Shown here one piece after another: positions 1-64,000 of a DNA stretch of 64,000 bases. Source of the stretch: Diphasiastrum complanatum (Eukaryota > Streptophyta > Lycopodiopsida > Lycopodiales > Lycopodiaceae); NCBI GenBank assembly GCA_029204225.1, contig MU831866.1, forward strand, positions 35,717 through 99,716, given 5' to 3'. Positions within the stretch are counted from its first letter, which is position 1. Each line of letters begins with the position of its first letter. The notes beneath the pieces were generated by a model. The model was not told the origin of the DNA, ran no database searches, and worked only from the letters and a program-made list of their open reading frames with translations. The position numbers and the translations under genes were made by a program.

Positions 1-680
1 TGCAAGGACAAATGTGAAAAAGACACTTTGACAAGATATCATTGTCTTCTATTATGAAAATGAAAAATAAGCATGTATAGTAACTACAAATATTTCCATG
101 ATGATGGTATCATTCTTGATGATATGAAATTGAGCCTACTACCAAGCCTATTATCAAGGAAATAGTAGGGATTAAGGAGGAGCAAGCATACCCTACAAAC
201 TCCAAAAATGTCAACTCGAGCAAGAATGCAACCATCAAGACTCCAATACAAGGAAGAGAGAAGCAATTACAAGTTGATGATTGTATAATTTCTATTTTCC
301 TTATTACTACCTTAACTTTGATGATGTTCCTTCAAGTGTGAATGAAAATTTAGCAACAAAAGAGTGCTTTGATGCAATGAAAAGTGAGTATATGATGCAT
401 TGCTTGAGATACTTGTAAAATTATTGATCCTCCATAAAAAATACAAAATGTTACTGCCTGCAAATGGGTCTTTAAGATCAAGTTGAATCAAGATGGTAGT
501 GTGAACAATTATAAAACAAGACTAGTTGCCAAGGGATATGCTCAATTCAAGGGAATTGACTATGATGAAACACTTGATTCTATCATAGTTTGTGGTGGTG
601 ATTTCATTAACTCACATGCTTTTAGTGATTTATTGCCTTTGCAACATTTGTTGAAAAATGAAATCTTTCTTGGAACATGA
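1..680 (+). mobile_element. Ty1/copia fossil, integrase-RT linker and RT start
   Basis: The stretch around 455-600 translates to the N-terminal part of a copia reverse transcriptase: a CKW(V/I)FKIK block, NQDGSV and RLVAKGYAQ followed by GIDYDET. Upstream to base 1 the + strand still resembles the hydrophilic linker between integrase and RT. The family looks the same as the minus-strand copies at 6660-7495 and 8456-11430, which carry the same blocks. It is an old, partial copy with several breaks. It continues beyond the left edge of the window or was cut there, and I see no LTR. Confidence 0.75.
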
Positions 681-859
681 AACCGTACATCTCTCTTCAC
701 CAATATTATCTCCAAAAAAATGGACTTGAAGTCAAACTATGTCTATTCTTTTCACTCACTTGACCAAAAATGAGATTCCATTTTGGCTATAACTATCATT
801 TGAAAGGATCACATGTCACTTAATCATCTCTCTCTTCTCTCTCTCTTTCTCTCTATAGA

Positions 860-3590
860 ATAGATGAAATTAAATTTTTTTATTCAGAATTGCAAGAATC
901 AATATCATCTGTGCGACAACATCTTGCAATTCATCTCCTCTTAGATGATTTTCATCATCACTCTTACTTTCAAAACTTATTTCATCATTCTGACTATTAG
1001 AATTTCTATTCTCAACATCTATGGAAGTGGGTGCTTCAAGTATGGTTTGAAGATTTACTACATCTCTAGGTAGCTCAATCTCATAGTTAAAATGAAGGCT
1101 TTCCATTTCATTCTCAACATTTGCACCCTCAAATATTCATCATGCTCGTGGTTCAACTTGAGCTACAAACCACCATATCTTGTTTAGTCGATCTGGTTGA
1201 AAAAACACTTGCAAAAAATACTATTTTAGAGCATAAATAAAACTCAAATATTGTAAACAAATATTGTTATAAACAAGAATGTTCTAATAATAAAGTATCT
1301 CAAGAATAATATCTTCCATTCGCATCCTCTTGCAAAGTCCCATTCTGCAATTGATATTTTATGTCCCTCTTTTGTTGCTTTTTGTAGTGTATCATGCATT
1401 CACTCTATAGTGCATTGCTTGGGCAATGGCTCAACTCATGTGAACTTGTGGCCATGTGTCTACCTCTATTCTGTCATTGGCGCTTTCTAGACAAGGCCCT
1501 CTATTTTTTCTCGTTGGAAGGTTGTCAACCTATGGACCTTTCCCATCCCTTGAGGTCACTTGTTACCTCTCAGTTTCCAAGCAAATGGATGTAGTTGATG
1601 CAAAATTTCAGTTACATAAAAGAGAGGTTCATGTACTAACCATCCCTTTGACATGGTACCTTCAGGCTTTGCCTTTTGATGCACATAATCTTTTAAGACT
1701 TTCATGTATCTTTCCATAAAGAAAATCCACCTAAAAACTCACAAATGGTTAAGAATAAGTGTTTTATTTAATTAGTTCATGTATCAATTGATTTAGTTTA
1801 AATACAAATGCAAAACAAAATCTATGCACTTATACCTAGTGTGCACTGGACCAGCAATAGAAATTTCTTCAACCAAGTGCACCAATAAATGCACTTGCAA
1901 GTCCATGATGGAAGTCGAAAAATATTTCTCAAAATGCACACAATCTCCACCATATCCTCATATATCTTGCAAACATCCAGCTCACGAATTTCTTTTGAAC
2001 ACATCCATCTGCGACATATTCAATTCATTTTATGTCTATTTGAATTTCCAGACAATAAATATTAAATAAAAAAAATGCACCAAGTAAATGTAAATACCCG
2101 ACAATGATTGATAGTTTGTATATGGTCTCACAAATATCTTTTGACAAGCACCCGCGAATTAACGATGGATAGATGAATTGAATCATCTTTAGCCAATCAT
2201 GAGACTTGAGACCCTGCAACGTTCCATCCACTGTGAATGATGCCCGTCGAGAATGGGCAAAACCAACTGGTGTTCTAATGTCATGAATAATGGAGCGCAC
2301 ATGGTGAAGCTCCTCCTTAGTGAATGTCCAAGGTACTTTTGGAGCATGATCTTCACCATCCTTTATATAATATTCTTTTTTGGTGTTTGATTCTTTTAGA
2401 TCATGCCTTGCAGCAATGGTATCTTTTTTACCAATCAAGTGTTTCCATATAGATTCACCCACATTTTTAAATCTGTGCATGGGATCAAATAGGTGATTAA
2501 TCAAAAGATTATTCCAATATTCCAAACGATGAAATATAGATAATCTTTTCATACCATCGATTGGCTTTGCTTGAGATTCCTCCCATAGTTTTCGCCAATC
2601 TTCCATAGACATCCTCTTTGGAGATATCTCTCTCTCAACTCTTCCTCCAAAACCTCTTCTATGAGTGTCTTTGAATGGATGGCCTTCATGCAAGTATTTA
2701 CGATGATTTTCATAAACAATTTTTTTGAGACTATGAGAGTATCTTCCCACAAGATTTGGCCCGCACAAAAAACAAGCATTTTTTTCAGTCGTTTGAAAGC
2801 CTGCCCAACAAATGGATACTATCAATCACTATTAAAAAAAATATATATGTTAAATGGGACATCTCTTGAGTGATTGGTACCTTCCTCGATATAAAATGCA
2901 ATCCTTTGGACATGCATGATATTGCTTGTAGTCCATCCCGATGTTAGTCATCATTTTTTGTGCCTTATCTCTTGTCTTAGGCATGACATTCCCTTCTTGA
3001 AGACTTTTGTTTTTCAATAGTCTGTATATGGCAAAAAAAATCCTATTAAAAAAAATATCATTAAATGTTCAAATTGTCAAGTTTGTTTCAAAGTAAATAT
3101 AACACAAGTAGAGGAAAAAAAAAACTCAAATAATAATGTGAGGCTTTGGTCACTCCATCTATATTTGGCTGAAAGATTCAATAGAAGTAGAGAAGTTGCC
3201 AAAAGAGATGTATTTGCTCTAGGGTACAATGTTGTCTTTGATTCTTCTCGCAATTTATTTTCTTCTTTAGACAAAAGTGCCTCCTCATCTTGTTCATTGT
3301 GTCTAGCTGCACTATTATTCTCATACATAGCATCCAACATGTCTCCCATGGCTTCAAATTCTTCATTCATTGGAAGCTCATTTTTATCATTGGAAGAGGT
3401 AGATGAGCTAGATTCAGATGCATTAGTCTCTTGATTAATGCGCTCATCAATTTTCATCATCTCTTTTAAGCCTTGACGTTGATGACGAGGTAATTGCTTT
3501 ATATGAGGACCGTCGTATGACATTCGTCGTCTCCGTCGGCCATTTCGAGGATTATTGTCTCCAACGCTAAATGAGGATGAAGAATCCTAT
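860..3590 (-). mobile_element. CACTA (En/Spm) transposase gene, Tnp2 type, decayed
   Basis: Reading the minus strand from 3590 down, the order is that of plant CACTA TnpD proteins. An N-terminal acidic/Ser-rich stretch comes first, then STSLLATSLLLLNLSAKYRWSD (about 3130-3240). A block with HACPKDCILYRG follows (2885-2925), then the Tnp2 core with GESIWKHLIGKKDT, IRTPVGFAHSRRASFTVDG and LKSHDWLK (about 2160-2480). A DUF4218-like part follows (about 1380-2010; SIMDLQVHLLVHLVEEISIAGPVHT, then ERYMKVLKDYVHQ) and last a DUF4216-like tail (about 870-1200; QVFFQPDRLNKIWWFVAQ). The longest open piece is 2025-2825 (266 residues). The rest is spread over other frames with probable small introns, for example around 2830-2880, so the gene is probably dead. 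Terminal CACTA repeats were not found near its ends. Confidence 0.85.
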
Positions 3591-3978
3591 ATACCCAAAC
3601 AACAAGAAGTAGTTTGGAACTATGCTTGATAAATGTTTCCTCCCAATACTTGATAGATCTAAATGGTGCATGAATATAAATTACCTCTTTGTTAAAAAAA
3701 GTATGAACATACCAGTGTATCTATTAGACCATTCTTCTTTCCAACTTGTTGACATTCAATGAATTTAAAGAACTACACGCTTCTACATATTTACGTATTT
3801 ATAAATTTCACATACATTAGCTTTCACTTATTATCTTATATAAACATCTAGAGAAATGACAATTGAGATTATACTTGACAAATAATGCTCCTAACATTTG
3901 ACATATTTAATGACAAAAACCAAATACAATCAAGAATGCATGGATTATACATATTGCATATCAACAAAATTTAAATAT

Positions 3979-5921
3979 TCACATTTGACTTATTGTCTTT
4001 TGCAAACATCTAGGTAGAGAACGGTTGAAACTATACTTGATGAACAATTCCTCCCCAACATTGATAGATCTAGTGGCACAGATCATTACATAACTGCCCC
4101 TTACATTCCTAATGAAATATTCTTCTTTTCCATTGGTACATTCTTTAAAATCACAATTCGTTAGTAAAGAGTGGCCAATAGAAATATTTATATATGTAGC
4201 AATGTTTTTATGCACATATGGATGTTCATCAATGTATGTACAATTTGCCCTTGAGATGTTGCATCCTTGCATGATCCTTGCATGCATTGCTCCTCTAAAG
4301 AACAAGCATTTGAATTTAAGCCATATACTTGCATCCTCCATTGGTGATGACACAAAGCATGCCAATCACCCCAATTGTATTGAGGTCCTGCATATGCCAT
4401 CAATGTCACAACACTATTTAGAGGGACCTCAATACTACTCAATGCAAAAAGGCCCAAACCAGCCTCGAAAAAGTGTTCACTAGGCATGATCATGTACATT
4501 TAACCCCAACACGTAAATGGTGTTCCATTTAATGGTAATGGTGAGTGGCCAACAAGAAAATCTACTTCTAATAAAACTTTTTACTAATGGGTGCAAGCTA
4601 GGTGGAAGAGGAAGGTCATACAAAGAACCTAGAATGTCTTTTGACACATCAACAGTGCGTAGTAATTTGCAATTATCTTTCAAACTAGTCATAATACATC
4701 CAAGACATGTTCTCCTTTTTAAAGGGTGGTCAAGTTTGTAGAATCCTCATGGAGCATCGTGGAGGACTCACGTGCAACGTCTAGGATAGGTGTGGTTGGG
4801 TGGTAAAAACGTTCTGGAGATTTGGACACATGGATTGAATCACAAAGCATTGATGAACTAATTATATCATGCAAGGGGTCATCATCAACAAGGGCATCAT
4901 CTAAGGCCAATGATGATCCAAAATCAATATTCATGTGATCTATCCTATCAATAATATTCTTGATCTCTCTTGCAACTCTTTTCCTTGAAACCAACTTATG
5001 TTCCTTCTATAGCAAAAGTTGAAAATGTTAGATGTATCAGTTTCTTTTCAAACAGAGTGTATTACACACCTACAAAACATAATATGTGTCACAAAGTTTG
5101 AAACCACTAATGTAAACCACAAGAATAAGGACTAGCTAATATCTCATTGTCATAAAACTTTGAAGCAAATGTGATTTCAATTAAGCAATATGATGTATTA
5201 ACCCTTTAATGGAGCACATCATCACATTACAAAAAATCTAATGAGCATGTACATGTACATAGTTTAAAACACACATTTAAAACACATTGAGCATAAAAAG
5301 AAAATCTCACATAAATGTCATATTTTATGATTTAAAGAGTTTACCTCTTGGATCCTATGTGTGCACTCCATTGGCCCAAATATGATTGTTGACAATCCTC
5401 CTTGTCCAAATCCTAAGGCCTTTGCATTGTGTGCATGTACATGGTATCCTCTCATCATATTCTGGTTGAAACTGGTCCAATAATCCAATTGCCAATGCTA
5501 AATTATATTGTAGCACAAATTCTTTTAGTGTCATTCATGTGAAAATTGACAAATTTTAGCATGTGACAAAAATTGACAAAATAATCTTTGTACATTTAGT
5601 GCATTTGCGCTTCATTTGTGATGAAGTGGTGTCTTGGTTTTCCAAAGAGCAATATACTATATCACTATCCTCAACCAAACTGGAGTACACCACTATTACA
5701 AATAAAAAAATTATGACATAAATCAATATACATACATGTGATGGATCAACAGGTAGTCTACGTCGACTGGTGGAAGAGCTTGAAGATGAACTAGTCAATA
5801 GTGGTTCATTGAGCTTTAGTCTTGCTTGCTCCTTTCTTTTGTGATAGATCTCAATTTTTCTTTCTTTCTCTAAATCACGTGGAGGTACGATAATTTTCCT
5901 AGATTCCATAATTGCAATCAA
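3979..5921 (-). pseudogene. SET-like-domain gene upstream of the CACTA transposase, broken
   Basis: On the minus strand a chain of plausible exons leads to a SET-like domain. Exon A (about 5739-5908) begins MESRKIIVPPRDLEKERK, is Ser-rich and ends before a GTATG donor. Exon B (about 5345-5497) lies between TTTAG and GTAAAC and encodes HAHNAKALGFGQGGLSTI. Exon C starts after CTATAG near 5007 with KEHKLVSRKRVAREIKN. The 3' part carries GLGLFALSSI (about 4450), then YINISIGHSLLTNCDF and ATRSINVGEELFIKYSF (about 4010-4190). These correspond to the G-x-G-F-A, N-H-S-x-x-x-N-C and G-E-E-L-x-x-x-Y elements of SET lysine methyltransferases. In-frame stops or frame changes near 4720, 4495 and 4300 show that it is broken. 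It lies head-to-tail with the transposase. It could be a captured host gene, an accessory gene of the element, or an older gene hit by the element. Confidence 0.5.
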
Positions 5922-6029
5922 ATGTCATTGTAAGAATAAATTTGCACGAGAAATCATACAATCATATTCAAATAAAAATAAAGTACAACTAATGTCAATA
6001 TCAATAATAATATATATGAACTTCAGTCA

Positions 6030-6615
6030 GCTGTTGCAGAGAAGGTGGTCACGTTTGAGGAAGGGGACGACGAAATACCAAAGATTAAATTGTCTAGTGC
6101 TGTTATTGACAAGCCAATCTCGAAATCAAAGACGAAGGACTATGACATAGTGACTGATATTGGATCTCTTTGTCCGAACATCACTTTTGAGCAATTATTG
6201 ACAAATAACACTTATTATAGAAGGCAACTGAAAGGTCTTTCTGTCCCTAAAACGAAGAAAAGAGTGTGTTTGCCAGATGTTGGTGTATTGTCTATTGATT
6301 TAGGAGACCTCGACGCACCTGAAATTGATGTTACCATTGCTAGATGTTTGATTGAAAAAGTGCCGATAGACTCTGGTTCCATCGTGAACATAAGACACGG
6401 CTCATGCTTTGGGGCTGACTGACATTCAACCGAGAAAAAAAAAAATCAAGTTAGCTAATTCGACGTGACGAACATTGCTCCCGGTTAAGCTTGAAGAATT
6501 CGGCAACCTACCAGTGGGCCGCTATACAAAATCAAAAGAAGACTTGATGTTGATTGAGGCTCAAAAAAATTTGGAGTTAGCCCAAAAACTACATGAAGAA
6601 TTGAATCCTTCTTAA
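6030..6615 (+). mobile_element. Ty3/gypsy fossil, gag end and protease start
   Basis: The open stretch 6045-6422 ends in CLIEKVPIDSGSIVNI, the active-site block of a gypsy-type aspartic protease (D-S-G with following S/N). The next bases in a neighbouring frame read LGLTDIQPREKK and LLPVKLEEFG, as expected just after it. RT, RNase H and integrase are absent here. The piece stops at about 6615, where minus-strand copia sequence soon begins. It is old and has a few breaks. Confidence 0.6.
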
Positions 6616-6659
6616 ATATTCATTCTTGTCGATATTGTGGTGTTTCTTAACTAGCATCA

Positions 6660-7495
6660 ATTATGTTTGTGAGCAATGGGCTTTGTCAAAGTCACATAGG
6701 TTACCTTATAAGAGATCTACTATGCCTTTTTAGGTTGTGCATTTAGAGTATCAAGAGAGATGATGACCCAAATGCTTACCATCTTTGCCACGGGCGCAAA
6801 GGTCTCATCATAGTCAATACCATGTTTTTGTGCATATCCCTTGGCCACAAACCTTGCTTTGTGTTTGTTGATTTATCCATCTTGGTTTGTCTTCACCTTG
6901 AAGATCCACTTGCATCCAATAGTGTTCTTATCCTTTGGAAGTTCGACCAATCTCCATGTGTTGTTCTTCATAAGAGCTTGATACTCAAGATCCATTGCTT
7001 GGATCCACTCCTCTTTTTGCCTTTTCTCATCTACACATATAGGTTCATCAAAAGAGGCTGGGAAAGCATAGTTTGTTCCACCAACAACTTGCTTACCTTT
7101 TTCACCATAAGTGAGCCTTGAAGGTGGTTGTCTTTGCCTTGATGTCCGCTTTTGACTTGACAAAGGCCCTTCATCAATATCATCCAAAGTAGCATCATCC
7201 ATGTCATCAACTCAAGATTGTTAGATCCAACCACAACATCACCACTTGAAGAATCCTTTGGAATATTTCTCTCATAAAAAATGACATCTCGTGCAGTGAC
7301 CACTTTATTAGTAGAAGGAATGTAAACCTTGTAAGCTTTGCTTACCTCACTGTATTCAACAAAAATGTCTTTCTTTGAAGATGAATCCTCTTTTGTCCTA
7401 TCATCAAGAGTTATGTTGATATAGCAAATACATCCAAAAGTTTTGAAAAACTTGACACTCGGCCTTCTACCATACAATACCTCAAATTGCAGACT
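6660..7495 (-). mobile_element. Ty1/copia fossil, integrase end to RT start
   Basis: The minus strand encodes the end of a copia integrase (GRRPSVKFFKTFGCICY, then SKAYKVYIPSTNKVV and RDVIFYERNIP) and the start of RT (EEWIQAMDLEYQALMKNNTW, GCKWIFKVKTNQDG). The same blocks occur at 8667-9565 with close similarity, so the two are members of one family lying in tandem on the same strand. The copy is partial with several breaks. Confidence 0.85.
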
Positions 7496-8455
7496 CTGTA
7501 GGATTACACTTGTTTTCTAATAGTTTGTAGAAATACAAAGAAATTCGTGATAGAGTCCTGACGACATGAAAATATTCAACCATCTCAGCTATTCGACATT
7601 CATCACGTCAACCATTTTGATGACTTTGACTTTTGACCACTCAATCATTCTACCACATCGACTATCTACTACCTTGAATGTTCTCTATTTAGCCTCTACG
7701 ACTATTCGGCAACCTTGACTATTTTGAACTCATAGTGGTCATCTATCACCCTCAAGTTGAGTCAATCAAAAGGTGGCTCAACCGTACCATCATCACGATT
7801 GGGTAGGATCTCCAATGGACTCAGATATTGTCCAAAAGCTACTGACAATAGTACATAGTGGATTAATCTAAATTTCAATGTACAAATTAACCATTCTTTT
7901 GATTAGCTAGCCATATGTACAAATACCCATCAACTTATCAGCTATAAGGTTACACAAGAATCAAACATTGAACAATCAAAACGTAGAATCAGTGATTGAA
8001 CATCCAGAGCACAATTGTTCTGTTCTTTCTCTCTGTTACTATAGAGTATTGTCTTTGAAAGAATGCGAGTCTATCTACATTCAGACTGTTATCATTTGCG
8101 ACTAATTAATATCCGTTTCATAATTCGAGTCGTGCATGTTTTGATTGAATGCTTATTTTATTCATGCTCAAATAGAGTCATGCTTGCAAATAAATTATTA
8201 GTAGATTAAACTATCCATGTGACTGATAGCATAAGTCGAATTCATCATTCTAAACACCTAGATGCTTTACTCTATAACTCCATGATTTCGTGCATGGCTA
8301 CGGAATTGAGTTTTTCAATCTAGTGACTTCGAGGCTGTGATCAAGTAAGACAGATTTTGATTCTTCAAATATGATCTGAATACGATAGACATAGTTACAT
8401 GTACTGAGAATTCCACTCATTTCTCACTGATACGACGTGCATTGTCTCGAATCCC
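7496..8455. other. Non-coding spacer between two copia fossils, possibly old LTR DNA
   Basis: There is no coding signal on either strand. A stretch near 8365-8410 (TATGATCTGAATACGATAG) resembles 31560-31600 (TATGATTTGAATTCGATAG), and both regions carry TAGAGTATTGT further upstream. That hints that both are diverged LTRs of one family. The match is short and was made by eye. Confidence 0.3.
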
Positions 8456-11430
8456 AACTTAAAGTTACTAATGTCACATCTTGGTTGTCTCGACCACTCA
8501 AGATGATATCATCCACATAGATTAGCAAAATGGTAACATTATTTCTAGGAAACTTATAATAAAGTGAATGATCATACTCACTCATAACAAAGACTTGAGA
8601 GAGTAAAAAAGTGCTAAGCTTAGCATACCAACTCCTTGGTGCTTGCTTAAGGCCATATAAACTCTTTTATAGAAGACACACATGATTTGGCTTTGTAGGC
8701 AAAATGTAGCTCTCGGGTTGCTCCATGTACACTTCCTCCTCAAGATCACCATTCAAAAAAGCATTTGTGCTGTCCAATTGCCCTATATCCCATCCATAAA
8801 GAGTAGCAAGAGAGACGATGACCCGAATGCTTACCATATTTGCCACGGGTGCAAAGGTTTCATCATAGTCAATACCATGTTCTTGAGCATATCCTTTTGC
8901 CACCAGCCTTGCCTTATGCTTATTGATAGATCCATCTTGGTTTGTCTTCAATTTGAAGATCCATTTGCATCCAATAGCTTTCTTGTCCTTAGGTAGCTCC
9001 ACCAATGTCCATGTTTCATTCTTCATAAGAGCTTGATACTCAAGATCCATTCCTTGGATCCACTCCTCTTTGTTCCTTGCCTCATCTACACAAGCAGGTT
9101 CATCAAAAGAAGTTAGGAAAGAAAAGTGTGTACCTCCAACATCTTGCTTACCTTTCTCATCATACATGAGCCTTGAAGGCGAGGTCCTTCATCATCACCA
9201 TCTAAAGTAGGATCCTTTACATCAACATCAATAATGTTAGATCCAACCACACCATCATCACTTGAAGACACCTTTGGAATATTCCCCTCATAAAAAATGA
9301 CATCTCTACCAATAATCACCTTATGAGTAGTAGGAATGTAAACCTTGTAGGCTTTACTCACCTCACTATATCCAAAAAATATACCTTTCCTTAAAGATAT
9401 ATCCTCCTTTGTCTTAGCGTCAAGAATGATATTGATATAGAAAGTACATCCAAAAGTTTTAAGAAAGTTGACACTCGGCCTCCTCTTGAATAGCATCTCA
9501 AAAGGTGTTCTTCCGTCCAATATAGCACTCGACCACCTATTGCATAGAGAGTTAGCACACAACAAAGCTTGATCCCAAAATGGTTTTGAAGATTAGTACC
9601 TAACCTCATGGCTTTAACACTTTCACATAAAGTCCTATTCCTCCTCTCAGCCACTCCATTTTGTTGTGGTGTCCTTGGAGTTGTGTACTCCCTCTTGATC
9701 CCATGCTCATCATAGAAAGCCTTGAACTTGGTACATATGTATTCTCCACCGTTGTCACTCCTCAAGCACTTGATCCTTGTGGAAAATTGGTTCTCCCTTG
9801 AATTCTTGAACTTCACAAATTAGACATCATACACTTCATCTTTGCTCTTTAGTAGATAGATCCAACAAAATCACTAAAATCATCAATGAAAGTTACATAC
9901 ATCTTAGCTCCACTATTGCTAATTGTAGTAGTTCCATGAATATTCAGATGTACAACTTGAAAAGGCTTTGTAGATCTAGATTTAGATCTAGTATAAGGTA
10001 GTCTATGTGACTTTGACAAAGCACAAGACTCAAACATGATTGATGCTACTTAAGTATTTTGGAAGACCAATCACAACTTGCTTCTTAGCCATTACCTCCA
10101 ATGACTTGAAGTTGAGGTGCCCCATCCTTTTATGCCAAACCTCTTGAATAGGTATTTTCTCACTTGTCATACATCCAACCTGGTTAGCAATAACACAAGC
10201 ATCTAGTTTGAACAACTTCCCTTGCCTTTTACCTTTTTCAATCAAGATATCCTTTCTTTTGATCATGCAAGAATCTCCATCAAACTCAACTTTGTAATCT
10301 TCACTTAGCAATTGACTCACACTAAGTAGATTCTTGGTAATGGAAGGTATGAACAAAACATCCTTCAGATGAACATTCCTATCTTCAGAGAGAGAAATAG
10401 GAATTGTGCCAATCCCTTTGATTGCACACTCACCATCATTGGCTGTGTAGATCACCTTCTTGTCATCTTCAGATGCCAACAAAGAAGTGAAGTACTCCTT
10501 GTGAAAAATCATGTGTGAGCTTGCACCACTATCAATCCACCATGGATCTCGATCTTCATCAACATACATGAAGACATCACAAAAGCATCATCATTTGAGT
10601 TTTGAGCATCCAAACCATCTTCATCGTGAGTAAGACCTTGCTTGTCTCCTTGATCTCTCTTCTTCTTGTAGCACTCACTTGCAAAGTGTCCTTTGATGGC
10701 ACATAACTTTGACCTATCTTTCCTTTTGCATTTGAAGAAGCCTTCCCTTGATCTTGCCCTTTAGAACGCTTACTTTTGCTTTTGCCCTTGAATTTACCCT
10801 TGATGAACATAGCCTCCTCTCCAACTTGAGATGTTGATGAAGATCCACCTCTTGCTGGAAGCCTATATTTTTCATTGATCAAGATCTCTTGAAGATCCAT
10901 CAACTTGGAAAAGTTCTTTGAATGGCTAGACTTTGTACATTGTTAGCATGAGCATCCAACAAACCATTAAGAATAACTTGAACAAGCTCTCCTTCCTTAA
11001 TGCTCTAATCAATGCAAGATAACTCATCATTCCAAGCCTTCACTCTCAAAACAAAATTATTTGGACTCTTTTCATTCTTTTGCAAACTTTGAAAGATTTT
11101 TCTTCTTAGATTCAACACTCTAGAAGTAGACTTGGATTCATGAAGCTTCTTCAAAGCTTCCCAAGCCTTACTTGATGAAGTACACTTACCAACTTCCTTG
11201 AGAAGTTCATTGGTAATAGTCATCTTATCATTTGTAGAGATCTTTTAGCTCTCTTGTCATACCTCAATTGTTCTTGTTGTGTTGCTGGCCTCTCCTCCAA
11301 ACCTACAACAATATCCAAAACATCATCATCTCAAGAAGTGATTCCATTCTCACTTTCCACAATGAATAGTTGCTTGAGGTAAGCCTATCATTGCCCTCCA
11401 ACATGTATCCACTTGATGTAGCCATGTTGC
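8456..11430 (-). mobile_element. Ty1/copia fossil with gag, protease, integrase and RT
   Basis: From right to left on the minus strand the parts are in copia order. Gag starts near 11425 (MATSSGYMLEG, then SSNYSLWKVRMES) and continues 11005-11223 and 10577-10903. The protease (10400-10569) has WWIDSGASSHM. The GAG-pre-integrase (10030-10150) has VWHKRMGHLNFKSLEVM. The integrase (9391-10037) has LRSDNGGEYICTKF and TPQQNGVAERRNRT. RT (8490-9167) has [39 protein letters not shown] and, near 8500, ILLIYVDDIILSG. No RNase H or flanking LTR was recognised, so it is incomplete. It has roughly six to ten breaks, yet it is the best preserved copia in the window and probably younger than the others. 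Confidence 0.9.
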
Positions 11431-11559
11431 AATGACTTGATCCTTCTCTTTCAAACTATTCCAATGCACAAAGAACTCTTTTGAGAAACAACAAATGTTT
11501 CCAAAAAGAAATCACAAAGATATGGAACCTTTCAAATTCTCTTCTAGCACTTATAATCA

Positions 11560-14430
11560 GCACATAGAATGTAGAAATCTTGATCAACCTATGATTTATC
11601 CTCAATCTAATGACTCTTCCCATTTCCTACTTGTTTCGTCATCTTCCCTATTATCTTTGGCAATGTTGCCTTGTTGTTTCACCTTTCTTGCCTTTATGTC
11701 TACTTTCTTCTTGTAACACTCCTTCGATGATGACTCTCCCTTGTCATCATCATCCTTGGATTTCTTGAAAATCCTTTTCCATCCTTTCTGCTTGCCTTCA
11801 GCAAGCAAGGCTTGATCCTCCTATGGGGTTTGCCTTGACTTCACCACTTTGCGGCGCTGCTCTTCCTACAACATGATTCCATGAAAGTCTTCAAATATAG
11901 GCAATCTCTCCCTCGAAGCGATGCCACTCACAAACATCTGTAGCCCTTCTGAGACACCGCTCATACTGGTATGTACCAATTCAACGTCCCTAATTGGTTC
12001 CCCAATTGCCACAAGTTGATCTCTCGGCTCCTTTATCCTGGTGAAGAAAGATCCCATCGATTCGCTTTCTTCCATCCTATTGTGTTCAATTTCGACTTCA
12101 AGAACATGGCTCAAGCTGGATTGCAAGTTTGAAATTGCATTCTAAGAGCATCCCAAGCTTCCCTAGCTATCGTGGCATCACTTATATGGGTGATCACATG
12201 GTCTTTCACTGAAAGATTGATCAAGGACAATGCTCTCTGCGCCTTTTTATCAAAGGCCCTCATGTCACCTGGAGTGGTGTTAGGCCGGACTTCAATACCT
12301 GCTACGATTTCCCATAACTCTTTCTCCATCAGAATGCTCTTCACTTTGAATTTCCAGATGTTGTAGTTAGAAGCCCCATCAAGTTTGCTTGCATCGCCCA
12401 AAATTGCCTCATTGATGTTTGCCATTTCCAAACTGCTTGAAACTTCACCTGTAGGCTAAAAAGTGTATGTTGAAGCCAACCGTGATGTCAAAAATAAAAA
12501 ATAATGACCTGCAATTTTTGGCTTACCAGGCCACCCGCTGCTCTTTCGCCAAATTGAAAGCCAAACTGGCGTCGCTTTCCGTAATGCTTCTTGTCGCCAA
12601 CTCCCAACTACGTGCCTAGTGGAATGGTGAAATCACTTTTGGTGTGCTCTGAACACTTTATCCACAACAATCACTCTGTTTTGGCGTACCGTACTTGTAG
12701 GCACAATTAGGTGCCCTTCGTTTGGAGGCTATAGCCTTTCATTTGGCCAAAATAGGCTAAAGGAGGTGAAAATAAGGGCACTTTGAGTTTTTGAGCTGTT
12801 TTTTCAGTGTGAAGAAACTTCACCCTTCAGAAACTTGGGACCCAACAATTACTTCAGTTTGAAATTTTTTAATGAAGTTGAAATGCACTTTGCACTTCAA
12901 ACCCCTTCTTATGAAGTTCGAGTTAAAATCCAATAGATCCAATGGTTATCTAAAATATGATTGCCTAGATCACTTCTTGGCCAGTCGACTTCAACCGTTG
13001 ATCACAATAGCTCCAGATCCAACGATCATAATCATCCAAGTGCATCAACTTCCCTTCTTGGGATCACTACTCCCTTCCTCACGCTACAGCATTGGCACAA
13101 CTGACCGCGCGTTCTGGCCCGCAACCTCCATCACGCCATCTCCAAGCTTTTCAAACTTCCTTTCAATAAACTATGGCTATGGCAACCAGGCAGATTTCAA
13201 TCCACCTCTCTACACAGTTAGTGGCCGCCCACAACCTCTCCACAAGCTCACAACAATAGCAGGGCGCCCACCATTACGCATTTATAGATCTGAAAAAGGT
13301 TCAGAAACCGGAGAGATTCACCATTGTTTAGCTCAAAATCCTACCTGAGTGAAGAACAACTATTCCTTGGACTTTATGTGATCTTTTTGAGAATTCCTTT
13401 GAGCAGCTACCTATCCCTCTGAGGTCGCCCAACAACAAGCAATCTTCTGCACCAAACTGCTCTTCAAACGGTGTTCGATTGGATTCAAACCAATCACAAA
13501 CACCAAGCAACCCCCCAGAAGAATTTTTTAGCTTCAATCTTTGCTTGCTTTCTGATTCAACCGACAATTCTCTGTCTCTGATTCCTTTTTACAGTTTTGA
13601 GCCGTTCCACAAATCTCCACAGACTCGGTTTTGTGCTTCCTAGCCAACACACCGTCGTGAATTTGCAGCTCTCTGTTCTTGTCCGGTAATTGAAGCCACC
13701 AAGGGCTTTGATACCAAGTTAAGAAAACAGTTTAAAAAACCCAACCGGATCAATCACCACAGCACAACATCAAGTGCAATAAGACAAGACAACATAATCA
13801 CAGACTATACATTCCAACTGATAAGCAAGTACAAAGATAAAGTCTCTAATGCTGATAACCTGATATGAAGAGAATGTAAAAATACTTAGACATCAGATAT
13901 AGTCATACATTTTCTTATAATGATGTTTGCGTAAGAGGAGTGAGAGTTAATTTCATTCAACAAGAATGCAAAGATGTAGAACAGTAGCGAATCCGTATAA
14001 TAATGTTGTAACACAACAATCAGGTCACAATACAATTGCACTGATAAACGCATGATCCTACTTACAGACTCAAATCATTTGCTAAAGTTTTGAATATCTC
14101 TCTCTCTATATAATCACTAACTCTGAGGAGTCAGCTACTAGAAGACCTGTTCTAGTCGTTTGATCTCTGCTGGGGTATCCACATGCTCCACCACTCAATC
14201 GCTCATTTACATATATATAGCAACTGGAAGATCTTGCATTATTCTATTACAAGATTGCTTAACAACTGATTATTTGACTAATTAAAGCAGTTAATATTGG
14301 AGCGTGAAGACGTAGACTGTCTGTACTTGGAATCCTGTGTAAATCTGCAGACGGTCGTCATGACACTCCTTGGCTTTTGGCCTTTGCCTTTGCGTAAAGA
14401 CAACCTTCGCAATTGTCGCCTGTGTGGAAC
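11560..14430 (-). mobile_element. Second Ty1/copia fossil: gag, long leader, primer site and LTR
   Basis: Gag lies at 11602-12431 on the minus strand (GASNYNIWKFKVKSIL, VKDHVITHISDATIAREAWDALR, later SMGSFFTRIKEPRDQLVA) and belongs to a different family from the gag at 11005-11425. About 1.3 kb of leader without a clear gene follows (12432-13705). At 13706-13716 the minus strand reads TGGTATCAAAG, a primer-binding site of the initiator-Met type. Sequence to its right (13717 to about 14430) is the probable 5' LTR, with a TATA-like CTATATATATG near 14210-14222. The pol genes are absent. The element is partial, old and broken, and the LTR limits are approximate. Confidence 0.65.
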
Positions 14431-14617
14431 CCCATGTATTATTGCAGTGTCACATTTTTCGCTTTTGTCGCCTGTCATGAATTGCATGTAAAAATGCAGT
14501 GTCGCATTTTTTGCTTTTGTTGCCTGTCAAAAATTGCATGTAAACATGCAGTGTCCCATTTTCACTTTTGTCGCCTGTCGAGAATTGCATGTAAAAATGC
14601 AGTGTCGCATTTTTGGC
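14408..14617. repeat. 52-bp minisatellite, about four units
   Basis: The core GCAGTGTCGCATTTTT starts at 14444, 14496, 14548 and 14599, giving periods of 52, 52 and 51. Each unit continues with CTTTTGTCGCCTGTC and AATTGCATGTAAA. A weaker leading unit begins near 14408 (TGTCGCCTGTG). The array lies next to or inside the probable LTR of the neighbouring copia fossil. Two overlapping short ORFs across it are by-products of a period that is not a multiple of three. Confidence 0.9.
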
Positions 14618-18401
<3,784 letters not shown>

Positions 18402-18444
18402 TGTCAATCACACATGCGTGGAGCATGTTCCCACATGTGAATAG
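18402..18444 (+). repeat. Short LTR-edge fragment
   Basis: The stretch contains GTGGAGCATGTTCCCACATG, identical to the start of the LTR at 58165-58937. It begins with TG as that LTR does. Only some 40 bases match, so it is a small remnant. It sits next to the poly(A) end of the LINE. Confidence 0.5.
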
Positions 18445-18487
18445 TAGGCCTAGTTGCATAAGTTAATTCATGTCATAAAATAGCTTG

Positions 18488-20036
<1,549 letters not shown>

Positions 20037-21464
20037 AAGTGAAAAGCCCTGAATGGCAAGACACCTTATGAGGTGTGGACAGAATCAAAACCATCACTCA
20101 AACATATTTAAGTGTTTGGATGCATCGTTTTTGCTCAGATATCGGAAGATCTAAGAAGAAAGCTGGATGATAAGTGTAGGAAGACGATCTTCATCAGCTA
20201 TTTTCTAAATCACAAGGCATACAAGCTCTACAATTTGGATACTGAGAAGGCATTCACCAGTAGAGATGTCATTTTTGTGGAAGACCAGTTCATCGACCAC
20301 AAAAAAAAAGCTGTTGATAATTTCGACCCAAGGATCGAGCAACCAAACAATTCCGATCCAAGAATTCAACTGCTAAATAACAATGATGACTCAGACAATG
20401 AGTCAGAGCCTCGACGAGTCAACCCACATCAGAGGAGCGAAGTTCAACCCAGAAGGGTCAAACAGGTCCAGACAGCCTCCATCCAGATTTATGGATGATC
20501 CGACTTGCTACTTTGTGTATGAACCAACCACCGTTTCTCAGGCAATGTGTATTGCTGATGGCGACCAGTGGAAAGCAACGATGGACACCAAATTTGATTT
20601 TCTGATGGAGAATCAAACATGGACACTCACTGAGCTGCCAAAAGACCGGAAACCAATTCCATGCAAATGGATATTCAAGGCAAAGTATGACGCTGAAGGA
20701 AGGCTAAATCGTTACAAGGACAAGCTAGTCGCCAAAGGCTTTTCCCAGATTTCAGATCTGGATTATTCAAAAACCTTCAACCCAATCATCAAAACATGAC
20801 TCAGCCCACTATTGTCTTGGAATCCAAATCCAACGAGATCGACCCAACAAACTAATATTTATCAATCAGCAATGATATCTCAACAACGTGTTGGAAAAGT
20901 ATGGAATGGCCAACTGCAAACCAAGTCACTTTCCACTCGACCCTGGACTAAATTTATCAAAGAAATGGTCTCCTCAAACTGAGGCAGAAAAGGAGGAGAT
21001 GAACTGCTACCCGTTTCAATCCATCATCGGCTCATTGATGTACGCAATGATCAACATGCGACCAGACCTTGCATATTCAATCAGTGCACTCAGCCAGTTC
21101 TTGTCAAATCTAGGCTTAACTCATTGGAAGACACTAACAAAGGTCATGAAGTACATCTTAGCAACGAAAACTCTCAACATTTGCTAGGAAAGTAGCCACA
21201 CTGCCAACATCCTTGAAGCCTACACAGATGCGGAATGGGAAGGAGATGTCGACACCAAAAAATCAACTTCAGGATTTGTATTTTTATACAACCAAGGCCC
21301 AATCTCATGGAACAGCTGGAAGCAGACCTTAGTTGCATTATTATCAACGGAATCCGAATACATAACTACCATAAATGCAACCAAAAAGGCTATTTGGCTA
21401 TGGAAATTGCTTGCAGACCTCAACCTTGCACAACCACTTCGGCCAGAATGCCTTAGAAACCATT

Positions 21465-21845
21465 ATTAAGGCACCTTCACCTTTTTCGCCCCTTCACAAA
21501 AAAAGTGACAAAGTGGTGAGAATGCCTTAGAAACCATTTTTAAGACACCTTCGGCTTTTCGATTTTTTCGCTGCCTTTAGTCTAAGGCACCTTTGGCATT
21601 TTTTATGCCTTTAGTCTAAGACACCTTCTACTTTTTCGATGTCTTTAGTCTAAGGCACCTTCGCCTTCTTCGCTGCCTTTAGTCCAAGGCACTTTTCAGC
21701 TTTTTTGTCTTCTTCGCTGCCTTAAATCTAAGGGCACCTTCAGGATTTACATACCTCAAGTCTAAGGACGCTTTCAGAATTTTCATACCTTCAGTCTAAT
21801 GGCACCTTCAAATTTTTCGGGTTTTTTGGGTTTTTTCATTTTTGC
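21465..21845 (+). repeat. Degenerate minisatellite, unit about 45-50 bp
   Basis: The phrase TTTAGTCTAAGGCACCTTC recurs about six or seven times in slightly changed form, with spacers such as GCCTTTTTCGATG. The units are imperfect and of variable length. The array lies between the RNase H end of the copia fossil and its 3' LTR. Confidence 0.85.
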
Positions 21846-21889
21846 TACATTGGCAGACCGACGTCGCCAACTTATCATCAACCCTAAAA

Positions 21890-22298
21890 CAGTTGGAGAA
21901 ACAAATATCCTAAGGGCGGTTACCAACTTTGTACATATGCAAAACTGGTGTAAATGGTAGTTAAGGCATAAGATATTTTTCTCTCGACACTTGTAAATAT
22001 ATATACTAGCTGAATCAAGCTATGTAAGTGTTAATTGAATTTCTCTTTCAATCAGATTTTTTTTGTAGCCAGCGTTATCACGCTCAGCAAGCTGAAGTTA
22101 TTACTTCAAGCGATTGTACTCACTGTTGATATTAATCAGAGTGCAATTTTTGTCTCAGTACTACGATGTTCATTTGCGCAGTCTGTATGAATCATTCTAC
22201 TTGAATATTTCTGCTGCTAACTATTGCGTTTCCGTTCCTACACGCCGTGCTCAAAGCATCGAGCTTCCGCTGTCACTCATGCCCATGGTTTTATGACA
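21890..22298 (+). repeat. LTR of family X (3' LTR of the nested copia)
   Basis: Contains CACGCTCAGCAAGCTGAAG followed by TTATTACTTCAAGC and GTTGATATTAATCAGAGTGC, and ends in TTTATGACA. The same blocks occur at 27825-28085 (+) and, reverse-complemented, at 41240-41600. The left limit near 21890 is approximate. Confidence 0.7.
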
Positions 22299-23515
22299 AG
22301 AAGAACATTCAGGCCAAGCTCGAGGCACCAGTGAGGAGTATCATCATGGAAGAGGACAATGAGATCAGATTTTTTGAAATTAATCAAAGAGTCAGAGACA
22401 AAGTAGAAGCATTTTAGTTCTTGGAGAAGAAAGGAGGCAGAAGGCTGGTGTAGTTCAATGATATAAGCAAGGTCATCTGCAAAAAGTTTCTGAGAGGTAC
22501 ATTACGAAAGACAAAAGGACGAAAGGTAGGCAGAGAGTTAAGTTTATGGAGGTGGAAGATCAAAGGTTCAGTAGCAATAACAAAGAGGTAGGGGAAAGGG
22601 GACAACCTTGTCTTATACCACATCTAATAGGGAAAGATGAGGAAAGCACTCCCTGAAAAAGAATGGTGGAAGATGCAGAGGAAAAAAGAGCACAAATAAG
22701 ATTGAGAAGATAGTTGGGAAGGTTGAAAGCAGAGCAACAAGAAAGAAGAAAATTCCAGCTAATTCGATCGAAAGCTTTGTCAAAATCGATCTTGGTCACA
22801 AGAGCAGGGTTATTGAACCAAAGAGAAGAGTCGATTGCAGACCAAACATTCAATATGTTATCAAAAATAGATCAGTCATTGATAAAACCAGATTGACTTT
22901 TGGAGAGGTAGGAAGGGAGAAGAGGGGCAACCCTTTTGGCAATGGCTTTCACGATAATTTTGTAGGAAGTGTTGAGCATTATAAGAGGATGGTAATCAGA
23001 GTGCATGGAAGGAGATGCAACTTTTGGGATCAGTTTGATGAGGCCCTCAAAAAAGGAGGAAGGAATGGAGTCTGAAGATAACGCAATGTTAATGGCAACA
23101 AGAGAAGAGAGGCCGGCCAAATCCCAATGTGCCAAGAAGAAGTCAGGAGTAACGTTGTCAGGGCCAAGAGTTTTGTCTCTATGGAGGGTCTTAAGCACAA
23201 CAAAAATGTCATCTTGTGACAGAGGAGAAGAGAGAGAGGTGGAGTCGTCAGACGAGAGAGGAGAGGGAAAATAGCAATAAAGCGAGATGTCTATCATTGA
23301 TAGAGGAATGGTAGGCAAAATGGGATTAAATAGAATGGAGAAGTGAAGGAAGAAGGAATTGCAAATGAATTCAGGAGAAGACAGGGGAACACCATCAACC
23401 ACAAGGACACAAGAGTCTTCTCTCATGTGTTGAGATTTGAGCTTTCTGAAGAATGGCATGGCATGGTTTATAATTAGCAAAATGAGTGGCCACTGAAGCT
23501 CACACAATGTTTACT
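22299..23515 (-). mobile_element. L1-type LINE, RT core (5' part)
   Basis: The minus strand encodes the plant L1 ORF2 region before and within the reverse transcriptase. Open 22872-23507 has FFRKLKSQHMREDSCVLVVD, LKTLHRDKTLGPDNV and LIPKVASPSMHSDYHPL. Then follow TKIDFDKAFDRISWNF and IRQGCPLSP (22560-22853) and the catalytic box FADD at 22472-22483. Frame changes separate these pieces. The endonuclease domain expected further 5' is absent and sequence beyond 23515 is unrelated, so the LINE is 5'-truncated. The 3' continuation is at 18488-20036. Confidence 0.88.
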
Positions 23516-23661
23516 TCTCATACATGTAGAGTTTCCAATGAGCAGTAGGTATAAATGAGTATATTCAATGGGGTTTGGGTTTGGTTATGTTAGCACTAAC
23601 TGGTAAAACTAACTGGAGGTGGGAAACCAATACATTTCATTTACTTACCTCTCATTCCATA

Positions 23662-23704
<43 letters not shown>

Positions 23705-24310
23705 TTATCAAAACCAAACCATAACTACCTCTTTTCACAATGGTCTTCAATCATATTTCATTTTTTGCTTACACACTACCTCTCATCCTCTCTCTCTTTC
23801 CCTTACAATATCTCTAAACCAAAAGAACCAAAAAAATTAAAACAAAACTAAAGACAAACCAAAAATCAGAAGATACCAACCTACAAGGAGAGTAGAAGGC
23901 AAGGAGGGTTGAAGGCAAGGAGAGTACCACAAGAAGACACCACAAACGCTCAAGAAGTCGCTCCCCAAGTTGCCAAACTCGCACCAACGATACCTGCAAA
24001 TTGAATACAAAAATGAGCTTCACGGGAGAGGAAACTGAAAACATTGTCGATTTTTGATAGATATAGTTATCCATCGGAATCCGACATCCCTGTCAATAAG
24101 TACACACGTCCAATTGCCGAGGCCATTGATCATTGACAGACAGATAACTAAATGTGTTGGATTTTGACATCCACGTCACATGCCACCTCCCAAAACGGCT
24201 GCAACATTGGATGCCATGTGGCTGCCACATTGGATGTTGATTTTCGACGACCAATTTATTTGTCGAACTTTGACAACTAATTTTATGTAGTGGGTCAAAA
24301 TCATTAAACA
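23120..24310. repeat. Duplicated block, copy 1 (LINE + CA tract + CACTA-like end)
   Basis: About 1,191 bases match 25488-26680 (about 1,193 bases) nearly base for base. The match covers the LINE part from AATCCCAATGTGCC, the CA tract, the pyrimidine-rich segment around 23770, and the GTCGATTTT...TTTTATGTAGTGGG end. The match stops on both sides inside recognisable sequence. Confidence 0.92.
23663..23702. repeat. (CA)20 microsatellite
   Basis: An uninterrupted CA run inside the duplicated block. The equivalent tract in the other copy is at 26031-26070 with the same length. Confidence 0.95.
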
Positions 24311-24407
24311 GTCAAAATCATTTTATGTAGTGGGTCAAAATCATTAAAACCAATTTATTTGTCGAACGTGACAACTAATTTGACAGGTCCTTCTCTTTTA
24401 TGTAGTG
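24050..24407 (-). mobile_element. CACTA-like terminal region with three end copies
   Basis: Reading the minus strand, the sequence ending at 24292 starts CACTACATAAAATTAGTTG and continues with subterminal words such as GTCAAAATCC and GACATCC. This is typical of CACTA transposon ends. Further copies of the terminal word TTTTATGTAGTGGG end at 24332 and 24407, so three ends are packed within about 120 bases. No matching CACTA left end was found at a reasonable distance. It may be a non-autonomous element or scrambled ends. Confidence 0.5.
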
Positions 24408-24638
24408 GGTTTAATTTCTAGCCTATCCTCAACCCAAGATCCAAGCAATCTAGCATCAAGGAGATGAAGTTAGTTGTCACACGTAGGTTCGTTCCCATGA
24501 GAGCGATAGCATATCTCAGAATTCAGCATGTATGGAAGATCCACATCCAACTTTAACATCCATTAACCCTAAGCATTAACACTACACAATTAACACTACA
24601 TCCATTAACCCTATGATCCACAATGAGATAGGTACTTG

Positions 24639-25460
<822 letters not shown>

Positions 25461-25487
25461 AAATCATTAAACAGTTTATTTGGTCAA

Positions 25488-26029
25488 AATCCCAATGTGC
25501 CAGGAAGAAGTCAGGAGTGACGTCGTTAGGGCCAGGAGTTTTGTCTCTATGGAGGGTTTTAAGCACAACAAAAATGTCATCTTGTGGCAGAGGAGAAGAG
25601 AGAGAGGTGGAGTCGTCAGACAAGAGAGGAGAGGGAAAATAGCAATAAAGCGAGATGTTTGTCATTGATAGAGGAATGGTAGGCAAAATGGGATTAAATA
25701 GAATGGAGAACTGAAGGAAGAAGGAATTGCAAATGAATTCAGGAGAAGACAGGGGAGCACCATCAACCACAAGCACACAAGAGTCTTCTCTCATGTGTTG
25801 AGATTTGAGCTTTCTGAAGAATGGCATGGCATGGTTTATAAGTAGCAAAATGAGTGGCCACTGAAGCTCACGCAATGTTTACTTCTCATACATGTAGAGT
25901 TTCCAATGAGCAGTAGGTATAAATGAGTATATTCAATGGGGCTTGGGTTTGGTTATGTTAGCACTAACTGGTAAAACTAACTGGAGGTGGGAAAACAATA
26001 CATCTCATTTACTTACCTCTCATTCCATA

Positions 26030-26071
<42 letters not shown>

Positions 26072-26680
26072 TCTCAAAACCAAACCATAACTACCTCTTT
26101 TCACAATGGTCTCCAATCATATTTCATTTTTTGCTTACACGCTACCTCTCATCCTCTCTCTCTTTCCCTCACAATATCTCTAAACCAAAAGAACCTAAAA
26201 AATCAAAACAAAACTAAAGACAAACCAAAAATCAGAAGATACCAACCTACAAGGAGAGTAGAAGGCAAGGAGGGTTGAAGGCAAGGTGAGTACCACAAGA
26301 AGACACCACAAACGCTCAAGAAGTCGCTCCCCAAGTCGCCAAACTCGCACCAACGATACCTGCAAATTAAATACAAAAATGAGCTTCGCGGGAGAGGAAA
26401 CTAAAAACATTGTCGATTTTTCGATAGATATAGTTATCCATCGGAATCCGACATCCCTGTCAATAAGTACACACGTCAAATTGCCGAGGCCATGGATCAT
26501 TGACATGAATGTCAAAATCCGACAGATAACTAAATGCGTCAGATTTTGACATCCACGTCATATGCCACCTCGCAAAACGGCTGCCATGTGGCTGCCACAT
26601 TGGATGTCGATTTTCGACGACCAATTTATTTGTCGAACTTTGACAACTAATTTTATGTAGTGGGTCAAAATCATTAAACA
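25488..26680. repeat. Duplicated block, copy 2
   Basis: Counterpart of 23120-24310, with LINE sequence (minus strand, 25488-25880), the CA tract and the CACTA-like end at 26662. A 23-base sequence beginning AAATCATTAAACAG and ending GTTTATTTGG flanks it as a direct repeat (25461-25483 and 26668-26690). The LINE part has one long open stretch, 25324-25875 minus, that runs through the junction into unrelated sequence and is not a real gene. Confidence 0.9.
26031..26070. repeat. (CA)20 microsatellite
   Basis: An uninterrupted CA run within the second duplicated block. Confidence 0.95.
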
Positions 26681-26690
26681 GTTTATTTGG

Positions 26691-27822
26691 AAGTGACAAG
26701 GAATACATTCCTACAAATATGTATATATTGCTTTCTCATACCAACCCATTTGAATAGCTTTCGGATGGTTTAATATGTCTTCAAATTCCACTATGCCCAG
26801 CACTTGGAGATGAGTGTAGCTCATATGATACTTGCGGAATGAGCTTGGATTTAGGAGCAAGCACAACTCTAAAATTGTCATACAACAATATTTGTCCTTG
26901 CTTCTTATAACGAGGATGAACATTTGAATTAGATTCTTGCAATTCCTCCCAAATCTCCTTTAAATCTGGATCCTCCATGTGCTCTGCTTGAATGTCTTTT
27001 ATCCAATCTACACTTAATGCAGTTATTGCGAAAACTGTGCCAAATCTCAAATTTGACCACAACATTATGTCCTCTTCTATTAAAGGATGATCCAAAATTT
27101 CATTTTGATGTTTCGCCAAGTATGCCGCATATTCCTCTATAGATTCTGAAGATGCATTCATCTGTAAAGACCATATTTTTGATAGCGCATCTGCAACTAC
27201 ATTGTCCTTTCCTTTAGAATATTCAATGTTAAAATCATAAGATTCAACCTGTGGCAACCATCTCTTTTGCTTATCATTCAATTGCTTTTGGCTCAAGAAA
27301 TATTACAAACTATGATGGTCACTTTTAATCAAAAATTTAGAACCATATAAATAGTGTCGCCATTTCTTGAGGGCATGCACAACTGCCAATATCTCCTTAT
27401 CATGAGTAGGATATGACTCTTCCTTGTCAGTGAGTTTCCTACTTTCATAGGCGATGGCTCCATCCGATTGACTCAAAATAGCTCCCAACCTTGTGCCACT
27501 AGCGTCCACTATAACCATGAAAGGTAAGTTGAAGTTGGGTTGCACTATTAGAGGAGCCGTTACCAACGATTCCTTAAAGCTTCAAAAGCCATCTGAGTTT
27601 TCTCATTCCATTCAAACGTATCCTTTCTCAGAAGATGGGTAAGCGGTGCTGCCACTTTTGAAAAGTCCTGAATGAATATTCTATAATAGGATGCTAAACC
27701 CAAGAATCCTCTCATTTCTCTGATGCTGTTAGGCAAATTCCAATTCTTGATTGCCTCAATCTTCTTCTGGTCCACCTTGATTCCCTCCTTGGACACAATG
27801 TGTCCCAAGTATTCCACCTCAT
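26691..27822 (-). mobile_element. Ty3/gypsy fossil, RT end, RNase H and integrase start
   Basis: From right to left the minus strand reads EYLGHIVSKEGIKVDQKK and RGFLGLASYYRIFIQDFS (RT end). RNase H follows (VDASGTRLGAILSQ, YPTHDKEILAVVHALKKWRH, FLIKSDHHSL, then QKRWLPQVESYDFNIEY and DNVVADALSK). The HHCC-type integrase zinc region follows (SPSAGHSGI, then KAIYTYLQECIPC). The order and spacing are canonical for gypsy. Gag, protease, early RT and the integrase core are not seen. It is partial with about three or four breaks. Its right edge abuts LTR family X. Confidence 0.9.
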
Positions 27823-27824
27823 CT

Positions 27825-28085
27825 CAATTCTTTTCCAATTAGAGTTATCTATAGCCAGCATTATCACGCTCAGCAAGCTGAAGTTATTACTTCAAGCTAT
27901 TGTACTCATTGTTGATATTGATCAGTGCAATTTTTGTCCCACTATTGCGTCGTTCCTTTGCACATTTTGTATGAATTATTCAACTTGAATAATTCTACGG
28001 CTAACTGTTGCGTTTCCGTTTCTGCACACCATGCTCAATCCTCGAGCTTCCGCTGTCGCTCATGCCCACACGCAATTTTATGACA
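27825..28085 (+). repeat. LTR of family X, immediately before a copia primer site
   Basis: Shares CACGCTCAGCAAGCTGAAG, GCGTTTCCGTTTCTGCACAC-like and TTTTATGACA blocks with 21890-22298. It ends directly at the primer site TGGTATCAGAG (28086-28096), which makes it a 5' LTR. Its left part is missing next to the gypsy fossil. Confidence 0.75.
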
Positions 28086-30601
28086 TGGTATCAGAGTGGG
28101 CATTTCAGTAATCTGCATTTCTACTGCGGATTACCAGTCTTGTTTCTATCAAGACATCTTTCTAGCAAATGCGCAGCCAACAATATTCCGACAGTCGTTG
28201 TTTCTACCAACGATCTCGTTCAAACAGAATGGATCCATCATCTAGTTCATCTCTCATTGACAAATTTGATGGAGATAACTACCATCTCTGAAGATGAAGG
28301 TTATACTTCTAGCCAAAGATCTGTGGGACATAGTTGATGGCACAGAGCTCAAACCAGAAGGTAGTGCAGCCATCATCACCAAGTGGAAACTGAGAGATGG
28401 CAAAGCATTTGCCATGATCACCCTCAACATCAAGGATACTCAAATTAGCCACATACGTGATGCTCAGACGACTAAGGATGCATGGGACATCCTAGCAACT
28501 CTCTACAACATTAGAGACGTTACTTCCAAGCTTCATCTGAAGCAAATTCATTTCCATGCAAATTGGAAGGACCTGTCAAATTACGACGCACTGGATTCGA
28601 CAGAGTTTAAATTTTTTCGAAATCCGTCAAACATGCATGTCAAAAACCCCGCTTCTTGTTGTTGTGAATCAGTATCAAATTGGAACCTGATACAATGTCA
28701 AGAGCAATTATCGAGCCCACAACCGAAGAAGGAGATGTTTTGTTAGTTTTACAAACACACTAACCATGAGATTTAAGATTGTGTAACATTGAAAGCAAAG
28801 AACGCCAACAAGAAGCAATCAAATAAACAAGCAAATGTAGTTGCAGAGACAGTCTCCTATTTAAAGCATAGATGAAGAAGTGTTTATGATTAGTGATCAA
28901 AATGCACAAGAAGATAATGCTTGGTTTCTTGATTTTGGAGCTATTCAACACATGACCAGTCATCATGAATTTTTCTAGTCCTATACGCCTTATAGTACAT
29001 GTTCTAGATATTGTTCATTCAAACATTTGTGTCCCAATGAAAATCTTATCTTGGGTTGGTGCAAGTACTTTATTACATTTATCGATGAATTTTCAAGAAG
29101 AATAGTTGTTTTAAGTAGAAATCAAAAGCTTTCAACCTCTTCAAACAATTCAAGGAGCATGCATAACTCGTAACTGATAAAGATATCAAAGCACTGAGCT
29201 TAGACAACGACAAAGAATACATCTCAACTGAATTCAAGGAGTATTGGCTTAGCAAAGACATTGAGCAACAGTTCATTACTTCTTATTCACCTCAGTTGAA
29301 TGAATTTGATGAGAGCAACTTATAAATAGTGGATCAGAAGAAGATATTGCAGCACAACAACAACAGAATCAAGGTTAAGATAATCAGCCATCTCCCACAA
29401 GATTGACAAGAGTTAGTAGACCACCTATAATGTACATTAACGAATTAGTTTATTGTCTCATTCGAGAGCCGACGATTGTCAAAGAAGCACTCGGTCAGTC
29501 GAACTTTCTTTGTAGAAAAGCAATGGATAGAGAGTATTCATCTCTGATCAAGAACCAAACATGGACTATTGTTGAATTAACTGCTAGTAGAAATGTAGTT
29601 GATTTCAATTGGATATTCAAAATCAAATACAACAAAACATTGTTATTTAGTGACCGTGTTGAATTGATAAAAGATGTGAAAGAGATGTTGTCCTCAGAAT
29701 TTGGCATGATAGATCTTGGTGAAGCTCATTACTGTTTCGGTATTTAAATACACAAAGATAGAGAACAAAGACTGATTTACATTACTCATCATAGGTACAT
29801 TTACAATATGCTAATAAGATATAATATGATGAATTGCAAGTTAGCTCACTCACTAATAGACCCAAGACACAAATTGTCAAAGGACCAAAGTCCTTTGACA
29901 AAAGATGAGAAGTAGATGCGAGAATATCCCTATCATTTGCTAATAGACTCTCTCATGTATTTGATGATTTGTACCAGGCCAGACATAACGGTTAGTTCCT
30001 TAAGCCAATACATGGCTAATTCAAGTATTACATATTAAAAGGCTCTTATCATAGTTATGAAATAAATTTGAGCTATCATGTATCAATGCATATGTTATGG
30101 AAGAGTTGTTATTGACAAACTCAACATTTTAACTAGTTATTTAGTGGGCAGAAGATTTAGAAACTCATAAATCTACATCCGAATTTACATTATTCCTTAA
30201 CAACGGTCTCATAGAATAGTCGCAAGCAAGATCAATAGCTTTATCATCTACATAATCAAAGTATATTGCTGTCTTTCAAGCGACAAAGAAAGCAACGTGG
30301 TTGAGAAATTTACTATAAAATGTTTGTTTGAAACAATATGATCCGACAATTATCTTTTTTGATAATCAAAGTGCTATTGCTTTGACAACCAACCCTAAAT
30401 TTCATTCCAAGAGTAAGCACAATGATATTAAGTATCATTATGTCAAAATTAAAGTTCTCAACAAAGATTTAAGCTTGGAGTAGTATGCAAGACATGATAG
30501 CAGATATATTTACAAAGGCATTCAACTTTGATGCACAAAACAGATTTTGTGCAAAACTAAGTTGGAAGATTAAGGCATTCATGGATTCAAATTTGGGGGG
30601 G
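28086..30601 (+). mobile_element. Ty1/copia fossil with primer site, gag and pol remnants
   Basis: The primer-binding site TGGTATCAGAG (28086-28096) is followed by gag (28225-28745; ISHIRDAQTTKDAWDILATL), a zinc-knuckle remnant, and a protease-like block (28915-28960; WFLDFGAIQHMT). Integrase-like sequence follows (29190-29320; TEFKEYWLSKDIEQQF). RT is next (29400-29900; WTIVELTASRNVVDFNWIFK, GEAHYCFGI) and then RNase H (30190-30560; NVVEKF and a DIFTKAF-like end). A G-rich polypurine tract (30594-30601) precedes the 3' LTR. It is clearly dead, with more than ten breaks, and is one of the older copies here. Confidence 0.85.
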
Positions 30602-31600
30602 TGTTGGGTTATTATCCTTATCACTCTAATCCAATTTTTTAATCTACTTCATTTCTCCAGTTGTTGCAGATTTATCCGCATTATTGCATAGACTGCAAAA
30701 ATACACAAAAATTGCAAAGCAGGTTCACAATTGCTTACAACCTTTTATGAGCTCGTGGACTTTTACGTCTACATATGGCCACTTACGTTTGCCTACAAGC
30801 TCACTACCTTTCATGATCATTTACTGGTCTTTACGCTTGTCTACGAGCTTATGCTTTACGAGAGTTTACGGACCTTCACTCTTACGATTGCTTACGGGTT
30901 GATAACAACATGACAACGATAAATATTTATCGAGCGACTTTCGAAGGGTCAACAAACATTTGTCAAACAATTAACAAAACATGTGACTACTTGTTTTGAA
31001 GCTAACGACTTGCTCTAACCATTGTTAGCAAGTAACTGCCATGAAACTTGACTAGATAAGTGACAACCATCATTTAGAAAAGCCCATTCAATAATCCTAA
31101 TCAGTATAAATAGTTGACCTTTTACTAAAGCTAAGAGACTTGAAATCAATCAAGTTAATTGATTCAAGAACTCAATTTATCATAGAGTATTGTTAGCATC
31201 ATTTCACTGCTTATTAGCAAAAATGTGTCAGATAGAGACAATTAGTATTCAAAATTGTTTACGAGTACGTAGTTGTATCCACTGTTGTCTTGTGTTCGTA
31301 ATTCATCTAATTTGTACATATTACTTACTGAATTCAATCCTATTATTTTATTGCATTCAATATTATGTCAAAATGAAAACATACTTTTTTGATCAATTGT
31401 TAGTGTATTTCATTCTCTTGTAGTTTTTTTTGAGTATCAAACAATTACGCATATCAAAATGTCTACTTTGTTTATGCTTGTTTACGTAATCAATCTCATA
31501 GATTTTGATGATTTCAAAATTAGAATCAAATAGAATCAAATGTGACTCTTGTCGCAATAGTATGATTTGAATTCGATAGGCGTAGTCATGCATTGAAGAA
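30602..31600 (+). repeat. 3' LTR (family Y) after the polypurine tract
   Basis: It starts TGTTGGGTTATTATCC directly after a G run, as a copia 3' LTR should. A TATA-like CAGTATAAATAG lies at 31102-31113. The right limit is not defined. It does not resemble the LTR before the 5' primer site of the same element, which is family X. Confidence 0.55.
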
Positions 31601-32859
31601 TGATCATTTCGCAGAGCCTGACATTTGCATCTATTGAATGCAGTTTTTGTTGTGTCGGCATTTTTTCCTTTTCCACTGTTAGTACATTATTGTTTGGACA
31701 ATGTACACACATCTTTGTGTGGAGTCCAGTATAGTCATGCATGTGTCACATACTTGTACATGCGTGTTGAGACTTGGTCCTGCCAGTAGTTGCCTTGCCA
31801 TGCAAGGCTGCCCTCTAGGAAAAAATACTGTATATATTTCAATTGGGCATGGAAAAACAACATGCAGTGTCATCTCTTCTTTGGAGTACACTTTATGGTG
31901 CTTATATGAGTGTGTGTTGGAAAATCGGTGCTTTGCTAATTCTCTAAAAATTAGAATGTGTTGGTGAGCGAAGAATCACGTAGCAGTGTTCTTCCATCAC
32001 ATTGTTCATTGGTTGAAGAGTTCAAATTTTGGATTTTGGGTTTAGAGTTCTAATATGATGTATGGTTTAAGAATTAGTACTCCTTTTGGGCTCATCATAA
32101 TTTAGGGTATGGGATTCAATGCTAGGTGTTTGGTCTTTAGAGTTAAAGAGCTTAGGATTTGAGGCTTGGGGCTTAGAATTTTTAAGCACCATGCAATAGC
32201 CAACTTAGGCCCGACTTGGGGGCCAATTTGGGGATCCACCCCTTGTCAAATTTTTGGGCCTCACATGTGTGAAATCCAAATTGGAGGAGGCCAATATTTA
32301 CCCTCTTATCATGTTCATTTACTTAGTTTAGAAGTAACATAATTCTATTGGCTACCTTTACCAATGCCACATCTTGAGAATTGGTGATAGTCTAGGACTA
32401 GGATTTGTGTGTAGACAAGTAAGGGATATAAAAAGGGTCCTCATGTGAGCTACACAAGACTATATATAGGAAAAATCCCTTTGGTATTTTGATTTGTTCT
32501 CATTTTGGCTAAGAGAAAAGGTGTTATGCATTTGGACACATTCTCTCTAGCTTATGTAATAGTTTTCTATGTCCATAGCCAAGTAGATCTACATGATCTA
32601 AGTGTATTTCTTATCATGGATGTGATCTTTATCAGATGATAAGTTCACATTATCAATCTTGTGTGGATCCATCATCATCTTGGTTACTTTGAATCATGCT
32701 TGCTTTTGGATCGAAAGGTGGAGTCAATTACTCTTCTTTCCAACTTCTTGGTTGGGATTCACATCCTCTTGAGTATCATCATTCTTGTTGGTGTTAGCAT
32801 CGTTAAGTAAGGCTATTACTTGGTATTTTTATTCACAGGAAGTAATTTGGATAGGACAT
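31601..32859. other. Spacer, no recognised gene; promoter-like stretch near 32430
   Basis: No coding motif is visible. GGGATATAAAAAGG (32425-32440) followed by ACTATATATAGG (about 32459) looks promoter-like and may be from a solo LTR. TTTAGGG-like words around 32030-32180 are irregular and are not a telomere tract. Confidence 0.35.
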
Positions 32860-33080
32860 TTGTTGTAGGATATCAACTTGATGCAGGCTAATTCAACTAC
32901 TATTCATTTTTTCTCAATCTTAAGTTTCAACATTTTAAAATTCAATGTCATTTGGTCCAAGAAAAAATATATGCATGTAGAGCTAGTTCATTGTCACATA
33001 GATTTGATAATAGTTGATATTTTTACTAAGGCGGTGCCTAAAGATAAGCACATCTTCTTAAGAAGCTGTTGAATTCAAGA
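32860..33080 (+). mobile_element. Ty1/copia RNase H end remnant
   Basis: The stretch near 32970-33065 reads HVELVHCHIDLI, then IVDIFTKAVPKDKHIFL. This is the conserved end of copia RNase H (D-I-x-T-K-A). Only this short piece remains, so it is very old and broken. Confidence 0.7.
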
Positions 33081-34797
33081 ATTATCTGAATTTGAACTTA
33101 TGAGGAACATGGAAATTTAATTTTGATTTAACACTTCTCATTGATCTCGTTGTTAGGTTTGTTCGACATCCTTGCTATGTACAAGTAAAAAAAAGTTGCG
33201 AAAGTGGTTAGTCTAAGTTTTTACACAAGTTTTTTGCACTATCTTGATACATGCAAAAATACATGCAATTTTGAGCATAGATCTTGAGTCCAAGATTAAC
33301 ATTCAATCTCTTGGTCTTGAACTTCAACCATCTTGGCATCGTTAGTGGCAACCAACGTAAGAAGCAACATTTAAGAAATTGGTCTTTACCTTGAGTCACC
33401 TTAACAACTTGACGTCTCTTTTTTCAAAATCTCGAACGACCATTTTGAAATATTGATCTTGAGTTAAAGTCAACTTGATAACTTTTGACGACCAATCTCA
33501 AGATCTCAACTCAATGCCCTTTGTCCAAAGCGAGGGAACCAATATCTCTAGCCAGAATATATAGTTTAAAAATAAATATTCCAGACCAAACAACCAATCA
33601 ATTTACCACCTACAAATAAGGGATAATTTGCACCGCACTATCTCACCCACCATGAAATAGATATTTTTAATTGCATATGTAAGCCATGATTAGTCCCATA
33701 GGACGCTTAAATTAGAGGAGTGCCTAATCTACAAGTTTTGTCTTTACCTATATAAATGTATACATTGTAGCATTTATAGGAGACATTGTTGTTGAACTTG
33801 GAGTGTATTATTCGTGGCCTCTATTAGAGTTTAAATTTTTTCTAATGTTGCCATTGTAAACCTTAGTTTGCAACTTCAATTTCTCAAATTTTGATGGGGT
33901 TTCAGATGGTCTCACCTTTGACTTGACTCCAAGACTCAAGTCCTTCTCCTTGAACTATTTTAAGTAAGGGCATTTGTTGTACTTGAGCTAAGAAAAGGTT
34001 GTCCAGGTGCCATTTAGTTTATACTTGAAAACCAACTAATTATTTGCATTGTAAGCTATAAACTTCGTCTATAGCTCTAAGAATTGAAGCCATATAGAAA
34101 TTGTTTTGATACAATTTTCTAATGCCTACATCTACTTTGGATCTTTCTTATGATCTTGATTAGCATCAAAAATCTATAGGGACCATTCAAATTTGGATAA
34201 AAAATTTATAGGGACCATTCAAATTTGGATAGTTTGAAGCTACTTTGGATAGATGTATATTCAAGGTAGTATCATTTTGTGGCTTTTCATAGAATAATTA
34301 ATGGCAAAATTTAATTCTAAAAAAAAAGAGTTAATATTTTCTTCACCTATATTGAGTAGCACTAGTATCATTGTGTACAACATTTACATTGGGCATCCAC
34401 ATAATGGGTTAGTCAATTTTGGAGTTCATGGGCTTCTAAATGACTCTAACATGCATATCAAAATTTTAGCTTGGGTCTTCGTTACTACAAGTGACCCAAA
34501 TCAGAATTTTAAGTAGGTTTTCACAAGTCACCACCCTTTTATGTGACCCAAATCAGAATTTTAGCTTGGGTCTTCACAAGTGATCACCTTCTTATGGAGA
34601 CGTAATGGATACCTATTGTCTATTCTGCCAAATTCTTGTGTTTTTTTTCATATGCCTGTGCTGCGCTTTCCACCCATCGCGTCAGGTGTTAGGCATACAG
34701 TTGCCACGTGGCACTTCCCAGACTAGTCAGTCAAAGTCAAAGTGCTCATTAGATTTCAAAAAATACATGTGAAAAGTCAAAGGTATCCATTACACAA
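33081..34797. other. Spacer with small local duplications
   Basis: No gene recognised. TTATAGGGACCATTCAAATT is repeated about 33 bp apart near 34175-34230. The phrase GTGACCCAAATCAGAATTTT recurs at about 34490 and 34540 with TTAGCTTGGGTCTTC on either side. These are short local duplications. Confidence 0.5.
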
Positions 34798-34904
34798 TGG
34801 AAGGTGCCAAGTAGAGGACATTTTGGCCGGTTCGGCTTTCCAAAATTTTTAAGCTCAGCTCGAAAGCTGAACTTGACAAAATGTCCTCTGCTCGGCACCT
34901 TCCA
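34798..34904. repeat. Strong hairpin, 43-bp arms and 21-base loop
   Basis: The left arm 34798-34840 (starts TGGAAGGTGCC, ends TTCGGCTTTC) is the reverse complement of 34862-34904 at about 37 of 43 positions, and several mismatches would be G-U pairs in RNA. The loop is 34841-34861. It could be a miniature foldback element or a small-RNA hairpin. Nothing in the sequence decides between them. Confidence 0.85.
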
Positions 34905-35134
34905 TTATACATTTGAGCTTGGCATTGAGACTTCAATGTTCACTACTACAACTTACAAGCAAACTTAAGTCTTAGAAGGATGGAACACAGCGGTGCCTGG
35001 TGCCTGGGATTATTTAGTTCACGAATCACGATGCACACGCTACAATTGTCAAATGAATCACTAATTGTCAAATGTGTCTCTTTCTGTGTTTCTGAAATTC
35101 TATTTTTTTGGAGTGAAATTTTTGGGCACATTTA

Positions 35135-35205
35135 AGAGAGGGTAAACCGTAGAACGTACCCTTAACCGCATGCTTGAGATCGGGAGTTCAGTCGTGTCAA
35201 GTCCA
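35135..35205 (+). other. tRNA-like stretch, possible SINE head or tRNA relic
   Basis: The bases around GTAGAACGTACCCTTAACC, GCATGCTTGAGATCGGGAG and TTCAGTC follow the D-arm, anticodon-arm and T-arm spacing of a tRNA. The arms do not all pair and the B box is imperfect. This is a low-confidence similarity. Confidence 0.25.
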
Positions 35206-35259
35206 TTGCCTGAAGGCTTAGTGGCGAGTGGCCTGGCCCTATCGTTGAGCAATGAGCAT

Positions 35260-36522
35260 GTAGCCGTTATGTGAGTTTGGTGATGTGGGACGGGTCACGG
35301 CCCATTTGGTTCAGACGAAGGGAAGAGACGAAGGCACAGAGCCATTTCACTGTAGCATGCATGACCCACCCTTTTCATTTTGAATTTGCGAGCGCTCGCC
35401 TTTTCAAACTCCCAAGTCACTCACCTCTCTTCTCTCACGATCCATCGTCTCTTCTCTCACGATCCGTCATCCACCCATCCCACACCACACCACATGGATG
35501 ATGATGTGCCATGGACGAGTGCTGTTCGGACCATTGCGCTGTACAATGCCATGGATGCATTCGTCTTCCTTCTCCTGATGCTTGCTCATCCATAGACTTG
35601 CCCAGTTGGAGTCAGCTGCTTAGAAACCGTAGGCTCTGGGATTTATCTCTGCGGTGAAATTTTCAGGCTTTCACTGCACTCGTCGGATCGATCCTTATCA
35701 CATCAACCCAGAGAAGCAAGCATGTCAGTAGTTGGTGTCACTAGCTATGCAAGAGAAAAGTTCTCTCAGCATCGATCTCCTTTTCTGATTCAGATCACAA
35801 GAAGTTAAAATCTTTTGACTTTCGCCATTCCCTCCCTCGCGATGTCTCTAAATTCCTCTCTGAAATCAGTCATAGAACTGCATTGGCTTACTAAAGATCA
35901 AGTTCTAGAACTTCATGAGGCGTATCATTGGAATGGGCTTTAAATTACGGGCAATGCGCACAGGCAAACTCGAAAGCACTTATGTAATATACGGATGTTG
36001 CATAACTATCTGACCCGTGCTGACACGATATAGCTTCCAATGCTAAGGTTTTAGGTTTGCATCTGTGAAAAAGCCATTCCTCTCTTGAAGATCAACGAAA
36101 GCCCTACTTTTAGTAGCGTTTGCGCATGCATTCAAACAGAAATTTTTTGTTGTCACAGTCAAGCCTTCCCGGCTTTTCTCATATTTTGAGATCAGCTTCC
36201 ACAGGCTGCTGCATATATGCGTTAAGTGCAGAAGCAGACTGACAGGAATAACTTGGTCGTTAATGCTCGTGCCAAAGGACTCGCGGTTAGATCATATACT
36301 TCCTAATAAGCCACGAAACTTCTTTTGTAGCAAAGAGGTACAAGATTTAACTCTATTCTCGAGACATATCATTCATAACGAGTGAGGGAACTTCACACGG
36401 GCGTTGCTAGTCCAAGTTTTTCACAAGTTTTTTGACTCAGGTGCATTCAAACACAAAAAGCTATCTGTTCTGTTGCGTCCCGGTGGAGACATTGCATTTG
36501 CCCTCTTTCCCTGCTGGACATC
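35260..36522 (+). promoter_or_regulatory. Probable promoter/leader region of the TRM-like gene
   Basis: This is the less AT-rich stretch upstream of the first coding exon. It has a pyrimidine-rich duplication (TCTCTTCTCTCACGATCC twice, 35420-35465), typical of plant 5' leaders. Two small upstream ORFs are possible: 35494-35595 (33 codons, MDDDVPWTSAVRTIALYNAM) and one starting near 35842 (about 34 codons, MSLNSSLKSVIELHWL). No clear TATA box can be tied to a start site. Leader introns are possible. Confidence 0.4.
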
Positions 36523-36664
36523 ATGAGTGAGACTCCAGGTCGGTTGTTATCGAGTCTTTCTGATGGAGACCAGCAGCCTGCCAGCAAGAAGGGAGGATAC
36601 ATGGGAGCTTTCTTTCATCTATTTGACAGGAACGTCAAGTCCAACAAAAAGCACTCTATTTCAA
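36523..36664 (+). CDS. TRM-like gene exon 1
   Basis: Encodes residues 1-47, starting MSETPGRLLSSLSDGDQQ and including the LFDR motif. It ends before a GTACGG donor in phase 1. Confidence 0.8.
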
Positions 36665-39600
36665 GTACGGAATAATTCCTGAATCCAGCTGATAATGCAG
36701 AAAAAAGTTTTATAGAGCTCAAAAAAGCAACAAATCAAGAAGATTGCTCCATTCAAAAATTTGTCAGCATTCTTTTCTGTTTGATGTACAACTTTTCCTC
36801 ATATGTGTACATTAGCTATTACTCTTTCAACTTTTTTTTTTCCATGGTTTTGCTCTCAATTTATTAAAGTGTTTGAATAAGGGTTTTCAGAATTTGAAGC
36901 TCAGAAAATTTTGATCTTTCTGTGCTGCTTGTTGACTGAAACATCCTGTACAGATCCTTTAAGCTCTTTATGCACAAGAATGTTTTTTATTCACATTACC
37001 ACCATTTAGCTCATGTTTAGCTAAACAGAGGCCTGCCTCTAATGTTTTTTAGGTAGCAATAGAAGTAGGGTTCCATTGCTGCTGTTTCTGTTTCACCTTT
37101 GCTGATGACTGCATAAGAACTTGCATAGATTGTTTAAAATGCCAACCATGTTAGGGCTTCCACCGATGCTTGCCCTTTTCCTGCTTCTTCTTTGTAAACT
37201 TAGTCTTTCCTTCTTATGCAAATAAAAGTTTTGAGCTTGGAATATGTAGTAAGTAACAAACTGATTGCTGACACTCATTCTCTGGCCTCCTTCATTTAGT
37301 AGCACTTATTTATGTAGTACGCACATGGGTGCAATGCAGTGTTGTTTATTCTTCCCAATCTCTGCTTGTGTAACTTTGTGACTGATATTTGCCTTGTCGC
37401 TTCCCTGGCAGAGGCATTACCACAACCTCGAAAGGAGTTTAATGAGGATAAATTACCAATGGCAAAGCTCTTGTTGGTAGGTGTCAATTAAATAAGCCAA
37501 CAGACCTCCAGCTATTGCATTCCTTCTGTATTCATGCACACAAAGCTGTTGGGAAGTAAGAAAGTCTGTTACTGTTTAGTCTAGTCTGTGTTCTCTATCG
37601 TTCTGATTATGTTTGGGATGCAAAGCTTTTCTGTGGATCACGTGAAAATACTAACACCCCCTACCCCAACAACCGGCACACACACACCTGTTTGCCACTC
37701 TATTTAGATTGTTTCTGTTGTAGTGAATGTACTGGCAGTTCGATTATAGGGGTATATTCACTGTCATGTATTTTCCAGTTTGTCTTATCATTACAATAAG
37801 GATTGCTTTCCATCAACGCTAGAAGTATCTATTATCATATGATGCTAGTATTTTGTTTCATAATGCATGCAAAGTTGAATATGATTACAAATTTTATTAC
37901 TATCTAGACGAGCATTTATTCTCCGATAAGTAGCAATTTGAGGCAGCATCCAACCCTTTCTCTGCATAAACAACATTAACAATGACTATGATCAGTGCAT
38001 ATTGATTTTGACTGAAAATCTAGATTGCTATTTGCAGCTTCATTTCAAAGTTGCTTTCAAATAGGAAGGAAGCCCTCTTAAAATGAACCTAGTCTCTCCA
38101 ACCCTTTGAACAATGAAGCAGAGGCATGAAATGAAATTCCATACACTTGAAAGCCTTCAATCGACTCTAGAATGGTTTACCATTTTGCTGGTATTCATCA
38201 TTTGATAATCAATTGAAACTTGTGAGCCTAGCTTGTGATGTGAATTCACGAGTTTTAACGTACCCTTGAAATTGAAAGCCTTCAATAGGCTCTAGAAAAG
38301 ATTACCATTTTGCAGGTGTTCATCATTTGATAATCAACTGAAACTTGTGAGCTTAGCTTGTGAATTCACAAGTTTTCAAGTGATGAGCCATTTTTACAAA
38401 TTTTGGACTCCAGAATAATCACCATTTTCATGTCTTTCTCATGTGAATTCACGGCCAATGACTTTAATCTATTCGGATCAACTATTTTAATTGCACTCTT
38501 AGAACTCGACTTATCAAGCTACAAAAGTGCCATTTTATTTTGGCATTGCTTGTGCTTCTATTTCTTACTATAGGTTGCGGTTGGGCTTGCACACAAAATG
38601 CCAACCAAGCTCATTAGTACTGATTGTAACTCTCCACTCATTACATGACCAAACAAAAACTCCTTGTATTTCTTGGACTTGTTTCATAAAGCTCTGTGCA
38701 TTGTTGTAAGGACTATTCCGAGCTTTCTCGAAAACCTAGCAACATTCTCCCATTGCCAAAGTGGTGCTAGTCCCATGGCATTGTCGTGTCCATGGCTTAT
38801 TTGTGTGATTTTGTCATTGATGAGAATGCGCTAAGGTCGATGAGACATTGATTAGCAAGAAGAGCTACATCGATATGATGTGTAGAATAGTACTTGACAT
38901 AGCCAAGGAGTGCGCTATGTTCAACTTTTTGGAGTCCACCCACAAAAAAGATGAGCAATGTTAAAAAGATTCAAAGTATGAACTACAACATTACTACTCA
39001 CTTTGTTAGTGCCCAACAAATAGATGCATGTAATATGCACATATACATGTCCACATTGGGACAAATGTCCACATTTGTACAAAGACCAGCATACTGAGCT
39101 TCTATCACTTTTTTGTAGGTGAAAGGCAAAGTAAGTATGGATGTTTAAAAAATAGAGGAGAACAAAGATGACCTACAAGGAAATAGAGGCACAAGAAACA
39201 ATAAAGAAACAAGAGAGAAATATGTTTATTTCGAAGAGGCTGGAAAAGCATATACACATCTGTGATGTCTTGATATTGAACAAGGCTGAAAAATCTATAC
39301 TTTTGCATATATATAGTCCATGCTATAAAAAAATAGCAAGGTAATGCCACGAGAGAAATGAAGCTAGGAAGGAGAGCCAAGCCAAAATGGTTAGAATGTT
39401 GCAACACAAGAAAAAAAAGGTTGTAAAACTTGAAGAGGGCAACAAAACTCCAAGGACTCACAATGACGAGATTTGGGAAAATCTCCAAGTTTTAAGAGGC
39501 AAAATTTGGGCATGGAGGAGAATTGTTTCAGCAAGAGACTGCAAACTTTCAAGGAGCAATAATGTGAGTTGTTGGCCATAAGTGACAAACGTGTAAATTA

Positions 39601-42600
39601 TTAAAACAAGTGTCCCATGGACCCTTGGGCTTGTGCAAGAAACATGATTTTGAGCAAGATCGTTATTTAGAAAGTCCACATGCATGTTCTTGGTTTTTTT
39701 AGGCATTTGTTTTGGGAAATGATTTGGAGAATGCGTTTTGCACTTATTTCCTATCATGGGAAAGGTGTTCTCTTAGAAGATACCTTGAGAAACAATGTTT
39801 CCCAAAACTATGGAAAGTTATTCTCCTCCTTATCTCCTAGTAGTCTTTCGTAGTCTCCTTATTCGGCTCGTTCTTATCATTTCGAGTGCTCCCAACATGT
39901 GTTTGTAACTCTGTGTGTGATGGGACTTGCATGCAAGGTTTTATAATTGTTTAGTGTCACAATTCATGTACGATCATTGATGTTTGAATTTCCACAACCT
40001 AGACTTGAATACGAGGAAAGTTGACCTTTTATTGTAGAAGCCAACTTGCTTGTGTCAATGCGTTCCAATTATAGTTCTAGAACCATTTCTCGTGTCAATG
40101 AGTCATGATTATAGTTCTGGAACCAATTTCCCATTCGGGAATTAAGATATGCAGATAAGAAACAAGGAAATGTTATTTCATCACAAAAGCAAACTAATGC
40201 GAAGTAATTAGAATAGTGCTAATGGATGAGAGATAGAGATTGCGGGATAGATTGATTTACATCGCAAGGGACATAAAGCATGTTGAAATAAAGTCAACAA
40301 AACTCCAACCAATTTCTCAAAGAGAAAATATTTGGCCTCAAATGATGTTTTTTATTATGGGGAGACACATTTACTCTTTGCATTACTCGATAATGTTTCC
40401 TTGAGGCGCTCCTCAATGACTTTTGGTATATTGACCTCAGAGGAGAGGACCTTTGTGAGAACGATTTCTTTTGGTTTACCTATGCATCTCTATGACTTAG
40501 ATAGTCACATGTTAGCTAATATTTGCAAAATACAAAAGTCTACAAAATTAAATTTGAGAAATTGCAATTCCAACTCATCTTCATGGGCTTCTAGCATCTC
40601 TGACGCTCTCTAGCAAGTGTGGATTTGATTGCATGTAGACAAGCCTCTCTAATTGCACTATGGAAAGTTTGTTTCTCTTCTTTGCGTGGTTGAGAGACAA
40701 AATATTCCAAATTATCAATGATGAATGAAGTCTTGGTGCAATTTTACAAGAAGGCTTGTATTGCAATTTTTTGCAAATTTAGGAATAAAGCACCAAAGTT
40801 CTACCACCATTGGACTAGTTGCTACATGCCATCAAAAAGTTCATTATGTACTGCAAGCGATGTATCAATATTGGGATAGAGATATTGAATATACATGAAC
40901 CATCCCTCGCTAAGCTCGGAGTTCTCAACCTGCCCTTACTCCTACACAATGGATGTTGGCAATAACCCGTAGAGGCTTATGGAACCAGTGCCATTTGTTT
41001 GCAATTAGGCTTTTATTTGGTCCATTTCGCAAAATTCCAAATTGAGGTACAAAATGTAGAGTACTTGCCCATGAAAAATCAACACTCAATGTACCTCAAC
41101 CAAAATGAGTAGTCGCTTTTTGTAGAATTTTTAAATTATAATTATGTAGCAAGGGTTGATAATCATGATAAATCAAGAAATATTTAAATTGAGCATGTAA
41201 CTAAAAGATTGAAGAATGATGGATTTCTCTGTCGGAAATTAGTGGGAATGTTAGCAGAAGCTTGAGCGGGTGCGTGTAGGATCGGAAGCAGAACATACAA
41301 CAACAAAAACGTTCAAATTGAATGATTCAGATGAATGCACAAATAAACGATATAGTAGTAGGACTGAAATTGCACTCTGATTAATATCAACAATGAGTAC
41401 AATTGCTTGAAGTAATAACTTCAGTTGGTTGAGCGTGATAATGCTGGCTACAAAAAATCGATTAATCAGAAAAAGTTTTCTGATGAAGATTCTAGGATAA
41501 TATCTTACAAAATATCCACCAACTACCTTTTGTTGCAATTATTACAACCGCCTCATTACAGTTAATGCATGTACAAAGTGGGCGGACTGTCAACGCGAAG
41601 TCCTTGGGTCGGATTTAGATCGACGGTATCGAAATTTACAAGTATCAAAAATTTACAATGACTCGAATAATAATGACTCAAAAAATATAGAATTTTTTGA
41701 GTTGATCCAGTATCGAAAAATTCTAGATACTTCGATCCTGAATTTTTCGATCCTCTGCTCAGATATTCGAGCCTTTTGTTTCTGGTTTTTCAGGATGCTC
41801 ATTATTGAATGGATTTGAGGCTGAGCATCGAATTCCAACACTCTCAAGACTAAGAAAAGCAATCTTGTCATTTTCTCTCATGAGGTGCAAGAATTGTGCC
41901 ATCAGCTGTAGTTGAAGGACAATAGACCTTATATTGTAATCATCGTCAAGAATTGCTTGGATCAAGGCACTCACGACCCAATCCACTGTGCCTTTTGGGG
42001 AGAAACAAGCATCCGTGTGAGTGTACTGCACCTTGAGGAATTGCTCCAAAACTATGAAGATATATGTAGAGATTTGGTGGTGGAAGGCCTCAAAATCTCC
42101 AAGCTTTTGAGCTCTTTGGTTTTAACTCATCCGTAAATGATAATAACATTGTACACAAATTACTATCTGCTAGTAACTAGTCTCAAGTTTATAATCTCAA
42201 AATTTCAAAGTCAACTCCTAATTTCTATAAACTAAATTTCTAAATACTGTAGAGTAAATGCCAAATGGGGTAGCCTCCAGGGCCAAGGCAGACTAAAGGC
42301 TAACGTAGACTCCTCCTAGTCACCCGGGGAAGCTGTGACCTGCTCGCACGTGTAGGCTCAGGAGCAGGATCCTCGACAATGCTATCATCATCATCAGATG
42401 GATCACTCTCATCCTTTGAGGAATCATTGGTATCAACTTCATCTTCCGAGGTCCCTATGTCATCTTTGTCTTCTAGTGGCTCCTCGTCCTCTAGAGCTCG
42501 AGTACTGGAAATTTCAAGTTTCAATTCTAAAGCTAGAACCTAGAACATGGGATGAAGCTCAAAGTTCAAACTTCCAACTTGCAAGGGCCCAAGTCTCAAG

Positions 42601-45600
42601 GGCTAATTCAAAGTTTGAGTTTTGAAAGTTGGAATTTGAATTTCACTTGCATACATTAAGGCGTCATCATGGAGTGTGCATACATGTCCTCCTCGTCCTG
42701 TGACCTTGGTGGTAGGTTTGGAACCTTTGTCACATCAATTTCATTTGGATTTACCTGTAGTATGTAGAACAACACGTGTAGAATGCCACTAGGCTTCAAA
42801 TTTTTTCTATGTTGCAACTTGCAAATTACAGTTGACATGTATAGGCTCCCTCGTCTACTTTAGCGTCTTCAGAAGCTGCAGATTGGCGTGCACATACACC
42901 GGCCTGTCTAATTGTGCAACACTGAGCCTGTTCCTCCTCTTCGTATGAATCAGAGAGAACACACTCCAATTCCTCTCACATGCAACTGTTGTGCAATCCT
43001 ATGAGAGAATGCATACGACGAGCTTCTGCAATCTAGGAACATCACCCCCGTACTTGTCCCACCATGAAACAGGGCGCAATTGTCCTGCTCTGAACTGTGC
43101 TCTTGGACACCCAAACTCAAGAGTCTCGCGCTTGCACAGTGCACATTGACGATCATTCACGAGTGGGTCTTATGCAGTGCTGAGTGTGACATTGTGGCCA
43201 CTCACAAAAATAGGAATCAAGAAAGACTCTAAGGACTTGAAAAAATAACAAATGTTATAGAAATGTCATGACTCATACTTGAAGACATTGAGATCCTCCT
43301 TGAGTGAATCCTGCATGACAAGATCGGGATAGACCGTCTCAATGTATTTGTGCCATCCCTGTCGGAGCTCTGCATCATGGAACTGATCTTCATTCCTTCG
43401 TAGAGGGTGAAGAATGCAAGCCCCATGTAGAGGCTGATGGAACCACTCCCACTTGGCTTGCAACTTTTCTCTTATCTCTTCAACCCTATAAAATTTGAAA
43501 ATCATACATCATACATGTCACATGATACATAAATACTCATCAATCATGATAAGAGATAATAGATAATAGATCTCATCAATGAATATGAGCATTAGTCACT
43601 ATGAAAGCTCAAATTTCAAACCTCTATGTACTGAAAGTAGTGCAGGTGCGAATTTGCTCTCCCAACTGTCCATGAACTCATAGAGAAGGCCCAAAGTGCA
43701 GCTTGCTCTATTTGTAAGGCGCAGGTCATGTAAAGAGATTGCAACCCTTTGATAATGGCTCATGCATCATCCCAAAAAGGAGATGATAGCACATTCCTCT
43801 CAAAGTGTTCAGCCTTAGGCTCTCGTGAGGGCCTCCACTCCTCCCAGTGGTTTGAGACCACCATCTGTCTCAAGCTGCCATGCACCTTCAAGAGGCGCTC
43901 CAGAACAATGAAAATAAAGGCAAACCTAGAACGAATCATGATTGCAAATTGTATTAGGCTTCAACAAATCAATTATTGGATAACAAAGTTGCAACTTGAA
44001 AGTAGTTACTAGTAAGCTACGTACTAACTTCTAAGAATCTAAGTGATGAATCAAATTTGATGAATAGAAAAGTAGACCTGATGGGGGCTGGCCTCAAAAG
44101 TTCGAGGCTAGAAAAGGCCCTGAACATTTCAGGACCCTCGGCCTCTCGGTGACAAACCCCACCAAGAACCGGCCTGTGTCTACTTCCTCTCTAATCCATG
44201 GTAACTTTGCTATATCCTCAAATAAGAGGTCTAAGCAATGTTCAACATCGGGTGTCCATAAAATCCAAGGGTACTTTTCATTCACGAGCCTTCCCATGCC
44301 AACACAATTTGTTGCGTTGTTTGTGACAACCTGCAAAGCACAACAATGCAACATTGGACATCCATGATCCAAGAATCAACATTGAACAAGTAGCAAATAT
44401 TAAGTAAAGTTTTCACTCCTCAAGTTTATTAGTTAAGTAACTACTAACAAGTAAGTATTAAGTAGCCATTAGCTATAGCTTAGAAGTTAGTTTGTTGAAG
44501 TTAAGTACGAAGTTCTGGCTTCTCATTACTCGATTGAAAGTCAAAAATCAATATCTGCACAACATTTTCTTTTTTGACCTTCACAATGGCCTCGTCAATA
44601 TATCTGAACAATGTCTGACCATCCAAGACTAAGCTCGCTTGCGAGGTGTCGATGGATATCAGAAACATCATGCCCAAGCAAGAAGAACCAATATATTTAC
44701 AATGTGGTGCTTCTTGGTGTTAGTCCAACCATCTGATATGATGGAGCACCCATATGTAGTTCAAAAGATCCCATTGTCCACAAAATTCAAATTTCTGATG
44801 GCAATTGTCAATTGCATTTACAATTTACATAAATGGTCAATAAATATAACTATTTCAATCATTCTTAAATCATAAAAGTTAAGACATAGAAGTTAGGACT
44901 TGGCACTTGCCACTTCAAACTTGGCTCTTCAAGTTAGAACATAAGTGATGATACATATTACATTAAAGCAGGGCTTAGGATTTACATGGTCCATGATCTC
45001 CTGATAGGCTCTAGCTCCCTATCCATGGAGTCTCGCTCGACTGACACATCCTCAACTGCTGCATGGATGGTCCCTGCCACTCCGAACCAATCCTAGACAC
45101 AGGTCTCATCATCTCCCTCCATGCAGGGGTCACAACCAAGTGAGGTTCCACATGTAGAAACAACTCCTAACATACACATTGGGTATCTCCTTGCTACTTT
45201 GTTGGAAGGCTGCCACATACACATCCCTACCCCTAAGTTGTGTACGACTTGGGGCATGAGAAGAACCTCATGACAACTGTGCCATCGTATCGCTTTGAAA
45301 TGGACCTTGTGGGATTTGCTAGAATTGTTGCAAAGTGCCAGTAGCCACAAATTAATAGTTAATATCTAGATTTTAAGCAATGTTTTCTCGAAACACTTTT
45401 TGAACGCTGAAACGCGTTCGAGGCGACCCGTACAAAACGACCCCATTTCGAAACGCCGTTTCAGCGTTCAAAGCGATTGTAAAAAAACGGCAAATTTTTT
45501 TGCAATACCGCGCGGTCCCCAGGGATTTTTTTGCAATGGCCAATGGGCATGCAAACCCTCACGAGCTAAACTTCTTGTTCTCTTAGTAGTAAGTACTTAC

Positions 45601-46704
45601 AATTTACAAGACTCTAAAGATGAATTATGATGATGGTCGACGGTCGTGTCTTTGCATACTTCTTGAATGCACTTGTGAATTGAGCATGACTTCTCAAGGG
45701 CCATAAGCTTTGTATTGGCAATGGGCATGAATAGATTCTCACAACCTAATAACCTATCCATGACAATATCAATAATTGACTGAGGAAAGTGACGATAGTC
45801 ACCATACACAACTTCTCCTCTTGAAATTGCATTCTCTAGAGCATTGTCATGAAATTGGATGTATCTACTTGGTACTCGACTTTCTATGACATGTGTAAAC
45901 CCCAAAAACCCTTAAAAAAAAACCTAATTATTTTTTCCCGTTTCGAACCTGAACCAGCCGATATGCGTTTCGAAACGACGTACGACCCCATGAAACATTG
46001 ATTCTACGACAATGGAGACAGATGAATCATGATAGTAGTCTGGAGATTGTAGTAATGTCGAAGTACATTTTATAACAATTTAGGAATCATTGATTACGAT
46101 CACTAACTTGTGGTTGAAGGACCAGCCACTGAGGTAGTACCAGATGGAGTTGCAAGTATCATTAGTGAGTTTGGTGCCCGCATACAATCTGTGATCTCCT
46201 AACCACGCAAACGCAATGGGTGTGCCTTTATTCTAGTGGTGCCACCTGTGTAGTCCTTGCCGCAATACTTACATGTCCACCTCTTAGTGCCTGAGGTGCG
46301 CCATAATTCGAAGCAACTGCCACATGGTCCCACAAGGGATCTCTCTCTCTCGGCATGGTATCAATAAACTGCCTAACCTAAGTTACTAATACTTATTACT
46401 AGGTTCTAACACACCAAACTAACATCTGACATTCTAACTTAACATTTCTAAATTCTAATTTCTCACTCACACACACCTAAAGGCTAACTCTCTTTCCCTC
46501 CACACACACAGACACACACACGCGCGTGCGCGCATGCACGCACCCACCCGCCTAACTCTACCTCCCTCTCTCAAACACACTCTTTTAAGAATCTAAGTTC
46601 CAGGCTTCAAGCTTCCATCAATGATCATTCCATCTCCCTACGCTCAAAAGTTCAAACCCTACAATAAGCAAAAACCTCAAACACTCTCTTCCTCTTTCAA
46701 CTTT

Positions 46705-46762
<58 letters not shown>

Positions 46763-49700
46763 GGTCTCTCGGATCTCCTCAGACTTGGATTCTTTACAAA
46801 CGGCCTACAACAACGTTAGCTTGGGCCAGTAGGCAAGAAGCATTGTTTTTGAAAACGATTTGAACAAAAAAAATCCAATTTAAAATGGGCTAGTTGGAAC
46901 CGGACTTTTGAATTGCGGTTGTTTCATCGAACCGTGATTCGATCCCTAAATAATGAAGTCTAGGCATTGTGCAACACATGGAGTTCTTAAACATGTGCCA
47001 CGAGAAGTTTATGCGATCCTCAATAATGAAAAGTTGAGGCATTGTGCACAGATGGAGCTCTAAAACATGTGGGGTCATCCCTTGTTTCCCTATGTTTTCA
47101 TAAAAGCATAGTTAGTGGCATCATTGAAGTGGAAGGTAACCCAATAGAGGTGGATCTCCATGAGGTGTTGAAGCATGTACGCCTCAGAACATTTCCCTGC
47201 TTAGTTGTGTTGATATATCAGTCTTAAAAGAAAGCATTGTACCATTTTGACTTGCCAACAATAAGTTTATTGCATGGCATTTCTTGCCATCGTTTCAACC
47301 ATTTGATAAGATGTTGAATGCATATTTCTACTCCAACTTTCTACTCATGCCACCTTTGCTTATAACACTCTAGTTCTCAATTGTGCCATCATGTGCCCCT
47401 CACAATTCCCACCAATGCTAGAACCTAGTTAATTATCAAATCCTTGCAACTCATTAGCTTGTGATCCCGAGATGATGGCCTTGCCAACCTGTGTTTCATT
47501 TAGAGCATTGAAGTGATTATGACATGAAATGCTTTTGACACGAACTTCCCACATTGCAAGATGACAAGAAAGAGGGTCCAGTGGAACTTGAAGTCCTGAA
47601 CATGTTGCCTATTTTACATTTCGCTTGTGACTCATGTATTAATCATTAAGTGATCAAACATCAATGAAACTTAGGTAGGATAAAGAGTATAAATGTCAGG
47701 TTTGAACACATTTCAATAAACAAAATTGGAACAAACAACATTCTACGACAAATAGGATTGATCGAGTATGATTCAATGTGGAATTGCAAGTCGTTATTCA
47801 GCAATTGGGCATTATTAATTGGCTCACGACTCACATGATTGATTAATTTTATCTAGGTGAGGAAGGAGAAAAGCGAGTAGGGTCAAATTTACGTGCTAAG
47901 AACTTGCTCTGAATCATTTTGCTTTAAATTCTCTAATGATATGTGAGTCTGAAGCTTTTCGTTCCTATAGCCTACTCTCAATAGAGTAGTAGGTATTGTA
48001 CCTGCTGTGGTACAAATCAGCCACATGTATCTTCATGTAAGATACCAAAATGAATCTTTTTTGAATGGAGATTTTGGGACTTATCTTGTTGCTACTTGTA
48101 CCAACTTGAGTTGACATACTTGTAGTTCTAACATAGGTACCAGATTTCCGGAAGAGTCAGCTGGACCAATGTATGAAAATGTGGGAGTTGACTGCTCAAA
48201 AGGACACTTTTCCAGTTCTATATGCGACTCTCGGTCTGATGCATGGGGGGATACGGTCATGGTTTTAGCATATTCTATGTTTTATGCCTATTTGTCATGG
48301 TGCTGCCGATTGGTACGAGCAGGTGGCTAATTTGCCTGTGCCACATGTCAGCTTAGGACTTGTGAGGGTTTAGGGGTGCTTGAGGGGATGCCTCATTCAT
48401 TGCTATGCAACAGTTGGTGGTTGGGGTATACTAGTAGCAGAATGTACTTTATGTTACACTGATGTAATTTTGAAAAACATGAATCAAGTGAAAGATATTA
48501 AATCTTGATTGTGTTCTATTGTATCCTCTCGTAATAACACTTCAGAAGCATATTACCTATTGGAAGAAGTATACCTATTTTGCTATTGAGCCAAAAGAAC
48601 CAAACTCTCAATGAGTGTAGTCCTTGAATATTCGTAAGTCTCAATGAAGAACAAGTTTCACGTCATTCAGTTTCAAAGCTAGTCAGTAATTAGTGTTCCT
48701 TCCAGTGAATTGGGCATGCTACATATAGCAAATCTTACCAAGACATTGGAAGACAGCTATGGCTTTCGTATTACAGCAAATTAACTTAGAGTTTGGCATC
48801 ATTCACAAAGAAACTTGTTCTGCAGAAAGCATTGGTTTCTCTGTATAACTAAAGTGATCCAAGAATTCAATTTTTTGCACATCTGATCCCTAATTGTACT
48901 TATCAAAGTTTGGTATAGCATTGTTAACAACCAACAGAATCACTAAAATTGCTGTTCTATCTCCTGGACATTACAGATTGCTGATGAGAATCGAGGTGGC
49001 TTTCCAAGCCCAAAAAAAATTGCTGCAAGCAAAGTACTATCTGATCGTGGATCAAACAGCAAATTTGCTGAGAATGAAGCACAAAAGCGTGCCCCTGGGG
49101 TGGTGGCACGTCTTATGGGGCTTGAGGCCTTTCCTGATAAGAAGCTATCTAAGGATGAGGACATGTTGAAGCAAATAGATTCGTCAGAACTCCGTCCACT
49201 TCAAGAGCTCTTGCATCACAAACAGGAGCCGTTTGTACTTCCAGATGAACTCCCTGAAGGACATGCAGAAAATTTTAGAAGGCAGTCATTGATAGAAAAG
49301 TTCTCAGTATTTGTGAAGAAGCCTTTGGACAAGATACATTATAAACAATCACAGGTCATATCAGATGGGGTATTATTCAAGAAGCTTCATATGCAAGACC
49401 CCTTAATATCTTCGTCAGACATGAAATCCCTACAGCACACGGTACTCTTGGCCAAGCACCCAGCAATAGAACCTTCTGATAAAGATTCATACTTATCTCC
49501 AAGTCCTCATTTAACACCGCAGCAAATGCAATATATTTTTAATCAGAATCTCTCGGCGCTAAAAATCCATAGCAAGTCTAACTCTCCAAGTGAAATCCCT
49601 AATATATCAAGTAATCTATCACATCAAGGAGGTGCAAGCCTTGTAGAACCACATGTATTAGCCGGTCGCCAATTTCGTCTTTCAGTTGTTGAAGCCTCGA

Positions 49701-52700
49701 CTGGGACAACTACAGCTCTTTCCAAGGATTCTGAAAGCGACACTGATTCAATACGAACAATCGAATCCCTTGAATGTAGGAAAAGAGTTAGACATAGCCA
49801 TGTAAATCTGGCATCCAATGCAACTAAGTTATTAAAAGGTCAGCCAATGAGCAAAAGCTGGAACGGTGCAGAAGATGCAAGTATCAGAAAATCTCATCCT
49901 GAACACAATTTGCTTGAAACGCCAAGAAGACGACCCTTTTCACCTCTCTCTCTAAAACCTTTGGACTCCTTACCAGAGATTAGACCTGAAAGAAAAACTA
50001 GTTCTCACAGAGAAGTGAATAGTACGAAGGACCATGCTAAACCGAGCCAACCAAAAGCTTTTTCAAGAAGATGTAGTGCAGATAAACAAGATGCCAAGAA
50101 AGAAGATCGAGCATGCAGTGCAGCTAAAAAGACTCTTGGCATTCAGGTGACCAATTCAAATCAAGTTGGAGCCACAATGTCGAGCTCAAGTAAATCACAG
50201 TACATCCCTAGTGGCGATACAAAACAACTGCCAGCTCTATCTGGCCAAGATTCTTTGAAAAGATGTAAAAGTGGAAGAGAAGGAGTCCCTTCTCCAGCCT
50301 GTTCTGTAAAATCATCACTTATTCGAAGCAAAAGTGGAAAAGAAGGAGATGGCTCTTTGAGGCTTTCAATGTTGCATCAAGAAGTAAAACAGCAAATTTG
50401 TATAGAAGAGACTATAACGATACCTGAACAGATGGCAAAAGGGTCCTCAGAGAAACTTCAACATGATACAGTCCATCATACAGTCCAAGAAGCAGACATA
50501 CTCATTGAAAAGAGGAGGATGCTCACCAACAAAAAAGATTTCCCAGCTGAACGTCCATTACCACAAGAAGAGGAGCTTGCTACTTCAAAAACTCGATTGC
50601 CGGCAGTCAACCTGAAGGAAAAGATGCCAGCAGCACCAACATCTATGTCATCTTGTCACTCTTCTAAACAGCCAAATCTCTCCAATTTCAGTGGTAAAAA
50701 GAATGCTAGTTGTAGCAAGCACTTTGCTCCGGGTCAGCTACAGAGGCTACCGAAGCGAAAACAGGGCAGTAATGCTGATGAAGCTCACAAGAGAATTGAA
50801 ACCTCTGCAGTGAAATCATTATCAAGGAGGAGGGTAACTCCAGATCCTTGTGTTCCTAGCGGAAAGATGTCTGTAGGGACCAAAACCAGGAAAATAAAGG
50901 CAGAGCCTGTCCGTCCAGAAGGCCGACGACCTCTTGTGACAACGTTGGAAGATAGAAATCATGCTCAAGGCAAACCTGTCAAAAATTGCAATGAAAAGAA
51001 AATTAGTATGGATCAGAACCAGAAACTCCCACCAAAACGTCAATTGGCCCAAAAAAAAGTCGTCAAGAATGGTACTCCAAGATCAGAGGTAAGCAATAAT
51101 AGAAGACTAGGAAAGGCTAATGTTATGAAAGAGAACCTGGATGCTAAGAGCTGCAAAGACATAGTCAGTTCAGCTGGAACGGAAATAACAGCGATGCACA
51201 GAGAGAGTCCTCACTCACAACATGTCCAAAGTTCGCCTTTGGCATTCCTGAAGGTTCTTACTAAGCCAGAAGAAAGGCTGGATGACTCTTGCAATTTTCT
51301 GGATACTAAGATGCAGGAACCAATTGAGAACACTAAACAAGGCAAAGTACTAGAGGAAATTTCTTCAAACGGTTTTTCTGAAGTTGGTAGAACTTTAGAG
51401 TCAATAGAGTCATCCAGATTGACTTCGTTGGAGGATTTTGTCGATTGTTCCAAAAACAACCCTCCAGTTACACCTAATGCTTGCAATTCCATTGTTCCTG
51501 GTCAGGAAGTTTCCATACTCTCATCGACAGAGGTGTGTGCCTGTGCTTCTGCAACCTCTTGCTGCAATTTGTTTTTGCCTATTGCTGTCAAATTCCTTAA
51601 CCAAAGATATGTATTTTAAATATATGCATTGACAAAAGTTTTTAATATGTGCTCTTAGACTCTCTTGTTGTCATCAACAGAGACTTGTTTCTTACAAAAT
51701 ATGTGTTTTTGGTGAGCAGTTGACTGAGGCTTTGGATGAGATTAATTCCAATGTCGAGGCCCGGCATGACCCTTTACATGAGCAGGAAGGAATCAGTTCA
51801 AGTGAATTCAATACAAGCAAGGGAAAGGACTGCCTGGATGAAAGTTGTCAACCCAGCCCAGTCTCTGTTTTAGATATACCCTTCCAGGATGAGAGTCCTA
51901 AAACCTTGGACGAATCCAGAAGAGATGAAGGTCAGCAGTTCCTTCTTGTGTCAATTTAATTTTGCTCATATATGTTAAATGTTCTTCGATGTAACATTTA
52001 TATATGAAACTATATTACCATTGCCCACCAGTTGACCTTTACCAGAACTCTTAGCAGGAACTAAAGAAAGCCTTACACTTCAGAGTCAAATGCTGCCATA
52101 TTGTTTATAAAAGCACCACCTAGCAAAGAGCTCTGACAATAAATTGCTGTGTCTATCAGTGTCTAGGAATGAAGAACTTGGGAATCTCCATAGCCAGGCA
52201 TCCTTAAACTCGTCAGCTGTTCCTCATTTGAAAGCTAGAGAGACTGCTACCGGAAGCACGACGGAGGATTTTATTCAAAGTGAGAGAATTATGGAAGCCA
52301 TTCTGGGCATTTCCAGAATAAGGCACATTGATCCATGTTCTTTAGGCATTAAAGAGGCGATCGATATGGCTTGTGCAGAGGACGAAGTACGGTATATGGA
52401 CGATATTCTCTCTGGCTCGGAATTCCTGCTGGAAGAAACAGATTTTGTGAATTGGTCCACGCAAGGGATGCCGATTGAAGCTTCTGTCTTTGAAACATTA
52501 GAGACTCAGGATTATACTCCTGCGGATAGAGAAAATTCGGAATTCAGCCCTTCAGACGACGACGACGAGGGCTTTATTTCGTTGCTTGCATCAAAGAGAT
52601 CGAGAGGTTCATTTCTCCAGAGAAAACTGCTATTTGATTGTTTCAATGAGGCCTTGAAGCTCAAGTTGCGATCTCTATGGAGCGACGATCCTCTGGCTGG

Positions 52701-52944
52701 GGAGCTGTTCTTGAAGCAACGACTCTCTGGAAAGGAGCAGCTCGTAGATGAACTGCATAGACAGACTTGCCAGTGGAGAGAGTTAGCAGGAAGCATCACA
52801 GACGAGCTTGTTGAGAAAGATATGAACTCCGGCTTTGGTAAGTGGACTGACGTGAAACGAGAAGTAACAGAAGTAGGATCAGACGTGGAGAGACTGATTT
52901 TTAAGACTATGATGGAAGAGATAATAGACGAGATGATTGAGTGA
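36523..52944 (+). CDS. TRM/LONGIFOLIA-like protein (DUF4378), five exons
   Basis: Joined exons 36523-36664, 37412-37476, 48977-51532, 51720-51930 and 52160-52944 give 3,759 nt, about 1,252 residues. All introns are GT-AG with phases 1, 0, 0 and 1. Residues 24-37 (GGYMGAFFHLFDRN) match the N-terminal LFDR motif of TRM proteins. VARLMGLEAFP is at 112-122, QPSPVSVLD starts near 965, and a DUF4378-like C-terminus runs from about 1035 (ILGISRIRHIDPCSLG) to the end (IFKTMMEEIIDEMIE). The middle is Ser/Lys/Arg-rich and disordered, as in the family. TRM/LNG proteins bind cortical microtubules, recruit TON1 and PP2A, and promote directional cell elongation. That role here is inferred from family membership. 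Length and motif order are normal and no internal stop was seen, so the gene is probably intact. The first ATG after the leader was chosen because the LFDR motif follows in frame. Confidence 0.88.
37412..37476 (+). CDS. TRM-like gene exon 2
   Basis: A 65-base exon after CTGGCAG and before GTAGGT. It encodes ALPQPRKEFNEDKLPMAKLL, matching the KLPxxxLL stretch that precedes IADENRGG in TRM relatives. It restores the frame between exons 1 and 3. Confidence 0.8.
38147..38385. repeat. 125-bp tandem duplication in intron 2
   Basis: Two adjacent copies start at 38147 and 38272 with TTGAAAGCCTTCAAT and run through CATCATTTGATAATCAA and GAATTCAC to AGTTTT. They differ at scattered bases. Confidence 0.9.
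40560..41030 (-). mobile_element. hAT transposase C-terminal relic
   Basis: The minus strand near 40590-40700 reads IIWNILSLNHAKKRNKLS, then VQLERLVYMQSNPHLLE. This is the hAT dimerisation region (NWSxFxxIHTKxRNRL then LxxLVYVxxNLxL). Upstream pieces QWW and LNLQKIAIQ fit the preceding helix. Frame changes are present. It is a second copy, separate from the larger hAT at 42300-46360. Confidence 0.65.
41240..41600 (-). repeat. LTR-like piece of family X, reverse orientation
   Basis: The reverse complement contains CAGCATTATCACGCTCAAC, TTATTACTTCAAGC and GTTGATATTAATCAGAGTGC, as at 21890-22298 and 27825-28085. No coding sequence of its element lies next to it, so it is solo or a remnant. Confidence 0.7.
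41740..42110 (-). other. Weakly hAT-like open stretch
   Basis: A 96-residue minus-strand ORF (41759-42049), extended upstream, has IFIVLEQFLKVQ. The hAT relic at 43880-43925 has FIFIVLERLLKVHGSLRQM. The rest (FSPKGTVDWVVSALIQAI) is unrecognised. It may be another hAT fragment. Confidence 0.3.
42300..46360 (-). mobile_element. hAT transposase relic, antisense in intron 2
   Basis: From right to left on the minus strand there is a BED-type zinc finger near 46200-46300 (TCKYCGKDYTGGTTRIKAH). A DUF659-like catalytic part follows near 44560-44760 (CSIISDGWTNTKK, SLVLDGQTLFRYIDEA) and 44094-44372 (NCVGMGRLVNEKYPWILWT, HCLDLLFEDIAKLPWI). Next are FIVLERLLKVHGSLRQM near 43900 and LQAKWEWFHQPLHGACILHP (43266-43505). 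The dimerisation region lies near 42860-43010 (ACERNWSVFSLIHTKRRNRL) and an acidic tail at 42300-42524. The order is that of a complete plant hAT protein. Frame changes and stops throughout, plus a likely insert at 45378-46000, make it non-functional. Confidence 0.85.
45378..46000. mobile_element. Small element with CAATGTTT inverted ends inside the hAT
   Basis: The left end CAATGTTTTCTCGAAAC and the reverse of the right end CAATGTTTCATGGGG share the first eight bases. Both flanks are rich in TTTCGAAACG words. Near the left end GAACGCTGAAACG and CGTTTCAGCGTTC form a perfect 13-bp inverted repeat. The 623-bp interval separates the BED part from the DUF659 part of the hAT relic. Its only ORF (45597-45905 minus, 102 residues) is not recognised. 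No clear target-site duplication is visible. Confidence 0.4.
46708..46758. repeat. (CT)25 microsatellite
   Basis: An uninterrupted CT run. A CA/CG-rich alternating purine-pyrimidine stretch (ACACACGCGCGTGCGCGC) lies upstream at about 46515-46540. Confidence 0.95.
46941..47075. repeat. 74-bp tandem duplication in intron 2
   Basis: GATCCCTAAATAATGAAG at 46941 and GATCCTCAATAATGAAAAG at about 47015 each lead into AGGCATTGTGCA and CATGGAG/GATGGAG, then AAACATGTG. Two diverged copies. Confidence 0.7.
48977..51532 (+). CDS. TRM-like gene exon 3 (large central exon)
   Basis: It starts after CATTACAG with IADENRGGFPSPKK, reads through VARLMGLEAFP and the long basic/Ser-rich middle, and ends SSTE before GTGTGTGC. 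At 2,556 bases (852 codons) it holds two thirds of the protein. The open frame continues about 90 bases into intron 3, which is the alternative if splicing fails. Confidence 0.9.
51720..51930 (+). CDS. TRM-like gene exon 4
   Basis: Lies between GGTGAGCAG and GTCAGCAG. It carries the QPSPVSVLDIPFQDE motif of the family and ends in phase 1. Confidence 0.88.
52160..52944 (+). CDS. TRM-like gene exon 5 (DUF4378-like C-terminus)
   Basis: Starts after TCTATCAG and completes the phase-1 codon (VSRNEELGNL). It holds the C-terminal DUF4378-like region and the stop TGA at 52942-52944. Confidence 0.9.
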
Positions 52945-53240
52945 CAGCAGGTTGGTGAGACTCCTGTAAGGTTGTATTCTAGAGACAATTTCTGCTACTC
53001 TTCAAGGCAGGTATACCCAAAAGTTAATCGGCAATACTAAAATTTTATGATCGCTACGGAAATCCTCGTCGATTCGTGCTTTTTGTAATGCTTTTTGAAT
53101 GAACCGAGGATTCGAACAATGTAGATTAACGACAGAAAATTGATCAAGTTGTAAGCCGAGCTGTAGATTTAGATTTATCTGGAAAGAAAATGTAGGACAT
53201 GTAAACCTGCAACTACCTCAAATGAACCACTACTTAAAAA
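52945..53240 (+). other. Probable 3' UTR and flank of the TRM-like gene
   Basis: Follows the stop codon directly. No canonical AATAAA is visible. No other gene signal is seen. Confidence 0.4.
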
Positions 53241-53960
53241 AATCGAAATGTAACTAACCGCAGACTCCCAAGGGAAGGAAGGTCATGCCAGCACTCGCCA
53301 TTTTCCAACTTCCAATGTGAACCGGGATTCTATTTGATTCAGCAATATCGTTGGTCCTCAATGGCAATGGAAGCCGCATGCTAGCAGCTTGCCACTTTTA
53401 AGACACGGAAACTCATGAATCCCAGGCGAACAGGCTATTGCCTCAATTGCCACATATTCCAAGTTCCTCCTTGTCAGGCCATCTTTAGAAATTGTTCGCC
53501 ATTCTTGCTTAAAATGTCGGAATGAATTTAACCGCTTTACCAAACTTAGAGTATCCGACCAAGTCATATAAGCATCTGTTCATTCACTCACATAAACGTC
53601 GATTGCGGTTGCACTTCATGTTCCAAATTCCTCCTTATCGGGCATCCTATTGAATTTCTTCGCCATACTTCGGAATGAACGTGACCGCTCTGCCAGTTTC
53701 AAACTCCCAGTATCGGACCAAGTCCCATCTTCAGAATGTCCTCATGCTTCCTCCGAACGTCAGAATTAATGTAACCGCTCTCTTCCTTTATCAAACTCCT
53801 AGTATCAGATCCCTCAGATCCATCGCATTTCTTCGTCATTCTTGCTCCAAACTTCAGAATGATGAATGTAACTACTCTGCCTTCATCAAAATCCCAGTAT
53901 CAGATCTCTGCAGCAATTTCAATCCGTTTGAAAACCTGTTGTCCTGTGAGTATAGTGCAG
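53240..53960 (-). pseudogene. Decayed repeat coding, possibly leucine-rich repeats
   Basis: The minus-strand ORF 53358-53567 has LSLVKRLNSFRHFKQEW, then NLEYVAIEAIA and HEFPCLKSG. These resemble the NLEYLxIE...LxxFP pattern of resistance-type leucine-rich repeats. Degenerate DNA copies of GGAATGAACGTGACCGCT with CAAACTCCCAGTATC occur near 53519, 53672, 53765 and 53862, so several diverged units existed. Stops interrupt most units. No NB-ARC domain is present. The LRR reading is an inference. Confidence 0.3.
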
Positions 53961-53979
53961 TGTACTCAATCCTTTTCAG

Positions 53980-54560
53980 ATTTCTGCTGCATAAGAGCGA
54001 TGACGCATCTCATATCAGCAAGCAAGCCTTCTTTGATTGATTGACACAAATAATGTTGAGATTTCTGCTGCATAATAGCGATGACGCATATCATATCAGC
54101 AAGCAAGCCTTCTTTGATTGTCGACACAAATAATGTTGACATTTCTGCTGCATAATAGCGATATAACAGCGATGACGCATGTCTGCATCTATCAGCGTAG
54201 AAAGCCTGCTTTGACTGATCAACATAAATAATACTGAGATTTTTGCTGCATAATAGCGATGACGCATGTCTGCATCTATAAGCGGAACAAGTCTTGATTG
54301 ATCGCCATAAATAATGTTGAGATTTCTGCTGCATAATAGCGCATGTCTGCGTCATCAGCGGAGCAAGCCTCCTTTGAGTGATCGACATAAATAACGTTGA
54401 GATTTCTGCTCGATAATAGCGATGGCGCATGTCTGCATCTATCAGCGGAGGAAGCCGCCTTTGAGTGATCGACACAAATAACGTTGAGATTTTTGCTGCA
54501 TAACACAGTCTGCATCTATCGGCGGAGCAAGCCTCCTTTGATCGATCGACATAAATGATG
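53980..54560. repeat. Minisatellite, seven units of about 72-98 bp
   Basis: ATTTCTGCTGCATAATAGCG begins units at about 53980, 54060, 54140, 54239, 54320, 54401 and 54489 (small variants). Each unit continues with GATGACGCATGTCTGCATC, CAGCGGAGCAAGCC and GACATAAATAATGTTGAG. Units differ mainly by small insertions and deletions. The 263-residue ORF across it (53966-54757 minus) is an artefact of the repeat. Confidence 0.92.
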
Positions 54561-56370
54561 TAATGAATGCATGAACGAGTAGCAGGATCATAGCGAGCGA
54601 GGATCGAGCGACAAGCCGAGTCGCAGACATCATCTCTCCCTAATCTGTGCTTCATTATTTCGTTTCTTTGTATTTTTTTTGAGGTTGTAATTAATGACTT
54701 CGAAGGGATGGATCCGGATATCACAGACAAAATAATGCTTACATGTCCAGTATACATCCAAGAATTAGGCCTCTAGCCAAGCCAAGGACCTTGAGGCTTG
54801 AGTCTGCAATGAAGGGCACATAAAAAGAACCAGCTTCACTTTAAAAAATATCGAATTATAATTATCTACAAAAATTAATTGGCTCGAGTAGAGTAGGGTG
54901 TGGCGTGCTTGGGTTGGGCTTACCCACCAAGTTTCGGCTCCCCCGCCCCTATGGGTGGATGCTTGGGCCAAGCCAAAGGCGACTTCACGAAAATGTGAAG
55001 GTGTTTCTAGATCTTTTAAAATTTAAAAAGGGAAATCATTTTATTGAGTGAAAGTATCTTTTACCAAATTTACTTGCTTGATATATTCAAAAAATCTCAT
55101 TACAAAAAGGTGTCATGTGCTTGAAAGAGTGTTTAGTGAGAGTAAAATTTTTGACCAATTTATTAAATCTATTTAACGAATAAGAAGCTACTCAAAATCT
55201 TATGTTTATTCGGGTAAGAGTTATTAATTTTTATGTTAAGGCTCTATGTAGGGAAATGATGTTTCTAGTGACCTTTATGGATGCTAAAGGCTAATTAAGG
55301 AAGTCATAGTGACCTTTGACCCTCATCATGAGTAAATGTCTTTTTTGGTATACAAAGAGTGGTAACTATGACCTTCATTTATTTTTTGTTAAATAGGTCA
55401 TGCAATGTGTAATATTACATAAACACGGTGATAAAAAAGAATGATGTGGAGATCCATTTTTTCTAAATTTTCAAAAAAATTGTCTATATTCGAAGTAACA
55501 AAGACGTATTGTATTATTAAAAAATATTTCATTTTGCCAACAATTGTAATCATGCTAACAAAATTGATTAATGAGTTGTTATTAATATTTTCAAATTTGT
55601 GAATATTTAAAAAAAGAAGCATGAGGCATGAAAACAATGAAATAGTGAAATTTTTTTATGTTCACTTTATTAAAGCATACTATGTTGCAAATGTTTTAAC
55701 TTTTTTTAGAACCTTTTGAAATGAAGTTGTTTACATTAAAATCAGTCAATTAAAGAATTACAATATAAAATTTAATATAATTCATTTAACAACATTAATT
55801 TACAAAATTTAACATAGATATATAGAATTTGAAATTTTTAAACTAATATTTTAAAGATATTATAACATGATCCATGCTAAAAGATAAATTACTTTACGAT
55901 ATGAACATATAATCTATAAAAAAATTGTAAATTCTTTTGAAGAGAATTAGAGGCATTAGAGGTAGTCCAAGCACGAAAAGGGCTATTTGTGAAGATGGTT
56001 TTGTTGACTATTCAACCATTTAGTGTACATGTGGCCCAATAGAGTTTTTACACTTGTGAAAGAATGTAACATAGTTTTTCGGTTTGAAAAAGTTGAGAGT
56101 TTTTTGGTAATATTTGTGTACATTTCGAAATTCCTATTGGGCAGGATTTGGACTTGCGATTTGACAATACCTGTTGCCCGCAAAACTCCTATCTGTCCAA
56201 CTCTTAACAGTTATGGTTAATAGTAATATATATCGAGCAAACCAAAGTTAAACAAAGTTTTGAGCAAATTTGCAAGAAGTTGCAAAACATCATCTACAAC
56301 AACAACAACCATAAATCTAACGAAGAGTAGAACACCAATAACTTTCTTAGAAAATTTCAAACTTTTTATA
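54561..56370. other. AT-rich spacer without a recognised gene
   Basis: No coding, RNA or transposon signal that I can support. A short tRNA T-arm-like word (CAAGTCCAAATCCTGCC, minus strand near 56140) is isolated. Confidence 0.45.
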
Positions 56371-56735
56371 AAGTCATATGCAAGATTTGATTGTTCCATT
56401 GGATTCTATGTGAAGATTAGATCATGTTTGTTTTGTACCTCATTTTCATTCGAGCTCCAATAAGAAAATTATGACAGATCAAAGATTTTTGTCATACATT
56501 TGATGATGTGGCATTTGATAATGTGGCATATCGCCATGACGTGCCACTAGAGAAATTCTCTTTACCAAAATGCAGATTCGTGTATGGTGGAGATTATGCC
56601 ACATCATCAAATGTATGGTAACAATCTTTGATCTATCATAACTTTCTTATTTGAACTCTAATGGAGATGAGGTAGAAAGCAAAATTGATCTATTCTTTGC
56701 ATAGAATATGATGAAATGTTCACGTCTTGCATATA
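56371..56735. repeat. Long inverted repeat, arms about 142 bp
   Basis: The left arm (about 56371-56515) and right arm (about 56594-56735) are reverse complements over most of their length. Matching words include GATGATGTGGCA/TGCCACATCATC, GATCAAAGAT/ATCTTTGATC, AATAAGAAA/TTTCTTATT and ATATGCAAGA/TCTTGCATAT. The loop is about 78 bases. The structure suits a foldback or MITE-type element. I see no clear target-site duplication. Confidence 0.85.
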
Positions 56736-56850
56736 ATTTCATTCACTTTTGTTTCATAATTGAGTTCTTTTTGATTTTACATTTTCAAATTTGAGAAAAG
56801 CATAAAGTAACATTTAGATCTAGCTTCAAGTATTTTTTATTTTAATAGTT

Positions 56851-56930
56851 TAAGAGAAGAGGATTTGAACCTCTACAAAGTTTAGCCTTGTCTTCCAAAC
56901 CCTTAAGCCTACACAAAGCGTTGGTTAATC
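56851..56930 (-). other. tRNA-like sequence with a good B box
   Basis: The minus strand has a T-arm AGAGGTTCAAATCCTCT (B box GGTTCAAATCC at 56861-56871) followed by TCTCTTA. Upstream GGGTTTGGAAGACAAGG could be an anticodon arm, and AACCAACGC lies where a D-arm would be. The 5' acceptor strand TAAGAGA is not found at the right distance, so this is a relic or a SINE head rather than a working tRNA. Confidence 0.3.
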
Positions 56931-57662
56931 TAATATATACATTTGCAACAAAGTCAAACATAACTTATGCCACATAATCAAATATCCGTACATATTAGAA
57001 TCACACAAGAATAGAAAAGTTGATCCTTGCGTGATAGCGATATGTCACCTTAGCAATTGTCTGTACATTTTAGTACAAAGAAAAAGTAAAATATGTGAGC
57101 TTGCTTTTGTTTGAAAATTTAGAGTACCCATCTATCACTCGAATCCCATATCACAATTTGACAAAGTAAGAAGGTAAAATTATTACTTTTAATTTCAGAC
57201 TTGAATATCTTACTCAACCAAGAAATTGGAAAAAGAACTACATTATCGACATCAATTTCATCCATTAATCCAAGGGAGAATAGAATGCCAATAAGCTTGA
57301 ACTCTACGCAAAGCAATCAACACCTGCAAGAACAAAATATACAACATCAATAATAAGTTGCAAAAGGAGTGTATTCTTTTACAGATGAAATTTTGTAGGA
57401 AAATTTCTCCCACTTGTGGCGCGTGCTTTGTTTATTGGACGCTGCTTTGTCTCATGCGCATTGTAAATGTACTTTAAAAAATAAACCAACCACACAAGTT
57501 AGACGATGGGCAGCACCTGAAACTAAAAAATTGACTAAAAAATCTGGTCATCTTATTATTCTCTCTCTAACATTCTCTTACTATGATAAATCAAATCCTT
57601 TAGATATGGACTTTAAATATCACTCATTGGTAAGTGTTTAACATATTGGCTTACCAACTTGT

Positions 57663-57825
57663 TGACTCCTTTGGCCACATCAGCGACTTACTCGACGACC
57701 GACTTGTCAAAGCCTTCTCAGGCCCGCTTCCTGTACTGTGCAACTAACTTGAAAATGACAGCAGCCGCCACAATCTCCTCCAGATGGCACAACAGCTCTA
57801 GGCCATCTTTTGTATACTCATCTGC
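57663..57825 (-). pseudogene. Unrecognised exon-like relic
   Basis: The minus strand reads DEYTKDGLELLCHLEEIVAA, then AVIFKLVAQYRKRA, a stop, EGFDKSVVE, a stop, and VADVAKGVNKLV. It lies between an AG (GTGCAG) and a GTAAGC. Amino-acid use looks protein-like, but I do not recognise the family. Two in-frame stops argue for a dead exon. Confidence 0.25.
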
Positions 57826-58164
57826 ACAAATGTATATTATATATAGATAGTGATTGCAACCTATTCATTAATGTAGTTAATGAGATAGTGCCTTTGTGTA
57901 GTAGTAGGATCGTCCCGATCTGATCTGTTTGACTTCTGGACCGATCCTCTAATTGTTCGTTGGACCACTCCCCAGCAATGCCGCATGATGATTGATAGTC
58001 GGACATTTTGTCCGACATATATTCTCCCCCACTATCTCTGCGTAGGGTCTTGAGCTTTCGACCAATTTGTGTCTCAGCAAACTGCCTAAATTCTTTGAAG
58101 TAGTTGAATGCCTCAAATGTGAAAAATTGTCAAAATCTATCTTGGTTGTTTTGTGTTTCTAGTT
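57820..58164 (-). mobile_element. Ty1/copia fossil, integrase part (left half of a split element)
   Basis: The minus strand reads TFEAFNYFKEFRQFAETQ, then GRKLKTLRRDSGGEYMS, the copia integrase core before the conserved D-N/S-G-G-E-Y box. It continues the element whose upstream part is at 61057-61960. The break point coincides with the LTR element inserted at 58165-61056. Several breaks. Confidence 0.75.
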
Positions 58165-58937
58165 TGTGAGGAAAAAATCACATGTGTGGAGCATGTTCCC
58201 ACATGTAGAAAAAGTCAATAATAGTTTATGATGTTGACTTTAGGGGTCTCACAAAGCTTTTTATGTTGAGCATCTTGGTGTAGAGTTGTGATAGAGGGCC
58301 AAATTTGGCATAGATGGCAAATTGGTCAAATCCACATGTAATACCTCTACTGAGCCAAAGTAGTGTAAGAGGTGAAACTCAAGCTAGTTAGGCTTGTGAC
58401 TTGTTTAGATGTAATTTGATGAGTGATCAAGTCAAAGTTTTGGCTTTGGTCAAAGGGTCCAATAGAAATTGAGAATTAATCCTCATGAAGGGTCCAATAG
58501 AATTGTAATATGGATGCATCACTCATCCAATAGCATTAGAGAGGCTAGGATTAGGGGTCCAATAGGATTCAAGGAATGATCTCCATGAGTTTTATATGTA
58601 CTCCCCTTTCCAATCATAATCTAAGTTGAGTTTTTGAGTCAAATTTGAGAATTGTGGATTTTGCTTGTATTACACACTCTCTCTACACGAGACCAAAAGT
58701 TGTCTATTCTCTCTCTACCCGAGGAGAGGAGCTTGGCTTTACTTAGACTTTCCATGAATCACTTTCCCACATGTGAAGTACTTTGGTTATCAATTTATGC
58801 ATCTATCTTTGCCTCTATGCCTTAGATTTTTGATCTAGATCTGAGATTTCAATCTAGTATTGATCTAAAAGTGCATAAGCTTGCTTAGGAGATCATTCAC
58901 ACACATTAGGACATTCCCACATGTGTGAAATCTCACA
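58165..58937 (+). repeat. 5' LTR of the short copia-type element
   Basis: TGTGAG...CTCACA ends, followed directly by a primer site. Internal CTCTCTACACGAGACC and CCGAGGAGAGGAGC words recur in the 3' LTR. Confidence 0.8.
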
Positions 58938-60457
58938 TGGTATCAAAGCCCACCTAAATGTTTGATGCTTGTTTCATCCAAAGTTCCAAACATTTCACAA
59001 AATTCAAGATCTAGAGAGAGTTGTTTGCATCTCCCATGCTATCTCAAGGTTTTTTGAATCACGAGGGTTCATTATCATGTGGATTGGACCAGATCTGGTG
59101 CTGCACGGATTTTCTTGCTCAGACATGTGTGAAGGACAACCCAGTTCATTTTGGTGGTTCTCTTCCATGTGTGTTCCAAAATTGGTGCTTAGTTTCAAAG
59201 TTATTTGAGTCTAGTTTGTGTATCAATTGATTTCATAGTGATTGGATCTCCCAATAAAAAGTTATAGTCAATTGAATCAAGGTGGGTAGGGCACCCAACT
59301 TGGTTGGACACTTTTACTTTTGACTCTGTTATGCTTATTTGACCCAAAAATTCAAGAAGGGGCTTGCCAATGTTATCTATTTGAGATCTAGTCATCATTT
59401 TGAGGTCATAGCCACTTTCTTTCATAGAATTGGCTTGAATTTGAGTGATTTGTGGATTCTTGGAGTATTTCACACGTGCCAAAGATAGTTTGACCCAAAC
59501 TTTGCCTAAACCATCAATTGATAAGAGGTTGATCTAGTTTGAGAGAGAGAATGGTCAAGCTACTGAGATCCACCTCACATTTTGTTGCAAGATCTTGCAT
59601 AGGAGTTGTAGTACACCTTTCAAGGATCCTATAGTGAGAGAGAAGAAATATTTATTGTCTCATTACAAGGAGTCTTCACTACTTTTGATGGCATCCAAGG
59701 GTTCCTACCTATTGGAATCTAGTGAAAGACTACCTGCCTCCAACTATTCTATTTGGGAGGTTAGAATGGAGTCAACCTTGATACTCCAAGATGTGATGGA
59801 CATTGTACTTGGGATTGAGGAGGAGCCTCAAGTCCTTCAAGAAGTACAAAAGTACAAGAAGAGAACTAGGACATCTAAACATACTTGTCTTTAATGGCTT
59901 AGATATGTTTCCAAATTACTTAGAAAGCAAGTGGTATGCTCTTGGATTTTGTAAGAGCAAGAATGAGCTTGTTGCTCATAGTTTGAAAAATCATGTTTTT
60001 ACATGTTTTGAGGAGTTTTGAAAACTTCTCTTGAGATTAAGTGAAGCATCCAAAGAGGACACTTACATTCTTGAGCAAGTATTTAGCCTCAAGAAGATCA
60101 AGATTTCATTTGATTTCAAGATTAGATCCATCATGGATAAAGTTCATAGTACGTGGAATAGACAAGCTAGTATGCTTAAGCTTGAAGATCTACACTTTTT
60201 CTCATCTTATGATCTTGATCTCTATGATCTTTGTGATATTTATGAGGCATGGAAGCCTCGAATTTCCATCTCTATGGTGCAGCCATCTTCATGCAAGTTC
60301 AACTTTTAAATCAAAGATCATCATCAAGCATGGAGGAGGCACATTGAAATAGTGGCAAATTGGTGGAGTAATCTTCAAAGATATAGGCAGGAGATTTCTA
60401 CCAAAGAGGTCTTATCATGGATTTGGTGAGGTGCTTCTATGATGGATCCTTTTGTTG

Positions 60458-61056
60458 GTCAAATCCACATGTAATGCCTCTATTGAGCCAAAGTAGTGTA
60501 AGAGGTGAAACTCGAGCTAGTTAGGCTTGTGACATTTGTTTAGATGTAATTTGATGAGTGATCAAGTCAAAGTGTTGGCTTTGGTCAAGGGGTCCAATAG
60601 AAATTGAGAAATCCTCATGAAGGATCCAATAGAATTGCAAGATGGATGCATCACTCATCCAATAACATTAGAGAGGCTAGGATTAGGGGTCCAATAGGAT
60701 GCAAGGAAGGATCTCCATGAGTTTTATATGTACTCCTCTTTCCAATCATAATCTAAGTTGAGTTTGAGAATTGTGGATTTTGCTTGTATTATACTCTCTC
60801 TCTACCCGAGACCAAAAGTGGTCTATTCTCTCTCTACCCGAGGAGAGAAGCTTGGCTTTACTTAGTTTTTTCATGAATCACTTTCCCATGTGTGAAAGTA
60901 CTTTGGTTATCAATCTATGCATCTATCTTTGCCTTTATGCCTTAGTTTTTTGATCTAGATCTGAGATTTCAATCCAGTTTGATTTAAAAGTGCATAAGCT
61001 TGCTTAGGAGATCATTCACACACATTAGGGTATTTCCACACGTGTGAAATTTCACA
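60458..61056 (+). repeat. 3' LTR of the short copia-type element
   Basis: Aligns with 58331-58937 from TTGGTCAAATCCACATG to the terminal TTCACA. The portion equivalent to 58165-58330 is not seen. Confidence 0.8.
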
Positions 61057-61960
61057 TCAAACTTGTTCTTGATGAACATTATATTGTTGAATCTAAAATA
61101 GTCATTGCTAAAAGTGATAAAGTATAGTGCTGAACCCAGAGAGGGAGTACTCATAGGGCTACTAGATCACTATGTATCAATTCTAAAGTGGACTTAGTTC
61201 TAGTGGCTTGTCCCTTTGGAATTCTTGATCTAGTCTGTTTGCCTTGTAAGCACATTTCACAGACATGTCGAATGCCAATGAAGACATCATTAATGCTTAG
61301 GCCCTAAGCCATGCTATTTTGATGCATATACAAGATTGATCTCATGTTTAAATGCCCTGATCTTTGATGCCATAATTGAGCATTGGAAGTACTCACACTG
61401 GTAGAAAATGCATACTCATGACTCAAGATGTACAAGTTACTTTCTTTGTTTGCAGAGAGGATTCCATTATGATCTTTATCCAAAATAGTGCATTGTTTTG
61501 AATTGAACAAGGGTTTATAGCCCTGATTTGTGATCTTGCTGATAGGCAGTAAATTTTTTGTCAGTTTGGGTACATAAATTACATCATTAAGCAATGTTGA
61601 ATTACCATTTGGAAGATGAAGGTGTATATATCCTTGGCCTTCAACCTGAAGTGTACTTGAGTCACAGAAGTAGATGTACTTTGAATATGCTAATGTGAAT
61701 TCTTTGAATAGGAATCTACATGGAGTCATAAGCTGTACACCAGAATCGAGATACCATATCAAGGCATCTCTACTTTGTTGATCTTGTACCATTAGCAGTG
61801 TTGGGTCTTCATGAGAGATTTTGGTAGAATAAGATCTCCCACTGCTGCTACATCTTCTTCTTTGCTTCATTGTGATTGAGAACTCGACAGTCCTTGATGT
61901 CATGGTTGGTTCTCTTGTAGTACTTGTAGAAGAGCTTGGTTTGTTGTTGTAGAGAGAGAA
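61057..61960 (-). mobile_element. Ty1/copia fossil, gag end to integrase start (right half)
   Basis: From right to left on the minus strand: a zinc-knuckle-like stretch (NHDIKDCRVLNHNEAK, near 61870-61930), protease (WYLDSGVQLMTPC), the block LLNDVIYVPKLTKNLLPISK, and GAG-pre-integrase (QLWHQRSGHLNMRSILYM). Integrase starts near 61060-61250 (CEMCLQGKQTRS). The longest open piece is 61304-61903. The element is completed by 57820-58164 on the far side of the inserted LTR element. About four or more breaks. Confidence 0.85.
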
Positions 61961-62014
61961 TATTACATAGTATAGGAGTATTTAGAAGATGAATTTATGT
62001 GAGTAGGAGTAAAG

Positions 62015-62460
62015 ATTAAACTCCAACACCAACACCAAATCTCGTCCTGTTGACACAACAACAAGGTGTCTTACTCCAACCACTGCCTAGATTGGCGCTA
62101 CCTCATATTCCTGCTAGAACCCAAGGATTAGTAGTACGAAACCCGCAACCAACTGCCTAGTAGTTGCACATGGTCAAAGTTACCGATGAGCCCTACTGTC
62201 CTTAGGAAGAAGCACAAGACACCGTTCTAGTGCATTTCATTGATGGAGCAAATGGATAGCTGATATCAATCTATGCAAACCAGATTTGCGGTATTGGATT
62301 CAGAGCTCTGATAAAGTGTTACAGATGTGGAGAGAATCATAGGATTATCGAGTGCCCTAACAAGCCACAAGGCAATTTCATACTACTTTGTAGAGATTGT
62401 GAGTACGGACAACCTTATGTAACATGTCCATTGAGGAAGGAGAAGCAATAAAAGGTTTCC
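62015..62460 (+). other. Zinc-knuckle ORF of unknown class
   Basis: A frame at about 62270-62450 reads FRALIKCYRCGENHRIIECP, then LLCRDCEYGQPYVTCPLRKE. This gives two Cys-rich units, CxxC...C and CxxC...C, like retroelement gag knuckles. Upstream is Pro/Gln-rich (62030-62150), as in gag N-termini. A stop follows at about 62452. It resembles none of the copia gags nearby. Gypsy-like or LINE ORF1-like origins are both possible. Confidence 0.35.
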
Positions 62461-63660
62461 ACCCTGCTACACTTGATGAGTGTGGTTGGAATGCCCAAAA
62501 CGTCAACAAACCGATGTTTATCTGAAAAAGGGCACATAATTAAGACATAGAAAAAGTACTAACCAAATCAGCTTGTAAAGACCAACCAAGAAAGCTACTA
62601 AGATGAATTAGATTCCATCATTGTTGATAAAAATAGGTACACGCACAGTTCAGTGCTACTCCCACTAGAAATAGTCAACTGCCTTTGCTAGGTGAAGAAT
62701 AGTAGAATTTTGTTTCTCATAACAAATCCATCAGCGACTTCCAACCCAAGTACCTCTATCACAACAGTCACACTCATGGAAAATGCTGAGAATTCATCAA
62801 CGGGCAAGGAACCACCATCAATCAGCCTTCCACAGCCAAGACCAATAGTGGGTAGGTGGAGAGCGTGCCTCCATTCGCTTAAAAAGATCCAAAGATTGAT
62901 GCTCTATGCACATTAGTTCCCTATTCAACCTTGTCTAGAGCTAAACAACTGATCAACAATCAGTTCCAACCCTTATGATCTAAGAAACTAGTTTAAAAAG
63001 TTAGTAAACTATTTTTCTAGCTGTCCTAAAAACATGGTTTCTTCTCACAGAATCACTCACCCCATCAGAAGTTTCCAGCAACTCACAGGAGAAGGTTTTC
63101 TTTTTTGGATTCAGGCCACATGCATGAACTATTCCAAAGGATTATGATCACAATACAACTACATGGAATAGTTAACTTTCCATGCCAGGCTGTAGGAACA
63201 CTCTTGTACATATCTATTTTTGCTTTCATTTAGAGAATGAGCAACTCAAAGTATCCAACCTATGTTTTCAATTTTCTTGATTCACAAGAGAATTAGTTCT
63301 AGGAAAAAACTCAAATTCTCAACAAGCAATCATTGAACTCAAGATTTCTAGCACAGTTACATTATTCATTCAGGATAAATTGATTCCTAACCAATCTATC
63401 AACAAACATCCTTCAGCTAATCTGAATCCAATCTGTCCAATACATTATGGGTTCATGCAAACTATTCATTCCCAAAATAAACAAATTTAGACAAGGAACT
63501 GGATCTACTCATGTAGATCATTCTATAACAATTGGAAACTTTCTCAAGGCATCAAAAAATTATCTCGAATTAGTGAATCCAACTCCAAAATTCCCTGGAG
63601 AAAATATTACAAGATGCAAATCCAAGTGCTTTCATATTCCCATCCAAGCCCGCATCTTAG
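62461..63660. other. Spacer, probably internal DNA of an LTR element
   Basis: No gene recognised. A 33-bp stretch at 62574-62606 (TGTAAAGACCAACCAAGAAA and on) recurs at 63678-63710, which suggests a small piece of the same LTR. Confidence 0.35.
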
Positions 63661-63664
63661 CCGT

Positions 63665-64000
63665 GCTCTAATACCAATGTAAAGACCAACCAGGAAAGCT
63701 ACTAAGATGAGGACACGATCAACACAAAGACTTATGGGAGCCAAACCACCCATCCAACTGAGATGTATCCAAACACCTTGTGAAGATGTGTATTTATTAA
63801 ACAACGAATATACATCCGAATGAAGCAATATATATTCACATAAGAAGACAAGAGCTGGATACATTTATAATGAAGGGACCTGCCTATATTTTTTGCGACA
63901 TACTAAATATCACATATAAAGGACAAGTCCTCAGCAATGAAGCGACATCTACAACAACCCTTAAATAAAGACACTTACATGAAACGACTCGATCCGAATC
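63665..64000 (-). mobile_element. Primer site and partial LTR of a minus-strand element at the window edge
   Basis: The minus strand has TGGTATTAGAGC (63665-63676), an initiator-Met-type primer site. Immediately beyond it lies an LTR whose end is TCTTTACA (+ strand TGTAAAGA, 63678). The LTR runs off the right edge. The family is not determined. Confidence 0.5.

Follow-up and report, generated by a model that had tools for sequence, protein, structure and literature searches.

A SET-domain exon in the transposase region of a high-copy CACTA/EnSpm-type transposon family of Diphasiastrum complanatum

Introduction

Histone and DNA methylation hold down plant transposons. Plant CACTA/EnSpm elements (TNP2/TNPD) usually encode a Transpos_assoc-like part, tnp2, and DUF4218, in that order. 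According to the available part of PMC12730594 (citing Kojima and Jurka 2014), several transposon lineages have acquired genes for SET histone methyltransferases, among them HarbingerS and MuDR elements of Phytophthora. The same part describes fungal EnSpm and other DNA transposons that carry a gene for a TET/JBP dioxygenase, proposed to aid escape from silencing (PMC12730594). Among plant MuDR elements, VANDAL transposons encode anti-silencing factors (PMC12730594; see also references in PMC13317346).

CACTA gene capture or plant transposons are treated in PMC13317346, PMC8616336, and PMC9033089, and the accessible portions of these papers mention no SET-bearing CACTA element. Our literature search likewise found no plant CACTA element with a SET domain – though most subscription papers were outside its scope, which makes this weak evidence of absence. 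SET-carrying transposons are thus already known from oomycetes, and on this weak evidence a plant CACTA element that carries SET is apparently new.

Here we analyze a 64,000-nucleotide stretch of D. complanatum contig MU831866.1 (the window), in which a preliminary description had placed a SET-like methyltransferase remnant head-to-tail with a CACTA transposase. We are nearly certain that the unit in the window belongs to a high-copy CACTA/EnSpm-type family with a selected SET exon in its transposase region. The whole explanation – a decayed CACTA/EnSpm copy with a SET exon, predicted splicing, and a putative chromatin role – we hold at a probability of roughly 0.6.

A broken transposase unit in the window contains a SET exon

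The window contains one broken minus-strand unit in which a Transpos_assoc-like (TA-like) exon, a SET exon, tnp2, and DUF4218 follow one another in order. The SET exon (3979..5006, minus strand) comprises a linker and a SET domain and runs from an AG acceptor to a TGA stop, with frameshifts in this copy. A Pfam profile search matched PF00856 at 4365-3979 on the minus strand (E 6.5e-6, 26.9 bits, profile 46-104 of 105; curated cut-off 22.4 bits), and this match identifies the C-terminal half of the domain at 4033..4248 (YIN..NC..GEELFIKY). A motif scan and alignment with open sister copies placed the N-terminal motifs (GLGLFA..YAG) at 4386..4460 on the minus strand. The N half (GLGLFAL..YAGPQYNW) is in a different frame from the C half. 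Its piece at 4499-4188 (minus strand) has no Pfam profile match, and a joined read-through of both pieces scores 26.2 bits, with a PF00856 match that is no longer. The predicted N half in the window copy is therefore supported by its motifs.

Both motifs are rarer by chance than observed. In 100 Markov sequences the N motif (GxG..F/Y-A..YxG), which occurs once in the window, is expected 0.04 times per 64 kb over six frames, and the C motif, also found once, 0.0 times. The four longest stop-free minus-strand stretches in 3979-5006 (128, 103, 95, and 88 amino acids) have a summed length that was reached in 0 of 1000 Markov sequences; the plus strand of this interval also has a stop-free stretch of 129 amino acids. 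The SET-like sequence that the preliminary description had reported at 3979..5921 is thus confirmed by a profile match above cut-off and by motifs beyond chance expectation. The profile search that it had suggested gives the same answer in the wider family, where PF00856 is matched by 9 of 9 aligned members at E values up to 0.1 (best 6e-9), with a score of 33.9 bits in the copy L028.

The window's SET exon shifts frame near 4735, 4580, and 4250 and carries a stop near 4501, and we therefore regard this copy of SET as dead and decayed. Two further traces of the domain lie on the minus strand between SET and tnp2. One, at 3821..3915, duplicates part of the SET tail in decayed form (local alignment score 53; best of 500 shuffles 32), and the other, at 3613..3661, is a second decayed duplicate that abuts the tnp2 exon (score 49; best of 500 shuffles 29). 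The latter is also found in L031, L035, and L041, which belong to the subfamily of the window copy (three of seven copies examined by pattern).

Directly downstream of SET and on its strand, as had been proposed, tnp2 begins with an open stretch at 3077..3586 that contains the first tnp2 exon, preceded by AG at 3587-3588, and an acidic linker. A second tnp2 piece (..KDCILYR) follows at 2850..3068. Both were identified by tblastn to family copies, and neither has a Pfam match of its own. The tnp2 C part at 2025..2825 matches PF02992 (E 2.1e-7, profile 138-205 of 213). The tnp2 core is absent between the last two of these pieces; the sister copy L025 also has PF02992 profile positions 41-140, and its core matches at E 2.7e-32. 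Minus-strand DUF4218 pieces of the transposase occupy 1556..2019, with PF13960 matches above cut-off at 1957-1793 and 1738-1556 (E 4.1e-8 and 7.5e-9) and a third piece at E 0.16. The adjoining tnp2 gene of the preliminary description is, as a correction, itself broken.

The upstream exons that it had thought plausible are present, and one is Transpos_assoc-like. This TA-like exon (5345..5462, minus strand, with a GT donor at 5344) matches PF13963 at E 1.2e-4 with 22.6 bits; five of five other copies match the same profile at 14.3-23.3 bits, and all six scores lie under its cut-off of 27.7 bits. A possible first exon at ~5736..5909 (minus strand) is an open frame, Ser-rich and basic, beginning MESRKII.., that we infer to be coding; in L025, among other copies, a similar Ser-rich stretch lies 5' of the TA-like exon. 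The earlier account made no mention of the SET exon lying inside an apparent transposase transcription unit, with the TA-like exon before it and the tnp2 exons after it.

Several sequences around these exons resemble retroelements by eye. Between the first and TA-like exons, 5560-5721 on the plus strand resembles a copia RNase H end (SWFSKEQYTISLSSTKLEY) and has no Pfam match. A plus-strand open frame of 146 amino acids at 5982-6422 ends like a retroelement protease (VPIDSGSIVN), also without a Pfam match. A copia Pol-like stretch is seen upstream of the first exon in L025 (118-~260), with counterparts in several copies of subfamily A (see below).

The window as a whole is 38% GC, transposon-rich, and plant-like. 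It contains copia-type reverse transcriptase sequence at 438-680 and 8667-9188 and, at 48947-52944, a gene that matches VARLMGL and DUF4378. Long CT/GA simple repeats at 15669-16058, 19454-20001, and 24582-25016 read as Leu-Ser or Arg-Glu open frames, which we do not regard as genes. An Rfam scan of the window gave no match, and tblastn gave no convincing further copies of the SET and tnp2 pieces within it.

Element class and ends

The succession of tnp2 and DUF4218 in the window is a CACTA/EnSpm feature. Among 20 copies sampled around SET matches elsewhere in the genome (the forward sample described below), 12 share a common 3' end near ..CACACATATATGTAGTTGTG, seven of them terminating exactly in GTG. 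Inverted, the shared 3' end begins CACAACTACA, in agreement with the CAC..GTG ends that the available part of PMC12730594 describes for some EnSpm elements. No terminal repeats were found in the window, and no element 5' end was found in 3 kb upstream or, for one copy, in a further 5 kb.

SET and tnp2 sequences are linked across the genome

We searched the window's own genome (1.74 Gb, 5176 contigs) with the SET profile, the window SET piece, and the tnp2 C part. Candidate numbers from these searches are not copy counts: PF00856 gave 146 listed matches from 150 scored of 875 candidates, the SET piece gave 153 listed matches with 150 of 2561 first-look candidates scored, and the tnp2 C part gave 144 listed matches and 5899 candidates. 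Among the PF00856 matches listed, ~12 appear by eye to be host-gene-like, and >100 cover only profile positions ~45-105, like the window. In the vicinity of C2:36.76 Mb, matches to SET (98%) and tnp2 (100%) occur together; this is probably the other haplotype of the window.

A forward sample was drawn from SET matches, comprising ~10 kb around each of 20 PF00856 matches with only partial profile coverage; one member of each near-identical pair was kept, and a cluster at C1 48.6-50.2 Mb was left out. The first tnp2 exon lies directly downstream of SET on the same strand in all 20 copies, at a distance between the SET and tnp2 matches of 253-329 bp in 18 of them. The next tnp2 piece was found in 16/20, the tnp2 C part in 14/20, and the TA-like exon, by tblastn, in 9/20.

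A backward sample took 20 of the 144 listed tnp2 matches (every seventh row from row 3), with 2.7 kb upstream of each read. SET-exon sequence lies upstream in 11 of these 20 copies, nine of which have SET-domain sequence. The remaining nine have no SET sequence within those 2.7 kb, and eight of the nine also lack the first tnp2 exon; we take these eight to be putatively truncated. Where the first tnp2 exon is retained (12/20), SET-exon sequence accompanies it in 11 copies, L040 being the exception.

The excluded cluster at C1:48.6-50.2 Mb is dense, with ~20 SET matches. In L050, a copy from it, the SET frame is open over 315 amino acids but no tnp2 match is significant, and one ORF occurs twice, ~2.1 kb apart. 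The cluster may represent tandemly arrayed SET exons from which the transposase has been lost. Beyond this genome, no relatives were confirmed in the viral and prokaryote collections viral_contigs and genome_contigs.

The preliminary description had asked whether other tnp2 copies adjoin this SET sequence, and the forward (20/20) and backward (11/20) samples answer that they do. It had also offered a captured or disrupted host gene as an alternative. Disruption is real for the window copy, which is broken as expected of a host SET fragment that this one CACTA copy took up, or that came to lie next to it, and that is now decaying. Capture of that kind does not fit the family, because SET and tnp2 adjoin in the other copies. 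Linkage in both samples rules out a one-off host-gene capture, to which the co-divergence of the two parts and the selection on SET reported below are also opposed, and we give it almost no credence.

SET and tnp2 diverged together, and SET was constrained

The copies fall into four subfamilies: A (most of the forward sample), B (a second element in L016), C (L024), and W (the window with L030, L031, L033, L035, L036, L042, and L045). The SET-tnp2 arrangement is common to all four. SET was present in 26 copies and the first tnp2 exon in 31, and in the 23 copies where both were sufficiently complete, SET and tnp2 distances correlate at r 0.977 (0/2000 permutations). The window and L036, for example, are 8.8% distant in SET and 9.8% in tnp2. 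SET and tnp2 have diverged together.

Ten open-frame copies of SET were used to estimate dN/dS. Between subfamilies the ratio is 0.07-0.20 in all 29 pairs, and within subfamilies it is 0.50-1.92 in all 16 pairs. The third codon position holds most changes in the five between-subfamily pairs checked, but not in three within-subfamily pairs. For comparison, the tnp2 C part has dN/dS of 0.21-0.26 in three window-A pairs. Choosing open frames only biases the set towards young copies, which by itself gives no low between-subfamily values. The SET domain was under purifying selection during the evolution of the family. We read the two ranges as selection while the family was active, followed by neutral decay after insertion.

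These ratios bear on whether the SET exon, amplified along with the transposon, is a functionless passenger. Most of the copies read have an interrupted SET exon, including 10 of the 11 with a found SET acceptor (L026 alone is open to the stop), and the within-subfamily ratios would also suit a passenger. The between-subfamily ratios, however, are low in 29 of 29 pairs and no higher than those of tnp2 in its three pairs, which makes a passenger very unlikely. Because SET is linked to tnp2, diverged with it, and has low dN/dS between subfamilies, we consider the SET gene to be maintained by the transposon.

Gene structure and possible products

Exon boundaries are consistent with more than one way of joining these exons. 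The TA-like exon of subfamilies A and C closes with GAG|GT, and their SET exon begins behind an AG; both boundaries are phase 0, as is the start of the SET exon in the window. In all four subfamilies the tnp2 exon opens at AG|GA, again in phase 0. Its first Met is not conserved although the residues preceding that Met are, which makes it likely that tnp2 draws on an exon further upstream. The SET frame has a stop of its own, within a few codons of one place in all four subfamilies, and the exon is uninterrupted in sister copies, with 415 amino acids open from acceptor to stop in L026.

These phases suggest, as the simplest model, that the TA-like exon could be spliced to the SET exon, which would yield a TA-SET protein, or spliced past SET to tnp2, which would yield the transposase; both products would then share one N-terminal zinc-type domain. 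We regard two products by alternative splicing as evenly poised between being right and being wrong. A single fused TA-SET-tnp2 protein, with no separate SET product, would draw on the phase-0 acceptor at the tnp2 exon and on an in-phase GT that subfamilies A, B, and C have shortly ahead of the SET stop. Against fusion, this GT is missing in subfamily W, window included, the base preceding it is a poor donor fit, and the SET stop keeps a similar place in all four subfamilies; we judge fusion improbable.

Divergence and possible activity of the SET protein

NHSC is a canonical SET-domain motif. In the nine aligned members it is not kept, and INS(S/A)I.HP.L.NC stands in its place, with the Asn of this region (N168) invariant. 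GEELFI and the Tyr that follows it (Y219) are invariant in the same nine. A PDB search with a single sequence and with the nine-member profile found no solved SET relative, and AlphaFold run from the nine-member alignment gave no usable model (mean pLDDT 32.8). Because NHSC is replaced and no solved SET domain is matched, we describe this SET domain as divergent and do not claim a canonical enzyme.

Constraint on SET argues for a function, with histone methylation as a putative one. Through the TA-like domain, the SET protein may be targeted to DNA of the element itself and there might methylate a chromatin protein and so alter the element's expression or silencing. A chromatin role at the element is possible, at somewhat less than even odds. 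The altered NHSC motif and the lack of a match between the nine-member profile and any solved SET enzyme would also fit a domain that is no longer a methyltransferase and has a binding role, as a SET-fold partner of the transposase. The invariance of GEELFI, Y219, and N168 speaks against loss of catalysis, and we think a binding-only role unlikely.

Discussion

The most specific form of our reading is that one gene, by alternative splicing, might produce a transposase and a SET methyltransferase that share an N-terminal DNA-targeting domain, with the methyltransferase delivered to the element's own copies and setting their chromatin state, whether as anti-silencing or as self-restraint. We put this forward tentatively and think it rather doubtful in full. 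A selected SET gene in an abundant CACTA family would imply an element potentially able to write its own chromatin mark, which opens a direct test of whether histone methylation is used by transposons to escape or tune silencing. Many SET-domain matches in this genome would then also be transposon genes, which annotation could mistake for host genes.

The known systems resemble this family in different respects. In the partial accounts available, SETMAR/Metnase also unites a SET domain and a transposase, but it is a primate host gene derived from one Hsmar1 insertion, unlike the present mobile family. VANDAL anti-silencing factors are not known to be SET proteins. As described in the available extracts, they are encoded by transposons and change the epigenetic state of their own element, a parallel with the putative role of the present SET protein. 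Fungal TET/JBP elements, as far as their source was accessible, are CACTA-type and other transposons with a chromatin- or DNA-modification gene, like this family, and differ from it in enzyme class and hosts.

Closest in gene content are the HarbingerS and MuDR elements of Phytophthora, which, like the present family, are DNA transposons with a SET-protein gene beside the transposase. The comparison is by description only, from part of one source, and these elements belong to other superfamilies and to oomycete hosts, whereas the present family is a plant CACTA with its SET exon between the TA-like exon and tnp2. With plant CACTA/EnSpm elements (TNP2/TNPD) the family shares tnp2 (PF02992) and DUF4218, together with a Transpos_assoc-like part that scores below the profile cut-off, in the order usual for such elements; it is unlike them in the SET exon that lies between the Transpos_assoc-like part and tnp2.
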